A stretch of DNA of 64,000 nt from Sphingobium boeckii (GTDB taxonomy: Bacteria; Pseudomonadota; Alphaproteobacteria; Sphingomonadales; Sphingomonadaceae), in assembly GCF_014199215.1 (NCBI RefSeq), contig NZ_JACIJC010000003.1:372001-436000 (forward strand), read 5' to 3'. The position numbers were made by a program, and so were the translations under genes. The notes under the pieces were generated by a model that did no database searches, was not told the DNA's origin, and saw only the letters and a list, made by a program, of their open reading frames with translations. Each line of letters begins with the position of its first letter. Position 1 is the first letter of the stretch. This document shows positions 1-64,000 of this stretch, piece by piece.

Positions 1-1
1 G

Positions 2-112
2 GCAGGATGGGAATTGGATGGCCCGGTGGAGCGCCGCCGCCTGCTCGTCCGGGCGCGTTTCCTGCAAAATGTGCCGCAGCACGGACGGATTTTGCCGGAT
101 CCCACACGCTGA
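2..112 (+). CDS. 3' end of an unidentified gene (partial)
   Basis: Of the three forward frames at the left edge, this one has the strongest G/C preference at third codon positions. It reads about 36 residues, ending in ILPDPTR and a TGA at 110-112. The residues are charged and arginine-rich (VERRRLLVRARF) and I recognise no domain. It lies 44 bases upstream of the DUF1285 gene on the same strand, so it may belong to that operon. A competing frame ends in LGQRIA at 142-144 but has poorer codon use. Confidence 0.4.
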   Translation, partial: AGWELDGPVERRRLLVRARFLQNVPQHGRILPDPTR

Positions 113-156
113 TCCGCTTTGCGCTGGGGCAGAGGATCGCCTAATCGGACCCTATC

Positions 157-726
157 ATGCCCACCACGCCCCCGCCCGAAGACCTCTCCACGCTCTCGCT
201 CGTCGAAATCGCGCGCCTGGTGGAGGAACGCCGCCTGCCCCCGGTAGAAAGCTGGAACCCCACGTATTGCGGGGATAGCGAGATGCGGATCGCGCGGGAC
301 GGCACCTGGTTTCATCAGGGATCGCCGATCGGGCGGATGCCGATGGTGCGCCTGTTTTCCACCATTTTGCGGCGCGAGGCCGATGGCGGCTATGTGCTCG
401 TCACGCCCGCCGAAAAGCTGGATATCGAAGTGGAGGATGCGCCGTTCGTCGCGGTCGAGGTGAAGATCGAGGGCGAGGGCCGCGACACAATCCTCGCCTT
501 CCGGCTGAACACCGGGGACATGGTGGTGGCGGGCGAAGATCATCCGCTGCGCTTTGAAAGTCGGGACGATGGCCCGCACCCTTATCTGATGGTGCGCGGG
601 AACATGGAAGCGCTGGTGGCGCGCAGCGTGTGGTATGAACTGGCCAATCTGGCGCTGGCATCGGACGATGATCAGACCGGCCTGTGGAGCCAGGGCGTGT
701 TCTTTCCGTTCGGGACCCCGGCATGA
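157..726 (+). CDS. DUF1285 family protein
   Basis: This 189-residue protein resembles the DUF1285 family, a small conserved proteobacterial domain of unknown biochemical role. Family-like features are the early WNP (in ESWNPTYCG), the segment RDGTWFHQGSPIGR and the stretch RLFSTILRREADGGYVLVTPAEK. It has no signal peptide or membrane segment and should be cytoplasmic. The stop overlaps the ATG of the Nudix gene (ATGA at 723-726), so the two are probably translationally coupled. Placement beside a CoA pyrophosphatase and the CCA-adding enzyme is typical of alphaproteobacteria. The family assignment is good; the function is unknown. Confidence 0.8.
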   Translation: MPTTPPPEDLSTLSLVEIARLVEERRLPPVESWNPTYCGDSEMRIARDGTWFHQGSPIGRMPMVRLFSTILRREADGGYVLVTPAEKLDIEVEDAPFVAVEVKIEGEGRDTILAFRLNTGDMVVAGEDHPLRFESRDDGPHPYLMVRGNMEALVARSVWYELANLALASDDDQTGLWSQGVFFPFGTPA

Positions 727-1325
727 CTTTGGTCGAGCGGCTGCACCATGCGCTTGAACATGGCCATCGCCATTCGCCCATCCTGCTGATCGGTGACAAT
801 GTGGTTGTCGATGATGGGGAAACGTCCCTGGTCACACCCGCCGCGGTGCTGATCCCGGTGACGGACCGCGCCGATCCCGGCGTGATCCTGACGCAGCGGC
901 CCGCCAACATGCGCCAGCATCCCGGCCAGATCGCCTTTCCGGGCGGGCGGATCGATCCGGAGGACGATGGCCCGATCGGTGCCGCGCTGCGGGAAGCCGA
1001 GGAGGAGATCGCCCTGCCCCGCGCCGCCGTGACGATCATCGGGATCACCGACCCTTATCGTACCATCACCGGTTATGAAGTGACCCCGGTGATCGGCGTG
1101 GTGCCGCCAGATCTGGTCTACACCCCCAATGCTCAAGAGGTGGAAGACGTGTTCGAAGTCCCCCTGTCCTTCCTGCTGGAACCCGCCAATCATCTGGAGC
1201 AGGCCGTGGAATGGCAGGGGCGCGAGCGGCATTATTATGAAATCACCTTCGAGGGCCGCCGCATCTGGGGGGCGACCGCGGCGATGATCGTCAATCTCAC
1301 GCGGAGGCTGCAATGGGCGGATTGA
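723..1325 (+). CDS. Nudix hydrolase, CoA pyrophosphatase type
   Basis: Predicted to cut coenzyme A or its oxidised forms to phosphopantetheine and 3',5'-ADP, a cofactor housekeeping activity. The CoA-pyrophosphatase signature upstream of the Nudix box is visible as LTQRPANMRQHPGQIAFPGG, followed by the Nudix helix with REAEEEI. I chose the ATG at 723 because it overlaps the preceding stop by four bases and gives MTLVERL, about 200 residues, the usual size. The end overlaps the CCA-adding enzyme gene by 13 bases. Substrate specificity is inferred from the signature. Confidence 0.87.
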   Translation: MTLVERLHHALEHGHRHSPILLIGDNVVVDDGETSLVTPAAVLIPVTDRADPGVILTQRPANMRQHPGQIAFPGGRIDPEDDGPIGAALREAEEEIALPRAAVTIIGITDPYRTITGYEVTPVIGVVPPDLVYTPNAQEVEDVFEVPLSFLLEPANHLEQAVEWQGRERHYYEITFEGRRIWGATAAMIVNLTRRLQWAD

Positions 1326-2518
1326 CGCTGCCCGATGCGCCCTGGCGGCATCGCGAGGGGCTGGACCGGCTGTTCGGCGCTCTGGGCGATGCGCGCTTCG
1401 TGGGCGGGGCGGTGCGCGATACGCTGCTGGGCGTCGATGTACAGGATGTGGACGTGGCCACCGCATTGCGGCCGGAAACCGTGGTCGCGCGGCTGGCGGA
1501 GGCCGGGATCAAGACCGTGCCCACCGGGATCGCGCATGGCACCGTGACCGCATTGCTGCCGGGCGGACCGGTGGAGGTCACCACGCTGCGACAGGACGTG
1601 TCCACCGATGGCCGCCGCGCGACCGTGGCCTTTTCCGATGACTGGCGCGAGGATGCGGCGCGGCGCGATTTCACCGTCAACGCGCTTTATGCCGATCCGG
1701 CGACCGGAGACATTCTCGATTATTTCGACGGCGTGGAGGATCTTGCGCAGGGCCGGGTGCGCTTCATCGGCGATGCGGCGCAGCGGATCGCGGAAGATCA
1801 TCTGCGTATTTTGCGTTTCTTCCGTTTCCACGCGCGTTTCGGCAAGGGCGCGCCCGATGCGGACGGGCTGGCCGCCTGTGCAACGCGCGCCAACGACATG
1901 ATGGCGCTGTCCCGCGAGCGCATTGCGGACGAATTGCTCAAGCTGCTCGGCCTGCCCGATCCTGCGCCCACGCTTGCTACGATGCAGACGCACGCTATCT
2001 TCAAGCCGATCGTGCCCGAGATTGGCGAGGCTGCGGTCAAGCGCCTGGCGACGCTCATCGCACGGGAAAGCGCAGCCGGTGCGAAGCCCGATGCGTTGCG
2101 GCGTTTCATCGCGATCCTCCCCCCCGATCGCAAGATCGCGGATGGTGTGGCGGCGCGGCTCAAACTTTCCAAGGCGATTCGCAAGCGCGTGGACACGGCC
2201 TTGGCGGATGATGGCACCAGTGCGGAGGAGATGTTCTATCGCTGGGGCATGGACGCCGCGCTCGATCGTCTCCTGCTATCTAACACGCCGATCGAAGACG
2301 CCCTGCCCCGAATTCATGCGATACAAAACATGCCTCGGCCGATCCTGCCGATCGGTGGCGGTGCATTGGTAACGCGCGGGCTGCAGGCCGGGCCGATCGT
2401 GGCGCGCGCGCTAAAGCAGGTGGAACAGCAGTGGATCGACGAGGGGTTTCCAGGGGAAGAGCGCGTATCGGCGATCGCTGACCAGGCCGTGGCTCAATTG
2501 TTGCGTGAGACCATATAG
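1313..2518 (+). CDS. cca: CCA tRNA nucleotidyltransferase
   Basis: Adds or repairs the 3' CCA end of tRNAs using CTP and ATP. The class II nucleotidyltransferase head is clear: GGAVRD at residues 31-36, the metal-binding DVD at 45-47, RRDFTVNALY, and the EDHLRILRFFRFHARFG segment that forms the base-selecting region. The protein has 401 residues, normal for alphaproteobacteria, and lacks an obvious C-terminal HD domain. It is the last gene of the DUF1285-Nudix-cca operon and overlaps the Nudix gene by 13 bases. Its 3' end runs 25 bases into the convergent GGDEF-EAL gene. Confidence 0.93.
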   Translation: MGGLTLPDAPWRHREGLDRLFGALGDARFVGGAVRDTLLGVDVQDVDVATALRPETVVARLAEAGIKTVPTGIAHGTVTALLPGGPVEVTTLRQDVSTDGRRATVAFSDDWREDAARRDFTVNALYADPATGDILDYFDGVEDLAQGRVRFIGDAAQRIAEDHLRILRFFRFHARFGKGAPDADGLAACATRANDMMALSRERIADELLKLLGLPDPAPTLATMQTHAIFKPIVPEIGEAAVKRLATLIARESAAGAKPDALRRFIAILPPDRKIADGVAARLKLSKAIRKRVDTALADDGTSAEEMFYRWGMDAALDRLLLSNTPIEDALPRIHAIQNMPRPILPIGGGALVTRGLQAGPIVARALKQVEQQWIDEGFPGEERVSAIADQAVAQLLRETI

Positions 2519-4251
2519 TCGAACGCTTCCGTCTCATCGAGCGGACCTGAATAGAAAAAGCCCTGCCCCACGGCGCATCCAAGCGCAGCAAGGGTGCGCG
2601 AAAGTTCCACGGTTTCAATGCCTTCCGCCGTGGTCTTCATGCCCAATGCATCCGCCAGGGACAGCACGGCGCGGACGATCGCGATCTTGTTCTTGTCGGT
2701 CAGCATCCCCGTGATGAAGCTGCGATCGATCTTCAGGATATCGAGCGGAAGACGCTGGAGATAGGTGAGGCTGGAATAGCCCGTGCCGAAATCGTCCATC
2801 GCCAGCGACGCATCCAGCGCCTTGAGCGAATCGAGCACACGCACGGCGCGCTCCGGATCGGCGATGATCGCACTTTCCGTGAGCTCCAGCGTGAAACGGT
2901 TGCCGGCGATGCCGTGCAGATCGATTACCTGAGACAACGCCCCGGCCATATCGTCGCGCGCAAGCTGGATCGCCGACAGGTTGACGCTCATCTTCACCGG
3001 CAGCGTATGGCCCGTGCGCTTATCCCATGCGGCCAGCGTGCGCGCGGCCGAATCGAGCGCCCAGCGTCCGATCGGCACGATCAGGCCCGATTCCTCGGCC
3101 ACGGGAATGAAATCGGTCGGCGAAATATCGCGCCCGTCCTCGGTTTTCCAGCGCGCCAGCGCCTCAAAACCCGTCACCTGATCGGTCTCCAGATCGACCA
3201 GCGGCTGAAAGGCCAGGTGCAGCCCGCCGCCCTCGACCGCGCGGCGCAATTCGGTTTCCAGCGTGAATCGCTGCCGGGCCTTGCGAAAGGCGATCGGCTG
3301 GTAAATCTCGGTGCGGCCCGTCACCTTGGCGCGCTTCAGGGCGAATTGCGCATGACGGACCAGTTCCTCCACATCGTCGCTCTCGCTGGTGAAGACCGCG
3401 CAGCCTACGCTCGCCTCGACGCAGATTTCCAGCTCCGACAGGCGACAGGGCGCGGCAAGGATTTCGCCCACGCGCTGCGCCACATGAAGCGCGTCGCCCG
3501 GCCCATCGACCAATCGGACGAGAATGCCGAATTCATCGCCACCCAGCCGCGCCAGCCGATCCCCACCACGCAAGGCATGGACCAGACGCCGCGCGACCGT
3601 GATGATGAGTTCATCGCCCGCCATCGGGCCGATGCACTCGTTCACACGGCTGAAGCGGACCAGATCGATGATCAACACGGCGAAATGCGGATCGTCGCCC
3701 GCTGCCGTCTCTTCCAGAATTTCGGTAAAGCCAGCGCGATTGGGCAGGCCGGTCAGGCTGTCCGACAGCATTTCCCGGCGCAAATTGGTCTCGGTCTGCA
3801 GTTCGGCTGTGCGATCGAGCAGAAAAACCATGCAGCGCGGGTGGTCGGGCTGTCCGGAATGAATGCGTGTGAGGTTCACATTGAAATGACGACCGGAAAT
3901 CGCATCGCCATCGTGCCAGAAGAATTCGCCGCTGGCGGCGTCCGTCCGCAGGAAACCTTCGATCAGCCGCGCCAGCCCGTTGCGATCGAGAATCAGCGCC
4001 TGATCATTGTCCACATAGGCCAGCGGCTTTTCGAAATGCTTGAACACCTGATTGGAGCATTCGATGACGACCACGCCATCTTCGATGCCCACGGTTGCCG
4101 CCGCGATCGGCAGGGCGTCCAGCAATTGCTGTCTCGAATCGGCGGCGTTCGCGGCCATTTCGCAAATCGGCAAATTGAGCGCGCGCGCGGTGGGGATGCC
4201 CGCCCTGCGGTTCGACGGTCGCGCCGCTCTGGTTTGGGTTTTCGCGACCAT
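2494..4251 (-). CDS. PAS-GGDEF-EAL cyclic-di-GMP protein
   Basis: A 585-residue cytoplasmic signalling protein. Residues about 40-150 look like a PAS-type sensor. Residues about 160-315 form a GGDEF domain with intact GGDEF at 237-241 and an upstream RGGD at 228-231 that fits the inhibitory c-di-GMP site. Residues about 330-580 form an EAL phosphodiesterase domain with FEALARW near 362-368 and DDFGTGYSSL. Both active sites look intact, so it may make and degrade c-di-GMP, or one domain may control the other. No transmembrane helix is seen. The gene converges on cca with a 25-base overlap and has no obvious partner nearby. Confidence 0.9.
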   Translation of the reverse strand: MVAKTQTRAARPSNRRAGIPTARALNLPICEMAANAADSRQQLLDALPIAAATVGIEDGVVVIECSNQVFKHFEKPLAYVDNDQALILDRNGLARLIEGFLRTDAASGEFFWHDGDAISGRHFNVNLTRIHSGQPDHPRCMVFLLDRTAELQTETNLRREMLSDSLTGLPNRAGFTEILEETAAGDDPHFAVLIIDLVRFSRVNECIGPMAGDELIITVARRLVHALRGGDRLARLGGDEFGILVRLVDGPGDALHVAQRVGEILAAPCRLSELEICVEASVGCAVFTSESDDVEELVRHAQFALKRAKVTGRTEIYQPIAFRKARQRFTLETELRRAVEGGGLHLAFQPLVDLETDQVTGFEALARWKTEDGRDISPTDFIPVAEESGLIVPIGRWALDSAARTLAAWDKRTGHTLPVKMSVNLSAIQLARDDMAGALSQVIDLHGIAGNRFTLELTESAIIADPERAVRVLDSLKALDASLAMDDFGTGYSSLTYLQRLPLDILKIDRSFITGMLTDKNKIAIVRAVLSLADALGMKTTAEGIETVELSRTLAALGCAVGQGFFYSGPLDETEAFDYMVSRNN

Positions 4252-4311
4252 GGGGCTTGGCCATAAAGCGAATTAGGTAAATTCTTTGTAAAACCAATGA
4301 TGTGAACGGGA

Positions 4312-6561
4312 TCAACCGAAGCGGTTATCCCGCGGAAATCCGGTGGGCGGCATACGTCCGGCCGCGCCGCGCGCGACTCTCCACAATGTTAAATCGCTTT
4401 CGGTCCGCGTGCGGCCGCTATCCCCGCCCATGGCCCAGCTCAAGCCGTCCTCGAACCGGAAGGCGATGGCATCGCTCAGGCCGCCATCGCGATATTTCTG
4501 CAGCGCCACACCCTGCCCGCGCCCCATTTCCGGCAGTTCATTCAGCGGGAACACCACCAGCTTGCGATTATCCCCGATCGCCGCGACGTAATCGGCACTG
4601 GCCGGGATCGACCGCACGATCTTCAGCTTGGCACCGGGGCGCACGTTCACAAGCTGCCTCCCCTTGCGGGTTTCGGCCACGGCATCCGCCATCGTCGCCA
4701 CGAAACCGCGCCCGTCCGATGACGCCAGCAGCAATTTGCCCCCGGCCGTGGCGGGCAGCAGGTTCACGATGCCCAGTTCTGCGTCCATATCGATCAGCAG
4801 TCTTACCGGCTCCCCGAAGCCGCGCCCACCGGGCAGCTTGTCACTGGCCAGCGTATAGAAACGGCCATTGTCGGCCGCGAGCAGCAATTTGTCCGTGGTC
4901 TGCGCGTGAAAGGCATAGGCCGGGCCATCACCCTCCTTGAACTTCAGCGCATCCGCCGATCCCAGATCGCTATGCCCCTTCATGGCACGGATCCAGCCGC
5001 GCTGGGACATGATGACAGTGATCGGCTCGCGCTCGATCATCGCTTCGAGCGGGATTTCCCGCGCCGGGCCGGCTTCCTCGATCGCCGTGCGGCGTTTGCC
5101 GAGCGCGGTTTCCGGGCCATAGCGTTCGCGCAGCGCCGCCAGATCCTTTTTGAGCCGGGTGCGCTGCCGCGCGGGGCTGTCGATCAGCGCGGCGAGACTC
5201 TTGCGCTCTTCATCCAGACTGTCCCGCTCCTTGCGGATTTCCATTTCCTCCAGCTTGCGCAAAGACCGCAGCCGCATATTCAGGATCGCCTCGGCCTGGC
5301 GGTCCGTCAGCCCGAATTCGGCCATCATCACGGCCTTGGGCTCATCCTCATAGCGGATGATCTCGATCACCCGATCCAGGTTGAGGAAGGCGATCAGATA
5401 GCCGTCGAGCAGCTCGATCCGGTCATCGATCTTGGACAGGCGATGCTGTGATCGCCGGACGAGGACTTCGATCTGATGCGCCAGCCATGCGGTCAGCACA
5501 TCCTTCAGGCTCATCACGCGCGGCGTGCGATTGGCGTCCAGCACGTTCAGATTGAGCGAGATGCGCGTTTCAAGCTCGGTCAGCCGGAACAGGCTTTCCA
5601 TCAGCATGTCGGGATCGATCGTGCGGCTGCGCGGCTCCAGCACGATGCGGATTTCCGCATCCGATTCATCGCGCACATCGGCCAGGATCGGCAATTTCTT
5701 GTCGTTGATCAGCGCCGCGATCTGCTCGATCAGCTTGGACTTGCCCACCTGATACGGAATCTCGGTGACAACCGCGACCCAGGTGCCGCGTCCCTCATCC
5801 TGCTTTTCCCAGCGCGATCGCACGCGGAAACCGCCCCGCCCGGTGGCGTAGGCCTCGGCGATCGAGGCGGCGCTATCCACCACGACGCCGCCGGTCGGAA
5901 AATCCGGGCCTTTGACGAATTGCACGAGTTGCGCATTGTCGGCCTCGGGCTGATCGATCAGCAACATCGATGCGTCGATCAGTTCAGCCACATTGTGCGG
6001 CGGGATGCTGGTCGCCATGCCCACCGCGATGCCCGTCGCGCCATTGGCCAGAAGATTGGGAAACAGCCCGGGAAAAACCTCCGGCTCTTCCTCTTCGCCA
6101 TTATATGTCAGCCGGTAATCGACCGTGCCTTCGTCCAGCCCGGCCATCAGATCATTGGCCGCCAGCGTCAGCCGCGCCTCGGTATAGCGCATGGCTGCGG
6201 CGTTATCGCCATCGACATTGCCAAAATTGCCTTGGCCGTCGACCAACGGATAGCGCAGCGAGAAAGTCTGGGCGAGGCGGACCATCGCGTCATAGACCGA
6301 CTGGTCGCCATGCGGATGATATTTGCCGATCACGTCACCCACGACGCGCGCGCATTTCTTATACCCGCTCGCCGGATCGAGCTTGAGCAACCGCATCGCC
6401 CAGAGCAGGCGGCGATGCACGGGTTTCAGACCATCACGGACATCGGGCAAGGATCGCGCGGTGATCGTCGACAGCGCATAGACCAGATACCGCTGCGAGA
6501 GCGCGGTATCGAAAGGAGCGTCAATGATCTGCTTATTGGGATCGATGGGGTCGGTGGCCAT
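4312..6561 (-). CDS. parC: DNA topoisomerase IV subunit A
   Basis: The DNA-cleaving subunit of topoisomerase IV, which decatenates daughter chromosomes with ParE. The N-terminal breakage-reunion domain has [15 protein letters not shown] and the catalytic tyrosine Y126 in [12 protein letters not shown]. The C-terminal third looks like the beta-pinwheel domain ([13 protein letters not shown]). At 749 residues it fits ParC rather than the longer GyrA. In the quinolone-determining region the sequence is [10 protein letters not shown]: glutamine stands where E. coli ParC has Ser80 and aspartate where it has Glu84. The gene appears monocistronic, with 60-70 base gaps on either side. Confidence 0.93.
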
Positions 6562-6631
6562 TCAGCCGCGATAGCAGCGCGGAATCGGGGTGGCGAGGGG
6601 CAAAATCCCCACGCTCGCGATCCACGTCGGT

Positions 6632-7357
6632 TCACCGGTCCCGGCTGAGTTCTTCCACCTGTTCCATGATCGTATCGAGCGCGGTGCGATTGGGATCAGC
6701 CTCATGCTCGCTGCGCGGGCCGAGCGAATTATCGTTCATGATCTGCTCCAGCGCGACGCGCCCGCGCGCCACGCGGCTCTTGATCGTGCCCACCGCGACA
6801 CCACAGATATCGGCGGCTTCCTCATAAGCGAAGCCACCGGCGCCCACGAGGATCAGAGCCTCGCGTTGCGGCTGGGGCAGCATCAGCAACGCGCGCTGCA
6901 TATCGGCAAGTTCGACATGCCGATCCTGGCTGGCCGGGGCCGCAAGAATCTTGTCTGCAGTCAGATCGTCCCACTCGCCCTTGAACCGCGCGCGCCGCAT
7001 CTGGGAGAGATAGAGATTGCGCAAAATGATGAAGGTCCAGGCGCGCATGTTGGTGCCCGCCTGAAAGCGCAGGCGCGCCGCCCAGGCCTTCATCAGCGTT
7101 TCCTGCACCAGATCATCCGCGAGATCGGCATTGCCCGAGAGCGATCGCCCGAAAGCGCGCAAATGCGGGATCACCGCGCCAAGCTCTTTCTTGAACTCGT
7201 CGTCACTCAGCGAGACATGTTCGACGACTTCCTGGATTTCATCCTCGTCGTCGTCAAAATCGTCCGGTCTCGGCGTATCGGAAGAAATCTGTGTCATCAT
7301 TACCCCAACCCGCGGGACGAACAAAACCGGCGAAGGCGCTGATTGTGAAACTAGCAC
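6632..7357 (-). CDS. ecfG: General stress response ECF sigma factor EcfG
   Basis: An RNA polymerase sigma factor of the ECF15/EcfG group that directs the alphaproteobacterial general stress regulon. Sigma region 2 is visible (DLADDLVQETLMKAW, then NMRAWTFIILRNLY) and so is region 4 (LPQPQREALILVGAGGFAYEEAADICGVAVGTIKSRVARGR, split here only for description). The acidic N-terminus (DDFDDDEDEIQEV) is common in this group. A GTG at 7357 has a perfect AAGGAGG at 7363-7369 with 5-base spacing, so I use it; ATGs at 7300 or 7297 are alternatives that would drop about 20 residues. A 43-aa membrane peptide gene lies just upstream and shares an EcfG-type promoter, which suggests autoregulation. NepR would hold this protein inactive. 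Confidence 0.93.
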   Translation of the reverse strand: MLVSQSAPSPVLFVPRVGVMMTQISSDTPRPDDFDDDEDEIQEVVEHVSLSDDEFKKELGAVIPHLRAFGRSLSGNADLADDLVQETLMKAWAARLRFQAGTNMRAWTFIILRNLYLSQMRRARFKGEWDDLTADKILAAPASQDRHVELADMQRALLMLPQPQREALILVGAGGFAYEEAADICGVAVGTIKSRVARGRVALEQIMNDNSLGPRSEHEADPNRTALDTIMEQVEELSRDR

Positions 7358-7402
7358 CCGAACCTCCTTGCAGCCAATAAAATCAAGACAGCGCGCGTGC
7401 GA

Positions 7403-7534
7403 CTACCAGGCCAGAATGATCGCGAAGATCACGATCACGGCCACCAGGGACACGCCCAGGATATAACGCGTCATGTGCGGGGTCGCCCCTGCACGCGCAT
7501 CCTCTGTCGAGATGTGGATTTCCTCGTCGCTCAT
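7403..7534 (-). CDS. 43-aa single-pass membrane peptide upstream of ecfG
   Basis: A short gene coding for MSDEEIHIS followed by a polar segment and one C-terminal hydrophobic helix (YILGVSLVAVIVIFAIILAW). It looks like a tail-anchored inner-membrane peptide with its N-terminus in the cytoplasm. I start at the internal ATG (7534) because the longer frame overlaps promoter elements at 7577-7602. It sits 45 bases upstream of ecfG on the same strand and directly downstream of the EcfG-type promoter, so it should be co-transcribed with ecfG and stress-induced. The function is unknown. Confidence 0.65.
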   Translation of the reverse strand: MSDEEIHISTEDARAGATPHMTRYILGVSLVAVIVIFAIILAW

Positions 7535-7576
7535 GATCTGCGGTCCCGCTTGTTGTTTATACGCATCGGATGGGGA

Positions 7577-7602
7577 AACGCCCCGCCGCGCCAACAAGTT
7601 CC
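7577..7602 (-). promoter_or_regulatory. EcfG-type promoter of the membrane peptide-ecfG operon
   Basis: Read on the minus strand, GGAAC (7602-7598) is followed after 17 bases by CGTT (7580-7577). This matches the EcfG consensus GGAAC-N16/17-cGTT exactly. It lies 43 bases upstream of the 43-aa peptide start and points toward ecfG, as expected for an autoregulated sigma operon. Confidence 0.75.
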
Positions 7603-7637
7603 GTCACTGCAACGGATGGAACCGCAAAGATATGAGT

Positions 7638-8432
7638 TCAGGCCGGCACCGTAGCCGAATCGAAGAACAGGGCCTGAGCGATGGCGGCTTTCACCGTCGA
7701 GCGCTGAAAAGGCTTGGTGATCAGGAAGGTCGGCTCCGGACGTTCGCCGGTCAGCAGACGCTCTGGAAACGCCGTGATGAAGATCACGGGCACGCTGAAT
7801 TCGGCCAGGATATCCTTCACCGCGTCGATTCCGCTGCTATCGTCGGCAAGCTGGATATCGGCCAGCACCAGGCCCGGTCGCTTCGCCCGCGCCAACGCCA
7901 CGGCCTCATCACGCGTCACGGCGACGCCGGTCACTTCATGACCCAGATCGCGCACGATCGTTTCGATATCCATCGCAATGATCGGCTCATCCTCGATGAT
8001 CAGCACGTCCGCGCGGGTCTGGCGCTCGATCTCGACCAGCGCTTCATTCACCAGCGCTTCGACCTCAGCGGTCTCGGCTTCGATCAGATAGGCCGTGTCT
8101 TCGGGCGTGAAGCCTTCCATCGCCGTCAGCAGCAGCGCCTGACGGGACAGCGGCGTGATCCGCGAGAGACGCGCCTGGGCGATCGCTTCGGGCTGATGAA
8201 CGCCCTCGTCGATCAGATCGGGCTCCATATTGGCCGGCGACCAGATCGCGTGAAAGGTGCGGTAGAGACCAAGCCGCGGATCGACATCGCGCGGAAACTG
8301 ATCCGGCGCATCAACAATCGCTTCCAGCGTGGCGCGGACATAGGCATCGCCGTGGCCCTGGCTGCCGGTGAGCGCGCGGGCATAGCGGCGCAAGAAGGGA
8401 AGATGCGGTGCCAGTTGTTGACCAAGCGACAT
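7638..8432 (-). CDS. phyR: PhyR response regulator (sigma-mimic anti-anti-sigma factor)
   Basis: A 264-residue regulator with an N-terminal sigma-like domain (about 1-130; FLRRYARALTGSQGHGDAYV, then ITPLSRQALLLTAMEGF) that imitates EcfG, and a C-terminal receiver domain (about 140-260). Receiver hallmarks are LIIEDEPIIAMD, the phospho-acceptor aspartate in LVLADIQL, FITAFPERL and the lysine in LITKPF. When phosphorylated it should bind NepR and release EcfG. It is transcribed away from nepR; the roughly 255-base gap between them holds the nepR promoter. An AGGAG lies about 10 bases before the ATG. No EcfG box was found facing phyR. Confidence 0.95.
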   Translation of the reverse strand: MSLGQQLAPHLPFLRRYARALTGSQGHGDAYVRATLEAIVDAPDQFPRDVDPRLGLYRTFHAIWSPANMEPDLIDEGVHQPEAIAQARLSRITPLSRQALLLTAMEGFTPEDTAYLIEAETAEVEALVNEALVEIERQTRADVLIIEDEPIIAMDIETIVRDLGHEVTGVAVTRDEAVALARAKRPGLVLADIQLADDSSGIDAVKDILAEFSVPVIFITAFPERLLTGERPEPTFLITKPFQRSTVKAAIAQALFFDSATVPA

Positions 8433-8539
8433 TTATTCATTGCTCCTAATCTGTCGCGCCGTGATGGGCGGACGGAAGGATCAAAGCAACCCCCCTGCTC
8501 CCCGCACCCCGACGCTGAAAAAACACTTGCGCAACGGTG

Positions 8540-8564
8540 GGAACAAACGAGTGAGTTTTTTGTT
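8540..8564 (+). promoter_or_regulatory. EcfG-type promoter of nepR
   Basis: GGAAC at 8540-8544, a 16-base spacer and TGTT at 8561-8564 match the EcfG consensus with one change in the -10 (T for C). It lies about 125 bases upstream of the GTG chosen for nepR. The divergent phyR gene starts at 8432, so the intergenic region should serve both directions, although only this orientation shows a clear box. Confidence 0.7.
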
Positions 8565-8687
8565 TCATGCGCGGGACACGAAATATAACGTGTGCCGCAT
8601 GGCATGATGTTCGCCGTCGCGAGCGAGCATGGGGTCATGCCCTGTTTTGGGTCTGCAAGCGCATATGCGCAGGGGGAAGAATGTCCA

Positions 8688-8870
8688 GTGTCTAACGGTA
8701 AGACCAATAAGAGCGCCGCACATTCGACGCGCCCCTCTGCCAAAAAGCCCTCGTCTCGCCCGTCGGAAAAAGACAGCGATGTCGGCACGGCGCTGCGTAA
8801 CATTTATCAAAGGACCATCGACGAGACAGTGCCTCAGGAAATGCTCGATCTGCTCGGCAAGCTCGGCTGA
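8688..8870 (+). CDS. nepR: Anti-sigma factor NepR
   Basis: A 60-residue anti-sigma factor that binds EcfG in unstressed cells. The C-terminal half carries the NepR core (DVGTALRNIYQRTIDETVP, then LDLLGKLG); the N-terminal half is a basic, serine-rich disordered tail. I chose the GTG at 8688 because a strong AGGGGGAAG lies at 8671-8679, 8 bases upstream, and because the longer frame from 8592 would add an atypical cysteine-containing segment. The gene is followed after 5 bases by the PhyP-like kinase gene. An EcfG promoter upstream makes a negative feedback loop. Confidence 0.92.
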   Translation: MSNGKTNKSAAHSTRPSAKKPSSRPSEKDSDVGTALRNIYQRTIDETVPQEMLDLLGKLG

Positions 8871-8875
8871 GATCA

Positions 8876-10489
8876 GTGACAATCGACGCCAAGCAGGCCG
8901 CCACGGATGATCCGCTGGCGCGCGAAGGGCGTTTCGCCCGGTTTTCGACCGGGTTCAAGCTGTTCCTGATCCTCAGCCTGGCGCTGCTGCCGCTGGGTCT
9001 GATCGCTTTTTTCGCCACGCTCCAATCCAGCCGCACGGCGGATTTGGAACGCCGCGCGCAGGTTCGTATCGCGCTGACGGAAAGCACTCGCAAGATCGCC
9101 ACCACCATTGCCGGAGACATGGCGACGCTGAGCGTGGCCATGAAATCAGTGATCGACCGGCCCGACGATCCTACGATCTGTCCGCGCATCACTGAAATCA
9201 TCGCGGCACAAGGCGGAGAAGCAACTCCCTTTGCCATCTTCGGCCCGGCTTCGGAACCCGTCTGCCGCGCGGGTGCCATCGCCGTATTGCGCCCCAGCAC
9301 TTTGCCGCTCGATCCCAATACCCCCGATGATCTCGAGATCGATGAAGAGGGGCTGACGATCACGGTGCGCAGCGCCAGTGCGTCCGTCGTAAGCGTGCTG
9401 CATTATCCGCGCGCGCTGCTCACCAAATTGGCCACGCCGGGCGGTTTCGATATCGATCACAGTTTCGTCCTGCTGGATCAGGACGAACGCACTGCGTTGA
9501 CCGAGCGCAGCATCGGCGGCGGCATGGCGGGATCGGATACATTGTCCGCACCCATCGGCACCACGGGGATGACGGCCGAAATCAACGTGGCGCGGCAGGA
9601 TTTCAGCGCGGCGGAAATTCTCGCCATCCTGCTGCCCTTGATCATGTGGGCGTCGGCCGCCGCCATCGGCTGGGCGGTGGTGGACCGGCTGCTGATCAGG
9701 CCGCTCAAGCTGCTCGAACGCGATGTATCGGCCTATCGACCCGGTGAAATCGTCGATTCGCTGGCGGGCATGACGACCCCCGCCTTCGAACTGCGCCAAC
9801 TTGCGAACACTTTTCACACGATCACCGAGCGGATCTCGCTGCATGAAGGCGAGCTTGCCGAAGGGCTGGCGCGGCAGACCCGGCTGACGCGCGAGGTCCA
9901 TCACCGCGTGAAAAACAATCTCCAGGTGGTGGCCAGCCTGATCAATCTGCACGCGCGCGGCGTGGACAATCCCGAGGTGGCGCGCGCCTATGGCTCGATC
10001 CAGCGCCGCGTCGATGCGCTCGCTGTGGTGCACCGCAATCATTTCGCCGAACTTGAGGACAATCGCGGCGTCGGCTTGCGCCCGCTGATCGGCGAACTGG
10101 CACAGGGGCTGCGCGCTTCGGTGTCGGAAGGGATGACGGGGCCGACGATGGCGCTCGATATCCAGCCCGTTTATGTGAGTCAGGATGTCGCCGTGCCGGT
10201 GTCGTTCCTGCTCACCGAACTGTTCGAGCTGGCGATGACGGCATTGCCCGATGCGCGCGTGGCGATCAGTCTCGCCGCCTCCGTGCCGGGCAAGGCGCGG
10301 CTCGAAGTGCGGTCTGACGCCCTGATCGGATCCCCGGCGCTGATGGCGGGCCTTGAAGGCCGCTATGGCCGCGTGCTCGAAGGCTTGTCCCGCCAGCTCC
10401 GTTCCCCCTTCGACCGCGATCTCGAAAACGGCGTGTTTGCGCTGGAAATCCCGATCGTCGCACAGGATGATGTAGGGTCAGGCGACTGA
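8876..10489 (+). CDS. phyP: PhyP-like HisKA_2 sensor kinase with degenerate ATPase domain
   Basis: A 537-residue membrane sensor. The first helix is at about 27-48, then a periplasmic sensor domain of about 195 residues, a second helix near 247-269, a HAMP-like linker, and a HisKA_2 dimerisation domain with the phospho-acceptor in HHRVKNNLQVVASL (His343). The C-terminal ATPase region lacks the usual N box asparagine (ELFELAMTAL replaces an ELxxNA pattern) and no DxGxG-type G1 box is visible. In Sphingomonas sp. Fr1 the homologous protein PhyP beside nepR acts as a negative regulator of PhyR; the missing ATP-binding residues fit a phosphatase here. GTG start 5 bases after nepR, so the pair is probably co-transcribed. 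Confidence 0.85.
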   Translation: MTIDAKQAATDDPLAREGRFARFSTGFKLFLILSLALLPLGLIAFFATLQSSRTADLERRAQVRIALTESTRKIATTIAGDMATLSVAMKSVIDRPDDPTICPRITEIIAAQGGEATPFAIFGPASEPVCRAGAIAVLRPSTLPLDPNTPDDLEIDEEGLTITVRSASASVVSVLHYPRALLTKLATPGGFDIDHSFVLLDQDERTALTERSIGGGMAGSDTLSAPIGTTGMTAEINVARQDFSAAEILAILLPLIMWASAAAIGWAVVDRLLIRPLKLLERDVSAYRPGEIVDSLAGMTTPAFELRQLANTFHTITERISLHEGELAEGLARQTRLTREVHHRVKNNLQVVASLINLHARGVDNPEVARAYGSIQRRVDALAVVHRNHFAELEDNRGVGLRPLIGELAQGLRASVSEGMTGPTMALDIQPVYVSQDVAVPVSFLLTELFELAMTALPDARVAISLAASVPGKARLEVRSDALIGSPALMAGLEGRYGRVLEGLSRQLRSPFDRDLENGVFALEIPIVAQDDVGSGD

Positions 10490-10543
10490 AAACTAACAAT
10501 TATTGCGGTTGAAAAAATAAAATAAAATAATCCTCTTTTTCAA

Positions 10544-10568
10544 GGAACCTTCAGAACCCTTGCTTGTT
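10544..10568 (+). promoter_or_regulatory. EcfG-type promoter of a putative small RNA
   Basis: GGAAC at 10544-10548, exactly 16 bases, then TGTT at 10565-10568. This is the same -35, spacer length and -10 as the nepR promoter in this locus. The predicted start lies near 10574-10578, right at the base of the first hairpin of the RNA below, and no open frame starts within the next 190 bases. Confidence 0.65.
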
Positions 10569-10574
10569 TTATAC

Positions 10575-10678
10575 TTCGGATAGCGACCTTTTGCCCCCCC
10601 GCTCTCGCTATCCAAGACACGGGCTCGGACTTGCTAACCCCCTCCCCCCCGGTGGCAAGTCCGAGCCCATTTTCTTTT
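10575..10678 (+). ncRNA. Putative general-stress small RNA with two C-loop hairpins
   Basis: The segment after the EcfG-type promoter folds into two perfect hairpins. The first has 9-bp arms at 10578-10586 and 10605-10613, with seven C in the loop (10594-10600). The second has 14-bp arms at 10621-10634 and 10655-10668 with a loop of nearly all C (10638-10650), followed by a T-rich tract 10670-10678, which fits an intrinsic terminator. There is no plausible reading frame. C-rich loops able to pair with Shine-Dalgarno sequences are known in stress small RNAs such as Caulobacter GsrN, which is also EcfG-controlled; homology to GsrN is not claimed. Alternatively the second hairpin could be just the terminator of nepR-phyP. 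Confidence 0.6.
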
Positions 10679-10698
10679 ATTTCCAGATATTTCGTTGC

Positions 10699-10723
10699 GG
10701 AACCGATTCGCTTTTCAAACATT
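10699..10723 (+). promoter_or_regulatory. Weak candidate EcfG-type promoter of the entericidin-like gene
   Basis: GGAAC at 10699-10703, 16 bases, then CATT at 10720-10723. The -35 and spacer are right, but the -10 has A where G is strongly conserved. It lies 50 bases upstream of the lipopeptide gene. The locus makes it plausible; the sequence alone does not prove it. Confidence 0.3.
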
Positions 10724-10773
10724 TGGAAAGGGGTGGCATCGCTTTGGTGCGCCGCTGATTTCGGAGATATCCT

Positions 10774-10902
10774 ATGGTTCGCAAATATCTGGCCCTGGCC
10801 CTTGTCGCCAGCTCGCTCCTCGTCACCGCTTGCAACACCGTCAAGGGTGCTGGTCGCGACGTTGAATCCGTCGGCCAGGCTGGTTCGGAAGTGATCAACT
10901 AA
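10774..10902 (+). CDS. Entericidin-like small lipoprotein
   Basis: A 42-residue peptide with a positively charged start (MVRKYLA), a hydrophobic stretch and the lipobox LVTAC with lipidated Cys20, then a short glycine-rich tail (NTVKGAGRDVESVGQAGSEV). This is the pattern of the entericidin A/B family: tiny stress-linked lipoproteins of the cell envelope. An SD-like GGAG lies 8 bases before the ATG. It is followed by a strong intrinsic terminator. Its position next to the stress sigma locus suggests stress regulation. Too short for sequence-scale certainty, but the lipobox and tail are characteristic. Confidence 0.8.
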   Translation: MVRKYLALALVASSLLVTACNTVKGAGRDVESVGQAGSEVIN

Positions 10903-10925
10903 AACCGGCTTATTCAGCCGATGCA

Positions 10926-10957
10926 AAGCCCGTCTCTCCCCGGAGAGGCGGGCTTTT
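10926..10957. terminator. Bidirectional intrinsic terminator between the lipoprotein gene and tatC
   Basis: Arms at 10926-10939 and 10942-10955 pair with one mismatch (AAGCCCG and CTCTCC against their complements) around a two-base loop, flanked by A-rich and T-rich ends. It lies between convergent genes: 23 bases after the entericidin-like stop and directly at the tatC stop, so it can serve both. Confidence 0.8.
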
Positions 10958-11746
10958 CTATGCGTCGGTCGATGGCGTGATTGCGGTGGATTCCGAAGCC
11001 GAAGCCTTGGCGCGCCGCTTCTCGGTGATCCAGATCGTTACCAGCGTGAGCTCATAGAGCAGCACCAGCGGGATCGCGAGCATAAGCTGGGAGACGACAT
11101 CAGGCGGCGTGAAGATCGCCGCGATCACGAACGCAACCACCACCATATAGCGCCGCAGCCCGATCAACTGGGTGCGGGTGACGATTCCGGCGCGCTCCAG
11201 CAGCATGATCAAAACCGGCATCAGGAAAGCGACGCCGAAAGCCATGATGAACTGCATCGTGAAGGACAGATAATTGCCGACCGCAGGCAGCGCTTCCTGC
11301 TCGATCCCGCCCAGATCGCCCTGATAGCTGAGCAGGAATTTAAGGGCCATCGGGATGGCGAAATAATAGGCCAGAGACGCGCCTGCGATGAACAGGATCG
11401 GCGTGGCAAACAGGAAGGGCAGCAGTGCCCGCTTTTCCTTGCGATACAGGCCAGGCGCCACGAACAGCCAGATTTGCGTGGCGATCACGGGAAAGGCGAT
11501 CATCGCAGCCGCGAACAGCGCCACCTTCACCTGAACGAAAAACGCCTCGAATACCTGGGTGTAGATGATCTTGCCCTGCCCGGCCTGCACCAGCGGCTGC
11601 ACCAGGAAGGAAAAGATCGGGGATGCAAAATAAAAGCAGACCAGAAACGCCACGAGCAGCGCGCTCACGGCCCAGAGCATCCGGCGACGCAGCTCGATCA
11701 GATGATCGAGCAAAGGCGCGCGGCTGTCGTCAATCTCTTCGCTCAT
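10958..11746 (-). CDS. tatC: Sec-independent protein translocase subunit TatC
   Basis: Core receptor of the twin-arginine translocase, which exports folded proteins. The 262-residue protein has the usual six hydrophobic segments and the N-terminal signature PLLDHLIELRRRMLWA, whose glutamate helps bind the RR motif. The start overlaps the tatB stop by four bases. The order tatA-tatB-tatC matches the standard operon. A candidate substrate in this window is the serine hydrolase at 51.8-53.1 kb. Confidence 0.95.
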   Translation of the reverse strand: MSEEIDDSRAPLLDHLIELRRRMLWAVSALLVAFLVCFYFASPIFSFLVQPLVQAGQGKIIYTQVFEAFFVQVKVALFAAAMIAFPVIATQIWLFVAPGLYRKEKRALLPFLFATPILFIAGASLAYYFAIPMALKFLLSYQGDLGGIEQEALPAVGNYLSFTMQFIMAFGVAFLMPVLIMLLERAGIVTRTQLIGLRRYMVVVAFVIAAIFTPPDVVSQLMLAIPLVLLYELTLVTIWITEKRRAKASASESTAITPSTDA

Positions 11747-12189
11747 GCCTTTTTCGTCCGCTTTGGCTTGGGCGCGCCCTCGGGGAGCGGCATGGGCAAC
11801 ATGGCCGGCGCATCCGGGGCCGCGGGGGCCGATGCCGCTGTCGCGGCCATCACGACAGGTTCGGATGGGATCGGGGCGATCGCGTCCTCCACGGGTTCAG
11901 GCACCACCACCAGATCGGGCGCAGGATCGGCAATTGTATCCGCGGGGGGATCAGCGGGATGTTCGCTCATGATGCGCGCATTTTCCTCGCGCCACTTCTT
12001 TTCCATTTCCTCAAGCTCGGCTTCGCGCACCATCGTATCGAAACCGGCGCGAAAATGCCGCGCCACGCCGCGCGCCCGGCCGACCCAATGGCCCACCACG
12101 CGCATCGCCTTAGGAAGATCCTTGGGGCCGATCACCAGCAGGGCGACGACCGCGCACAGCAGCAATTCGGTAGGGGCAATATCGAACAT
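11743..12189 (-). CDS. tatB: Sec-independent protein translocase subunit TatB
   Basis: Forms the substrate-binding complex with TatC. The N-terminus MFDIAPTELLLCAVVALLVIGP is a membrane helix followed by the glycine-proline hinge, then an amphipathic helix (LPKAMRVVGHWVGRARG). The tail is proline- and alanine-rich and poorly conserved, as usual. 148 residues. Its stop overlaps tatC (ATGA). It is separated from tatA by a 138-base gap filled by a dispersed palindromic repeat. Confidence 0.93.
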   Translation of the reverse strand: MFDIAPTELLLCAVVALLVIGPKDLPKAMRVVGHWVGRARGVARHFRAGFDTMVREAELEEMEKKWREENARIMSEHPADPPADTIADPAPDLVVVPEPVEDAIAPIPSEPVVMAATAASAPAAPDAPAMLPMPLPEGAPKPKRTKKA

Positions 12190-12228
12190 ACAGGTCGGCG
12201 ACCCTTAAAAGCCGTGAGGTGAAGCACC

Positions 12229-12313
12229 GTTACCCTGAACTTGCCGAAGGGCTTCCCTTTTTCTTTCCCAAGTGAAGAAAGATAAGGGCTTCGACAGGTT
12301 CAGCCTGAACGGA
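12229..12313. repeat. Dispersed palindromic repeat, family A, between tatA and tatB
   Basis: Two inverted arms read CCTGAACTTGCCGAAGGGC and GGGCTTCGACAGGTTCAGCC around a loop of about 30 bases. The same core (TTCAGGCTGAGCCTGTCGAAGCC and variants) recurs at 35.73-35.82, 49.84-50.03 and 61.26-61.34 kb, so this is a dispersed sphingomonad repeat rather than an operon-specific site. It could form a large hairpin in the tatABC transcript. Confidence 0.75.
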
Positions 12314-12327
12314 CCGGGGCGCGTCGC

Positions 12328-12564
12328 TTAATTGACGTCCTTGCTCACGGGCGCTGGATCGACCACCGGATCCGCCGTCCGCTGGCCTTCGATGCGCGGC
12401 GCGACGATCGGCTTGGGCGATTCCTCTTCCTCGGCCATGCCCTTCTTGAAGCTCTTTATGCCCTTGGCGACATCGCCCATCATGTCGGAAAAGCGGCCTT
12501 TCCCGAACAGCAGCATCACGATGATGCCGACGATCAGCCAATGCCAGATGCTCAGACTACCCAT
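12328..12564 (-). CDS. tatA: Sec-independent protein translocase subunit TatA
   Basis: The pore or membrane-weakening subunit of the Tat translocase. [20 protein letters not shown] is the membrane helix, followed by the [23 protein letters not shown] amphipathic helix (split only for description). 78 residues, typical. First gene of the Tat set; scpB lies 91 bases upstream on the same strand. Confidence 0.95.
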
Positions 12565-12655
12565 TTAATTTCTCCTCGATGCAGGACATGCGCGAAAGCG
12601 AAGCGGGCGCTTTGGGGCAGGATCGTGCAAGAATGATGACAATCATAAACTCTAT

Positions 12656-13249
12656 CTAGTCGCTATCGCCGGCGCTTTCCAGTTCGGCTTGCTCCGTATC
12701 CAAATCGAGCATGGCGATATCGATCGGATCCAGCAGACCTGCCGCACGCAGATCGTCAATGCCCGGCAGATCCTTGCGGCTCTCCAACCCGAAATGCGCC
12801 AGGAAATCAGGGGTCGTGGCATAGATGAGCGGTCGTCCCGGCACTTCGCGGCGGCCCGCCGGGCGCACCCATCCGGCCTCCATCAAAACGTCCAGCGTGC
12901 CCTTGGAAATCTGCACGCCGCGGATCGCCTCGATCTCCGCGCGGCTCACGGGCTCGTGATAGGCGATGATCGCCAGAGTCTCTATGCCCGCGCGACTCAG
13001 CTTTTTGGGCTCTTCGCGCTCGCGCCGCAGGATATGCGCCAGATCGGGTGCGGTCTGGAACAGCCAGCGCCCGCCCCGCTCCACCAGTTCCACACCGCGC
13101 CCGGCATAATCCTGCCGCAGAGTCTCCAGCGCGCGCTTCACATCCGCGTCCGCGCCGATATGCGCGCGCAGTTCGTTCAGGGCCAGCGGTTCCTCGGCGG
13201 CGAACAAGGCCGCCTCGACGGCGCGGGCCAGATCATCGGGCGGGTTCAT
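12656..13249 (-). CDS. scpB: Condensin kleisin-associated subunit ScpB
   Basis: A winged-helix protein that binds the kleisin ScpA and regulates the SMC condensin. The conserved core is visible: VEAALFAAEEPL near the start, then LSRAGIETLAIIAYHEPVSR and EIEAIRGVQISKGTLDVL. 197 residues. The ATG overlaps the scpA stop by four bases. The partner smc gene is in the same window at 56.3 kb. Confidence 0.94.
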   Translation of the reverse strand: MNPPDDLARAVEAALFAAEEPLALNELRAHIGADADVKRALETLRQDYAGRGVELVERGGRWLFQTAPDLAHILRREREEPKKLSRAGIETLAIIAYHEPVSRAEIEAIRGVQISKGTLDVLMEAGWVRPAGRREVPGRPLIYATTPDFLAHFGLESRKDLPGIDDLRAAGLLDPIDIAMLDLDTEQAELESAGDSD

Positions 13250-14010
13250 GCGGTGGCCCTCAGATAGAGCGGCGCGAAAGCGTCATTCTGTTTCAGATGC
13301 ACCTTTCCCTGCCGCGCCAGTTCAAGCGCCGCGACGAAGCTGGAGGCGAGCGCCGAACGGTGCAGCGGGCCTTCCAGCCCCTCGGGCAGAAATCGGCCGA
13401 TCTCCGCCCAGTCGATCATCTCGCCGATCAACCGCTCCACGCGTTGGAGCGCGGCGTCCAGCGTCATGACGGGACGGCGCGAGACATGGTGATAGGCCGG
13501 TGCCGTGCGCGCCTTGATCTGGCCATAAGCGGAGATCAGCGCGAAGAGATCGGCCTGCCACAGGCTCTTGCGCACCGTCCGCAACCCTTCCGGTTCACCA
13601 CGCGGGAAGACGTCGCGGCCCAGCCGGTCCCGCCCCATCAGCCGCGCCCCCGCCTCGCGCATGGCGTTCAGCCGTTGCAGCCGAAGCTGGAGTCTCAGCG
13701 CCAGTTCCTCGGGACTGGGATCCACCGTCTCGTCGCGCGGCAGCAACAGGCAGGATTTGAGATAGGCCAGCCAGGCCGCCATCACCAGATAATCCGCCGC
13801 AATCTCCAGCTTCAAAGCCTTGGCTTCATTCAGGAAATTCAGATATTGCTCGACCAGCGCCAAGATCGAGATTTCGCGCAGATCCACCTTCTGCACGCGC
13901 GCGAGCGACAGCAGCAGATCGAGCGGCCCCTCCCACCCATCCAGGTTGAGCGTCAGCGTATCGCCACCCCATTCGGGGGAATCTTCGAAAAGCGCGTCCT
14001 GCTGGATCAT
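13246..14010 (-). CDS. scpA: Condensin kleisin subunit ScpA
   Basis: The kleisin that bridges SMC heads. The family start LNLDGWEGPLDLLLSLARV is clear, and the C-terminal winged helix contains LIGEMIDWAEIGRFLPEG and ALASSFVAALELARQGKV. About 254 residues. I start at the ATG at 14010 (MIQQDALFED); a GTG five codons upstream at 14025 is possible. The end overlaps scpB by four bases. Confidence 0.93.
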   Translation of the reverse strand: MIQQDALFEDSPEWGGDTLTLNLDGWEGPLDLLLSLARVQKVDLREISILALVEQYLNFLNEAKALKLEIAADYLVMAAWLAYLKSCLLLPRDETVDPSPEELALRLQLRLQRLNAMREAGARLMGRDRLGRDVFPRGEPEGLRTVRKSLWQADLFALISAYGQIKARTAPAYHHVSRRPVMTLDAALQRVERLIGEMIDWAEIGRFLPEGLEGPLHRSALASSFVAALELARQGKVHLKQNDAFAPLYLRATA

Positions 14011-14068
14011 GGGCCGTTTATGCACCGCTGCCGGGACGAGTCGAGACTACACATGCGCTAAAATGAAT

Positions 14069-14142
14069 CCGTTTGTCCCGAGCGAAGTCGAGGGACGTGG
14101 TGCAGGGGACAGACGTCCCTCGACTTCGCTCGGGACAGGCGG
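14069..14142. repeat. Dispersed palindromic repeat, family B, between nagZ and scpA
   Basis: Inverted arms at 14071-14098 (TTTGTCCCGAGCGAAGTCGA core) and about 14112-14139 (its near-perfect complement) with a short loop. The same element recurs at 27.99-28.10, 33.05-33.12 and 59.77-59.84 kb, so it is a family of roughly 75-105 base palindromes. Here it occupies the only gap between nagZ and scpA. Confidence 0.8.
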
Positions 14143-14152
14143 TGACACGGGG

Positions 14153-15163
14153 TCACGCATAACCCAGCAAAGCATCTCGCTTGCCGGCCAGTGCCGCATA
14201 ATCGCCCGGTGGCCTCTCGTCCGTCACCCCGGCCATCGCCCGCTCCAGCCTTGCCAGCGACACCGCGCTCATATCGTCCAGCGCCTCCGCGATCTGGGCC
14301 ATCTCGTCAAACCGGCCCCAGCAATCCAGCGCCGCATCACAGCCTGCCGCGACCACGCCCGCGGCCTTTTCGGCCGGCGTGCCGGAGAGCGCCTTCATGT
14401 CGATATCGTCGGACATCAAGAATCCGTCAAAGCCGATCCGCCCGCGAATGATCTCCTCGATCACGCGCGGGGAGAGGCTGGCGGGGCGGTCCTTGTCCCA
14501 CGCGGTGTAGACCACATGCGCGGTCATCCCCATCGGCGCAGTCTTCAAGGTCTTGAACGGCGCGAGATCGCTTTCCAGCTCCGCGTCAGACGCGGTGACA
14601 ACGGGCAATTCCAGATGGCTGTCCGCCATCGCGCGGCCATGACCGGGCATATGCTTCACCACGCCGACGCAGCCGCCCCGCTTCAATCCATCCAGCACCG
14701 CGCGGCCCAGCGCCGCGACGCGCATCGGATCCGTGCCAAAGGCGCGGTCCCCGATGATGTCATTCGCGCCGGGCTGACGCACATCCAGCAACGGCAGGCA
14801 ATCCACCGTGACGCCCGCTTGCCGGAGCGTGATCGCAATCGCCTCCGCATTGGCGCGCGCCGCCTCGATCGCCGACGCCGGCGCGACATCATAAAGCGCC
14901 CCGAAGGGGGCACCCGCCGGCGGGAAGGCGGGCCAGAACGGCGGCTGCATCCGCGCGACACGACCGCCTTCCTGATCGATCAGGATCGGCAGATTTTGGC
15001 GGCCGTCCAGCGCGCGTAATGAGTCCGTCAGCGCACGGAGCTGATCCGGATCGCCGACGTTGCGCTTGAACAGGATATAGCCCGCCGGCCGTGCCGCCGC
15101 AAACAGCGCACGCTCGTCCACGGTCAGCGTCAGGCCGGAAAGGCCGAAGATGACCGGCTTCAT
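14153..15163 (-). CDS. nagZ: Beta-N-acetylhexosaminidase NagZ
   Basis: A cytoplasmic glycoside hydrolase of family GH3 that removes GlcNAc from recycled anhydro-muropeptides. Family motifs are LIDQEGGRVARM, KHMPGHG (with the catalytic-loop histidine) and the nucleophile aspartate in MSDDIDM. 336 residues, normal length, no signal peptide. It sits between the SPOR protein and scpA; NagZ activity can feed AmpG/AmpR-type beta-lactamase induction in other bacteria, but no such genes are seen here. Confidence 0.94.
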   Translation of the reverse strand: MKPVIFGLSGLTLTVDERALFAAARPAGYILFKRNVGDPDQLRALTDSLRALDGRQNLPILIDQEGGRVARMQPPFWPAFPPAGAPFGALYDVAPASAIEAARANAEAIAITLRQAGVTVDCLPLLDVRQPGANDIIGDRAFGTDPMRVAALGRAVLDGLKRGGCVGVVKHMPGHGRAMADSHLELPVVTASDAELESDLAPFKTLKTAPMGMTAHVVYTAWDKDRPASLSPRVIEEIIRGRIGFDGFLMSDDIDMKALSGTPAEKAAGVVAAGCDAALDCWGRFDEMAQIAEALDDMSAVSLARLERAMAGVTDERPPGDYAALAGKRDALLGYA

Positions 15164-15179
15164 CGCGCGTGTGCCCCGC

Positions 15180-15917
15180 TTATTGGACGAGACAGGTTTC
15201 GCCCGCCGCCTTCAGCTTGCCGCAAAGCGCCGAAGCCGCCGCGCCTGATCCGGCATCGGTGCGCAAGCGATAGACGGTGCCGCTTGCGCCGGGAACGGGA
15301 ACAACAATCTTGGAAAAAGGCGCAAGATAGTTGAAGCGCTTGGTGAGATTGGCCCAGACCTGATTGGCCTTGGCCTCCGTCCCAAAGGCACCAAACTGCA
15401 CCTGACTGCCGCGCGCGCCGGACGCCACGGGCGCGGCAACGGGCCGGGTTGCGACGGGCGCAGCCAGCTTGCCAGCATCGGCCACCTTGGTGCTGACGGC
15501 TGCCGCGGGCGGCGTCACCGGCTTGGCGACCACGGGGGCTGGCTTGGTGACGGCCACGGGTGCTTCGGGCAGCGCATTGGTGTCGATCTGCGCGCCGCCT
15601 TCCGCGCCGTCGCTGGTGGCAAAGGCGGCGTCGCCCTGCCCTTCCACCTTCATGCCGCCGGCATCGTCGGGCTTCACCTTATAGTCACCCGCAGGCGCAG
15701 CGATCACGGCGCCATCCCCTTCGGTGCTGCTGCCGCGATTCTTGAGCCAATAAGCCCCGCCGACGACAAGGCCGAGCAGGATCAGGGCGATGATCAGCCC
15801 GCCGATGAGCTTACCCGAATTGATGCCGCTTTCGGGATCTTCATCCTCCACGGCCTCCAGCCAGGGCAGGCGATCCTCATCACGCAAATTCAGTCCGTCG
15901 CGATCCACATCCGTCAT
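15180..15917 (-). CDS. SPOR-domain membrane protein
   Basis: A bitopic inner-membrane protein: a short acidic cytoplasmic start, one helix (about 41-63, IGGLIIALILLGLVVGGAYW), a long alanine/proline/valine-rich periplasmic linker, and a C-terminal SPOR domain (VQFGAFGTEAKANQVWANL). SPOR domains bind glycan strands lacking stem peptides at division sites. The ATG at 15917 overlaps the argS stop by one base (TGATG); a GTG one codon upstream is an alternative. Position between argS and nagZ is conserved in sphingomonads. Confidence 0.87.
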   Translation of the reverse strand: MTDVDRDGLNLRDEDRLPWLEAVEDEDPESGINSGKLIGGLIIALILLGLVVGGAYWLKNRGSSTEGDGAVIAAPAGDYKVKPDDAGGMKVEGQGDAAFATSDGAEGGAQIDTNALPEAPVAVTKPAPVVAKPVTPPAAAVSTKVADAGKLAAPVATRPVAAPVASGARGSQVQFGAFGTEAKANQVWANLTKRFNYLAPFSKIVVPVPGASGTVYRLRTDAGSGAAASALCGKLKAAGETCLVQ

Positions 15918-17644
15918 CACTGCATCTCCTCGACGGCGGCCACCCCCATAATGGCCAATCCGTTAACGATAATCTGCCCGATCGCATTGGCAAGAAAAAG
16001 CCGTGCGCAGGTTGTCGGGGCGTCGTTTGCCAGCAGGAAACGCCGTTCGGGCCTATCATTGCCCAAATTCCACAGCGCATGGAAGGCCGCAGCGAGATCA
16101 CCCAGATAAAAGGCCACGCGATGCGGCTCGCGGCTGAGCGCCGCCGCTTCCACGATGCGCGGGAATTGCGCGGCCAGCTTCACCACCGCGAGATCCTCGG
16201 CGTCAAGCAGCGACAGGTCCACCGCACCGCACACGATGCCAGCCTCGGCCGCCTTGCGATTGACCGAACGGATGCGCGCATGGGCATATTGGACGTAGAA
16301 GACCGGATTGTCCTTCGACGCCTCCACCACCTTGGCGAAATCGAAATCCATCTGCGCATCGGCCTTGCGGGTGAGCATGGTGAAGCGCACGACATCCTTG
16401 CCCACTTCCTCCACCACATCGGCCAGCGTGACGAAATTGCCCGACCGCTTGGACATTTTCACGGGCTCGCCATCGCGCAGCAGGCGTACCATCTGCACCA
16501 ATTTCACATCGAAGCGCGTCTTGCCATGGGTCAGCGCGGCCACAGCCGCCTGGATGCGCTTCACCGTGCCGGCATGATCCGCACCCCAGATGTCGATCAA
16601 TTCGTCGGCGTTCTGGGCTTTCTGATAATGATAGGCCAAATCCGCGCCGAAATAAGTCCAATGGCCATCGGACTTTCTGATCGGACGATCCTGATCGTCG
16701 CCAAATTGAGTCGAGCGGAACAGCGGGAGTTCCACCGGCTCCCAATCTTCCACAGTCTGGCCCTTGGGCCGCTCAAGCACGCCATCATAGACCAGATCGC
16801 GCGACCGCAATTCGGCCTCCGCCGCCTCGGGCTTTCCCGCCGCCTGCAATTCGGCTTCCGACGAAAACAGATCATGATGGATGCCCAGCAGCGCCAGATC
16901 GTCCTTGATCATCACGATCATCGCCGCAACCGCACGGGTGCGGAACAGCGCCAGCCATTCGCCTTCAGGCGCGGCAACGTAGGTGTCGCCAAACTCCTGA
17001 GCCAGCGCCTGGCCAACCGGCACCAGATAATCGCCCGGATACAGACCCTCGGGGATCTCGCCCACCGCTTCGCCCAGCGCTTCGCGATACCGCACATGCG
17101 CCGAACGCCCGAGCACATCGACCTGCCCGCCCGCATCATTCACATAATATTCGCGGATCACCGTATTGCCCGCATATTCGAGCAGGCTCGCCAGCGCATC
17201 GCCCACCACCGCACCACGGCAATGGCCCATGTGCATCGGCCCCGTGGGATTGGCGGAGACATATTCGATATTGACGGTGATGCCCCGGCCCTGATCCGAA
17301 CGGCCATAATCGCCCGCTGCATCGGCAATGGCCTGAAGCTCGCCGCGCCATGCGCTCTCGGCCAGCCGCAGATTGATGAAGCCCGGTCCCGCAATCTCTG
17401 CGGATACCACCTCGTCGATCGCGCCCAGCCCGGCGGCGATCTTTTCGGCCAGCGCGCGCGGGTTGGTACCCGCGGGCTTGGCGAGCACCATGGCCGCATT
17501 GGTCGAGAGATCGCCATGGGATGGATCCCGCGGCGGCTCCACGGTCACATTGCGGCGCTCCAGCCCCTCGGGCAAGTCTCCGGCGGCAACAAGGCTATCG
17601 AGCACGGCATCGATATGCGCGGCAAAACGGGCGTAAAGGGTCAC
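15917..17644 (-). CDS. argS: Arginine-tRNA ligase
   Basis: Class I aminoacyl-tRNA synthetase that charges tRNA-Arg. The HIGH signature is HMGHCRGA (inside [13 protein letters not shown]) and the KMSKS-like signature is VKMSKRSGN; the N-terminal tRNA-binding domain and C-terminal anticodon domain (DALRVAF-like [16 protein letters not shown]) are present. I start at the GTG at 17644 (CVTLYARF in the longer frame becomes MTLYARF); a TTG at 17677 lacks a ribosome binding site. The stop overlaps the SPOR gene. Confidence 0.94.
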
Positions 17645-17698
17645 ACAATGGGCTTTCGACAAAATGAAGCGCGCCAATAGCGGACTTCTACGCGCGGG

Positions 17699-18361
17699 TC
17701 ACGCCCCGGAAACATCCGCCAGGCGTCTGAGCGCCCGGTTTTCATGCACGAACACGCCGGGTGCAGTTTGCCCGGCCAGCTTCACCATGGCCGCGCCCAC
17801 GATATCGGCATGGATGGCAGCATAGCGATCCAGCGAACCGCGCAGGACCAGATCGAGAACCGGGCTGAAGAGGGTCGCGATCCGCTCTCCCACTCGCGGC
17901 GGACCCGGGCGATCCCCCAGCAACAGGCCGGGGCGGACGATATCGAGCCGATCGAACGCCAATGCGCGCAATCCCGCTTCCACCCGCCCCTTGGTGCGCA
18001 GATAGAAATTGGATGCAGCCGGATCCGCACCGACCGACGACACCAATATCATCTGCCGCGCCCCTGCCGAGCGCGCCGCGCGGGCGAAGGCCATCACCAT
18101 ATCGAGATCGACCGATTCGAACGCGGCCTGCGATCCGGCCTGCTTGATCGTGGTGCCCAGCGCCGAAATCGCAACGTCCGGCTTTATGTCCTCCACCAGC
18201 GCGGGCCAGCTTTCGGGCGGCGCGATATGCTGCCTCAGACCGGATGTCTCAGGAATTACGCTGCGGCGCAACAAAGCATCTACCGCGATGCCGCATTGCA
18301 AAAATCCAGTAATTAACTGGTTACCAATGAGACCATTTCCGCCGATAATGCCAATGATCAC
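17699..18361 (-). CDS. NAD(P)-binding Rossmann-fold protein (TIP30/HTATIP2-like)
   Basis: An extended or atypical short-chain dehydrogenase-like protein. The N-terminus IIGIIGGNGLIGNQLI is a GxxGxxG dinucleotide-binding loop; later ILVSSVGADPAASNFYLRTKG contains the serine and the YxxxK-like (FYLRTKG) region, and LDIVRPGLLLGDR is typical of the TIP30/HTATIP2 subfamily. I chose the GTG at 18361 because GGAG lies 7 bases before it; the longer frame adds MQLQRRYA. The reaction and partner are unknown. Confidence 0.78.
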   Translation of the reverse strand: MIIGIIGGNGLIGNQLITGFLQCGIAVDALLRRSVIPETSGLRQHIAPPESWPALVEDIKPDVAISALGTTIKQAGSQAAFESVDLDMVMAFARAARSAGARQMILVSSVGADPAASNFYLRTKGRVEAGLRALAFDRLDIVRPGLLLGDRPGPPRVGERIATLFSPVLDLVLRGSLDRYAAIHADIVGAAMVKLAGQTAPGVFVHENRALRRLADVSGA

Positions 18362-18506
18362 TGCGTATCTCCTTTGTAGTTGCAATTATTGCAACCATCG
18401 ATGCAATCCTTGCGATTGCGCAATATGCCGCACCGCAACATAAGAATGGCATATAACAAATTCATCCTGGGGAACCCTGATCGGCATTCACATAGGGAGA
18501 TTATCC

Positions 18507-18800
18507 ATGAGAATGCTGTCCATTGCCATCATCGCCGCTCTTGGCGTTTCCGCTCCTGCTTTCGCTGAGAAGGCTGCTGAAAAGTCGTTCGAGCATGAAG
18601 GCACCACCTACGTCTATCACACCGAAGCGAAAAGCGGCGGCAAGGTGATCAGCGGCCGGTCTTACCCCGGCGGCGAGAGCTTCCGTCTGATCGTTGCGAA
18701 CGGCATGGTCCGCGGCACGTCCAGCGGTTCGGCCGTTGCGTTCAAGCTGAGCCAGGTCAAGTCGGTCGTCCGTGACGGCCAGGTTGCCGCAGCCGACTAA
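18507..18800 (+). CDS. Small secreted protein with Sec signal peptide
   Basis: A 97-residue protein with a clear Sec signal (MRMLSIAIIAALGVSAPAFA, cut after AFA). The mature part is small, polar and beta-rich (TYVYHTEAKSGGKVISGRSY, then SFRLIVANGMVRGTSSGSAV) and I recognise no family. AGGGAG lies 7 bases upstream of the ATG. It stands alone, diverges from the Rossmann-fold gene and is followed by an intrinsic terminator. A GGAAC occurs at 18471-18475 but no EcfG -10 follows at the right distance. Confidence 0.72.
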   Translation: MRMLSIAIIAALGVSAPAFAEKAAEKSFEHEGTTYVYHTEAKSGGKVISGRSYPGGESFRLIVANGMVRGTSSGSAVAFKLSQVKSVVRDGQVAAAD

Positions 18801-18822
18801 GCTGACGCACACCGGATTTCGA

Positions 18823-18856
18823 AAAGGCCGTCATGCGCAGGCATGGCGGCCTTTTT
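18823..18856 (+). terminator. Intrinsic terminator after the small secreted protein gene
   Basis: Arms 18823-18836 and 18841-18854 pair with one mismatch (AAAGGCCG, CATGC against complements) around a four-base loop, followed by T residues (18852-18856). It begins about 20 bases after the TAA and before the convergent dGTPase-like gene. Confidence 0.82.
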
Positions 18857-18888
18857 CGCGTCAGAGCCTATCCTGCCATTGCTTTGAT

Positions 18889-20052
18889 TCAAAATCCCTC
18901 AGGCAGATCCACCTGTCCGCCCATTTCGCGAAAGCGCGCGATGGCGTAGCGATCCGTCATCCCCGCGATGAAATCGGCGATATGCCGGCTGCGATCCGGT
19001 TCACTCGCCGGCATGGACGCGCGCCAGCTTTCCGGCATCCCCCGATCATCGCCGTGATAAGCGTCAAACAGCCCCGCGACCACCGTGCGCGCGCCCGCCG
19101 CCGCATCGAGCTGGCTCTGGTGATGATAGAGATTGGCGTACATGAAAGCCTTCAGATCGCGCTCCGCATCGCGCATGGCCGGTGAAAAGCCGCACAAGGC
19201 CTGCCCCGCCGCCCGCACATCCTCCACGGAGCGCACGCCCGACGCCGCGATCCGCCGCCGCGTCTCCGCGATCAGATCGTTGACCATCACGCCGATTTGC
19301 GACCGGATCAATTCCGAACGCTGCCGCTGCAAGGTCACGCCGGCGCACCGCGCGGTCACCGCGCGCCAGCCATCGGCGACCAGCGGGACTTCGAGCAACT
19401 GTTCCATAGACAGCAGCCCGGCGCGCACACCATCGTCGATATCGTGATTGTCATAGGCGATATCGTCGGCCAGCGCCGCCACCTGCGCCTCCAGCGAGGG
19501 CCAGCTTTCCAGATCGAGCGGCCGCAGCGCATCGGCCGCCTGCATCGCCCAGCCGGGCTGATGGATCGGGCCATTGTGTTTGGCCAGTCCCTCCAGCATT
19601 TCCCACGTCAGGTTCAGCCCATCCCAATGCGGATAAGGCGTTTCCAGCAGCATCAGCGTGCGCAGTGTATGCGCATTGTGATCGAAGCCCCCCGCGCCCG
19701 CCATCGCGGCCTCCAGCGCATCCTCCCCGGCATGGCCAAAGGGCGGATGCCCGATATCGTGCGCCAGACACAGCGCTTCGGTCAGATCCTCGTTCAGGCC
19801 GAGCGCGCGCGCGATGGTGCGCCCGATCTGCGCCACCTCGAGACTATGGGTGAGCCGCACGCGAAAATGATCGCCATCGGGCGCGATGAACACTTGGGTC
19901 TTGTGGCGCAGACGGCGGAAGGAGATGGAATGGATGATCCGATCCCGATCGCGCTGGAACGCATCCCGCGGACCGCGCACGGCATCGCCTTCCTCATGCA
20001 GCCGCCCCCGGCTTTTGCCCGGATCACAGGCGTAAGCAGCCATCTCCCTCAT
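18889..20052 (-). CDS. dgt: dGTPase-like HD-domain triphosphohydrolase
   Basis: Predicted to cut dNTPs, especially dGTP, to the nucleoside and tripolyphosphate. The HD-domain metal ligands are visible: [13 protein letters not shown] near residues 67-79, then [18 protein letters not shown] with the HD pair, and [14 protein letters not shown]. 387 residues, the type 2 (deoxyguanosinetriphosphate triphosphohydrolase-like) length. ATG at 20052 overlaps the stop of the TPR-SPOR gene (ATGA), so the two are coupled. Exact nucleotide preference is inferred. Confidence 0.9.
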
Positions 20053-21941
20053 TTGGCGGAAAGCTTCTCGATCTCCATCCCCGCGGGGCTTTCGAACGGA
20101 AATCCGGTGATACCGGCCTTCTTCAGGAAATCCTGCGCCTTCTTGCCGGAAGGAAACGGCCCCACCAGCAAGCGCCGCGTGCCCTTGAACGGCACGCTCC
20201 AGCCCTGCATCCCCTTGAACGCATCGGGGCTCTTCCTGGCGAACTTGCCATAATCGGTCGCCAGCGCCCGCGCGTTCGCGCCCGTCGCGATCTGCGCCCA
20301 GACGCGCGCGGGATGCAGTTTGAGCGGATCCGGCTTCTTGGGCTCGGATTTCTTGGCATCGGCTTTTTTCTTGGGATCGATCTTGCCGTTTGCCGCCGCT
20401 TTCTTGTCACCCGGCTTCACAGCCGCCGCCTTGGCGTCCGGCTTCGCCTTTTCGCTGGGCTTTACGCTATCGGGCTTCGGCTTGGCCGGCGGAATCGCCG
20501 CTGGCTTGGGCGCGGGCGGCTTCGCGATCTCCACGGCCCTGGCGGGTGCCGGCTCGGGCAAGGGCACAGCCGCCACAGGCTCCACCTTCAGCCCGGCGAC
20601 GATCTGCGCCAACGTGACATCCTCAGCCTTGATCGCCGTCGATGGTGGCGTTTCAGCCGACTTCACGATCGCGGAGCCAGCGGGCAGATCGAAATCGCCC
20701 GGCTGCAGCGATGCAAAGCCCGGCTCCGCCGCAGGGGCGCGTCTCACGGCTTCGGTTCCGGGTGAAACCGGTTCAACGGGCCGGTTCACAGGGACACCCG
20801 CAACGCCGGCTCCCACCGCCTGATTTTTGGCGACCACCGCATCAAGCGCCGGATTGGACGGCTTCTCCATCTGCGCACGCGCCAGCGGCGGCACATCGGC
20901 CATGGCGATCCTCACGACGGGCGGCTGGCTGACAGTGGCCTTCTTGGGTATAATTTTGGCGACCGGTGGGGTGGCCACCGGCTTTGGCGCGACCTGTGCG
21001 ATCTGCACTGGTTTGATCTGATCCACCGCCGGCTGCCCGGGTCTCCGACGCGGCTCCTTAGAAACCTTGGCCGCCACCTTGACCGGCTCCGGCGCTGTTT
21101 CTGCGCGCAGCGACGCCAGCGGATCACCTGCAGGCATCAGGACGCCGCTGTTACTGGCGATCCTGCCGCCATCGAGCGCATCATTGATCCGCCCGTCGGT
21201 GCGCCCATCATGCGGCATCGCCCCCAGATGCACCGCCGCCGCGCGCTGGGCCGGGGAAAGATTGTGAAGCCGGGCGAAAAAGGGCTTCATCGGTTGCGCC
21301 GCCGTGGGCATCACCACCGCGACAATATCATAGGCAGGGCCGACATCCCCGTTCATTGCCAGAACGAAGGCCCGCGCGCGCCAGGCCGCACGATCCTGCT
21401 TGAGCAGCAACGGATCGAGCATCTTGAGCGCCTGATCGCGATCCCCCGAAATCCCGAGCGAGAGCGCATAGCGGCGCACCGCCTCGTCATCATTGCCGCG
21501 CCGCACAGCCAGTGCATAATCACGCTGCGCCCGGCGCGGATCGCCGCGCAGATCATAGGCCAGCCCCCGATCGCTGGCGATCGTGGCTTCGGGCACGCCC
21601 AGCTTCACCGCGGCATCGAACTGCTTGAGCGCATCCCCTGCCTTTTCCTGCGCCAGCAGCACCGATCCGATCCCGGCCTTGGCCTCCCCGCTGCGGGGAT
21701 CGACGGCCTCGGCGCGCTGGAAAAAGCCCATCGCCGCCTCCGCATCGCCCAGCGCCAGCGCGGCCCGGCCGGCCCCGACCAGCGCACGGACATCGCGCGG
21801 ATCGCCCGCCAATATCATGAGATTTTCAGACAGCGACAGCCCGGCCTGACTGCCCTGGATTTGCGCAGAAGCAGGCGCACCCGCCGCCAGAATCGCCGCG
21901 GCGATCAGCGGCATATGGAAAAGAAATGATCTCGATTTCAT
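20049..21941 (-). CDS. Secreted TPR-SPOR repeat protein
   Basis: A roughly 630-residue protein with a Sec signal ([20 protein letters not shown], cut near ASA), TPR-like helical repeats up to about residue 250 ([33 protein letters not shown]), a long low-complexity linker rich in proline, alanine and lysine, and a C-terminal SPOR domain ([16 protein letters not shown]). Likely periplasmic, binding peptidoglycan at division sites. I start at 21941 because it begins the signal peptide; longer frames run through a dispersed repeat. Downstream of the dcw cluster and coupled to dgt. Confidence 0.8.
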
Positions 21942-22084
21942 AATGACCCAGCCCCAAGACAGGTCTGTCGATGAAGGCTTCATGAATTGCAAGCACAGTC
22001 CACGGTGAAGCGGTGCGGCGGGAGGCCGAATGAGCTGTTTTGGTGAAGGGGGACACTGAATAGCACCGGCTGGGGGTGCCCCCT

Positions 22085-22145
22085 TTTTCTGAGAAAGCAG
22101 GAGGCCCACCCCCAACCCCTCCCGGAAGGCCGGGAGGGGAGTCGC
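22085..22145. repeat. Dispersed palindromic repeat, family E
   Basis: Contains CCCCTCCCGG at 22117-22126 and its complement at 22130-22139, forming a compact hairpin, preceded by a C-rich stretch (GGCCCACCCCCAACC). Similar CT/GA-rich palindromes occur at 26.97-27.07, 49.88-49.99, 54.12-54.21 and 63.59-63.72 kb. Lies between the TPR-SPOR gene and ftsZ; no gene is seen in the 288-base gap 21942-22229. Confidence 0.7.
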
Positions 22146-22171
22146 ATCGCGCCCCGCTTCCCCCCAGAAAC

Positions 22172-22202
22172 CAAAAAAGGCTCCGACTTGCGCCGGAGCC
22201 TC
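22172..22202 (-). terminator. Intrinsic terminator of ftsZ and the dcw cluster
   Basis: Read on the minus strand, 8-bp GC-rich arms (AGGCTCCG and CGGAGCCT, 22201-22194 and 22185-22178) close an 8-base loop and are followed by a run of six T (22178-22173). It begins 28 bases after the ftsZ stop and is the only strong terminator seen across the dcw cluster. Confidence 0.8.
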
Positions 22203-22229
22203 TTCTGATCGTCCCCGCGGGGACGACGA

Positions 22230-23636
22230 TTATTGGTTGTTCTGCTGATTCAGGAAGCGCGGGATATCCAGCGGATCCGAACGGCCTTCGGCATCGTCTG
22301 CCTTATTGCCGCGCGCAATGTTGGACATGCGCTCAAACAATGTGCCGCCGCCGGTGGAGACGCGCGGGGCGCGCTCCTCGGGGGCCGCTTCAGCGGTATC
22401 GGCCGTGCCGGCCAACCACGTCGGCGTGACCGGTTCGGCCTTCACTTCTTCGCTCAGTTCAAGCGGCGCTTCTTCAGCCGAAGCCTCTTCCACGATGCGG
22501 CCGGTGTCGAGCAACAACTCGTCGCCTTCCGCGGCGATCTCTTCCGGCGCTTCCAGCACGGGCGCCGGGGTTTCATCGGCAGCCGCTTCGGTGACGGGCG
22601 TCACGGCGACAGGCGCAGGACGTGCCGTCGGGAAAGCGAAGACGCGGGCAGGTTCGGGTGCCGACGCGACATCGGCTTCAATGCCCGTAGCGACCACGGA
22701 AACCCGGATGCGGCCTTCCAGATCGTTGTTGAACGCCGAACCCCAGATGATGTTCGCGTCCGGGTCCACCAGTTCCTTGATGTGGTTCGCCGCTTCATCG
22801 ACTTCCATCAGGCGCATGTCTTCGCCGCCGGTGATGGAGATGATGACGCCCTTGGCACCCTTCATCGAAACGCCATCGAGCAGCGGATTGGCGATCGCCT
22901 TTTCCGCGGCTTCGATCGCACGACGATCGCCTTCGGCTTCGCCGGTGCCCATCATCGCCTTGCCCATTTCACCCATGACGGAGCGAACGTCGGCAAAATC
23001 GAGATTGATCAGGCCGGGCATGACCATCAGATCAGTGATGCCACGCACGCCCTGCTGCAGCACTTCATCCGCCATCTGGAACGCTTCCTTGAAGGTCGTG
23101 TTCGCATTGGCGATCAGGAAGAGATTCTGGTTGGGGATGACGATCAGCGTATCGACATGCTTCTGCAGTTCCTCGATGCCCGCTTCCGCAGCCTTGGCGC
23201 GGCGCGAACCTTCGAAGCTGAACGGCTTGGTCACGACGCCAACGGTCAGGATACCCTTGTCGCGCGCGGCCTTGGCGATGACGGGAGCCGCACCGGTGCC
23301 GGTGCCGCCGCCCATGCCGGCCGCGATGAAGCACATGTGCGATCCTTCGAGCGCCTTTTCGATCTGCTCCAGCGTCTCGTCAGCCGCCGCACGGCCGATT
23401 TCGGGGCGCGATCCGGCACCAAGCCCCTGCGTGATGCGCAGGCCAAGCTGGATGCGGCGCTCCGCCGTGGATGCCTTCAATGCCTGCGCATCGGTGTTGG
23501 CGACGATGAAATCGACCCCCTGCACCTGGCTGGCGATCATGTTCGCAATCGCGTTGCCGCCTGCGCCGCCGACGCCGATGACGCTGATGCGAGGCCGAAG
23601 TTCGTCCACCTCAGGCGGCATGAATTCGATACTCAT
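22230..23636 (-). CDS. ftsZ: Cell division protein FtsZ
   Basis: The tubulin-like GTPase that assembles the Z ring. The GTPase domain carries [16 protein letters not shown], the tubulin signature [13 protein letters not shown] and [10 protein letters not shown]. After about residue 320 there is a long acidic, alanine/proline-rich linker, and the extreme C-terminus [15 protein letters not shown] is the conserved peptide that binds FtsA and other partners. 468 residues, usual for sphingomonads. It ends the dcw cluster, followed by a terminator; a CtrA-like site lies 90 bases upstream. Confidence 0.97.
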
Positions 23637-23723
23637 TGTGTTGTCTCCCCATGCTTCGACGCGGGCGAAGCGATAGCCCCTGATTTGTTGTGCACTATCC
23701 GATTCGCCGAATCACCAAAAAAG

Positions 23724-23738
23724 TTAACTTGGGCGTAA
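23724..23738. promoter_or_regulatory. Candidate CtrA-type box upstream of ftsZ
   Basis: TTAA (23724-23727), seven bases, then GTAA (23735-23738); read on the minus strand it is TTAC-N7-TTAAC. The alphaproteobacterial CtrA box is TTAA-N7-TTAA(C), so one base differs. CtrA controls ftsZ in Caulobacter. It lies in the 186-base ftsA-ftsZ gap, about 90 bases before the ftsZ ATG. Confidence 0.35.
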
Positions 23739-23822
23739 AAAATTGTAGCCTGCATGATCATTCACCCCACTCCCTAGTGGTTGTGGGGGCGAAACAAACC
23801 ATGCTGGCGTGAATCCTGTTCA

Positions 23823-25085
23823 TCAGAAGTTATCACCGATCACTCTGATAAGGCGCTGAATCAAGCCCCCGCCGTTCACGCGGTGCACCAACTGGTGCTG
23901 TGGCACGATGGAGCGAAGATCGGTGGGATTGCTGGCCGCATAATGGACCAGGCCGCCCAATGTGGCGAAGCCCGGGCCGCTATGCGCATCGGGCATTCCG
24001 ATCAGGCCGCGCGGCTTGCCGATGCGGACGGCGCGCCCCAGGACGCCTTGCGCGTAATCCGCCATGCCCTTCAGTTCGGCCCCGCCGCCGGTGAGCACCA
24101 CCTGACGCCCGACCGGGCCGGTGAAGCCCAGATCCTTCAGCGCCTTGGCGACTTCACCCATCAGATGCTCGAGCCGCTGACGGATGACGGCGATGAGCTG
24201 CGCCCGCGTGATGCGCGATGAGTCGCCGCTGTCGTCATCGGCAGAAATGGGCGCGACCTCGATCATGTCATGATTGTCCCGCGGGGTCGCGGTGGCCGAG
24301 CCGTAGAAGCATTTCATCCGCTCGGCATGATTGCGTCGCGTGCCGAAAGCCGATGCGATATCGTCCGTAATGTCCGCCGCGCCATAGGGGATGGACATCA
24401 GCCCGACGAGCAGGCCGCCGCAGAAGAGCGAGACATTGGTCACGCCCGCGCCCATTTCGACCAGCGCCACGCCCAGTTCGCGCTCTTCTTCGGATAGGCA
24501 GGCCATGCCCGTCGCCACGGGTGAGGCGACGATGGACTTCACCTTCAGATAAGCGCTGCGCACGCACAGATCAAGATTGCGCACCGGAGAACCGTCCGCA
24601 GAGACGACGTGGATGTCCACGCCCAGCCGGTCGGCATACAGCCCCAGCGGCTGTTTCACGCCACGCAGGCCATCCAGCGTATAGAGGGTGGGCTGCGCGT
24701 GCAGGATCATGCGGCCGTCGGGATCAATCGATTGCTGGCCGGACATCAGCAGCGTGTTGATATCCTCCTGCTCGATCCGGTGACCGCCCAGTTCGACTTC
24801 GACCGGCGCGATATCGCTCACCAGGCCGCCGGCCGAGAAACTGACCCACACATCCTCGATATTGGTGCCAGCGATCCGCTCCGCCTGCTCCACGGCTTCC
24901 CGCACGGCGCGCTCTGTGGACGCCATATCGGCTATATAGCCACGCTTCACGCCTTGGCTTTCGCGCTGGCCGGTCGCCAGCACGTTGAGTTCGCCGCTTT
25001 CCGTTTTCTCCGCAATCAGCGCGGAGACCTTCCATGAACCGATATCGAGGGCCGTGATCAGCCCTTCACCCTTCGCCTGTGCCAT
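23823..25085 (-). CDS. ftsA: Cell division protein FtsA
   Basis: An actin-like ATPase that tethers FtsZ to the membrane. Actin-fold motifs are visible: ITALDIGSWKVSALIAE (phosphate 1), SFSAGG and VLTGGGAELKGMADYAQ near the C-terminus, and a final amphipathic helix (LIQRLIRVIGDNF) for membrane binding. I start at the ATG at 25085 (MAQAKGEGLITALD), about 420 residues; the longer frame overlaps ftsQ excessively. It overlaps the ftsQ end by 20 bases. Confidence 0.95.
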   Translation of the reverse strand: MAQAKGEGLITALDIGSWKVSALIAEKTESGELNVLATGQRESQGVKRGYIADMASTERAVREAVEQAERIAGTNIEDVWVSFSAGGLVSDIAPVEVELGGHRIEQEDINTLLMSGQQSIDPDGRMILHAQPTLYTLDGLRGVKQPLGLYADRLGVDIHVVSADGSPVRNLDLCVRSAYLKVKSIVASPVATGMACLSEEERELGVALVEMGAGVTNVSLFCGGLLVGLMSIPYGAADITDDIASAFGTRRNHAERMKCFYGSATATPRDNHDMIEVAPISADDDSGDSSRITRAQLIAVIRQRLEHLMGEVAKALKDLGFTGPVGRQVVLTGGGAELKGMADYAQGVLGRAVRIGKPRGLIGMPDAHSGPGFATLGGLVHYAASNPTDLRSIVPQHQLVHRVNGGGLIQRLIRVIGDNF

Positions 25086-26046
25086 TTTCGCCCCCGCTGC
25101 TGTTCGCATCCGTATCTTTGATCTTGCCCGCCTGGCCATCCTGCTTTGGCGCATCGGACGGCGTGTCGATCTTGGTCGTCGCGCTGCGCGGTGGCACCTT
25201 GACGACGAATTTGCCGGGAATGCGCATATCGAAGCGCACGAAACCGCGGCCCAGCAGCCGTTCCGTGCCGTCGATCCGCGCGAATTTCACCAGTGCCACC
25301 CGCGCATCCTGCTCGCCTTCGGGCAACGCCAGCGTCTCGCCGGACTGGAAGCGCAAATCCCAGCGGCGATTGCCCACCCAGGTCGCACCCGCCACCATCG
25401 GCCCCAGCGCGGGCGCCGCGCTCAGCAGGGTCTTGAGCGGCGCGGTCTGCAGATTGGCCTGCGGGCCGATCACCAATGGCAGATTGGGCATGGCGTCGGG
25501 CGACACGGGCTCAAGCACCACGCCATTGCCGTCGATCAGCGACAATTGCTGTTGGCTCTGCCACACCGCCGCGGGCTTGCGCTCCACGATATCCACCAGC
25601 AGCGTATCGGGCAGACGCCGCGAAACGCGCGCTTCCGCGATCCAGGGCTGCGCCATCAAGCGCCCGCGCACATCGTCCAGATCGACCAGCGGCATCGCCA
25701 TGCTCTGCTGATCGGTGGCGATCGCATAGACCGTCATCCGCTCCATGCGGTCGATGCCCGTCACTTCGATCCGCTTCACCTCGAAACCGGCGCGGCCCAC
25801 CATTTCGGCGGCGGCCACGCCTGCCATCTGTGGCAAGCCCAGGAATGTGACGCCCACCGCGATCACGCCGATGCCCAGCGCCACCGCGCCATAGCCGACC
25901 GCTTTCTGCACCACTTCCAGCGGAAACGGCAGCAAGGCCGCGGCGCTGGCAAACATGGATTTGCGCTTCACCGGCGCCTTGCGCCTTCCGGTCACCTTGG
26001 GGCGTGCCTTGCCCGGCTGTCCCCGCCTGATCGTCGCGTTGTTCAT
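25066..26046 (-). CDS. ftsQ: Cell division protein FtsQ
   Basis: A bitopic divisome scaffold linking FtsZ-side and periplasmic proteins. A basic N-terminal tail (TIRRGQPGKARPKVTGRRK), one transmembrane helix at about 46-70, a POTRA domain (FEVKRIEVTGIDRMERMTVYA region) and an FtsQ beta domain (VDIVERKPAAVWQSQ). The ATG at 26046 overlaps the ddl stop by four bases, so I use it and not the longer frame. About 326 residues. Confidence 0.94.
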   Translation of the reverse strand: MNNATIRRGQPGKARPKVTGRRKAPVKRKSMFASAAALLPFPLEVVQKAVGYGAVALGIGVIAVGVTFLGLPQMAGVAAAEMVGRAGFEVKRIEVTGIDRMERMTVYAIATDQQSMAMPLVDLDDVRGRLMAQPWIAEARVSRRLPDTLLVDIVERKPAAVWQSQQQLSLIDGNGVVLEPVSPDAMPNLPLVIGPQANLQTAPLKTLLSAAPALGPMVAGATWVGNRRWDLRFQSGETLALPEGEQDARVALVKFARIDGTERLLGRGFVRFDMRIPGKFVVKVPPRSATTKIDTPSDAPKQDGQAGKIKDTDANSSGGENGTGEG

Positions 26047-27026
26047 AGGGCGTCCTTCACGATGCGATCGCACAATTCGGCATAGGAAATGCCGCAATAT
26101 TTCGCCTGCTCGGGCACCAGGCTCAAGGGAGTCATACCCGGCTGGGTGTTCACCTCAAGCAGATAAAGCCCGCGCACGCCGCGCTCGTCATCCCAGCGAA
26201 AATCGGAACGGCTCGTACCCTTGCAGCCCAACAGCTTGTGCGCCTCAAGCGCCATGTCCATCGCGGCCGCGGCGATATCGTCGGGGATTTCGGCGGGGCA
26301 GATATGCTCGGTCAGGCCATCGGTATATTTGGAGTCATAATCGTAAAAGCCGCTCTTGGGCCTGAGTTCAGTCACCGCCAGCGCCCTGTCCCCATTTTGA
26401 TCGCCGCCCATGATCGCCACGGTCAGTTCGCGTCCGCGAATGAACGGCTCGGCCAGCAAAGTCTCGAATTCCTGCCACGGACCTTTCACGTCGCGGCCGA
26501 TCGGATTGCCGTAATTCCCGCTCTCGGTCACGATGGCGACGCCCACCGACGAACCCTCATTGATCGGTTTCAGCACATAGGGCCGCGGCAGCGGATCGGC
26601 GTCATACAGCGTCTCGCTCTTCACGATCGTGCCTTCGGGCATCCGGATGCCATGCGGCACCAGCGCCTGCTTGGTCAGTTCCTTGTCGATCGCGATCACC
26701 GAGGTGACGAGGCCCGAATGCGTATAGGGAATCTGCATCAGATCGAGCATCCCCTGCACCGTACCATCCTCGCCCGGCGTGCCGTGCAGCGCGTTAAACA
26801 CCACATCGGGGCGCACGCCCGCCAGCACCTGCGCCACGTTGCGATCCATATCGATCCGCGTGACCTTATGGCCCAGACTCTCGAGCGCGTCCGCCACACC
26901 ATTGCCGCTGGACAGCGAGACTTCGCGCTCGGCGGACCATCCGCCCATCAGGACTGCGATGTGAAGCTTAGCCCTCTCCCCTTCAGGGGAGAGGGTTGGG
27001 AGACGGGGGTTTCTAACGTCATTCAT
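26043..27026 (-). CDS. ddl: D-alanine-D-alanine ligase
   Basis: ATP-grasp ligase that makes D-Ala-D-Ala for MurF. Motifs: VLMGGWSAEREVSLSSGNG near the start, KPINEGSSVGVAI, GTSRSDFRWD and LEVNTQPGMTPLSLVPEQA. 327 residues. The first about 20 residues (MNDVRNPRLPTLSPEGERAK) are not part of the fold and are encoded by one arm of a dispersed palindromic repeat (26972-27072). The ATG overlaps the murB stop (ATGA). A start within the conserved region would leave no SD and break the coupling, so the repeat-encoded tail is probably translated. Confidence 0.94.
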   Translation of the reverse strand: MNDVRNPRLPTLSPEGERAKLHIAVLMGGWSAEREVSLSSGNGVADALESLGHKVTRIDMDRNVAQVLAGVRPDVVFNALHGTPGEDGTVQGMLDLMQIPYTHSGLVTSVIAIDKELTKQALVPHGIRMPEGTIVKSETLYDADPLPRPYVLKPINEGSSVGVAIVTESGNYGNPIGRDVKGPWQEFETLLAEPFIRGRELTVAIMGGDQNGDRALAVTELRPKSGFYDYDSKYTDGLTEHICPAEIPDDIAAAAMDMALEAHKLLGCKGTSRSDFRWDDERGVRGLYLLEVNTQPGMTPLSLVPEQAKYCGISYAELCDRIVKDAL

Positions 27027-27072
27027 GAGGATGGCCCCCTCTCCCCGGCCCTCTCCCCTGAAGGGGAGAGGG
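26972..27072. repeat. Palindromic repeat (family E) spanning the murB-ddl junction
   Basis: Two hairpin units, 26972-26995 and 27049-27072, each CCCTCTCCCC plus its complement around a short loop. The first lies within the ddl coding start, the second within the murB coding end. The element therefore encodes the last residues of MurB (LSPSGERAGERGPSS) and the first of Ddl (LPTLSPEGERAK). Confidence 0.8.
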
Positions 27073-27967
27073 AGTTAATTCCAATACGCTGGATTTCCCA
27101 TTCAAGCGTCACGCCCGATTTCTCTTTCACCCGGCGTCGCACTTCCTCGCCCAAGGCCTCGATCTGCGCCGAAGTCGCGCTGCCGAGATTGAGCAGGAAA
27201 TTGCAGTGCTTTTCCGATACCTGCGCGTCGCCGATCGTGAGGCCACGGCAGCCGGCTTCATCGACCAAAGCCCAGGCCTTGTGGTCTTGCGGATTCTTGA
27301 AGGTCGATCCGCCCGTCTTGCTGCGCAGCGGTTGCGATTCCTCGCGCGCAGCAGCGATGCGGTCCATCTCCGCCTGGATCGCGACGGGATCGGCGACATG
27401 GCCACGAAAGGTGGCGCTCACCACGATCGCACCTTCGGGCAAGGTGCTATGCCGGTAGCGATAGCCAAGCGCGTCAAGCGACAGCGTTTCCCGCGCACCC
27501 GAGCGCAGCACGACGTCGCAATCCACCAATATATCCTTGACCTCACGGCCATAAGCGCCGCCGTTCATCCGCACGAACCCGCCGACCGTGCCGGGGATCG
27601 ACCGCAGAAACTCAAGCCCGCCAATGCCCGCATCGCGCGCCGTGGAGGAGACGAGAATGCCGCTCGCCCCGCCGCCGCAGGACAATGTGGTCGCATCCAG
27701 CGCCTCGACCTTGGCGAACGCCTTGCCCAGCCGCACCACGACACCGGGCACCCCGCCATCGCGCACGATCATGTTCGATCCGAGACCCAGACCCATCACC
27801 GGCACCGCCGGATCAAGATCGGCCAAGAAGGCGCTGAGATCATCGACATCCTTGGGCTCGAACAGCCATTCCGCAGTACCACCCGCCTTGAACCACACGA
27901 GCGGCGCCAAAGGTGCCTGCGCCGTCAACTTGCCGCGCACAGGGGGAAGGGCCAGCGCGAGGGTCAC
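27023..27967 (-). CDS. murB: UDP-N-acetylenolpyruvoylglucosamine reductase
   Basis: FAD enzyme that reduces UDP-GlcNAc-enolpyruvate to UDP-MurNAc. Motifs: the FAD-binding GLGSNMIVRDGG and SIPGTVGGFVRMNGGAYG, and the catalytic-serine region GGSTFKNP with DEAGCRGL downstream. I start at the GTG at 27967 (VTLALALPPVRGKL), with GGAAGGGG about 5 bases before it; this gives about 314 residues. Longer frames run through a family B repeat and part of murC. The C-terminus is extended by repeat-encoded residues and its stop overlaps ddl. Confidence 0.93.
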   Translation of the reverse strand: MTLALALPPVRGKLTAQAPLAPLVWFKAGGTAEWLFEPKDVDDLSAFLADLDPAVPVMGLGLGSNMIVRDGGVPGVVVRLGKAFAKVEALDATTLSCGGGASGILVSSTARDAGIGGLEFLRSIPGTVGGFVRMNGGAYGREVKDILVDCDVVLRSGARETLSLDALGYRYRHSTLPEGAIVVSATFRGHVADPVAIQAEMDRIAAAREESQPLRSKTGGSTFKNPQDHKAWALVDEAGCRGLTIGDAQVSEKHCNFLLNLGSATSAQIEALGEEVRRRVKEKSGVTLEWEIQRIGINSLSPSGERAGERGPSS

Positions 27968-27991
27968 GCGAACCCCTTCCGCATCCCAAAA

Positions 27992-28098
27992 TCCGTTTGT
28001 GTCGAGCCCCTCGACGCCGCCTGCGGCGTCGCTCGGGACAGGCTCCATCGAGACATCTCGCCGACGCACCAACGTCCCTCGACGTCGCTCGGGACAAA
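27992..28098. repeat. Composite family B repeat between murC and murB
   Basis: An outer pair of arms (CCGTTTGTGTCGAG at the left, CTCGGGACAAATGGA at the right) encloses a second copy of the same core (GACGCCGCCTGCGGCGTCGC palindrome and GCTCGGGACAGGCTC). This looks like one element inserted into, or duplicated within, another. It fills most of the 154-base gap between the murC stop and the murB start. Confidence 0.75.
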
Positions 28099-28121
28099 TG
28101 GAGTGGGGGATGATGCAGGCA

Positions 28122-29528
28122 TCACGCGCGCACCGCCTTGATGCCATCCGCCAGGCCAGCGGCCCATTTCGTGATATCGCCAGCGCCAAGGCACACGACC
28201 ATATCGCCCGGCTGCCCTGCCACAGCCAGCGCCGCCGCCAGCGCATCGGCGTCGGCGATCTCGTTTGCGGCCCGATGCCCGCGCTGACGCAGACCAGCGA
28301 CCAATGCCGCCGCGCTCACGCCCTCCACCGGCTGTTCGCCCGCGGCATAGACCGGTGTGACATAGACCATGTCCGCATCGTTGAACGCCTGCTGAAAATC
28401 ATCCATCAGATCGCCGAGGCGCGAATAGCGATGCGGCTGGACCACCGCGATCACCCGACCAGCGACGCCTTCGCGCGCTGCAGACAGCGCCGCGCGGATT
28501 TCCACCGGATGATGACCATAATCGTCGATCACGGTGATCCCGTCGATTTCGCCCACATTGGTGAAGCGCCGCTTCACGCCGCCGAATTTCGAGAAGCCCT
28601 CGATGATCGTCTCGTCGGGGATGCCCATTTCGATCGCAACACAGATCGCCGCCAGCGCATTCTGCACATTGTGACGGCCCGGCATCGGCAGCATCACGCC
28701 ATCGATGCGACGGATCACATCGTCAACGGACCGCACCACCACGTCGAAGCGATTGCCCGCCGGGATCGGCGTCACATTATCCGCGCGCACATCGGCTTGC
28801 GCGGAAAAGCCATAGGTGACGATCCGACGATCGCGGACGCGCGGCAGGATCGCCTGCACTTCGGGATGATCGAGGCAGAGGAACGCCGCCCCATAAAAGG
28901 GCACATTCTCGACGAACTCGACGAAGGCGGTCTTCACCGCATCGAAGCTGCCATAATGATCGAGATGCTCGGGATCGATATTGGTGACCACCGCCAGCGT
29001 GCCATCCAGCCGCAGGAAGCTGCCATCGCTCTCATCGGCCTCCACCACCATCCACTCGCCTTCGCCCAGACGCGCGTTGGAGCCATAATTGTTGATGATC
29101 CCGCCGTTGATCACGGTAGGATCGAAGCCGCCCGCATCCAGCATTGCCGCGATCATCGAGGTCGTCGTCGTCTTGCCATGCGTGCCCGCCACCGCGACGG
29201 TGGATTTCAGCCGCATCAGCTCCGCCAGCATCTCCGCGCGGCGGACCACGGGAATGCGCTTCTCCAGCGCCAGCTCGACTTCGGGATTGCCGCGCTTGAT
29301 CGCGGTGGAGGTGACCACCACGCGCGCATCGCGCAGATTTTCGGCGGCATGGCCGATCATCACATCGATCCCGCGCTCGCGCAATTGCTGCACGGTCGCG
29401 CTCTCGGCGCTGTCGGACCCCTGAACCTTATACCCCAGATTGTTCATCACGCGTGCAATGCCGGACATGCCGATGCCGCCGATGCCGATGAAATGGATCG
29501 TCCCGATATCGGTGTGCACGCCCCTCAT
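28122..29528 (-). CDS. murC: UDP-N-acetylmuramate-L-alanine ligase
   Basis: Adds L-Ala to UDP-MurNAc with ATP. Mur ligase hallmarks: an N-terminal Rossmann fold ([20 protein letters not shown]), the P-loop [32 protein letters not shown] and the C-terminal [15 protein letters not shown] use the ATG at 29528 ([13 protein letters not shown]), which overlaps the murG stop by four bases. About 468 residues, usual length. Confidence 0.96.
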
Positions 29529-30688
29529 GCGAAAGCCTGCGCTGTGCCGATGGTGGGTGTAGGCCGCATCTTGATCGTTTCTCCGCCGATGGGCGCTGCG
29601 CCCATGCCTTCCAGTAAGTCCGCCAGATCGCGCGCGGCTTCGGGCCGCCCGCAATCGCGCGCGCGCTTCGCCGCATTGGCCAGCGCGCCCGGCTCCAGCG
29701 CCAGTTTTTGCATCTGCTTGCCCAGCTCGACCGGGGTGAACGCCTTTTGCGGGATCGAGCGCGCGCCGCCCGCCGCCACCATTTCGCGCACATTATAGCT
29801 CTGGTGATCATCGGTGGCGGAAGGCAGCGGCACGAGGATCGCAGGGCGCCCCGCCGCGGTCAGCTCCGCAATCGTCGATGCGCCCGCGCGCGCGATCACA
29901 AGGTGGGACCAGCCCAGCCGCTCTGGCAGATCAGGGAGATAGGTTGCCAGATCGGCGGGAATGCCCAGTTCGGCATAGGTCGCGCGCACCTTGTCGATAT
30001 CCTCGACGCGGCATTGCTGCGTCACCTGCAGGCGGCGACGGAAATTGAGCGGCAGCATGGCCAGACCAGCCGGCACCACGTCGGACAGGATCGATGCGCC
30101 CTGGCTGCCCCCGGTCACGAGCAAACGGAAAACGCCATCGTCCTCCAGCGTGGGGAACGGCTGATCGCGGAGCGCCAGCACTTCATCACGCACCGGATTC
30201 CCGATCAGATGCACCTTGCCGATATGCTTTTCGGCGAGGCGCTTCACTTCGGGATAGGCCGTCGCGATCGCATCGACGCGGCCCGCGAGCAGCCGGTTGA
30301 CGCGACCCAGCACGGCATTCTGCTCATGCACCGCTGTCGGAATACCTGCCTTCAACGCACCGAGCAGCGACGGCAAAGCGGGATAGCCGCCAAAGCCGAT
30401 CACGGCGGTGGGCCGGAACGTCTCATACAGCCGCATCGCCATCGCGCGGCCCGCCAGGATAGACTTGCCCGCGCGCCACAGGCCGGCCGGCGATTTGGAG
30501 AGGCGCCCGGCGGGCAGCACATGCGTCTGCACGCCATCGAACAGGCCGGGAATGCGCGCGCCGCGTTCATCAGTCACCAGGGCGACATGATGGCCCCGCT
30601 CCATCAGCGCGCGCGCCAGCGCGTGCGCCGGGATCATGTGCCCCCCGGTGCCGCCCGCCGCCAGAACGAAATGCCGCACGAAATTCAT
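29525..30688 (-). CDS. murG: Lipid II synthase MurG (GlcNAc transferase)
   Basis: Transfers GlcNAc from UDP-GlcNAc to lipid I on the cytoplasmic membrane face, giving lipid II. The GT-B fold motifs are visible: [56 protein letters not shown] and [20 protein letters not shown]. 387 residues. ATG overlaps the ftsW stop by four bases and its own end overlaps murC, so it is translationally coupled on both sides. Confidence 0.96.
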
Positions 30689-31905
30689 ATCCCACCACCT
30701 CTGCTCACATAGGGCGAGCGTGACAGATACGGGTTACGGCGGGTAAATGCGAGCAGGAGTCCGAAGCCGATCGACAAAGCGAGCATGGATGATCCACCAT
30801 AGCTGATGAACGGCAGCGTCATCCCCTTGGACGGTGCAAGCTGGACATTCACCGCCATGTTGATCAGCGCCTGCAGCCCGAATTGCGTGGCCAGACCGGC
30901 AGAGGCCAGTAGCAGGAACATGTCTTCCTCCTCCAGCAGCTTCACGAACACGCGGACCACGATCGCGATATAGAGCGCTGCGATGGCGAAGCAGGCGATC
31001 AGGCCGAACTCCTCGCCGATTACGGAAAAGATATAATCGGTATGCGCTTCGGGCAGGCGGAACTTCATCTGCCCGCCGCCGGGGCCGGTGCCGAAAAGGC
31101 CGCCCGCGGTCAGCGTGGCGTGCGCCATATCCGTCTGATAGGTGTCGCCCTCGGCGAAGATGAAATCGTTGATGCGCTTGGTCGCGACATCATAGAACAG
31201 ATAGGCGCAGACGATCCCGGCGACGCCGCCGCCGACCAGCCAGCCGATGATCCGCGAATTGACGCCGGACAGCAGCAGCAGCGTCATCCAGATCGCGGCA
31301 AAGATCACGGTCTGGCCGAAATCGGGCTGCTTCATGAGGAACAAGGCGATCAGCCCGGTGATCATGCCGGAAATCGGCACCAGCGGCAGCGTGCGATCCT
31401 GTGCCTTGAGCGATAGAAGCCAGGCCAGGCCCACCACGAACATGGGTTTGAGAAATTCCGAAGGCTGCAGCCGTGCCGCGCCCCAGCCCACCCAGCGCCG
31501 CGCGCCGTTCACTTCCTCGCCGAAAAAAGGCACCAGCACCAGCATGAAGGCGAACAGGATCGCGCCCGAAAGCGCGACGCGACGCGCCACATCCTTCGGC
31601 CAGGTGGAAATGAACAGCATCACGGGGACGCTGATCACCACCCAGGCAAGCTGCATATAGAAATAATGGAGCGGATTGACCTTCACGCCGCCACCCGAAT
31701 AGCGCTCCGCCGCCGCAGGAGACGCGGCGGCCACCGCGATCAGGCCGATGGAGATCAGCAAGGTGACGAACAGCAGCAGGAAGCGGTCGATCTCCCAGAA
31801 CCACAGGCTGAAGGACGAGCGATCGTCGCGGCCGAAGCGCGAGAGTACGCCGACCTTGGTCTTGCTGCGGGGAACGACGGGTCCGAAACCGGGGATCGAT
31901 GCCAT
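30685..31905 (-). CDS. ftsW: Septal peptidoglycan glycosyltransferase FtsW
   Basis: SEDS-family lipid II polymerase of the divisome, acting with FtsI. A multi-pass membrane protein (about ten helices) with SEDS motifs NGARRWVGWGAARLQPSEFLKP, the catalytic-region aspartate in PEAHTDYIFSVIGEEFG and LPFISYGGSSML. 406 residues. A cytoplasmic N-terminal tail of about 40 residues is basic and serine-rich. Its first base is the last base of murD. Confidence 0.96.
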   Translation of the reverse strand: MASIPGFGPVVPRSKTKVGVLSRFGRDDRSSFSLWFWEIDRFLLLFVTLLISIGLIAVAAASPAAAERYSGGGVKVNPLHYFYMQLAWVVISVPVMLFISTWPKDVARRVALSGAILFAFMLVLVPFFGEEVNGARRWVGWGAARLQPSEFLKPMFVVGLAWLLSLKAQDRTLPLVPISGMITGLIALFLMKQPDFGQTVIFAAIWMTLLLLSGVNSRIIGWLVGGGVAGIVCAYLFYDVATKRINDFIFAEGDTYQTDMAHATLTAGGLFGTGPGGGQMKFRLPEAHTDYIFSVIGEEFGLIACFAIAALYIAIVVRVFVKLLEEEDMFLLLASAGLATQFGLQALINMAVNVQLAPSKGMTLPFISYGGSSMLALSIGFGLLLAFTRRNPYLSRSPYVSRGGGI

Positions 31906-33263
31906 CAGCCCAGAGCCTCCACTGCCACGCGAAACGCATCGCCGCGCGCTTCGAAATCACGGAATTGATCGAATGAGGCACAGGCGGGGGAGAGCAACAC
32001 GGTCTCCCCGCTCCGCGCTGCCTCCGCCGCAACGCCCACAGCCGTTTTCAGGTCACCGCAATTGCTGACCACCATATGCGGCGCGAGCAGATCGGCGAAC
32101 ATCTGGGCGGAATCGCCAATGGTATAGGCCGCGACCACATGATCGAAGTGCGGCGCACAGGCATCGAGGTCATTCGTCTTGGCCTGCCCGCCGAGGATCC
32201 AGTGGATTTTCGGATAGGCTGCGAGGGCGGGCGCGGTGGATGTCGGGTTGGTGGCCTTGCTGTCATTGACGAACAGAACGCCGCCGCGTTCGAGCACGAT
32301 TTCCATGCGGTGCGGCAGGCCTGGGTAGGTTTTGAGCGCGGCGAAGATCATCGCATCGTCGATATCGAGTGCGCGGGTGACGGCAATGGCGACGGCGGCA
32401 TTTTGCGCATTATGCGGGCCTTGCAGCGTCGGCCATGCGGATTGATCGGTGATCTCGTCGATCGTACTTAACACCAACTTTTCACCGCGGTTAAACCAAA
32501 GCGGCAGTGCAGACCTTGACCGCACTTCCGGATCATCAAATCCAAGAATTGCGAAATGATTAGATGATTGCATCTCGAAAAGCCGCATTTTCGACCCCGC
32601 ATAGCCCGCAAAGCCGTCATAGCGATCCAGATGATCCGGCGTGATGTTCAGCAGCACGGCCACATCGCAATCGAGCGAAAAGGTCAGATCTATCTGGTAG
32701 CTCGACAGCTCAAGCACGTAAATTCCGCCCGCCGCCAGCGGATCCTGTCCCAAGATCGGCAGACCGATATTGCCGCCCAACGTGGTGGGGATGCCCGCCG
32801 CTTTCACGATATGATGGATCAGCGCGGTGGTGGTCGATTTGCCGTTTGTGCCAGTGATGCCAACCACCTTATGCGGCGGCAGGCTGGCGCGGGCTTGTGC
32901 GAACAGTTCGATATCACCGATCACAGGCACGCCCGCATCCGCGGCACGCTTGGCGATCGGATGGCGATTGAGCGGCACGCCGGGTGACACCACCACGCCG
33001 TCGAAGCCCGCCAGATCGATCTCAAGCGGATCCTGAAAATCCAAAACTCCGTTTGTGTCGAGCGAAGTCGAGACACGCTGGTACGCGTCCACGTCCCTCG
33101 ATTGCGCTCGGGACAAACGGAGTTCTTCGATCGCATCGGGATTGCTATCCCATGCGGTCATCTGCGCGCCAGAGGCCGCAAGCGCGCGCACCGTGGCCAG
33201 CCCCGAGCGCGCAAGGCCCAGAACCGCATAGCGCTTGCCGCGAAAGGCGTCGGAGACGATCAC
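31905..33263 (-). CDS. murD: UDP-N-acetylmuramoyl-L-alanine-D-glutamate ligase with a repeat-encoded insert
   Basis: Adds D-Glu to UDP-MurNAc-L-Ala. The N-terminal Rossmann fold ([20 protein letters not shown]), the P-loop [17 protein letters not shown] and the C-terminal [16 protein letters not shown] are intact. Residues 47-73 (starting LRLSRAQSR, ending SLDTNGV) are encoded by a complete family B palindromic repeat (33045-33124) that also occurs in intergenic sites of this window. The insert falls in the N-terminal UDP-binding domain, before [19 protein letters not shown], and keeps the frame. 452 residues. Stop overlaps the ftsW start by one base; ATG overlaps mraY stop. Confidence 0.95.
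33045..33124. repeat. Family B palindromic repeat inserted in-frame in murD
   Basis: Outer arms of 12 bases match perfectly (AACTCCGTTTGT at 33045-33056 and its complement at 33113-33124); inner arms (GAGCGAAGTCGAG and CTCGATTGCGCTC) are nearly complementary. About 80 bases in total. It is a copy of the intergenic element seen at 14.07, 27.99 and 59.77 kb, but here it lies wholly within the murD coding sequence and has no stop in the coding frame. Confidence 0.85.
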
Positions 33264-34330
33264 CGGATTTTCAACGTGGCGAGACCGGCCAGCGCCAGCA
33301 CGATCGAGACGATCCAGAAGCGGATCACCACAGTCGCCTCGGCCCAGCCAAGCTGTTCGAAATGATGATGGATCGGCGCCATGCGAAACACGCGCTTGCC
33401 GGTGCGCTTGTAGAAGAACACCTGGATGATGACCGACATCGCCTCGACCACGAACAGCCCGCCGACGATCCCCAGCACGATCTCATGATGCGCGGTGACA
33501 GCGATCGCGCCGAGCGCCCCGCCCAAAGCGAGACTGCCGGTGTCGCCCATGAACACCGCGGCCGGCGGCGCATTGAACCACAAGAACGCCAGACACGCCC
33601 CCATGATCGCGCCGCAGAAGATCGCGAGATCGCCCGCCCCCGGCACATGCGGGATGCCCAGATAGCCGGCGAATTTGGCATTGCCCGCCATGTAGACGAT
33701 CACGAGGAACGCCAGGCTGGCGATGATCACCGGGAAGGTGGCCAAGCCGTCCAGCCCATCGGTGAGGTTGACCGCATTGCCGAACGACACGATCGTGAAG
33801 GCGGCGAACAATATGTAGAAATACCCCAGATCTAGCGGCGGATAATTGAGGAAGGGCACATAAAGCAAGGTGCCGGACTGACTGACGATCATCCAGCTTG
33901 CAAAGCCGGCGATCAGGAATTCGCCCGCAAGCCGCACCTTGCCCGAGACGCCCTTGTGGCTGGCCTTCTTCACCTTGTCATAATCGTCCAGAAACCCGAT
34001 CGCGCCGAAACCGAGCGTCACGAACAGGCAGGCCCAGACATAGAGGTTGGACAGGTCCATCCAGATCAGCATCGAAAGCGAAACCGCCGTCAGGATCATC
34101 AACCCGCCCATGGTGGGCGTGCCGCGCTTGGCCAGATGCGTCTGCGGGCCATCTTCGCGGATCGGCTGCCCCTTGCCCTGCCGCAAGCGCAGCCAGCCGA
34201 TGAAGCGCGGGCCGATGACGAGGCCGATGACCAAAGCGGTCGCGATCGACGCCCCGGTACGAAAGCTCAGATAGCGGATCAGGTTCAGGATGCCGGGAAA
34301 ATCGAGCTGTTGTGCGAGCCAGTATAGCAT
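33260..34330 (-). CDS. mraY: Phospho-MurNAc-pentapeptide translocase MraY
   Basis: Integral membrane enzyme that transfers phospho-MurNAc-pentapeptide to undecaprenyl phosphate, giving lipid I. About ten helices; the catalytic motifs [24 protein letters not shown] and [15 protein letters not shown] are intact, as is the histidine-rich [13 protein letters not shown] loop. 356 residues, normal. Its start touches the murF stop (TGATG) and its stop overlaps the murD start. Confidence 0.97.
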
Positions 34331-35709
34331 CAGTCGGTTCCGTCCGGCGAAGTCAGAGCCGCAACGACGCGGGACAGCCCGATCGCGTTGGATCCCTTGA
34401 TGAGAATGGCGTCCCCCGCACCGATCAAGCCGGGAAGGCGATCGATGGCGGTGGACGCATCGGGCACATGCGCGAAATCGACGCGGCCCTCAAGTGCAGA
34501 AGCGAGCGCGCCCATTTCCCGGCCGACCAGCAGCGCGAAATCGACCTTCGCCGCTTCGATCGGTTTGGCGATGGCGGCATGGAAGGCATCGGTATCGCCG
34601 CCCAATTCGCGCATCGCGCCCAGGATCACGATCCTGCGCCCGGCAGCTTCCTCGCCAAGCTGGCCGATCGTGGCCGTCATGGAGGCGGGATTGGCATTAT
34701 AGCTTTCGTCTATCAACAGCGCCGTGCCTTCGCCCGCTGCAATCGTGTGCCGCGCGCCGCGCCCCGGCAGGCCGGCCATATCGCCAAGCGCCAGCCCGGC
34801 CTGCGCCAGATCGCCCCCCATCGCATCGACCGCGGCGATCACCGCCATCGCGTTGGACACCCAATGCGCGCCGGGCAAAGCGACCGTGAAGAACAGCTCT
34901 GCGTCGGGCAGCTTGGCATTGATCATCGTGCCGCCATGCGGCGCGCGCATCGCCTCCACCGCGCGAACATCGGCACCCTCGCCCAGCCCGAAGGTCACGA
35001 TATTGGCGGCATAAGGCTTGGCGGCTGCAATCAGGCGGTCGCGATAGGGGCTGTCGAACGGGATGATCGCTGTGCCGCCCGGCTCCAGCCCGGCAAAAAT
35101 CTCCCCCTTGGCGTCAGCAATGGCTTCGAGGCTGCTGAAATATTCCTGATGCGCGGGCGCGATGGCGGTGACGATGGCGACATGCGGACGCACGATCTGC
35201 GTGAGCCCCGCCAGTTCGCCCGCATGGTTCATCCCCATTTCGAACACGCCGAAGCGCGTGGCGGCCGGCATCCGGGACAGGCTCAGCGGCACGCCGACAT
35301 GATTGTTATAACTCTTCACGGACCGGTGGGCACGGCCGGGCGCGAAGCGATCGAGCGCCGCGAACAGCGCTTCCTTCGTGCCGGTCTTGCCCACCGACCC
35401 CGTGACGCCGGCGATTTTCGCCGCCGTCCTGGCCCTTGCTGCGACCCCAAGGGCATCCAGCGCCGCGGTTGTATCCGCGACCAGGATATGTGGATGGTTC
35501 ACGGGTTTGGCGGTGATCACACCCGCCGCGCCCAGACCAAATGCCTTTTCGATGAACAGATGACCGTCGGTTTCCTCGCCCTTCAGCGCGAGAAACAGAT
35601 CGCCGGGGCCGATCTCCCGCGAATCGAAAGCGACCCCGTTCACTTCGAACGGGGCCGATGCCGTGCCGCCAGTCGCTTCCGCGAGCTGCTGGGAGGTCCA
35701 GAGGCTCAT
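34330..35709 (-). CDS. murF: UDP-MurNAc-tripeptide D-Ala-D-Ala ligase MurF
   Basis: Adds D-Ala-D-Ala to the UDP-MurNAc tripeptide. Signature features: the N-terminal [18 protein letters not shown], the P-loop [19 protein letters not shown] (split only for description), [11 protein letters not shown] and [11 protein letters not shown]. About 459 residues from the ATG at 35709 ([15 protein letters not shown]). A longer frame exists but its extra residues (VQAEPVEAF, GASTGSARTG) are translated repeat, so I exclude them. Confidence 0.95.
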
Positions 35710-35727
35710 GATGCCGCCTCTGCCCAT

Positions 35728-35821
35728 GCCCGTTCGGGCTGAGCCTGTCGAAGCCCCTTTTTTTTCTCCGGCACCGCTGCAGAAGAAGCAAAAGGCTTCG
35801 ACAGGCTCAGCCTGAACGGAA
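35728..35821. repeat. Family A palindromic repeat between murE and murF
   Basis: CGTTCGGGCTGAGCCTGTCG at 35731-35750 and its near-complement ending about 35819 form long arms around a 38-base, T- and A-rich loop. It fills the 130-base gap between murE and murF, one of the few gaps in this otherwise overlapping cluster. Confidence 0.8.
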
Positions 35822-35839
35822 ATGTGGATGGCTGGAGTA

Positions 35840-37258
35840 TCACGCCGCGCATTCCCGCGCGACGGACACGTCATCGAACGGCAGCACCCGATCCCCCACG
35901 ATCTGTCCCTGCTCATGGCCCTTGCCCGCGATCAGCACGATATCGCCCGGCCCGGCTTCGGCGATGGCCGCTGCAATGGCGTCGCGCCGTCCGCCGATCT
36001 CGATCGCGCCGGCTGCACCCGCCATGATGTCCCGCCGGATCGCTGCGGGATCCTCGCTGCGCGGATTGTCGTCGGTGACGATCACATGATCGGCGAGCTT
36101 TACCGCCGCCGCGCCCATTTCCGGGCGCTTGCCCGTGTCGCGATCCCCGCCGGCACCGATCACCACGATCATCCGCCCCGCCGCATGGGGCTTGAGCGCC
36201 AGGATCGCCGCCTCGATCGCATCGGGCGTGTGCGCATAATCGACATAAACCGGCGCGCCCGTCCGCGTGATCACGGCGCGCTCAAGCCGCCCGCGCACCG
36301 GCTGCAACCGCGCCAGATGGCCGAGGACGGTCTTCAATTCGCCGCCCGTCGCCAGCACGAGGCCCGCCGCGATCAGCGCGTTTGCCGCCTGATAGGCACC
36401 GATGAGCGGCAGGTTCACATTGTGCGTCTCGCCACCCGCTTCGATCACCAGCGATTGCCCCAACTGGGTGGGGGCGCGCGAGACGAGCCGAAGCGCATCC
36501 CCGTGCACGCCCACACCCAGCACTCGGAGCCCCCGCTCACGAGCCAGATCCACAACCCGCGCGGACGCTTCGTCGTCCGCCCAGATCACGGCCGAACCCC
36601 TGGCATCCACCACTTCGGAAAAAAGCCGCAATTTGGCGGTGAAATAGGCCGCCATATCGCCATGATAATCGAGATGATCGCGGCTGAGATTGGTAAAGGC
36701 GGCCGCCTGGACCGGCAGACCCTCGGTGCGATATTGCGAGAGGCCGTGCGACGAGGCTTCGAAGGCCAGATGCGTCACGCCTTCGCGCTCGAGCCCGGCG
36801 ACGTTGGAAAGGAACGTGACCACATCGGGCGTGGTCAGCCCGGTCTTGGTCTGATCCCCCCCGGTGGTGACGCCGAGCGTGCCGATCGACGCGGCATGAT
36901 ACCCCGCCATCCGCCAGAGCTGACGGGTCAGCTCCACGGTCGAGGTCTTGCCGTTGGTGCCCGTCACGGCGACCACGGTTTGCGGGAAAGGGGCAAAGAA
37001 TTTCGCGGCGAGCCGCGCGAAATGCGCGCGCGGTTCATCAGTCGCGATATAGGCTGCACCCGCGATCTCAAGCCCCGGCCGCGCGACGATCGCAACGGCA
37101 CCGGCGGCGATCGCGGCGGGAATGAAATCCTCGCCATTGTGCGCCGCGCCCTGAAATGCCCCGAAGATCGTGCCGGGCGCGACTTTGCGATGATCGATCG
37201 CGAAGCCCGTCACCGTCTGCGTTTCATCCCCACCCGTGAGCATTCCCAGCCGCATCAT
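35840..37258 (-). CDS. murE: UDP-MurNAc-L-Ala-D-Glu meso-diaminopimelate ligase MurE
   Basis: Adds meso-diaminopimelate to UDP-MurNAc-L-Ala-D-Glu. The P-loop is VTGTNGKTSTVELTRQ, and the specificity loop DDNPRSEDP carries the DNPR motif that marks meso-DAP rather than lysine enzymes. Family start FAIDHRKVAPGTIFGAFQG. 472 residues. ATG overlaps the ftsI stop by four bases. Confidence 0.96.
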   Translation of the reverse strand: MMRLGMLTGGDETQTVTGFAIDHRKVAPGTIFGAFQGAAHNGEDFIPAAIAAGAVAIVARPGLEIAGAAYIATDEPRAHFARLAAKFFAPFPQTVVAVTGTNGKTSTVELTRQLWRMAGYHAASIGTLGVTTGGDQTKTGLTTPDVVTFLSNVAGLEREGVTHLAFEASSHGLSQYRTEGLPVQAAAFTNLSRDHLDYHGDMAAYFTAKLRLFSEVVDARGSAVIWADDEASARVVDLARERGLRVLGVGVHGDALRLVSRAPTQLGQSLVIEAGGETHNVNLPLIGAYQAANALIAAGLVLATGGELKTVLGHLARLQPVRGRLERAVITRTGAPVYVDYAHTPDAIEAAILALKPHAAGRMIVVIGAGGDRDTGKRPEMGAAAVKLADHVIVTDDNPRSEDPAAIRRDIMAGAAGAIEIGGRRDAIAAAIAEAGPGDIVLIAGKGHEQGQIVGDRVLPFDDVSVARECAA

Positions 37259-38949
37259 TCGTGCCCCTTCGGTTTCCAGATCAGAGGCAGCAGATCGCTC
37301 AAGTCGATTTCCTTATTGGCGTCGGGGATCACACCCAGCATCGGGCCGGTGCGGGCGATCACGCGGGAAACGACGGGTGCAGCGGTGTAGCCGGCGGTGG
37401 TCAGCCCGGAGGATTCGGCGCTGCCCTTGGGCGCATCGAGCATGGCGATGACCACATAGCGGGGCTTGTCCATGGGGAAGACGGCGGCAAAGGTGGAGAC
37501 ATTCACGCTTTTCGAATAGCCGCCCGCCTGCGGCTTTTCAGCCGTGCCCGTCTTGCCGCCAACGCGGTAACCGGGCGCTTCGGCGCGTTTGCCGGTGCCC
37601 TGCATCACCACAAGACGAAGCAACTGACGCATCCGCGCGCTGGTCGATTCGGTGAAGACCCTGCGGCCGACCGCTGCCTTGCCCGGTGCGACGCGATAAA
37701 GCGTTGCCGGCCGCAGCGTGCCGCCATTGACCAGCGCGGCATAGGCCGTCGCCAAATGCAGCGGCGTTACGGCGATACCATGACCGTAAGCGGTGGTCAG
37801 CGTGGTGGCCCGGCCCCAGTCGCGCGGCCAGAGCGTGCGGCCCTTTTCGCGCAATTCGATCACCGGCGGCTTATCGAAACCCAGATTGCGGAACACCGCT
37901 TCCATCCGCGCCTGACCCATTTCGTCGGCGATCCGCGCGGTGACGATGTTGGAGCTCTGGATCAGCGTTTCGGGCACATTGAGCCAGCGTCCGGCTGGAT
38001 GATCGTCCTTGATGCGGAAGCGGCCGATGGCGACGGGCGCGGTGGCATCATAGCGCTTCGCCATGGAGGTCACCACACCGTCGTCGATGGCCGCCGCCAT
38101 GGTGATCGGCTTGAACGTCGAGCCGAGTTCATAGACGCTCTGGGTCACATTATTGCGGCGCGCCTCCGGGGGCGATTGCCCCACCTTGTTGGGATTATAA
38201 ACGGGCATCGACGCCATCGCGATCACTTCGCCAGTGGCCACGTCAAGCACCAGCCCGGTGGCCCCCACGGCCTGCTGGCTGGTCATCGCTGCGAAAAGCT
38301 CGCTCTCCATTGCCGCCTGCACCCGGCTGTCGATCGAAAGCGCCACGGGCGTGCCGCGCTGCGCCGGATCGGTCAGGCGATCATCCAGCACCCGCTCCAT
38401 GCCGGTCACGCCATGCCCGTCGAAATCGGTATAACCCAGCACATGCGCCGCCAATGTGGTCTGCGGATAGAGCCTTTCGGGCTCGCGCGCGAAGGCCATG
38501 GCGGGTTCGCCCAGCGCGTTGATCTTGGCGACCAGTTCGGGCAGCGCGCGGCGACGCAGATAGGTGAAGCTCTTGCCCGAACGCAGGACGGCCAGATACC
38601 AGCCGGCGTCATGCTCGGGCAGCAGCGCGGCGAGTTGCGGTGCGAGATCCTCGGGCTTGCCCAGCAGACGATCGGGATGCACCCCGATCGACCAGGCGTC
38701 GATCGTGCGCGCCAGCGGCACGCCGTTGCGATCGACGATATCGCCGCGCAAGGGCACCAGCGTGCCCGCGACACGGCTGCGCGGCTCATCGCCGAACACC
38801 GCGAGATAAGACAGTCGCAGCCCGATCAACAGGCCCACGCCCAGAAACACCAGCATCATCACCATCAGCCGGTAATGCGCCGTCACCAGCCATTGATAGC
38901 GCTGGCCGGCATGGCGGACGCGGTGGGGACGGGCGACGAGCGTGGTCAC
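37255..38949 (-). CDS. ftsI: Septal transpeptidase FtsI (PBP3)
   Basis: Class B penicillin-binding protein that cross-links septal peptidoglycan. One N-terminal helix (about 26-48), a pedestal domain and a transpeptidase domain with SxxK in ELGSTFKPI, SxN in QSSNIVT and KTGT in VGGKTGTAEKP. 564 residues. GTG start at 38949 overlaps the ftsL stop (GTGA), and its stop overlaps murE. Confidence 0.96.
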   Translation of the reverse strand: MTTLVARPHRVRHAGQRYQWLVTAHYRLMVMMLVFLGVGLLIGLRLSYLAVFGDEPRSRVAGTLVPLRGDIVDRNGVPLARTIDAWSIGVHPDRLLGKPEDLAPQLAALLPEHDAGWYLAVLRSGKSFTYLRRRALPELVAKINALGEPAMAFAREPERLYPQTTLAAHVLGYTDFDGHGVTGMERVLDDRLTDPAQRGTPVALSIDSRVQAAMESELFAAMTSQQAVGATGLVLDVATGEVIAMASMPVYNPNKVGQSPPEARRNNVTQSVYELGSTFKPITMAAAIDDGVVTSMAKRYDATAPVAIGRFRIKDDHPAGRWLNVPETLIQSSNIVTARIADEMGQARMEAVFRNLGFDKPPVIELREKGRTLWPRDWGRATTLTTAYGHGIAVTPLHLATAYAALVNGGTLRPATLYRVAPGKAAVGRRVFTESTSARMRQLLRLVVMQGTGKRAEAPGYRVGGKTGTAEKPQAGGYSKSVNVSTFAAVFPMDKPRYVVIAMLDAPKGSAESSGLTTAGYTAAPVVSRVIARTGPMLGVIPDANKEIDLSDLLPLIWKPKGHE

Positions 38950-39530
38950 CTCTTGCGTTCCTCCGCGCGCGCGGCGTGCGCGAGTTCGCCAAGCAGCCCA
39001 TCGTCGAGCAGCTTCTTTTCCATCCGGGCGACGGATGGCGAAGGCTTGTGGGCGGCCAGAGCGGCGGCGGCCATGGTCTTCGGCTTGGCACGCGATTCAT
39101 CGACCAGCGCGCGGCGCTCATTGCCGGACACGTCCACCGCATCGGATCGCACGACGGCGGGGGCGATCTGCGCGGGCAGCGCCGTATTGGCCATCGCCGT
39201 CACCATCTGCGCGGGCAGGAAGCGCGGACCATCGGTGATCCCCACGCGATCGATATGGCCGAGCGCGGCCTCCTGCACATATTGACTGGCGTCGGGCGCG
39301 CTCAGCGCCAGCACTTCGCCATTCCATTGCTCAAGCTGGCGCATACTGGCGCGCGTGCCGATCTCGGTCTGAAGCTGACGGATCTGCTTTTTCGCCGCCA
39401 GGATCTGCCGATCCACCTTTTCCAGCTCGGTCCGTTCGGACGCCACGCGCGACGAAATGAGGTAAAACCCCATCGCGGCGGTCATGCCGATCATGACGAG
39501 GCCCATCGGCTTGAAGCGGTTGGCGATCAT
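38946..39530 (-). CDS. ftsL: Cell division protein FtsL-like
   Basis: A small bitopic divisome protein assigned by structure and position between rsmH and ftsI. It has one N-terminal helix ([20 protein letters not shown]) then a leucine-zipper-like coiled coil ([20 protein letters not shown]). At 194 residues it is longer than E. coli FtsL, as is common in alphaproteobacteria, with a disordered alanine-rich tail. ATG overlaps the rsmH stop; stop overlaps ftsI. Confidence 0.88.
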
Positions 39531-40465
39531 CGCATTCCTCCTGCGGCATTGGCTGTGCGGGTTGCGACCCTGAGTGTGGCGGAGCGCGCCCGTGGATTGC
39601 GCTCCAATTCCTGCGCGCTCGGGCGCACTGGCTTGGCCACGCGCTCGAACGAGGGGGCAGGCCCGGTGCCGCTGACATCGGGCGAATGACGCGAACCCTG
39701 TGGCGCACCGCCGCTGCGATCCCGCAGGAAGCGCTTCACCATCCGGTCTTCCAGACTGTGGAACGTCACGATCGCCAGCCGTCCGCCGGGCTTCAGCACA
39801 CGTTCGGCGGCCTCAAGCCCATCCTCAAGCTCACCCAATTCGCGATTGAGGTGGATGCGGATCGCCTGGAAGGTCCGCGTGGCGGGATCCTTCTTGTCAT
39901 GCGCTTTATAGCCCAGCGCACGGCGGACGACATGGGCGAGTTCGGACGTGCGGGTTAGCGGGCGCGCAGCCACGATCGCGCGCGCCACCCGGCGTGAGCG
40001 CGGTTCGTCGCCGAAATGATAGAGCACGTCGGCGATCGCCTCTTCCTCGGCCATGTTCAGGAAATCGGCGGCGGTCTCCCCATCCTGCCCCATGCGCATA
40101 TCCAGCGGGCCATCCTGCTGGAACGAAAAACCCCGGTCCGCACGATCGAGCTGCATCGAGGATACGCCGATATCCAGCGTCACCCCGTCCACGGCGTCCA
40201 CGCCCTGTTCGGCGAGCAGCTTGTCCATGCGGGAAAACAAGCCGGGCAGCAGGATCAAACGGCCATCGCTGGAGGTCACCAAGCCACTGCCTTCGGCAAT
40301 CGCATCGGGATCGCGGTCCAGGGCATAGACCATGGCCCCGCTGGCGAGCAGGGCACGGGTATAGCCGCCGGCACCGAACGTGCCATCGACATGGATTTCG
40401 CCGGGGGCAATGGCGAGGCCATGGATCACTTCGTCCCGCAGGACGGGAACATGAGGGATGCTCAT
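39527..40465 (-). CDS. rsmH: 16S rRNA m4C1402 methyltransferase RsmH (MraW)
   Basis: Methylates N4 of C1402 in 16S rRNA using SAM. Motifs: [13 protein letters not shown] at the start, [14 protein letters not shown] (SAM loop), [19 protein letters not shown] and [12 protein letters not shown]. About 312 residues from the ATG at 40465, which overlaps the mraZ stop by four bases; a longer frame lacks support. Second gene of the dcw cluster. Confidence 0.96.
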
Positions 40466-40971
40466 AGCAGCCCCTTCTGTTCGAGCAGGGTTTCCAGAAT
40501 AACCTTCGGCCCGCGCGGAACCAGGGCAGATTCCCGCGCGAGCCACGGGTTCCAGATGCGGATGACCGCGCCTGACCCGAAGAAGAAGGCCAGATCTTCG
40601 AACTGGCCCAGGCGGCGCATCACGGGGGACATGATGAAGCGGCCGCTTGCATCGAATGGCTGGGTTTCCAGCGTGCCGAAATTCTGGTCATCGAAATAAT
40701 CGCGCGTCAGGCTCGGATCTTCGCGCTCGGCATAATCCCGGTCGGACTTGGCCTGAAGCTCGGGAATATAGGCCTTTTCGAAAGCCACCAGATATTGTTC
40801 GGAATTATGGAAATTGAGCGCGATACGAGGCTCGTTCGCGCCATTTTCGAGGATGAGGGATCGGAGCTCAGGCGGAATCGAGACGCGGCCCTTGGCGTCG
40901 ATGACGCTCAATCCCGCTCCATGATAGCTCTGCCTCGCCACGCGCGTGAATGCCCTTGCCCTGGCCTGCAC
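40462..40971 (-). CDS. mraZ: Transcriptional regulator MraZ
   Basis: AbrB-like DNA-binding protein at the head of the dcw cluster; in E. coli it represses its own operon by binding GGG-containing repeats. The duplicated MraZ domain is visible: [15 protein letters not shown] and later [19 protein letters not shown]. 169 residues. GTG start at 40971 with GGGAG just upstream. A periodic GGG array lies 94-138 bases upstream of the start. Confidence 0.93.
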
Positions 40972-41064
40972 AGCTCTCCCGCCCGGAAAATCGCCTTTTG
41001 TGAGCGCCCGTGCTAATTATCCGAAGAGGGAAGTGTGCCCCGCCCTGTAAGAGATTTTGTTATC

Positions 41065-41109
41065 AGGGTCTGGCTCGGGAAAAAAGGGGTGAATTGGGGA
41101 TTTTGCGGG
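41065..41109. promoter_or_regulatory. Candidate MraZ operator: GGG boxes at 10-base intervals
   Basis: On the + strand the boxes TCGGG (41075-41079), AGGGG (41085-41089), TGGGG (41095-41099) and GCGGG (41105-41109) are separated by exactly five bases each, so GGG ends every 10 bases. A fifth, AGGGT (41065-41069), is one base out of register. E. coli MraZ binds TGGGN repeats separated by 5 bases. The array is upstream of mraZ, though on the strand opposite to the gene. The remaining 253-base gap shows no gene. Confidence 0.5.
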
Positions 41110-41224
41110 ACAACACTTCAACACACTGATTTTCAATCATAATTTTAATGTCGATAAGTGTCAAAATTCGGCGCACCCAGTCAAGTTGCCATTTTGTTCC
41201 TAAAGTATTCGCAAGCATTGCGAC

Positions 41225-42499
41225 TCACGCGGCGCGACTCCGCGGCCAAAATCTCATGAATAAGCCCGCGATGAGCGCGAATAACGCTGGAATGCACGCC
41301 AGCGCCAAGGCGGTTAACCATGAAACGCCCGGCGCAAACCAGCGCACGGCCTCCGCGCCACGGTCTCTGGAAATCCCGCCAAGACTATCCAGCCATGCGC
41401 CGAGCACCGGCCCGTTATCCGCCAGCCGGCGCACGCGCGCCGCGCCGTCCGCTCCGGCAGCGACCCACAGGCGATCCGCCATCAGATCGGCGTCGGCCAC
41501 CAGCAACACCTGCCCGTCCCCCACCGTGCAGCGCGCCAGCCGCCCGTCGGACTCGGCACGACATCCCTCGCCTGTGGCGACGAAAACGCCGGCCGCGTCC
41601 ATGGCCACCCGCCAGCGCCGGCCAGCGACGACCACATCCATGATCACCGGACCAGGCTCGCCCTGATCGAGCCGCACGCCCCAGCGCGTCATCAGCGGAT
41701 CGAGCAGCGACATGGGTGGCGGCGCGCGCGGATCGCCCAGCGGATAGCGACTATCCCAGTGCAGCGCGGGATCGGCCAGCACCAGCGCCCGCCCGCCGCT
41801 ACGCAACCAATCATCGATGGCGACCAATTCCTGCGGCTGCAACGTGCGCGGCTGGGCCAGCAGCAGCAAACCACGCCCCGCGAGCGCTTCGGGCGTCACG
41901 AAATCGACAGGCGTCGTCCGGAAATGCCGCTCCAGCCAGCGCCAGCTTTCGGCTGGTGCCGCAGTGCCGGACAGCAACGCGCCGATATCCCCTTCGCCGC
42001 GCACGATCGGCAGCCCCGTGACCACCACCAGCGGCGGCAGTTTTGCAAGCTTTTCTGGTGTGGGGGAGAGCCAGGGTTCGGCCATCGTCTGAATGAAAGC
42101 GAGCGGCTGCGCCCAGATCAGCGCCGCTGCCAGAGGCGCGGCCAGCAGCATCCCCGCCCAACGCCCGAGGCGTCCCGCCGCCTGCACCAGAGCATCCAGC
42201 AGGCCGGCGAGCAGCAGCGCGGAAGCCAATTGCACCGCGAAGGAACGCGCATCGAAGCCACCCAGCCGCGACAGCAGAATGATCTCCGTTATCAGCGCCA
42301 GCGCCAGGGCGGCCACCACCCCGCCCCATCGCGCCGCACCATTCCAGCGACGGATGATCAAGATCAGGCCGAACAGCAAAATCGGGCGCACGACGATAAA
42401 AGCATCCGGCTCGGCCCGCTCCGCCTCGAAGAACCGCCCTGCGCCGATGCCGCACATCAATTCGGCCAGAGCATAAGCCCCGGCCACGATGAGCAGCAA
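41225..42499 (-). CDS. Membrane protein with GldG/DUF4350-like domain
   Basis: A protein of about 424 residues with several N-terminal helices (about 1-140) and one near the C-terminus (LTALALACIPALFALIAGLF). The middle is a soluble, glutamine-amidotransferase-like fold reminiscent of GldG/DUF4350 proteins (LVAIDDWLRSGGRALVLADP). Such proteins often assist ABC exporters, but no ABC ATPase is adjacent. TTG at 42499 is the best start in frame. It follows a small membrane-protein gene after 17 bases. Function unknown. Confidence 0.65.
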   Translation of the reverse strand: MLLIVAGAYALAELMCGIGAGRFFEAERAEPDAFIVVRPILLFGLILIIRRWNGAARWGGVVAALALALITEIILLSRLGGFDARSFAVQLASALLLAGLLDALVQAAGRLGRWAGMLLAAPLAAALIWAQPLAFIQTMAEPWLSPTPEKLAKLPPLVVVTGLPIVRGEGDIGALLSGTAAPAESWRWLERHFRTTPVDFVTPEALAGRGLLLLAQPRTLQPQELVAIDDWLRSGGRALVLADPALHWDSRYPLGDPRAPPPMSLLDPLMTRWGVRLDQGEPGPVIMDVVVAGRRWRVAMDAAGVFVATGEGCRAESDGRLARCTVGDGQVLLVADADLMADRLWVAAGADGAARVRRLADNGPVLGAWLDSLGGISRDRGAEAVRWFAPGVSWLTALALACIPALFALIAGLFMRFWPRSRAA

Positions 42500-42516
42500 A
42501 GCCCTGCGGCGGATGA

Positions 42517-42858
42517 TCAGGGGCGCGGCCCCTGCGCGGCATTGGCCGGATCGCTGCTGGCATCCATGCTGGGTGCCACGCCGAGTTCGGCCAGCGGCTC
42601 CTGCGTCTTTTGGGATGCGCCGGCATTGCCGGTGAGATCGGGCAGCCCGCCAGGTGTCTCCACGCCGGGTGTCTGATCGACCGGGGTCTCGTCGCTGGCC
42701 GATCGGGTCAGCGCGCCTGCGCCGAGGATCACGAGCAAAACCGCCGCCAGCCCGGTCGCGCCGATGCGCACCCGCTGGAGCCGTTCCTTCTTCTCGGTTT
42801 CAGGCAAATGCACTGTCACACGCATGGGATAACCATTTGCAATGCTTTTGTCGAACAT
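42517..42858 (-). CDS. Small single-pass membrane protein upstream of the GldG-like gene
   Basis: A 113-residue protein with a charged N-terminal segment (HLPETEKKERLQRVRIG), one helix (ATGLAAVLLVILGAGAL) and a proline/glycine/threonine-rich periplasmic tail. No known family. It lies 9 bases after cysK and 17 bases before the GldG-like gene on the same strand, so the three look like one operon. An ATG at 42825 (MRVTVHLPETEKK) is an alternative start. Confidence 0.6.
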   Translation of the reverse strand: MFDKSIANGYPMRVTVHLPETEKKERLQRVRIGATGLAAVLLVILGAGALTRSASDETPVDQTPGVETPGGLPDLTGNAGASQKTQEPLAELGVAPSMDASSDPANAAQGPRP

Positions 42859-42867
42859 CTGATCGCG

Positions 42868-43869
42868 TCAGCGGCTCGATCCGTCTTTGAGCGAGGCGGG
42901 CACGGTCAGCCCCTTGGATTCCAGCCATTCGGCATTGTAGAGCGTCGAAAGATAGCGAAATCCGGTGTCGCACAGGATCGTGACGATCGTGTGGCCCGGC
43001 CCCATCTGCCTGGCCAGCGCAACCGCGCCCGCCACGTTGATGCCAGACGACAGTCCCAGACACAGCCCTTCCTCTTCGAGCAGGCGATGCACCTGCTCCA
43101 GCCCCTCTTCATCCGAGATGCGGAATTGCGTGTCGATCGGCGCGCCTTCCAGATTGGCGGTGATCCGCCCCTGGCCGATGCCTTCGGCCACCGAAGAGCC
43201 TTCGGCCTTCAACTCGCCATGCGCATAATATTCATACAGCGCCGCGCCATGGGGATCGGCCAGCCCGATCACGATATCCTCATTCTTCGCCTTCAGGCCC
43301 AGCCCCACCCCGGCAATCGTGCCGCCCGTGCCCGCGGCGCAGATGAAGCCGTCAATCTTGCCGCCGGTCTGTTCCCAGATTTCTTCGGCCGTGCCCAATA
43401 TATGCGCCTTGCGGTTGGCGATATTGTCGAACTGATTGGCCCAGACTGCGCCTTCGGTTTCCTCGGCAATCCGGCGCGACGTGTGCACGAAATGGCCGGG
43501 GTTCGAATAAGCCGCGGCGGGGACCAGCACCAGTTCGGCACCCAGCGCACGCAGCGTATCCATCTTCTCCCGGCTCTGCGTTTCTGGCATCACGATGATC
43601 GTCTTATAGCCCTTGGCATTGGCGACCAGCGCCAGGCCGATGCCGGTGTTGCCCGCTGTGCCCTCGACGATGGTTCCGCCGGGCGCGATCAGTCCCTTAT
43701 CCTCGGCATCGTTCACGATGTAGAGCGCGGCGCGATCCTTCACCGACGCGCCGGGATTGGCATATTCGCATTTGGCGAGGATGTCGCAGCCGGTGTCGGC
43801 GCTGGGTCCGGCCAGGCGGACAAGCGGCGTGTTGCCGATCAGGGAGAGCGTGTCTGATATGATGGTCAT
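42868..43869 (-). CDS. cysK: Cysteine synthase (O-acetylserine sulfhydrylase)
   Basis: PLP enzyme that makes cysteine from O-acetylserine and sulfide. The PLP lysine lies in NPGASVKDRAAL, the substrate loop is VEGTAGNTGIGLAL (instead of the more usual TSGNTG), and the phosphate loop is CAAGTGGTIAGVG. About 333 residues from the ATG at 43869 (MTIISDTLSLIGNTPLVRL). The TAGNTG variant hints at a divergent subfamily within the CysK/CBS group. First gene of a three-gene minus-strand group. Confidence 0.9.
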   Translation of the reverse strand: MTIISDTLSLIGNTPLVRLAGPSADTGCDILAKCEYANPGASVKDRAALYIVNDAEDKGLIAPGGTIVEGTAGNTGIGLALVANAKGYKTIIVMPETQSREKMDTLRALGAELVLVPAAAYSNPGHFVHTSRRIAEETEGAVWANQFDNIANRKAHILGTAEEIWEQTGGKIDGFICAAGTGGTIAGVGLGLKAKNEDIVIGLADPHGAALYEYYAHGELKAEGSSVAEGIGQGRITANLEGAPIDTQFRISDEEGLEQVHRLLEEEGLCLGLSSGINVAGAVALARQMGPGHTIVTILCDTGFRYLSTLYNAEWLESKGLTVPASLKDGSSR

Positions 43870-44102
43870 GGCGGCGGAATAGACCAGTGCCGGGCGCAGC
43901 GGCAAGTGCACTTCACTTTAACCCCCTAAACTATGAGTCCTTCGGGATTGATAGCGCTGTCGGATCGCCGGGCGTCTGTAATCGTATTTCAAATTTCGAT
44001 CGTTTGACATTCCTTTTATTGCCAATTGTGGTGCACTGCAAAAATATTTGACACTATGTCACACAACTATGCTTGACGCGGCGCGCTGCACCCGCGAAGC
44101 GC

Positions 44103-44498
44103 ATGATCACCATGATTAAAAAACCCCTCCTCCCTTTCGTGGCGTTGAGCGCGTTTATCGCGCTTGGTGCTTGCAACACAGAACCTACAACCGTGACTCA
44201 GGGTCACAGCCCGCAGGATGATCAGGCCGCCGCATTGGCGAATGCTGCTCCGGTCGAGCTGCCGCCTTCGGTGAAATCGTCCAAGAAATATCGGTGCAAG
44301 GATAGCAGCATCGTTTCGGTCGATTTCCTGTCGGACGATCTTTCCGCGACCGTTACGCCCGCCGGTGGCAGCCCCACCCCGCTCAAGGCGGCGGCGGCAG
44401 GCGGTCCTTTCGTGGCTGAAGGTTTCGCCGTGTCCGGTGCGGGCACGAGCATCAATATCACGCTTCCCGGAAAGGGTGCCCAGGCCTGCAAGGCCTGA
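44103..44498 (+). CDS. MliC-like lipoprotein
   Basis: A 131-residue secreted lipoprotein: signal MIKKPLLPFVALSAFIALG and lipobox LGAC. The mature C-terminal half (KKYRCKDSSIVSVDFLSDDL, later ITLPGKGAQACKA) resembles the MliC lysozyme-inhibitor domain, with two cysteines (CKD and QACKA) positioned to form a disulfide. The N-terminus has a second possible ATG at 44112. A strong terminator follows. Resemblance to MliC is by pattern only. Confidence 0.65.
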   Translation: MITMIKKPLLPFVALSAFIALGACNTEPTTVTQGHSPQDDQAAALANAAPVELPPSVKSSKKYRCKDSSIVSVDFLSDDLSATVTPAGGSPTPLKAAAAGGPFVAEGFAVSGAGTSINITLPGKGAQACKA

Positions 44499-44516
44499 TT
44501 CTCGATCTTCACAATG

Positions 44517-44548
44517 CGGGCCGGTGGAGCGATCCGCCGGCCCTTTTT
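44517..44548 (+). terminator. Intrinsic terminator after the MliC-like gene
   Basis: GGGCCGG (44518-44524) and CCGGCCC (44537-44543) pair, extended inside by GGA/TCC, and are followed by five T (44543-44547). It lies 20 bases after the stop and before the convergent GGDEF-EAL gene. Confidence 0.82.
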
Positions 44549-44571
44549 ATGGCCGGCCGGTTGTGCGGCGT

Positions 44572-46776
44572 TCAGCGCCAGCCGATCATCCGCTTGTGAA
44601 TACCAGGCCGTTCTCCATGCGCCTGATCACGGGCATGGCCCTGGGTCTGCCAAGGCAGCGCCAGCGCAAACGCCTCTTCGATCGGCACCGGATGCGCGAA
44701 GAGATAGCCTTGAGCATAACGCAGCTTCAGCCCCCGCAATATGGATAGCTGCGCTTCGGATTCGATCCCTTCGGCGATCACGTTCAGCCCCAGGCTCGCG
44801 CCCAGATTGAGGATGGCGCTCACGATCGCCAGATCATCCTTGCTATCGACCAGTGCGCGGATGAACGACTGATCGATCTTCAGCGTGTCCACCGGAAGCT
44901 GGCGCAGATGGACGAGCGAGGCATAGCCCGTGCCGAAATCATCGAGCGCGATCTTGAAACCAAGATCGTGAAGCGTGCGGATCGTCTGCGCCGCGCTATC
45001 CGCGGGCCGGCCCAGGAAAACGCCTTCGGTCACTTCGATCATGACGCGGCTGAAATCGATGCCCGCATCGGCAATCCGGTTGGTCAGCCGGTCGATGAAT
45101 GTGGCGCTGCGAAATTCGGCGGTCGAGAAATTGACGCTGACCGTGCCCAGATCGACCCCGCGATTTTCGGCCATCTGCATATCGGCCAGCACGGCCTTCA
45201 GCATCGCATCGCCAATCGCCTCGGCCACCTCCGCATCCTCGAACGCCGCGGAAATGCTGGACGGCGCGCAAATGCGCCCCTGCCGATCCCGCCGGCGCAG
45301 CAGCGCCTCGAAGCCGATCGGGCGATTCTCCTCAAGCGACACCTGAAGCTGGTAATAAGGAATGATCGAATCGCTCTCGACCGCCTTGCGCCCCAGATTG
45401 ACCATCGCCACGCGGCGCTGGGTCTCCTGCTTCATTTCGAGCGAAAACACCGTCATCTGGCCGCGCCCGCGCGCCTTGGCCTGATAGAGCGCGATATCGG
45501 CATTCTTGAACAATTCGGTGGGGCTTTGACCATGAAAGGGGAAGATCGCGGCCCCGATGCTCACCCGGCATTCCACGCTTTGGCCGTTCACGTTCAGCGG
45601 ATCGCGCATCGCGGCGAAGATCCGGTCGCACACTTCGTTCAACACGGATACCGCGCCATCGAACGGCAGGATGATCGCGAATTCGTCGCCCCCGATCCGC
45701 GACAACATCGAGCCGGGCGGCAGCGCGCGCCCAATCGATTCCCCACAGCCGATCAGCAGTGCATCGCCCGAATCATGGCCCAGCACATCGTTGACGTCCT
45801 TGAAATTATCGACGTCCGCCAGCAGCACCGCGATCTTCTGGCCAAGCTGATATTCGCTGGTCAGCGCATCTTCGAGTTGACGATTGAACACCATCCGGTT
45901 TGGCAATCGCGTGAGCGCATCATGCTCCGCAGTCCAGCGGATCTGCTGTTCGATCAGCACATGATCGTCGATATCCTCGGTATAGCCGAACCAGCGCAGG
46001 ATTTTGCCTTCGTCGTCGCGCAGGCAATAAGCCGTCACGCGCATCCAGCGATAGGCACCGTCCGCCGTGCGCACGCGCACCCGCGTATCCAGCGGATCGC
46101 CCGTCGCCACGGAATGCGCGGTCTGCTCCATGGCGCGCTCCCGGTCGTCAGGATGTGTGATCAGCGCCCAGCCATTGCCGGTCAGTTCCTCCGCCGTGCG
46201 CCCGGTCATGATCTCATAGCGCTCGGTAAAGGCGATGATATTGCCCTGCGCATCCGCCAGCCAGGGCAATTGCGGATTGAGTTCGACGGTGTGGCGCAGA
46301 TGCTCGCGCTCGCGTTCCAGCCTGCGGCGGGTGTCGGTATCTTCGGTGCAATCGCGCAGGATCAGATATTCGCCGCCGCCCGCCGGATCGGCGGACATGC
46401 TGAGTTCCAGCCATTTGCGCACGCCGCTTTCGAAGAGCAAGGGCACGATGATCCGGGAAAGCCCGCCCGCGTCCGGATGGCGCGCCTTGCCGGTGACGAA
46501 ATCGGCCAAGCGGCGGCGGTATTTGCGCCCCACGGTGCGCAACGCGCGTTCGATCGTGGTGCTGGGCTTCACGTCGAGCAATCGTTGCGCCGCATCTGAA
46601 AAGATCACGGTCCGGCTTTCCGGCAGGCGATAGGCGATGGCGATCCCCGCCGCATCCAGCGCCGAAATCAGCGGCTGCGGCAGGGAATCGACCCAGATAT
46701 GCGGGGCATCGCCCGAAGCCGCTGCCAGCCCGGAACCCGTCTGTCTCTCGCTGTCGTCTTTCCGCTGTCGGTTCAT
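44572..46776 (-). CDS. PAS-GGDEF-EAL cyclic-di-GMP protein (second copy)
   Basis: A 734-residue cytoplasmic protein: a region with no clear fold up to about 110, PAS domains (about 115-290; LPWLADAQGNIIAFTERYEI), a GGDEF domain with RIGGDEFAIIL, and an EAL domain with PIGFEALLRRRD and DDFGTGYASLVHLRQ. No RxxD inhibitory site precedes GGDEF (PPGS there), unlike the first copy. The EAL entry reads YYQLQVSLEE, where a proline is more usual (YQP). No membrane helix. Divergent from the LuxR-like gene. Confidence 0.9.
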   Translation of the reverse strand: MNRQRKDDSERQTGSGLAAASGDAPHIWVDSLPQPLISALDAAGIAIAYRLPESRTVIFSDAAQRLLDVKPSTTIERALRTVGRKYRRRLADFVTGKARHPDAGGLSRIIVPLLFESGVRKWLELSMSADPAGGGEYLILRDCTEDTDTRRRLEREREHLRHTVELNPQLPWLADAQGNIIAFTERYEIMTGRTAEELTGNGWALITHPDDRERAMEQTAHSVATGDPLDTRVRVRTADGAYRWMRVTAYCLRDDEGKILRWFGYTEDIDDHVLIEQQIRWTAEHDALTRLPNRMVFNRQLEDALTSEYQLGQKIAVLLADVDNFKDVNDVLGHDSGDALLIGCGESIGRALPPGSMLSRIGGDEFAIILPFDGAVSVLNEVCDRIFAAMRDPLNVNGQSVECRVSIGAAIFPFHGQSPTELFKNADIALYQAKARGRGQMTVFSLEMKQETQRRVAMVNLGRKAVESDSIIPYYQLQVSLEENRPIGFEALLRRRDRQGRICAPSSISAAFEDAEVAEAIGDAMLKAVLADMQMAENRGVDLGTVSVNFSTAEFRSATFIDRLTNRIADAGIDFSRVMIEVTEGVFLGRPADSAAQTIRTLHDLGFKIALDDFGTGYASLVHLRQLPVDTLKIDQSFIRALVDSKDDLAIVSAILNLGASLGLNVIAEGIESEAQLSILRGLKLRYAQGYLFAHPVPIEEAFALALPWQTQGHARDQAHGERPGIHKRMIGWR

Positions 46777-46892
46777 CGAACATCTGCTTAGCGCCTCACC
46801 GCTGCGATCCGGTTAACGGCGGCACCAAATCTCGATTCTCCAAATTTTAACCCGCGTACCGGTAAAGCGGATGCTCTTCTGCTGGGGTGGCA

Positions 46893-47576
46893 ATGGGGAT
46901 GATCGCGGGCATATCGGCGCAAACCGCGCATCGGGATTCGCCGGGCGATCCGCTGCCGGATTTCGCCATGCGCGCAGCGTCGGCGCGGTCGCTCGCGGAA
47001 TTGACCACCGCCTTTGCCGCGGCCATTGCGGGCGAAGGCTTCGATCATCATCTCTGCCTGATGCTTGAGGAAGGTTCGCGCTTTTCCTCGCTCTTCGGCG
47101 ATATGAACGGCATGTCGATCGAGGCACTCCGGATCGCGCGCGCTCGCCCCGAATATCCCCGCCTGATCTTGGACGGTGCCGACCGCGGCCTGCTGATCCC
47201 CATCCAGCGGCGGGACATCACCTTACTGGTCTTGGTCACCGGGCCTGGCGAGATGCCTCAGCGCGATCGCATTGCGCGGCTTCAGGCGCTGGCCGATCTG
47301 TATGCGGATCAGGGCATGACGCTGTTCGATCAGCGGCGCGGCATTCGGGAAGACGCGCCCGAAAATGCCGGCCTCAGCCTGATCCAGCGGCAAAGCCTGG
47401 CGCTAATTCTCACCGGATATCAGGATTTCGAAATCGCCCCGCTGCTGGGACTGACGGCACTCGCGGTGCGTGCGCAGGTTCATCATGCGATGACGCTGCT
47501 CGATGCCGACACCCGCGCCGAGGCAGTCGCCATCGCGGCCCGGCGCGGCCTGCTGGTGGGGCTGGACCGGCAATAA
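46893..47576 (+). CDS. LuxR-type regulator without LuxI partner
   Basis: About 228 residues. The C-terminus is a LuxR-like helix-turn-helix (LSLIQRQSLALILTGYQDFE, IAPLLGLTALAVRAQVHHAM). The N-terminal part has the size of an autoinducer-binding domain but the usual tryptophan, tyrosine and aspartate ligand residues are not recognisable. The helix-turn-helix itself departs from the consensus (IQRQSLALIL in place of T-x-REREVL). No luxI-like gene is near. Start chosen at the ATG at 46893 after GGGGT; a GTG at 46887 is possible. Confidence 0.6.
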   Translation: MGMIAGISAQTAHRDSPGDPLPDFAMRAASARSLAELTTAFAAAIAGEGFDHHLCLMLEEGSRFSSLFGDMNGMSIEALRIARARPEYPRLILDGADRGLLIPIQRRDITLLVLVTGPGEMPQRDRIARLQALADLYADQGMTLFDQRRGIREDAPENAGLSLIQRQSLALILTGYQDFEIAPLLGLTALAVRAQVHHAMTLLDADTRAEAVAIAARRGLLVGLDRQ

Positions 47577-47645
47577 TGCTGTAAACGGGCGCGGAAGCGC
47601 GATACGGGCTAGGCTTCGCCCGCCCCCGCCGCTAAGGCGCTCCCC

Positions 47646-49820
47646 ATGTCCGGAATCACGCCCCAGATCGTCGCCGAGCACGGCTTTTCCCCCGAAGAAT
47701 ATGAGCGCGTCCTGCACGCGATGGGCCGCGAGCCCAATATGACCGAACTCGGCATATTCTCGGTGATGTGGTCCGAGCATTGCTCTTATAAATCCTCCAA
47801 GATTCATCTGATGAAATTGCCGACCACCGGCCCGCAGGTGATCTGCGGCCCCGGCGAGAATGCCGGCGTGGTCGATATCGGCGATGGTCAGGCCGCGATC
47901 TTCAAGATGGAGAGCCACAACCACCCCAGTTACATCGAACCCTATCAGGGCGCGGCGACGGGCGTGGGCGGCATCCTGCGCGACGTGTTCACCATGGGCG
48001 CGCGCCCGATCGCGAACATGAACGCATTGCGCTTCGGCCGTCCCGATCATCCCAAGATGCGCCATCTGATCAGCGGCGTAGTGCGCGGCATCGGCGGCTA
48101 TGGCAATTGCGTGGGTGTGCCCACCGTGGGCGGCGAGGTGAATTTCCACCCGGCCTATGACGGGAACATCCTCGTCAATGCGATGACGGTCGGCATCGCG
48201 GATACCGACAAGATCTTCTATTCCGCGGCCTCGGGCGTCGGCAATTCGATCGTCTATGTCGGCTCCAAGACCGGGCGGGACGGCATTCACGGCGCCACGA
48301 TGGCGAGCGCGGATTTCGGGGAGGATTCCGAAGCCAAGCGCCCCACAGTGCAGGTCGGCGATCCTTTCACTGAGAAATTGCTCATCGAGGCGTGTCTCGA
48401 ACTCATGGCGTCCGACGCGATCGTCGCGATCCAGGATATGGGCGCGGCTGGCCTCACCTCATCTTCGGTCGAGATGGCGAGCAAGGGCGGCGTCGGGCTG
48501 TTGCTCAACATGGACGCTGTGCCGCAGCGCGAAACCGGCATGACCGCTTATGAAATGATGCTCTCCGAAAGTCAGGAGCGCATGTTGATGGTGTTGAAAC
48601 CCGGCCGCGAGGATTTCGCCGAAGCGATCTTCCGCAAATGGGATCTGGATTTCGCGGTGATCGGCGAAGTGACCGACACCGGCCGCATGGTGCTGACGCA
48701 TCACGGCGAAACGGTGTGCGACATCCCGCTGGCACCCTTGGCCGACGACGCGCCGCTTTACGATCGCCCCGCCGCGAGCAAGGAAGAATATAAGGCCTGG
48801 GCAAATGTCCAGCCGCTCGGCGACATTCCCGAAAGCACCGATATCGCGGCCGATCTACTCAAGCTGATGGCCAGCCCCGATATCGCCAGCCGCCGCTGGA
48901 TCTGGGAGCAATATGACCACATGGTGGGCGCCGACACGGTGCAGCGCCCAGGCGGCGATGCCGCTGTGGTCCGCGTCCATGGCAGCCAGAAGGGCATTGC
49001 GATCAGCACCGATTGCACCCCGCGCTATTGCTATGCGGACCCCTATGAGGGCGGCAAGCAGGCGATCGCCGAATGCTATCGCAATCTCTCCGCGGTCGGC
49101 TCCACGCCGCTGGCCGTCACCAACTGCCTCAATTTCGCCAACCCCCAGCGCCCCGAGATCATGGCGCAGCTTACCGGCTGCCTCGAAGGCATGGGCGACG
49201 CCTGCCGCGCGCTCGATTTCCCAATCGTGAGCGGCAACGTCTCGCTCTATAATGAGAGCAAGGCCACCGGCGGCGGGTCCGCGATCCTGCCGACCCCCGC
49301 GATCGGCGGGATCGGCCTGCTGGCGGATGTGGACAACATGGCGACCGTGGCGTTCAAGGCTGAGGGTGAGGCGATCTGGCTCATCGGCGGCGAAGGCACC
49401 CATCTGGGTCAGTCGATCTGGCTGCGTGAAATTCAGGGCCAGGAGCACGGTTCCGCGCCGTCGGTCGATCTGGCGAAAGAGCGCGCCAATGGCGATCTGG
49501 TCCGTTCGCTCGTCAAGAGCGGGACGCTGACGGCGGTGCATGACGTGGCCGATGGTGGCCTGACCGTCACGATCGCTGAAATGGCTTTGGCTGGCGGCAT
49601 CGGCGCTGAATTGTCGATCACGCTGAACACCGCAACGGCGTTTGGCGAAGATCAGGCCCGCTATGTGGTGACGGCTGCTGTCGGCACGGATATTCCCGGT
49701 GCAACGCAGATCGGCATGACCGGCGGGCAATCGGTTACCGGCATCCCCCTCGCCGATCTCCGCGCCGCGCATGAAGGCTTTTTCCCCGCATTGATGGGGT
49801 CCGACGCGGCGCTGGCGTGA
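47646..49820 (+). CDS. purL: Phosphoribosylformylglycinamidine synthase subunit PurL
   Basis: Catalyses ATP-dependent conversion of FGAR to FGAM in purine synthesis. The short (724-residue) form lacks the glutaminase domain and works with PurS and PurQ, which are not in this window. Motifs: [12 protein letters not shown], the metal-binding [18 protein letters not shown] and [21 protein letters not shown]-terminal half repeats the fold ([16 protein letters not shown]). Start at ATG 47646. No close operon partner. Confidence 0.95.
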
Positions 49821-49837
49821 TCATCGGATTGCCCCAG

Positions 49838-50035
49838 ACCCTGTTCGGGCGAAGCCTGTCAAAGCGTCTCCCTTCTGACTCCCTTCCAGCCCTTGCTGGA
49901 GGGGCTGGGGGTGGCCCTTCTCCTTTCCCTATCCTCTCGACAGTCGAAAAAAGAAGATGCCACCCCCGGCCCCTCCACGAAGGCGTGGAGGGGAGAAGCA
50001 AGAAGGGAAAGGCTTCGACGGGCTCAGCCCGAACG
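49838..50035. repeat. Nested palindromic repeats (families A and E) before the cyclophilin gene
   Basis: Outer family A arms (CTGTTCGGGCGAAGCCTGTC at about 49842-49861 and GGCTTCGACGGGCTCAGCCC ending near 50030) enclose a family E element with arms around CCAGCCCTTGCTGGAGGGGC and CCCCTCCACGAAGGCGTGGA. This is one repeat lodged inside another in a 215-base gap. The right-hand family A arm ends exactly at the GTG start codon of the downstream gene. Confidence 0.75.
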
Positions 50036-50647
50036 GTGTCTCGGATATCAGCCCGAGCGATTTGGGGGGCCGTGATCTGCCTCCTCCTGCTCCTCGCCGC
50101 CCTGCCCGCCGGCGCAGCCGGACCGGCGCTGGTGCGCGTGAAGATCCAGACCAGCCTCGGCCCGATCATCGTCGAATTGGACACCCGCCGCGCACCGATC
50201 ACGGCCAATAATTTCCTCGCTTATGTCGATGAAAAACGCTTCGATAACATTACCTTCTACCGCGCCGCGCGGAACAAGGGCGATCCCAGACGCGGGCTGG
50301 TGCAGGGCGGGATCAACAGCTTGGCCAAGCGCGGCAAATTCCCTATCGCGCATGAGCCGACCAGCAAGACCGGCCTGCGTCATGTGGACGGCACGATCTC
50401 CATGGCGCGCCATGCCCCCGGCACGGCGCGGGGAGATTTCTTCCTGGTGGTCGGCGCCGCACCGTTTCTGGACGCGCGGCCAGGTGGCGACCCCGGCTAT
50501 GCCGCTTTTGGCCGTGTGGTGAGCGGGATGCCCATCGTCCACCGCATCCTCGCCGCCCCCACTTATCCCGGCGGACGATCGATGAACACGATCGGGCAGC
50601 ATATGATCAATCCGGTAAAGATCGTGAGCGTGACGCGGGTGAGGTGA
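50036..50647 (+). CDS. Periplasmic cyclophilin-type peptidyl-prolyl isomerase
   Basis: About 203 residues: a signal peptide (MSRISARAIWGAVICLLLLL, cut near AAG) then a cyclophilin domain (VKIQTSLGPIIVELDTRRAP at the start; ITFYRAARNKGDPRRGLVQG with the catalytic-arginine region; RGDFFLVVGAAP). Accelerates proline isomerisation in exported proteins. I use the GTG at 50036 because it gives a complete n-region with arginines; a later GTG at 50072 would remove it. The start abuts the repeat described above. Confidence 0.85.
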   Translation: MSRISARAIWGAVICLLLLLAALPAGAAGPALVRVKIQTSLGPIIVELDTRRAPITANNFLAYVDEKRFDNITFYRAARNKGDPRRGLVQGGINSLAKRGKFPIAHEPTSKTGLRHVDGTISMARHAPGTARGDFFLVVGAAPFLDARPGGDPGYAAFGRVVSGMPIVHRILAAPTYPGGRSMNTIGQHMINPVKIVSVTRVR

Positions 50648-50672
50648 GAGCGCCGACCTCCCCAATACCGCT

Positions 50673-50760
50673 GTCATGCTGAACTCGTTTCAGCATCCAT
50701 TGCGAAGTCACGACCAATGGCGGGGCGGACAAATGGATGCTGAAACGAGTTCAGCATGAC
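50673..50760. repeat. 28-bp perfect inverted repeat between convergent genes
   Basis: Arms at 50673-50700 and 50733-50760 are exactly complementary over 28 bases (GTCATGCTGAACTCGTTTCA begins the left arm), with a 32-base loop. It lies between the cyclophilin gene and nudC, so it could end transcription in both directions or be a mobile palindromic element. Found only once in this window. Confidence 0.8.
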
Positions 50761-50779
50761 GGAGTATTATGGTTTGGAA

Positions 50780-51661
50780 TTATGTTTCAGCCAACCACCT
50801 TCGAAACAGCGTATGCGCGATCGCATAGGGCGGCGGCGGCAGAAATTTCGCGCCCGCCTCGCCATTCATCACTGCGGCCACCTCTGCGCGGGTCACCCAG
50901 AAGGCATCCTCCAGCTCGGTATAATCGATCGTCAGCGCATCGCTCTCCACCTGCGCCACACAGGCCATCATCAGTGACGATGGAAACGGCCAAGGCTGGC
51001 TGACCACATAGCGCACAGCGAGCGCCTTCACGCCCGCTTCCTCATGAAGCTCCCGCGCGACGGCCTCCTCGATTGATTCACCCGGTTCCAGAAAACCCGC
51101 GAGCGCCGAATAGCGCTGCGGCGGATAAGCGGGCTGGCGGCCGACCAGCACCCGGCCTTCATGTTCGGCCAGCATGATCACCACCGGATCCACCCGCGGA
51201 TAATGCTCCGCCTTGCACTGCCCGCAGTTGCGGCCCCATCCGCCCCGGAATATCTCCGTCGGCGTGCCGCATTGCGCGCAAAAGCCATGGCGCACATGCC
51301 AGTCGATCAGGCTGCGCGCCGCGGCATAGGTGGAGGCTTCCTCGGGCGGGAGGATATCGAGCATCCGGAAGATCGCCCGCGAACGCGCCGCGCCTTGGGG
51401 AAGATCAGGGCGCACTTCCGTAAAGCGCGGCTTGCCATCCTGCACGCCGAGGAAGATCAATTCGCTCCCCGGATCGCTCTCCGCCATGCTCTTCCACGTC
51501 AACAACCCCTGATCGTCCAATATCGGATCGATCCCGTCCAGCGCGAGCAAGCGCGCGGACAGGCTGCCGGCCAGTGCCGCCAGCCTTTCGGGATTGGTGC
51601 GGACGAGATCTTCGCGGTCCAAGGTGCTGCCCGTAAAACCGGGACGATGGTTGGAACTCAC
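50780..51661 (-). CDS. nudC: NADH pyrophosphatase NudC
   Basis: Nudix enzyme that hydrolyses NADH and removes NAD caps from RNA. A zinc-ribbon (CAQCGTPTEIFRGG, CGQCKAEHYPRVDP) precedes the Nudix motif (GFLEPGESIEEAVARELHEE, AG), and the downstream SQPWPFPSSLM motif is the NudC specificity sequence. 293 residues. Convergent with the cyclophilin gene; a dispersed repeat separates it from the serine-hydrolase gene upstream. Confidence 0.93.
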   Translation of the reverse strand: MSSNHRPGFTGSTLDREDLVRTNPERLAALAGSLSARLLALDGIDPILDDQGLLTWKSMAESDPGSELIFLGVQDGKPRFTEVRPDLPQGAARSRAIFRMLDILPPEEASTYAAARSLIDWHVRHGFCAQCGTPTEIFRGGWGRNCGQCKAEHYPRVDPVVIMLAEHEGRVLVGRQPAYPPQRYSALAGFLEPGESIEEAVARELHEEAGVKALAVRYVVSQPWPFPSSLMMACVAQVESDALTIDYTELEDAFWVTRAEVAAVMNGEAGAKFLPPPPYAIAHTLFRRWLAET

Positions 51662-51670
51662 ACCATATTC

Positions 51671-51760
51671 CTGTCATTCCCGCGTAGGCGGAAATCCAGC
51701 TTTGTGCCGGACTCCAGGAAAGAAGAAGAAGCGGGATTCCCGCCTGCGCGGGAATGATGG
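51671..51760. repeat. Palindromic repeat, family D, between nudC and the serine hydrolase
   Basis: CTGTCATTCCCGCGTAGGCG at the left and CCCGCCTGCGCGGGAATGAT at the right form arms around a 40-base loop. Repeats built on TCATTCCCGC-GCGGGAATGA are widespread in bacteria. One copy is seen in the window. Confidence 0.7.
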
Positions 51761-51791
51761 AAAAAACCGGAATGGCGCGAAGAAACAGAGA

Positions 51792-53075
51792 TCACACCAG
51801 ACTCGCGTAAACGCTCTTGGAGAAATCCGTCGGAAATCCGAAAGCCGCATCGGGCATATATTGCGCAAAGCCGCTCGCGCGGATGCCGCGTTTGGGATCG
51901 ACAAAGGCGATCGTCGCCGCCGCGCCGCCCCAGCCGAATGTGCCGATCCCGGCACCACCCGGCGTCTCCTTCATCACCACGCGGCCGCCCGCGCCAAAGC
52001 CCTGCCCGTCCGCAAATGTGCCCGTGGTATCTGCGCCATCGGGCAGCAGATTGCTCATGCCGAGCTTTGCTGTTTCGGGCTTCATGATGCGCTTGCCGCC
52101 GATCTTGCCCATGCCCATCAGCATCGCCAGAAACCGGTCATAATCGCGCGCGCTGGACACCAGCCCCGCCCCGCCAAAGGGGAAAGCGGGCTTGTCGAGA
52201 TAGATGCTGGTCGCACCGGGATCGACCGGGAAGCTGCCCGTGGGCAAGGCGAAATAATTGGTGGTGAGGCGGGAAACATCCTTGTCTGCAACTTGGAAAA
52301 CCGTGTTTTTCATGCCTGCCGGATCGAACAGCCGCTGTTGCAGAAACGCATCGAACGGCCGCCCGGCGGCGATCTCGATGATCCGCCCAAGCAAATCCAG
52401 ACTTACCGAATAGCTCCAGCGTGCGCCCGGATCGGCAATCAATGGCAGCGTCGCCAGCCGGTCGGCAAATTCCGCAAGGCTGGGTGCGGTCGGGTAATCG
52501 GGCACGCCGGGCATCTTCGTGCGGCTCACCTGCGCGGGCAAGATGCCCTGCTCATTATAGGCCTGCAACAATGGTCCCTTGGTGATGATCGAATAGCCAA
52601 GTCCTGCGGTATGCGTCAGCAGGTGCCGGATCGTCATCATGCCATTGGCCGGACGGCTGTCCAGGCTGTTGTCAGGATCGGTGAGCACGCGCGCCTTGGC
52701 GAAACCGGGGATGAAATCGGCCACCGGCTGATCCAGCCGCAAATCGCCATCCTCGATCAGCATCATGGCGGCCATGCCGGTGACCGGCTTGGTCATCGAA
52801 TAGACGCGCCACAGCGTATCGGGGGTCACCGCGGCCCGGCTGCCGCTGGCGATCGTGCCCGCATTCAGGAATGCGGCCGGGGCCGTGCCATGCCCGAGCG
52901 CCGCGGCCATGCCGGGGATCTTGCCCTTGGACAATGTGGCCTCGAACAACTGCCTGACGACGCGCCAATCCCCCTCCTTCGCCTTTGCGAGCAGCGCGGG
53001 CGGCATGGCCCCCAGCGCGCCCAGCGTCGCGATCGAACGGACGAATTCACGCCGCGCCAGCATCATTTCCGCCAT
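51792..53075 (-). CDS. Serine hydrolase (beta-lactamase/esterase family) with Tat-like signal
   Basis: A 427-residue serine hydrolase of the class C beta-lactamase-like family. The catalytic SxxK is VYSMTKPVTGMAA. The N-terminus MAEMMLARREFVRSIATLGA, LGAMPPA carries an RR pair before a weakly hydrophobic stretch, typical of a Tat signal; the tatABC genes are in this window. Other motifs: IRHLLTHTAGLGYS and WSYSVSLDLLGRIIE (tyrosine). I start at the ATG at 53075, which touches the mutY stop (TGATG). Substrate unknown: esterase, peptidase or lactamase. Confidence 0.85.
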   Translation of the reverse strand: MAEMMLARREFVRSIATLGALGAMPPALLAKAKEGDWRVVRQLFEATLSKGKIPGMAAALGHGTAPAAFLNAGTIASGSRAAVTPDTLWRVYSMTKPVTGMAAMMLIEDGDLRLDQPVADFIPGFAKARVLTDPDNSLDSRPANGMMTIRHLLTHTAGLGYSIITKGPLLQAYNEQGILPAQVSRTKMPGVPDYPTAPSLAEFADRLATLPLIADPGARWSYSVSLDLLGRIIEIAAGRPFDAFLQQRLFDPAGMKNTVFQVADKDVSRLTTNYFALPTGSFPVDPGATSIYLDKPAFPFGGAGLVSSARDYDRFLAMLMGMGKIGGKRIMKPETAKLGMSNLLPDGADTTGTFADGQGFGAGGRVVMKETPGGAGIGTFGWGGAAATIAFVDPKRGIRASGFAQYMPDAAFGFPTDFSKSVYASLV

Positions 53076-54115
53076 CAAACAATCTCCTCCAGCGCCTTGC
53101 GCGCCGCCTTGGCGAACACGCTGGGCAATCCCGCCGCGTCCAGCCGATCCATCGGCCACCATTCTCCGTCCCAATTGCCGGCGCAACCCTTTTCAAGCGC
53201 AGCCCGCGCAATCGCCAGATCGAGCGCGAAATGCGTGAAGACATGCGACACCGTTTCGCCGCCCAGCACCCAATCCGCATCCGCAGGTGCATCCATCATG
53301 CCCGGCGGCGCATCCGCCCAGGGGCCAGTGGGCAATGCGCGCATCCCGCCAAGCAATCCCTTGTCCGGGCGACGCACCAGCAGCACATCGCCATCCCGCT
53401 CCAGCCAGAAGATCGTGCCGAAACGCTGCGGCCGCGCCTTCTTTGCCGCCTTGAAAGGAAATTGCGCGGGTGCGCCGGTGCGGAATGCGGCGCAGTGGCT
53501 TCGCAACGGGCAGATTGCACAGGCCGGATTGCGCGGTGTGCAAATCGTGGCGCCCAGATCCATCATCGCCTGAGCAAAATCGCCGGAACGCGCATGGGGC
53601 GTGATCCCGTTGGTCAGCGCATAAAGCGCGGGTTTGGCACCGGGCAAAGGCGTTTCCACCGCGAACAGCCGCGAGACCACGCGCTCCACATTGCCATCCA
53701 CCACCACGGCGCGCTGCCCAAAGGCGATCGCCGCAATCGCCGCCGCCGTATAAAAGCCGATCCCCGGCAACGCGCGCAGGCCCGCCTCGCTTTCGGGAAA
53801 GCCGCCCTCATGCTGAGCCGCCACCACGCGGGCGCACGCCAGCAGATTGCGCGCCCGGGCATAATAGCCAAGCCCCGCCCAGGCGCTCATCACATCGGCA
53901 TCGTCCGCCGCCGCCAGCGCCGCCACATCGGGCCAAAGCGCCGTGAATTTCTCGAAATAGGGCTTCACCGCGGCCACTGTGGTCTGCTGGAGCATGATTT
54001 CGGACAGCCAGACACGATAGGGATCGGCAGCATTCGTCCCCGGCGCGCTGCGCCACGGCAGACTGCGCGCGTGACGATCATACCAGCGCAGGAGATCGGA
54101 TGCGATTTCGGTCAC
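53075..54115 (-). CDS. mutY: Adenine DNA glycosylase MutY
   Basis: Removes adenine mispaired with 8-oxoguanine. Helix-hairpin-helix (LPGIGFYTAAAIAAIAFGQ), the catalytic aspartate in VDGNVERVVSRL, the catalytic-glutamate region SEIMLQQTTVAAV, and the 4Fe-4S ligands CTPRNPACAICPLRSHC (C-x6-C-x2-C-x5-C) are all present. The C-terminal NUDIX-like domain recognises 8-oxoG. I start at the GTG at 54115, whose SD (GGAGGGGAG) lies inside the family E repeat; 346 residues. Coupled to the serine hydrolase. Confidence 0.93.
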   Translation of the reverse strand: MTEIASDLLRWYDRHARSLPWRSAPGTNAADPYRVWLSEIMLQQTTVAAVKPYFEKFTALWPDVAALAAADDADVMSAWAGLGYYARARNLLACARVVAAQHEGGFPESEAGLRALPGIGFYTAAAIAAIAFGQRAVVVDGNVERVVSRLFAVETPLPGAKPALYALTNGITPHARSGDFAQAMMDLGATICTPRNPACAICPLRSHCAAFRTGAPAQFPFKAAKKARPQRFGTIFWLERDGDVLLVRRPDKGLLGGMRALPTGPWADAPPGMMDAPADADWVLGGETVSHVFTHFALDLAIARAALEKGCAGNWDGEWWPMDRLDAAGLPSVFAKAARKALEEIV

Positions 54116-54118
54116 TGG

Positions 54119-54214
54119 ACTCCCCTCCACGCCCTCGTGGAGGGGTTGGGGGTGGCCCTTCCCTTTTGAAAGAAGAGCCCACCCCCCGCCCCTCCGGGAA
54201 AGCCGGGATGGGAG
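54119..54214. repeat. Family E palindromic repeat between mutY and the DciA-like gene
   Basis: CCCCTCCACGCCCTCGTGGA, GGGGTTGG at the left and CCCACCCCCCGCCCCTCCGG at the right, in opposite orientation, on either side of a short TTTGAAAGAAG. The mutY SD lies within the left part (GGAGGGGAG on the minus strand). Confidence 0.7.
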
Positions 54215-54302
54215 AAGAAGGACAATGCCTTCCACACATCTCCGACCACATTTTCGTCTGGCATATCGACTGGCATGGGTCGGCTATGGCATGGAGCATC
54301 GG

Positions 54303-54845
54303 ATGAGCGAAAGGCGTAGCAGCGGCGGCAAGGAAAACACGGGCGACGAACGTCCGCGCGGCGGGCGCGCGCGCACGGTTTCCGAGATGCTGCCCGATAT
54401 CGGCCGCGCCGCATACCGTCGATTCGGGTTCGTGCAGAGCGCCGTGGTCAGCCGCTGGTCCGAAATCGTGGGCGAACGCTACGCGGGCGTATCCACGCCC
54501 GAATCGATCCGCTTCCCGCATGGCACGCGCGCCGATGGCGTACTGACATTGAGCGTGGTGGGCGCGCACGCGCCGATGATGCAGCATGTGGCACCCGAAA
54601 TCATCGAGCGGGTAAACCGCTTCTTCGGCTATAGCGCGGTGGCAAAGCTCGCGTTCAAACAGGGCGCGACCGCAAAGCCGTCAACCAAGCGCGCCGCGCC
54701 GCGCGCGCTCAAGCCCTTGTCTGTCGAATTGGGCGACAGTTTGCGCGCCATTGCCGACCCTGAACTGAAGGCCGTGCTCGAATCACTGGCGCAGGGCGTC
54801 GCGGCCACCCGCGGAGCCCCCATGGTCGGAGTGGACAAGAAGTGA
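54303..54845 (+). CDS. DUF721/DciA-like protein
   Basis: About 180 residues. The N-terminal half matches the DUF721 family (RRFGFVQSAVVSRWSEIVGE, RYAGVSTPESI), which includes DciA, the replicative-helicase loader of bacteria lacking DnaC. The C-terminal part is basic and alanine/lysine-rich. The ATG at 54303 has GGAG six bases upstream. It overlaps the first DsbA-like gene by four bases (GTGA). Role as a helicase loader is by family only. Confidence 0.75.
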   Translation: MSERRSSGGKENTGDERPRGGRARTVSEMLPDIGRAAYRRFGFVQSAVVSRWSEIVGERYAGVSTPESIRFPHGTRADGVLTLSVVGAHAPMMQHVAPEIIERVNRFFGYSAVAKLAFKQGATAKPSTKRAAPRALKPLSVELGDSLRAIADPELKAVLESLAQGVAATRGAPMVGVDKK

Positions 54846-55516
54846 AGCGTCTCGCTCTGGCTGCGCTGGCCGGCATCCTCTTGATCGCCGCGGCCCCGGC
54901 ACGGGACTGGACCACGGTCGGCGTGATGAAGCCCAATGGCAGCTATGTCATCGGCAATCCCGCGGCGAAGACCAAGCTGGTCGAATATCTGAGCTATACC
55001 TGCTCGCACTGCGCGGAATTCTCCCAGCAGGGCGCGGCGGTGCTGAAGCGCGATTATATCGCCAGGGGCCGGACCTCGATCGAAGTGCGTCACGCGATCC
55101 GCGACACCATGGATTATGCTGCAGCCTTGCTCGCGCGCTGCGATGGCCCTGCCAAATTCCTGGGGCATAGCGATGCGATTTTCGCCGCGCAGGGGGATTG
55201 GTATACGCAGGGTCTTTTCTTCGAAGCCAGCAACGGCAAGCGGCTTGCCGCGATGAACATCACCCAGCAACTCACCGCGCTCACTCTGGGTTCCGGGCTG
55301 GATTCGCTGATGCGCAAGCGCGGGATGAGCGAACAGCGCATCGGCGCGTGCCTCGCCAATGCTGCGCAGCAAAAATTGATGGAAGATCAGGCCAGCGAAG
55401 CCTGGGACACACGCAAGATTCCCGGTACGCCCGCCTTTTATCTGAACGGCGCGCTGGTAAAGGACACCGGAACCTGGGCTGCACTGAAGCCCAAATTGGA
55501 TGCCGCACTCAATTGA
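54842..55516 (+). CDS. DsbA-like periplasmic thioredoxin (first of tandem pair)
   Basis: 224 residues: a Sec signal (MKRLALAALAGILLIAAAPA), then a DsbA/thioredoxin fold with the active site TCSHC and the cis-proline-like RKIPGTPAFYLNG. Extra cysteines at LLARCDGP and GACLANA match those of the next gene. GTG start overlapping the DciA-like stop (GTGA). Likely a periplasmic disulfide oxidase or isomerase; the paralogue downstream shares CSHC. Confidence 0.85.
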   Translation: MKRLALAALAGILLIAAAPARDWTTVGVMKPNGSYVIGNPAAKTKLVEYLSYTCSHCAEFSQQGAAVLKRDYIARGRTSIEVRHAIRDTMDYAAALLARCDGPAKFLGHSDAIFAAQGDWYTQGLFFEASNGKRLAAMNITQQLTALTLGSGLDSLMRKRGMSEQRIGACLANAAQQKLMEDQASEAWDTRKIPGTPAFYLNGALVKDTGTWAALKPKLDAALN

Positions 55517-55542
55517 TACCATCACAGGAGCGTAACCCCGTC

Positions 55543-56274
55543 ATGAAGCTGAAATCCGCCCTCCCGATCCTGACCATCGCCATCGCGCTGGCCGCCTGCA
55601 GCAAGGAAGACGCCGGCAACAATGCTGCATCTTCCAACACCGCTGGCGTCACCGCACCCGCGGGCGCGCAATGGACCGAAACCGCTTCGAAGACGGAGGC
55701 CGGCGGCTTCCTGCTCGGCAATCCCGATGCCAAGGTGAAGTTGATCGAATATGGCGCCTTGAGCTGTTCGCATTGCGCCCAGTTTTCGGCTGAATCCTCG
55801 GCACCGATGAAGGCACTGATTGCAAAGGGCACGCTCAGCTATGAGATGCGCCCGTTCCTGCTCAACATTCTCGACATGCCCGCATTCCTGCTCGCGCGCT
55901 GCAATGGCCCGGTGCCCTATTTTCCGATTTCGGAGCAGATCTTCGCGGATCAGGCCAATTGGCTGGGCCTCGCGCAGCAGCTCACCCCCGCCGATCAGGC
56001 GGCGTGGCAGGGCTTGAAGCCCGAGCAGGTCGCGCCCCTGATCGCCGCCAAGCTCCAGCTCGATACCTTCGTGCAGCAACGCGGCGTCGCCCCTGAAAAG
56101 GCCAAGGCCTGCCTCTCGGACAAAGCCGCGATCGACGAACTTTCCAAGATCACCGAATCCGGCGTGAAGGAATTCGAGATCACCGGCACACCGACGTTCG
56201 TCGTCAATGGCACGGTCGAGCGCGTCGGCACCTGGAAGGATCTGGAGCCGATGCTGATCGCTGCGGGCGCCTGA
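55543..56274 (+). CDS. DsbA-like lipoprotein thioredoxin (second of tandem pair)
   Basis: 243 residues: signal peptide and lipobox LAAC (MKLKSALPILTIAIALAACS), a serine/asparagine-rich spacer, then a DsbA-like domain with SCSHC and the cis-proline-like EITGTPTFVVNG. Compared with the preceding gene it is membrane-anchored, while the catalytic motif CSHC and LLARCNGP are shared, so the two arose by duplication. Spacing of 26 bases; smc follows after 34 bases. Confidence 0.87.
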   Translation: MKLKSALPILTIAIALAACSKEDAGNNAASSNTAGVTAPAGAQWTETASKTEAGGFLLGNPDAKVKLIEYGALSCSHCAQFSAESSAPMKALIAKGTLSYEMRPFLLNILDMPAFLLARCNGPVPYFPISEQIFADQANWLGLAQQLTPADQAAWQGLKPEQVAPLIAAKLQLDTFVQQRGVAPEKAKACLSDKAAIDELSKITESGVKEFEITGTPTFVVNGTVERVGTWKDLEPMLIAAGA

Positions 56275-56308
56275 TCGCGCTTATGGGCCAGGCGGGGGCG
56301 CTGACCTC

Positions 56309-59300
56309 ATGAAGATCAAGCGCCTCAAGCTTTCGGGGTTCAAGAGCTTTGTCGATCCTGCAGAACTGCGGATCGAGCCGGGGCTGACGGGCATCGTCGG
56401 CCCCAATGGCTGCGGCAAATCCAATCTGCTCGAAGCCATCCGCTGGGTGATGGGCGAAAGCTCCGCCAAGTCGATGCGCGGCGGCGGGATGGAGGATGTG
56501 ATCTTCGCGGGGACCGCCACCCGCCCCGCGCGCAGCTTCGCCGAAGTCACCATCCTGACGGAACGCCCGGCGAGCGAAGTGATCGGGCCGATCGGTGCCG
56601 CCAATGATGGCGATGTCGAGGTGGTCCGCCGGATCGAGCGTGGCGCGGGTTCGGCTTACCGGGTGAACGGCCGCGATGTGCGCGCCAAGGATGTTTCGCT
56701 GCTGTTTGCCGACGCCGCCACGGGCGCGCATTCGCCCGCGCTCGTCAGTCAGGGCAAGATCAGCGCGGTGATCGCCGCCAAGCCGACCGAACGGCGGATG
56801 ATGCTGGAGGAAGCGGCCGGAATCGCCGGGCTGCATGTGCGCCGCAAGGATGCCGAGCAGAAGCTGCGCGCCACGGAAACCAATCTGGCGCGGCTGGACG
56901 AATTGCTGGCCGATATGGCGGTGCGCGCCGCCAATCTGAAGCGGCAGGCCAAGCAGGCCGAGCGCTATCGCAAACTCACCGAAGAGATCAAGATCGCCGA
57001 GGCGCGGCTGATCTTCGCGCGCTGGCGCGATGCGGCGGCAGCGGCGGATATCGCGCGCCAGGAGGCGCAATTGGCCGAGGATGCCGTCGCCAAGGCAAGC
57101 GAGGCGCAGCGCGGAGCGGCAGCCTGGCAGGCGCAGGCGACGCAGGCGCTGGCGGACAAGCGCAGCGCCGCGCAATCGGCGCGCGAAAAGGCGTCCGAGA
57201 CGGGGCACCGTCTGGCCTCGCTGCGCACCGAGCGCGCCGCGTTGGATCGCCGCCTGAACGAACTTGAGGCGCAACGCGCGCGGATGGCCGAGGATCGCGA
57301 ACGGGAAGGCGCATTGGCCAATGATGCGGCGGATGCGCTGGCCCGGCTTGGGGCCGAGAGCAAGGCGCTGGATGCGCGAATCAGCGCTGCGCAGAAAGAC
57401 CGGCCCGCAATGGAGGGCCGGGTCCGCGATGCCGAAGGGGCGGCGCGCGATGCCGAAGTGCTGTTGGCCAAAGCGCTGGCCGAGCAAGCCGGCGAAATGG
57501 CCGACGCACGCGTGGCGCAGGCGGCGTTCGCTACCGCGCGGGCCAGACTGGAACGCGCGATGCGCGAGGCTCAGAGATTGACCGGCGAGCGCGATGCCTT
57601 GGGCCAGGACGCACCGCTGATCGCGACACGCGACGGCCTACGCAAAACGCGCGAGGCGGCTGAGGCCGAAGCCGCTGCGGCATCAACGGCCATCGAACGC
57701 GCCGAAGCCGAGCGCACCGCCGCCGCCGCCGCACGAACCGAAGCGGAAAGCGCGATGTCTGCCGCGCAGGCCGCATTTTCAGCCCTCGAGGGCGAGGCCA
57801 AGGCGCTGATCCGCGCGGTTGATCAGAACAAATCGGGTGATCGTTTGCTTGACAGGATCAAGGCCGCGCCCGGCTACGAACGCGCATTGGCGGCGGCGCT
57901 GGGTGACGATCTGGATGCCGGGCTGGAGACGGGCGGCATTCGTTTCTGGGCGGGGGCCGAGGCGCTACCGGGTGATCCCGCCTTGCCCGCTGGCGCAACG
58001 CCGCTGGCCGCGCATGTCGAAGCGCCCGCGGCAATCGCCCGGCGTCTGTCCCAGATCGGCGTGATGGATGCAGACGATGGCGCGCCGCTGGCGGTGGGCC
58101 AGAGGATCGTGACCCGCGCCGGGGTCTTGCGCCGCTGGGACGGTTATGTGGCGAAGGAAGGCGGGGCCGCCGCGGCCGAGCGCCTGATCCGCCTCAATCG
58201 CCTGGCCGAAATCGAAGACCTGCTGCCCAAGGCCAAGCAGGCCGTGGACCAGGCGGGCGAAACCGCAAATGCCGCCAAAGCCGCCGTTGAGTCCGCGCGC
58301 ACCGCCGCCGATACAGCGCGCGCTTTGCTCGCCAGGGCCGAGCAAAGCGCGCGGTCCGCGGCGCGCGAGGAGGATCAGATCGCTGGTCAGATCGAACGCC
58401 TTGCCGCACGCCGCGCCGAAATGGTGGAGCGGATCGCGCGCGCCATCGCCGAACAAGGCGAAGCGGAAGCCGAAGCGGCCAGCGCCGAAACCGCGGTCAA
58501 GGCGCTGCCCGATGGCTCGGCCATGGCCGGGCGGGTGTCGGCGCTTCAATCCTCCAATGACGCCTCGCGCAGCGCCGTCGCGCAATTGAAGGCCGAAAGC
58601 GCCTCGCTGGATCGCAATATCGCCAGCGACCGCGAACGGCTGGCCGCCGCCAATGCAGAGGCCAAGGGCTGGCGTTCACGCGCGGGCGAAGCGGCCAAGC
58701 GCATCGAGGAAATGACACGCCGTGCCGCGGCGGGCGAGAAGGAGGCCGAGGAACTGGCCGATGCGCCTGCCCGGCTGGACAAGCAGATCGCGACGCTCGA
58801 CGAGGAAAGCCGCGCGCTGACTGCGGCCGCTGAAACGCTGATCACCAACGAGCGCGAGGCGGAGACGGCGCTGCGCAAAACCGAGGCCTTGCTGGCGGAA
58901 GCCGGCGAGGCGCTGGCGACGGTGCGCGAAGCACGCGCGGGTGCCGTGGCGCGCGCGGAAAATCAGGAACTCCGCCGGGTGGAGATGGGCCGCATCTCGG
59001 GCGAGCGCTTCGAATGCCCGCCGCCGGTGCTCCCCGAAAAGATCGGGTTCGACAGCGCGGACGTCGGCAGCGCGGAAAGCGAATCCGGACGCAATGACCG
59101 GCTCGTAATGGACCGCGAGCGGATCGGCCCGGTCAATCTCGTCGCGGAACAGGAACTGGCCGAGATCGAGGCCGAGCATGAGAAATCAACGGCGGAGCGC
59201 GACGAATTGGGTCAGGCGATCAACCGTCTGCGCGGCTCGATCGGCAGCCTGAACCGCGAAGGCCGCCAACGGCTGATGGCCGCGTTCGAGGCGGTGAACG

Positions 59301-59749
59301 GCCATTTCCAGCGGCTGTTCACCACCCTGTTCAACGGCGGGCAGGCGCATCTGGAACTGGTCGATTCCGATGACCCGCTGGAGGCCGGCCTGGAAATCCT
59401 CGCGCAGCCGCCAGGCAAGAAGCTCGCAACGCTGACGCTGCTATCCGGTGGCGAACAGGCGCTGACCGCAGTGGCGCTGATCTTCGGGCTGTTCCTCACC
59501 AATCCCGCCCCGATCTGCGTGCTGGACGAAGTGGATGCCCCGCTGGACGACGCCAATATCGAGCGTTTCTGCGATCTGCTCGATGCGATGGTGGGCGAAA
59601 CCGACACGCGATACCTGATCGTGACGCACAATGCCGTGACGATGAGCCGGATGCACCGCTTGTTCGGCGTGACCATGATCGAGCAAGGCGTGAGCCGGCT
59701 TGTATCCGTGGATCTGGGCGGGGCCGAGCAATTGCTGGCGGCTGAGTGA
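56309..59749 (+). CDS. smc: Chromosome segregation protein SMC
   Basis: The condensin ATPase that organises chromosomes with ScpAB (encoded at 12.6-14 kb). N-terminal Walker A VGPNGCGKSNLLEAIRWVMG, then very long alanine/arginine/glutamate-rich coiled coils, a hinge near the middle (about residues 510-620), and C-terminal signature TLTLLSGGEQALTAVAL with Walker B ICVLDEVDAPLDD. 1146 residues, normal. Transcribed with the DsbA-like genes. Confidence 0.97.
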   Translation: MKIKRLKLSGFKSFVDPAELRIEPGLTGIVGPNGCGKSNLLEAIRWVMGESSAKSMRGGGMEDVIFAGTATRPARSFAEVTILTERPASEVIGPIGAANDGDVEVVRRIERGAGSAYRVNGRDVRAKDVSLLFADAATGAHSPALVSQGKISAVIAAKPTERRMMLEEAAGIAGLHVRRKDAEQKLRATETNLARLDELLADMAVRAANLKRQAKQAERYRKLTEEIKIAEARLIFARWRDAAAAADIARQEAQLAEDAVAKASEAQRGAAAWQAQATQALADKRSAAQSAREKASETGHRLASLRTERAALDRRLNELEAQRARMAEDREREGALANDAADALARLGAESKALDARISAAQKDRPAMEGRVRDAEGAARDAEVLLAKALAEQAGEMADARVAQAAFATARARLERAMREAQRLTGERDALGQDAPLIATRDGLRKTREAAEAEAAAASTAIERAEAERTAAAAARTEAESAMSAAQAAFSALEGEAKALIRAVDQNKSGDRLLDRIKAAPGYERALAAALGDDLDAGLETGGIRFWAGAEALPGDPALPAGATPLAAHVEAPAAIARRLSQIGVMDADDGAPLAVGQRIVTRAGVLRRWDGYVAKEGGAAAAERLIRLNRLAEIEDLLPKAKQAVDQAGETANAAKAAVESARTAADTARALLARAEQSARSAAREEDQIAGQIERLAARRAEMVERIARAIAEQGEAEAEAASAETAVKALPDGSAMAGRVSALQSSNDASRSAVAQLKAESASLDRNIASDRERLAAANAEAKGWRSRAGEAAKRIEEMTRRAAAGEKEAEELADAPARLDKQIATLDEESRALTAAAETLITNEREAETALRKTEALLAEAGEALATVREARAGAVARAENQELRRVEMGRISGERFECPPPVLPEKIGFDSADVGSAESESGRNDRLVMDRERIGPVNLVAEQELAEIEAEHEKSTAERDELGQAINRLRGSIGSLNREGRQRLMAAFEAVNGHFQRLFTTLFNGGQAHLELVDSDDPLEAGLEILAQPPGKKLATLTLLSGGEQALTAVALIFGLFLTNPAPICVLDEVDAPLDDANIERFCDLLDAMVGETDTRYLIVTHNAVTMSRMHRLFGVTMIEQGVSRLVSVDLGGAEQLLAAE

Positions 59750-59767
59750 ATATTTCGCCTATTCACC

Positions 59768-59843
59768 CGTTTGTCCCGAGCGTAGTCGAGGGACGTGGGG
59801 ACACATCCGGAACGTGTCTCGACTGCGCTCGACACCAACGGAT
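59768..59843. repeat. Family B palindromic repeat between smc and the UdgX-DUF4130 gene
   Basis: CCGTTTGTCCCGAGCGTAGT (59768-59787) pairs with a copy on the right that ends CGACACCAACGG, with inner arms CGAGGGACGT and ACGTGTCTCG. It lies 18 bases after the smc stop in a convergent gap and may act as a transcription end. Confidence 0.75.
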
Positions 59844-59872
59844 TTATTAAAGTTAGGGGACTTTTGTAGCGA

Positions 59873-61246
59873 TCATCCCAGACTGGCCACGGCCCCCTTC
59901 AAATCCTCCACGAACCGCACCCGCTCCTGCGCGGCCATTGCCTCATCAGGCAATCGCAGCAAATAGCTCGGATGCACGGTGATCCAGCCGTTCCCGCCAC
60001 CCGGCACTTCCATCAGCCGTCCGCGGGACTTGCCGATCGGCATCGCCTTGCCGAACACCGATCGCACCGCCGTCGCGCCGAGTGCGATCGTCAACGCGGG
60101 CTTCACGATCATCAGTTCCTGCTCGATCCACCAGCGGCAGGCCTTGATCTCGCTCACCTCCGGGGTCTGGTGGATGCGCCGCTTGCCCCGTGGCTCGAAT
60201 TTGAAATGCTTGACCGCATTGGTGACATAGACGCTGGCCCGGTCGATCCCAGCCTCTTCAAGCGCGCGATCGAACACCTGCCCGGCCGGACCGACGAATG
60301 GCTGTCCCTGCAGATCCTCCTGATCGCCTGGCTGCTCGCCCACAAACATGATCCGCGCGTCCACCGGGCCTTCGCCGAACACCGTCTGTGTCGCTTGACG
60401 GTGGAGAGGACAGCGCGTGCAGCCCATCGCTTCTTCACGCAGCGCCGCCCACGCGGCTTCACTATTGCCACCGGGCAGCGTGCGCGGGGCGGTAACAATC
60501 ATCCGCGCCTCCCGCGCCTGCGCACCGGCGATAAGCGCCCGCACCAAAGCGGTTTCAGGCATGTTCTTCCAATATTTCTTCGGCATTTCCTTCAGCATCG
60601 CGCCCTTCTTCAGTCGCGCCGGATTGAAGATGGAGGCATAATAGGTCTTCCATACCTCCTCTACCGGATCGCCATCGGGCGCGTCGCTTTTGGTCGCGCC
60701 CGGCCCCTCGGTCAGCGTATCGCCGTCCCAATGCAGCGACACCTCGGGCGTCAGGATCGACCAGTGCATCGTGGCGAAGCGGCGCACGAAGAAGCCGGCA
60801 TTGGCGCGCACGATATGATGATCCGGCTCAAACCAGGCGACGAAGCGCCCATCCAGTTCGCGAAAGCGCAGAAATGCGCGCATCTTATGGATGTCACGGC
60901 GAACAGACTTGGCCATGTCCTCCAGCCGGCGCAGCAATGGATCAGCGCGATCTTGCATCGCGCCGGGTTGGTCCCGAATGCGCAGCAACAGCGTGTAGAG
61001 TAGCGAGAAACGTGCCGGATCATGATGGAGGATCGCCGATTTCGCTAGATCGACGAAAGGCCGGGGAACGGAAAATGCCGCTTCGGTCGTCGCCATTGGC
61101 GAACCGGCTTCGGCAAACAGATCGCACGGCGCATCACCCACCTGCCAGATCACGGCATCGGGCGGCATATCTGCCAGCGCGAGCGCGCGCGCGGCTTGCC
61201 TCCAGCCATCGAAATCGTCTTCATCGGCGAGGGCAATCGAACGCAT
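59873..61246 (-). CDS. udgX: UdgX-type uracil-DNA enzyme fused to DUF4130
   Basis: A 457-residue two-domain protein. The N-terminal half resembles DUF4130 (VIWQVGDAPCDLFAEAG, SVRRDIHKMRAFLRFRE, MHWSILTPEVSLHWDG). The C-terminal half (about 265-455) is a family 4-like uracil-DNA glycosylase with GEQPGDQEDLQGQPFVGPAG and the UdgX-specific KRRIH loop (residues 355-359). In mycobacterial UdgX the histidine of this loop forms a covalent bond to uracil-containing DNA. A CxxC pair (CTRC) fits the Fe-S site. Start at the ATG 61246 (MRSIALADEDDFDGW). Domain order and motif are seen; the covalent activity is inferred. Confidence 0.9.
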   Translation of the reverse strand: MRSIALADEDDFDGWRQAARALALADMPPDAVIWQVGDAPCDLFAEAGSPMATTEAAFSVPRPFVDLAKSAILHHDPARFSLLYTLLLRIRDQPGAMQDRADPLLRRLEDMAKSVRRDIHKMRAFLRFRELDGRFVAWFEPDHHIVRANAGFFVRRFATMHWSILTPEVSLHWDGDTLTEGPGATKSDAPDGDPVEEVWKTYYASIFNPARLKKGAMLKEMPKKYWKNMPETALVRALIAGAQAREARMIVTAPRTLPGGNSEAAWAALREEAMGCTRCPLHRQATQTVFGEGPVDARIMFVGEQPGDQEDLQGQPFVGPAGQVFDRALEEAGIDRASVYVTNAVKHFKFEPRGKRRIHQTPEVSEIKACRWWIEQELMIVKPALTIALGATAVRSVFGKAMPIGKSRGRLMEVPGGGNGWITVHPSYLLRLPDEAMAAQERVRFVEDLKGAVASLG

Positions 61247-61261
61247 CTTCGTCAACCTATG

Positions 61262-61344
61262 CCGTTCGGGCTGAGCCTGTCGAAGCCCTTCACTTCACGA
61301 GGTATGAAGAAAAAAGAGGCTTCGACAGGCTCAGCCCGAACGGC
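61262..61344. repeat. Family A palindromic repeat between udgX and the hemerythrin gene
   Basis: CCGTTCGGGCTGAGCCTGTC (61262-61281) and its near-perfect complement ending at 61344 bracket a purine-rich loop. It lies just upstream of the UdgX start and downstream of the hemerythrin gene on the same strand, so it would fall in a shared transcript. Confidence 0.82.
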
Positions 61345-61352
61345 GTTACACT

Positions 61353-61808
61353 TTATTTCGCGCGTTCCAATTCCGCCGGTTTGCGCTTGCGGAAGGTCTC
61401 TGCAAGTTGATCCTCCTCCGCCTTGGTCAATTCCTTGGCGGCATCGGGGAACATCTCTTCTTCTTCCTCGTCGATATGATGCTCGTAGCGATGCTTCATC
61501 GCGCGGAAGCGCGTCAGCCAGCCCGATGACGAGAAATCCATTTCGACCAGTTCCTCCAGGAAATCGTCGATCTCCTTGTGTTCGGATACGGAATGCTGCG
61601 CATCCTCGCGCAGATCGGGCTTGGCCAGCATCGTCGCATAAAGCGATTCCTCCTCCGCCGCGGCATGGGCCGTCACTTCCACGCGAAATGCTTCGAACAG
61701 GCTGCGGCGCCGTTCGCTGTCGCCCTTGGTCTCGTCGATACTGGCCAGCAATTCGCGGTGCCGGTCGTGATCCTGTTTCAGTCGTTCGAAGATTTCGGCA
61801 GTCGCCAT
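61353..61808 (-). CDS. Hemerythrin HHE cation-binding domain protein
   Basis: 151 residues. Histidine and glutamate residues of the HHE four-helix bundle are spaced as expected (QDHDRHRELL, THAAAEEESLYATM, SEHKEIDDFL, MKHRYEHHIDEEEEEMFP). Such proteins bind a di-iron centre and are linked to oxygen or nitrosative stress. I use the ATG at 61808 with GGAGG about 6 bases upstream. An EcfG-like promoter (one mismatch) precedes it. Confidence 0.85.
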   Translation of the reverse strand: MATAEIFERLKQDHDRHRELLASIDETKGDSERRRSLFEAFRVEVTAHAAAEEESLYATMLAKPDLREDAQHSVSEHKEIDDFLEELVEMDFSSSGWLTRFRAMKHRYEHHIDEEEEEMFPDAAKELTKAEEDQLAETFRKRKPAELERAK

Positions 61809-61839
61809 CGTCGTTCCTCCGGTCAATTTCCGGAAGCTC

Positions 61840-61864
61840 AACGAGCACATCCCTGATTGGTTTC
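61840..61864 (-). promoter_or_regulatory. Candidate EcfG-like promoter of the hemerythrin gene
   Basis: Read on the minus strand, GAAAC (61864-61860), 16 bases, then CGTT (61843-61840). The -10 and spacer are as in the EcfG consensus; the -35 has A for G at the second base. It is 31 bases before the ATG. Hemerythrin proteins occur in EcfG regulons elsewhere. Confidence 0.35.
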
Positions 61865-62225
61865 AACCCGCCAGCGCGTGCGCGCCCAGAAACACGGCCG
61901 ATCCAAGGAAGGGCAGCAAGATAGCCGCGATCCACAGCCGCATTCGTTCGCGCCGGAAATGGGTCGATATCTCCGCGGGGCCGAGCGGCTCGCGCGTCAG
62001 CGCTTCCCAACGCGCCTCGATCTTCGAAATCGCGGGGATCGCGAAGCCGACCAGGATCGCGATGCCCAGCAAATTGATCCAGCGCCACCCGGTATAGCCC
62101 GATACCGCAACGAAGCAGAGGATATGCAGGAGCGTGAAAACGAGCAAAGCGGCCGCCGCATTGTTGGAAATGCGCCGCTTCCACCGATCCTGATCGTCGG
62201 TCAGCACCGCTGCCATCCACTCCAT
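61863..62225 (-). CDS. Small membrane protein of unknown function
   Basis: About 120 residues with three hydrophobic helices (LLVFTLLHILCFVAVSGYTG; INLLGIAILVGFAIPAI; LWIAAILLPFLGSAVFLG) separated by basic and acidic loops. No family recognised. I use the ATG at 62225 (MEWMAAVLTDDQDRWKRR); an ATG three codons later is also possible. It lies between the radical-SAM and hemerythrin genes on the same strand. Confidence 0.6.
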   Translation of the reverse strand: MEWMAAVLTDDQDRWKRRISNNAAAALLVFTLLHILCFVAVSGYTGWRWINLLGIAILVGFAIPAISKIEARWEALTREPLGPAEISTHFRRERMRLWIAAILLPFLGSAVFLGAHALAG

Positions 62226-62275
62226 GCCGTCGTAACCCCGCCCTCTTGGCGCAAGCGGGGCGGGCAAGGCAATGC

Positions 62276-63520
62276 TTAGCCACCGAATAATTCGAGCTGT
62301 TCACGCTTCGGTGCCACGATGGGCCTTAGATCAGCGCGGTCCGCCAGCACCACCGGTCGCCAGTCCGCCGCCACGATGAAAGGCCGGATCCTGGCGAGCG
62401 ATACCGTGAGGCGCGCCACATCAGCCAATCGCAATGTGCGCCAGCGCCGTGATGCGATGATGCCGTTGACTGCTTTCACGCCCAGTCCGGGTATCCTCAG
62501 CAGCATTTCCCGCGGTGCGCGGTTGACGTCCACCGGAAAGCCGCCGCGGAATTTCAATGCCCAGGCAAGTTTGGGATCGATATCGAGCGGCAGCATCCCG
62601 CTCTCGTCCGCGGCCGCAGCCACCTCCTGCGCGGCAAAGCCATAAAAGCGTATCAGCCAGTCCGATTGATAGAGCCGGTGCTCCCGCATCAGCGGCGGCC
62701 GCTGCAGGGGCAGGATCGCGCTGGCGTCCGGAATCGGGCTGAAGGCCGAATAATAGACGCGGCGCAGACCGAAGCGGCCGTAAAGCGAATCCGCACGCAC
62801 CACGATATCGCCGTCCGTGGCGCTGTCCGCCCCCACGATCATCTGGGTGGATTGGCCGGCGGGCGCGAATTTGGGTGCGCTCTTATACTTTTTGCGCGCA
62901 TCCTTATTGTCCACGATCGCTGTTTTCACGTCTGCCATGGCGCCTTCGATCTGCGTCGCGGATTTCTCGGGTGCCAATCGCTTCAAGCCACCCACCGTCG
63001 GCAATTCGACGTTGATCGACACGCGGTCCGCATGAAGCCCCGCCTGATGCACCAATTCCGGATCGGCATCGGGGATGGTTTTCAGATGGATGTAGCCGCG
63101 GAAATCATGATCCTCCCGCAGCGACCGCGCCACCTCCACAATCTGTTCCATCGTATAATTGGAAGACCGGATGATGCCCGAGGAGAGAAACAGCCCCTCG
63201 ATATAATTGCGCCGATAGAAAGAAAGCGTGAGATCCACCACCTCCTTCGCCGAAAAGCGCGCGCGGCGCACATTCGAGCTCTTGCGATTGATGCAATAAT
63301 GGCAATCGAAGATGCAGCTATTGGTGAGCAAGATTTTGAGCAGGGAAATACAGCGGCCATCCGGCGCATAGGCATGGCAAATCCCCATGCCTTCGGTCGA
63401 TCCGATGCCCTTCCCGCCCCGGCTATCGCGCTTCACCGTGCCCGATGACGAACAGGACGCATCATATTTCGCGGCATCGGCGAGGATAGCGAGCTTTTGA
63501 CGAGTATCCAACTGGGCCAT
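62276..63520 (-). CDS. Radical-SAM putative DNA modification/repair protein
   Basis: A 414-residue radical SAM enzyme: cluster ligands CIFDCHYC (C-x3-C-x2-C; residues 69-76) and a C-terminal helix-hairpin-helix DNA-binding motif (LLRIPGLGVKAVNGIIASRR). It matches the conserved family annotated as putative DNA modification/repair radical SAM protein, which commonly occurs with UdgX/DUF4130 proteins. In this window the UdgX fusion gene is 1 kb away. I use the ATG at 63520 (MAQLDTRQKLAILADAAKYD); an ATG seven codons upstream would include the LexA-like box. Confidence 0.85.
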   Translation of the reverse strand: MAQLDTRQKLAILADAAKYDASCSSSGTVKRDSRGGKGIGSTEGMGICHAYAPDGRCISLLKILLTNSCIFDCHYCINRKSSNVRRARFSAKEVVDLTLSFYRRNYIEGLFLSSGIIRSSNYTMEQIVEVARSLREDHDFRGYIHLKTIPDADPELVHQAGLHADRVSINVELPTVGGLKRLAPEKSATQIEGAMADVKTAIVDNKDARKKYKSAPKFAPAGQSTQMIVGADSATDGDIVVRADSLYGRFGLRRVYYSAFSPIPDASAILPLQRPPLMREHRLYQSDWLIRFYGFAAQEVAAAADESGMLPLDIDPKLAWALKFRGGFPVDVNRAPREMLLRIPGLGVKAVNGIIASRRWRTLRLADVARLTVSLARIRPFIVAADWRPVVLADRADLRPIVAPKREQLELFGG

Positions 63521-63522
63521 TT

Positions 63523-63537
63523 GTTCACTATACGTTC
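63523..63537. promoter_or_regulatory. Alphaproteobacterial LexA-type SOS box at the radical-SAM gene
   Basis: GTTC at 63523-63526, seven bases, GTTC at 63534-63537. The LexA operator in alphaproteobacteria is the direct repeat GTTC-N7-GTTC, and this is an exact match. It lies 3 bases upstream of the ATG, where a repressor would block initiation. Confidence 0.6.
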
Positions 63538-63586
63538 CCATTCCCGGCCCGTCTATAACATCCGGCAAGCCTTGCAAAAAGATTCA

Positions 63587-63720
63587 TTCCTCCCCCACGG
63601 GGGAGGGGGACCGCTTCCGGTGGAGGGGCAGTGGTAGCGTGCAATGTTTTACTGACTTCAGCGGGATGACTGCCCCTCCGTCAGCCTGCGGCTGCCACCT
63701 CCCCGGGCCGGGGAGGAACG
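63587..63720. repeat. Palindromic repeat (family E) between the radical-SAM and MmeI-like genes
   Basis: Left part has TCCCCCACGGGGGAGGGGGA; right part has CCACCTCCCCGGGCCGGGGA, with a long A/T-richer centre containing GGAGGGGCAGT and ACTGCCCCTCC as inverted arms. This marks the boundary before the restriction-modification gene; the 262-base gap 63578-63839 shows no other gene. Confidence 0.6.
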
Positions 63721-63839
63721 ATAAGTGGCGTCTCAATCCACAGCAGAAAGCAGAAACCTGCTCCGTTCCGGACCAGTCTCCCCGCGCCCATCGTCGCCAC
63801 CACCGATAGCTTCCGCCCTTCATTCCGGGGGGAAATATC

Positions 63840-64000
63840 ATGCGGCTGCAATGGTCCGAAATCCGTGCGCGGGCGGCGCGGTTCAGCGAGGTGCACAAGC
63901 ATGATCGCTATGAAAAAGGCGAGACGCAGGCCTTTTACGAGGAGTTTTTCGGGGTCTTCGGCATCCAGCGGCGGCAGGTCGCGGTGTATGAACAACGGGT
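63840..64000 (+). CDS. MmeI-like type IIL restriction-modification enzyme, N-terminus (partial)
   Basis: The first 53 residues run off the right edge. MRLQWSEIRARAARFSEVHK, then ETQAFYEEFFGVFGIQRRQV resembles the start of MmeI-like proteins, which combine an N-terminal endonuclease with a DNA methyltransferase and target-recognition domain. SD GGGGGGAA lies 6 bases upstream of the ATG. The endonuclease active site and the methylase motifs are beyond the window, so the class is a resemblance only. Confidence 0.65.
   Translation, partial: MRLQWSEIRARAARFSEVHKHDRYEKGETQAFYEEFFGVFGIQRRQVAVYEQR

Follow-up and report, generated by a model that had tools for sequence, protein, structure and literature searches.

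A conserved predicted small RNA with an EcfG-type promoter and C-rich hairpin loops beside the general stress genes of sphingomonads

The general stress pathway of sphingomonads has been studied in Sphingomonas melonis. The window analyzed here, a stretch of 64,000 nucleotides from the genome of Sphingobium boeckii, carries genes of this pathway next to a predicted small RNA and comprises the following features:

6632..7357, minus strand: ecfG (Pfam Sigma70_r2 and Sigma70_r4_2), with a GTG start at 7357 or an ATG start at 7300
7638..8432, minus strand: phyR (Pfam PhyR_sigma2, PhyR_sigma-like and Response_reg)
8688..8870, plus strand: nepR, anti-sigma factor (Pfam NepR with 23.2 bits, below the cut-off of 25.7)
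8876..10489, plus strand: histidine kinase-type gene, presumably phyP (Pfam HisKA_2 and HWE_HK), directly upstream of the RNA
10544..10548, plus strand: EcfG-type −35 element GGAAC, read directly from the sequence
10565..10568, plus strand: EcfG-type −10 element TGTT, read directly, with GTT at 10566-10568
10575..10682, plus strand: predicted small RNA, its start placed by the promoter spacing and its end by the T-rich tract
10578..10613, plus strand: hairpin 1, a 9-bp stem with an 18-nt loop at the predicted 5′ end
10614..10620, plus strand: A-rich linker AAGACAC, read directly
10621..10668, plus strand: hairpin 2, terminator-like, with the C-rich loop CCCCCTCCCCCCC
10670..10682, plus strand: T-rich tract after hairpin 2, read directly
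10774..10902, plus strand: entericidin-like gene of 42 aa (Pfam PF08085 Entericidin with 25.9 bits, cut-off 23.3), a neighbor outside the RNA

The name phyP was taken over from the initial annotation of this DNA, and the gene at 6632..7357 was assigned to EcfG by its position and by its naming in the same annotation. For nepR, no other NepR match in the genome reached E ≤ 0.001; its GTG start, with AGGGGG immediately 5′ of it, is our choice. Where the initial annotation had seen no gene in the next 190 bases, the 42-codon entericidin-like reading frame in fact begins about 95 nt past position 10678. The stretch GGAACCGATTCGCTTTTCAAACATTTG lies 5′ of this gene at 10699-10727, and a GGAAC box occurs at a similar place in two other loci (L004 and L006); perhaps this box belongs to an EcfG-type promoter of the gene itself, with CATT as −10 element. 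Between ecfG and phyR, a 43-codon open reading frame on the minus strand (7403-7602) is preceded by GGAAC-N18-GTT; a Pfam search with this frame gave no match.

Copies of the RNA were searched for in 249 genomes of the family. With a 141-nt query, blastn gave matches in 71 of these genomes, representing 32 of 96 genera. A covariance model built from the 30 best blastn copies gave matches at E ≤ 0.01 in 99 of the 249 genomes (42 of 96 genera), a count that is somewhat inflated because matches below 40 bits include clear chance ones. Among 54 model matches (the best per source), 11 scored below 40 bits, and just two of these had a promoter (L100 and L127); L106 and L083, with fewer than 40 bits and no promoter, were rejected as chance matches. 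Thirteen further model matches had been excluded before counting; almost without exception, they lay on the other strand of hairpins already matched. The 43 copies scoring at least 40 bits represent one copy per locus fetched, some of them belonging to one and the same genus. Four matches of 24-28 bits (L094, L123, L124 and L088) displayed a structure similar to hairpin 2 with C-rich loops, no EcfG promoter and no clear hairpin 1; perhaps they form another group of C-loop RNAs in Sphingomonadaceae, or they are due to chance. The search for extended complementarity to the loop gave a single place with two mismatches in the S. boeckii genome (contig 9, 5102-5119). Although preceded by an EcfG-like motif, it was rejected as a second copy, since hairpins like those of the RNA are missing and an open frame begins there.

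In named genome contigs, 118 stretches contain an exact match to a 25-mer taken from loop and stem. The 80 stretches listed included Sphingomonas, Sphingosinicella, Allosphingosinicella, Sphingomicrobium, Stakelama, and Parasphingopyxis, as well as metagenome bins labelled Sphingomonadaceae, Sphingomonadales or just Alphaproteobacteria. Model searches beyond the family used stricter filters. An order-wide draw gave matches in 23 of 147 genomes, all of them Sphingomonadaceae; the displayed rows all came from that family and are hence little informative on others. A class-wide draw of 289 genomes gave just two weak matches beyond two family members (E = 0.009 and 0.09) and nothing clear.

PhyR was found in 224 of the 249 family genomes at E ≤ 1e-20. 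In 85 of the 101 listed genomes whose PhyR is at least 64% identical to that of the window, the model had a match at E ≤ 1e-5. Outside this group only three matches reached this level (G017, G022 and G138), the last being a chance match. A search for a promoter plus C run in 11 loci with PhyR identities of 57-61% yielded seven matches in four loci, none of them similar to the sphingomonad RNA by eye. Two genomes of one genus (G029 and G112) have the order phyP-entericidin-tatC without the RNA, which reads as a loss.

The GGAAC-N16-TGTT promoter noticed in the initial annotation (equivalent to GGAAC-N17-GTT) is real, and its form is the same as that of the promoter at 8540-8564 before nepR. The motif alone is not rare in the window (five matches compared with 2.4 ± 1.5 after shuffling, with 8 of 100 shuffles giving as many), so that the weight rests on the conservation of the promoter. 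Using the pattern GGAAC/T-N15..18-GTT, for which the chance level is 0.007 per window tested (0.7% background), we detected an EcfG-type promoter just upstream of 42 of the 43 copies, with a spacing of invariably 17 or 18. The exception, L095, carries a near-consensus GAAACC box instead. The promoter was also found in 75 of 77 full-length copies, the testable part of the 80 named stretches listed. Since copies away from the stress genes (e.g. L080, L126, L125 and L082) retain the promoter, its conservation is no by-product of position; in L080, L126 and L121, which also lie elsewhere, a C7 loop is retained together with the promoter. The RNA is apparently under sigma-factor control, and we infer that it is transcribed by EcfG.

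The two perfect hairpins described initially, one of 9 bp and one of 14 bp, both have C-rich loops and are followed by a T-rich tail; their coordinates and stems were confirmed. In hairpin 1, GGATAGCGA (10578-10586) pairs with TCGCTATCC (10605-10613), and the loop in between (10587-10604) contains seven consecutive C at 10594-10600. Hairpin 2 consists of 14 perfect pairs (10621-10634 with 10655-10668) and a C-rich loop around 10638-10650; a simple terminator scan missed it because the scan takes loops of 3-8 only. By analogy with GsrN of Caulobacter, the linker at 10614..10620 might, speculatively, be a processing or Hfq site. The fold of 10574-10700 has a predicted energy of −49.2 kcal/mol, compared with −27.9 ± 2.9 kcal/mol for 200 shuffled sequences (z = −7.3), none of which was as low.

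Hairpins and loops, whose conservation in relatives the initial annotation had left to be checked, are both conserved, and so is the promoter. In 30 aligned copies, which are the best blastn matches and hence biased towards conserved ones, 98.5% of the stem cells were paired and 15 of the 24 stem pairs displayed two-sided changes. These were distributed over three of nine pairs in hairpin 1, where 100% of the cells were paired, and 12 of 15 pairs in hairpin 2. Cells with two-sided changes numbered 53, compared with 11.5 in shuffled alignments, and all slid versions were far worse. When covariation was compared with 500 shuffles, four of five measures were as high in none (0/500) and the fifth in a single one (1/500).

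Loop 1 (TTTTGCCCCCCCGCTCTCG) was near invariant over its whole 18 nt in the 30 copies. In the wider set of 43 copies (40 bits or more), 37 have GC(6-9)GCT in loop 1; in three distant ones (L080, L126 and L108), the flanks of the loop vary and the C run stays. One locus (L121:8945-9038, genome G225) contains a second RNA in which loop 1 is the same but the stem differs; this RNA has an EcfG promoter of its own. Its neighbors, which we take from their sequences to be dnaE2- and imuB-like, give it an SOS-related look. As loop 1 is near invariant and recurs in L121 on another stem, it is probably the part under selection. What was observed for the RNA, namely its sequence, predicted structure, covariation, promoter conservation, and synteny, leads us to predict with high confidence a strongly conserved sphingomonad small RNA gene with an EcfG promoter. 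At this level, the two-hairpin RNA first proposed for the locus is upheld, its promoter, hairpins, and loops all being conserved.

Known RNA families were compared as well. With Rfam release 15, no match at gathering score was obtained in the window or in the loci of 15 relatives. The Rfam family Scr3202 of Streptomyces (RF02833), which also has two C-loop hairpins, aligns along the whole RNA (10574-10672, plus strand) with 32.4 bits and E = 0.0084; it differs in that the alignment stays below the gathering score of 52 and the host belongs to a distant phylum. This likeness is most likely convergent. The alpha-r14 and cuckoo RNAs likewise possess C-rich anti-Shine-Dalgarno hairpin loops, with variable stems and stable loops (PMC10746234, PMC3927594, PMC10253847). 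In contrast to the sphingomonad RNA, they carry, according to the descriptions in these sources, three or four loops with CCUCCUCCC and other promoters where promoters are named. The hairpin loops of the sphingomonad RNA do not follow the CCUCCUCCC pattern: loop 1 reads GCCCCCCCGCTC, and loop 2 contains CCTCC (CCUCC) in only 19 of the 43 copies. For other Caulobacteraceae and for Rhizobiaceae, RNAs similar to GsrN of Caulobacter have been put forward (PMC5869019, Figure 9 legend), the latter being a different bacterial family from that of the sphingomonad RNA. In search listings of the open literature, we found no report of a small RNA of this type in sphingomonads, for which it thus appears undescribed so far. 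Terms for small RNAs were absent from a stress paper on Sphingomonas melonis and occurred in two reference titles only of one on Sphingopyxis granuli.

In plan, the sphingomonad RNA resembles GsrN, as known from its published description (PMC5869019). According to this source, GsrN is transcribed by sigT/EcfG, has about 100 nt, and carries a 5′ loop with six C, through which it pairs with G-rich sites and activates katG. Processing yields a stable 5′ isoform of 51-54 nt, the full-length RNA is stabilized by Hfq, and the RNAs recovered together with GsrN in Caulobacter include those of nepR and sigT (PMC5869019, Table 1). Its gene is typically located near nepR-phyR-ecfG in Caulobacteraceae, C. 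crescentus itself being excepted. Shared features at the level of sequence are (i) an EcfG/sigT consensus promoter directly upstream, as in the 42 of 43 copies mentioned above; (ii) an exposed C run in the loop of the 5′ hairpin, with seven C here; and (iii) a predicted length of about 100 nt and a place beside nepR-phyR-ecfG, a phyR match being located at most 4.5 kb upstream of 30 of the 43 copies (weak in L110).

The RNA also differs from GsrN as described. The terminator-like hairpin 2 of the sphingomonad RNA also bears a C-rich loop, and katG is not supported as a target in sphingomonads. Among 19 rows of katG leaders, about nine had a convincing KatG start, and of these nine one (L344) has five consecutive G within 110 nt; a katG match was absent from 12 of 30 RNA-bearing genomes. 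With no conserved G-run before katG and the gene often missing, katG was rejected as a target in common with GsrN. Because the demonstrated likeness is one of plan and the katG target is unsupported, the RNA is not classed as GsrN. A 15-mer complementary to the published GsrN target sites was found at one place in 240 genomes of the class, with no EcfG promoter before it. The combination of promoter and GC6 occurred in 51 of 220 genomes of the class, a frequency that to the eye did not exceed that in the control columns, and none of the 29 loci folded out of 30 from this pattern appeared GsrN-like to our eye. In the published account, BLASTn matches of GsrN are confined to Caulobacteraceae, and a gsrN-like gene is not apparent in Erythrobacter litoralis (PMC5869019); the absence of the sphingomonad RNA from the loci with PhyR identities of 57-61% fits the latter report.

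We consider it likely that the RNA is controlled by EcfG and works like GsrN, its C-rich loops seeding on G-rich mRNA as a post-transcriptional arm of the stress response. In such a mechanism, the general stress sigma factor EcfG would transcribe the RNA, and the C7 loop of the 5′ hairpin would seed on G-rich mRNA stretches, many of which probably overlap or adjoin ribosome-binding sites. A second C-rich loop would be supplied by the terminator-like hairpin 2. The general stress response would thereby be extended to the post-transcriptional level. Since G-rich leaders are common in the genome (322 matches of G6-N3..25-ATG, overlapping ones included, versus 42 for the backward pattern), C-rich loops have many possible partners. 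It is likely that they act on G-rich mRNA sites and that the target set is broad, as for GsrN.

The initial annotation had named ecfG and nepR as candidate targets. Four or more consecutive G lie within 30 nt before the nepR start in 20 of 25 loci that carry the RNA, compared with 46 of 355 leaders of twelve other genes pooled from the same loci; the 25 loci are all related, four belonging to the genus of the window, so this comparison is no formal test. Both counts cover only the 43 loci with at least 40 bits; a wider set gave 20 of 25 for nepR and 49 of 380 for the other genes. The start codon of nepR, frequently TTG, is ambiguous, and a fixed rule served to choose a single start for each locus. 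In the five loci that scored low (L098, L102, L109, L114 and L115), a run of 4-6 G lies slightly upstream or downstream, a freedom that was not equally given to the controls. After nepR, the highest numbers of leaders with at least four G were those of a SPOR gene (12 of 26) and ecfG (7 of 25). A run of five or more G precedes the start of the SPOR-domain gene (15180-15920, minus strand) in 11 of 29 loci, and this gene is a possible further target. In loci without the RNA, the nepR G-run was present in 3 of 11; the genus that has apparently lost the RNA accounts for two of the three. A run of five G before nepR is retained in two genomes without the RNA. Given the relatedness of the loci, and because a G-run may function as a ribosome-binding site in its own right, the nepR G-run is only suggestive.

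Single-genome pairing energies picked out neither gene among 56 leaders of the window, which are based on rough gene calls. By duplex energy, nepR ranked 21st with loop 1 and 25th with loop 2; ecfG ranked 37th and 14th with its GTG start, which is preceded by AAGGAGG, and 12th and 7th with its ATG start. As a target, ecfG was thus not borne out, given these unremarkable ranks and the few loci with a leader G-run. The proposed feedback through nepR is supported in part: the G-run in its leader and the co-purification of nepR RNA with GsrN (PMC5869019) point towards it, whereas the energy ranks and the G5 run kept in two genomes without the RNA do not. Possibly, nepR is one target, in which case pairing would reduce the amount of anti-sigma factor and make the response stronger. 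More tentatively, and at present rather doubtful, a positive feedback may exist in which EcfG raises the RNA, the C7 run covers the G-rich start of nepR, and less NepR leaves more EcfG free, providing the sphingomonad stress switch with a post-transcriptional memory; the link to nepR would be old, as the G-run is kept across genera.

Instead of acting as antisense, the C-rich loops could serve to bind a protein or, as a sponge, to sequester an RNA-binding protein. Loop 1 is almost invariant over all of its 18 nt in the 30 copies, beyond the C run alone, which is beyond what seed pairing with variable targets would need, and sites of extended complementarity were not in excess in six genomes, with 25 places besides the RNA itself versus 25 control matches. 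GsrN with its similar loop, however, acts by pairing according to its description (PMC5869019), a G-run is conserved before nepR, and the more distant copies keep the C run with differing loop flanks; we regard protein binding as unlikely.

Downstream of the RNA, an entericidin match was found within 0.7 kb in 34 of the 43 copies; tatC lies downstream in 37. The element might represent a 5′ leader or attenuator of the entericidin gene, with hairpin 2 deciding on read-through from the EcfG promoter. A stress lipoprotein would suit such a promoter, and by a loose rule the T-rich tail is present in 36 of the 43 copies and absent in seven, so that termination may be incomplete in some. This reading is nonetheless very improbable: entericidin is absent there in nine of the 43 copies, among which L080, L126 and L121 keep promoter and loops, and attenuation does not require the near-invariant C7 loop of hairpin 1. 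That hairpin 2 is a mere phyP terminator and hairpin 1 incidental, with no regulatory RNA at all, would suit the 29 of 43 copies with a phyP match directly upstream (weak in L110) but is extremely improbable, as the other 14 copies are not behind phyP, 42 of 43 have the promoter, both stems covary, and loop 1 is near invariant.

For the GsrN-like, EcfG-controlled RNA that we favor, the precedent lies in Caulobacter, where such an RNA is known, with others proposed elsewhere (PMC5869019); for sphingomonads, none was found in the open literature. A loop nearly unchanged over many genera indicates strong selection. The finding bears on whether RNAs of the GsrN type arose once or repeatedly, and the G-run conserved before nepR offers a direct connection, amenable to experiment, by which the sigma factor could act back on its own anti-sigma factor.
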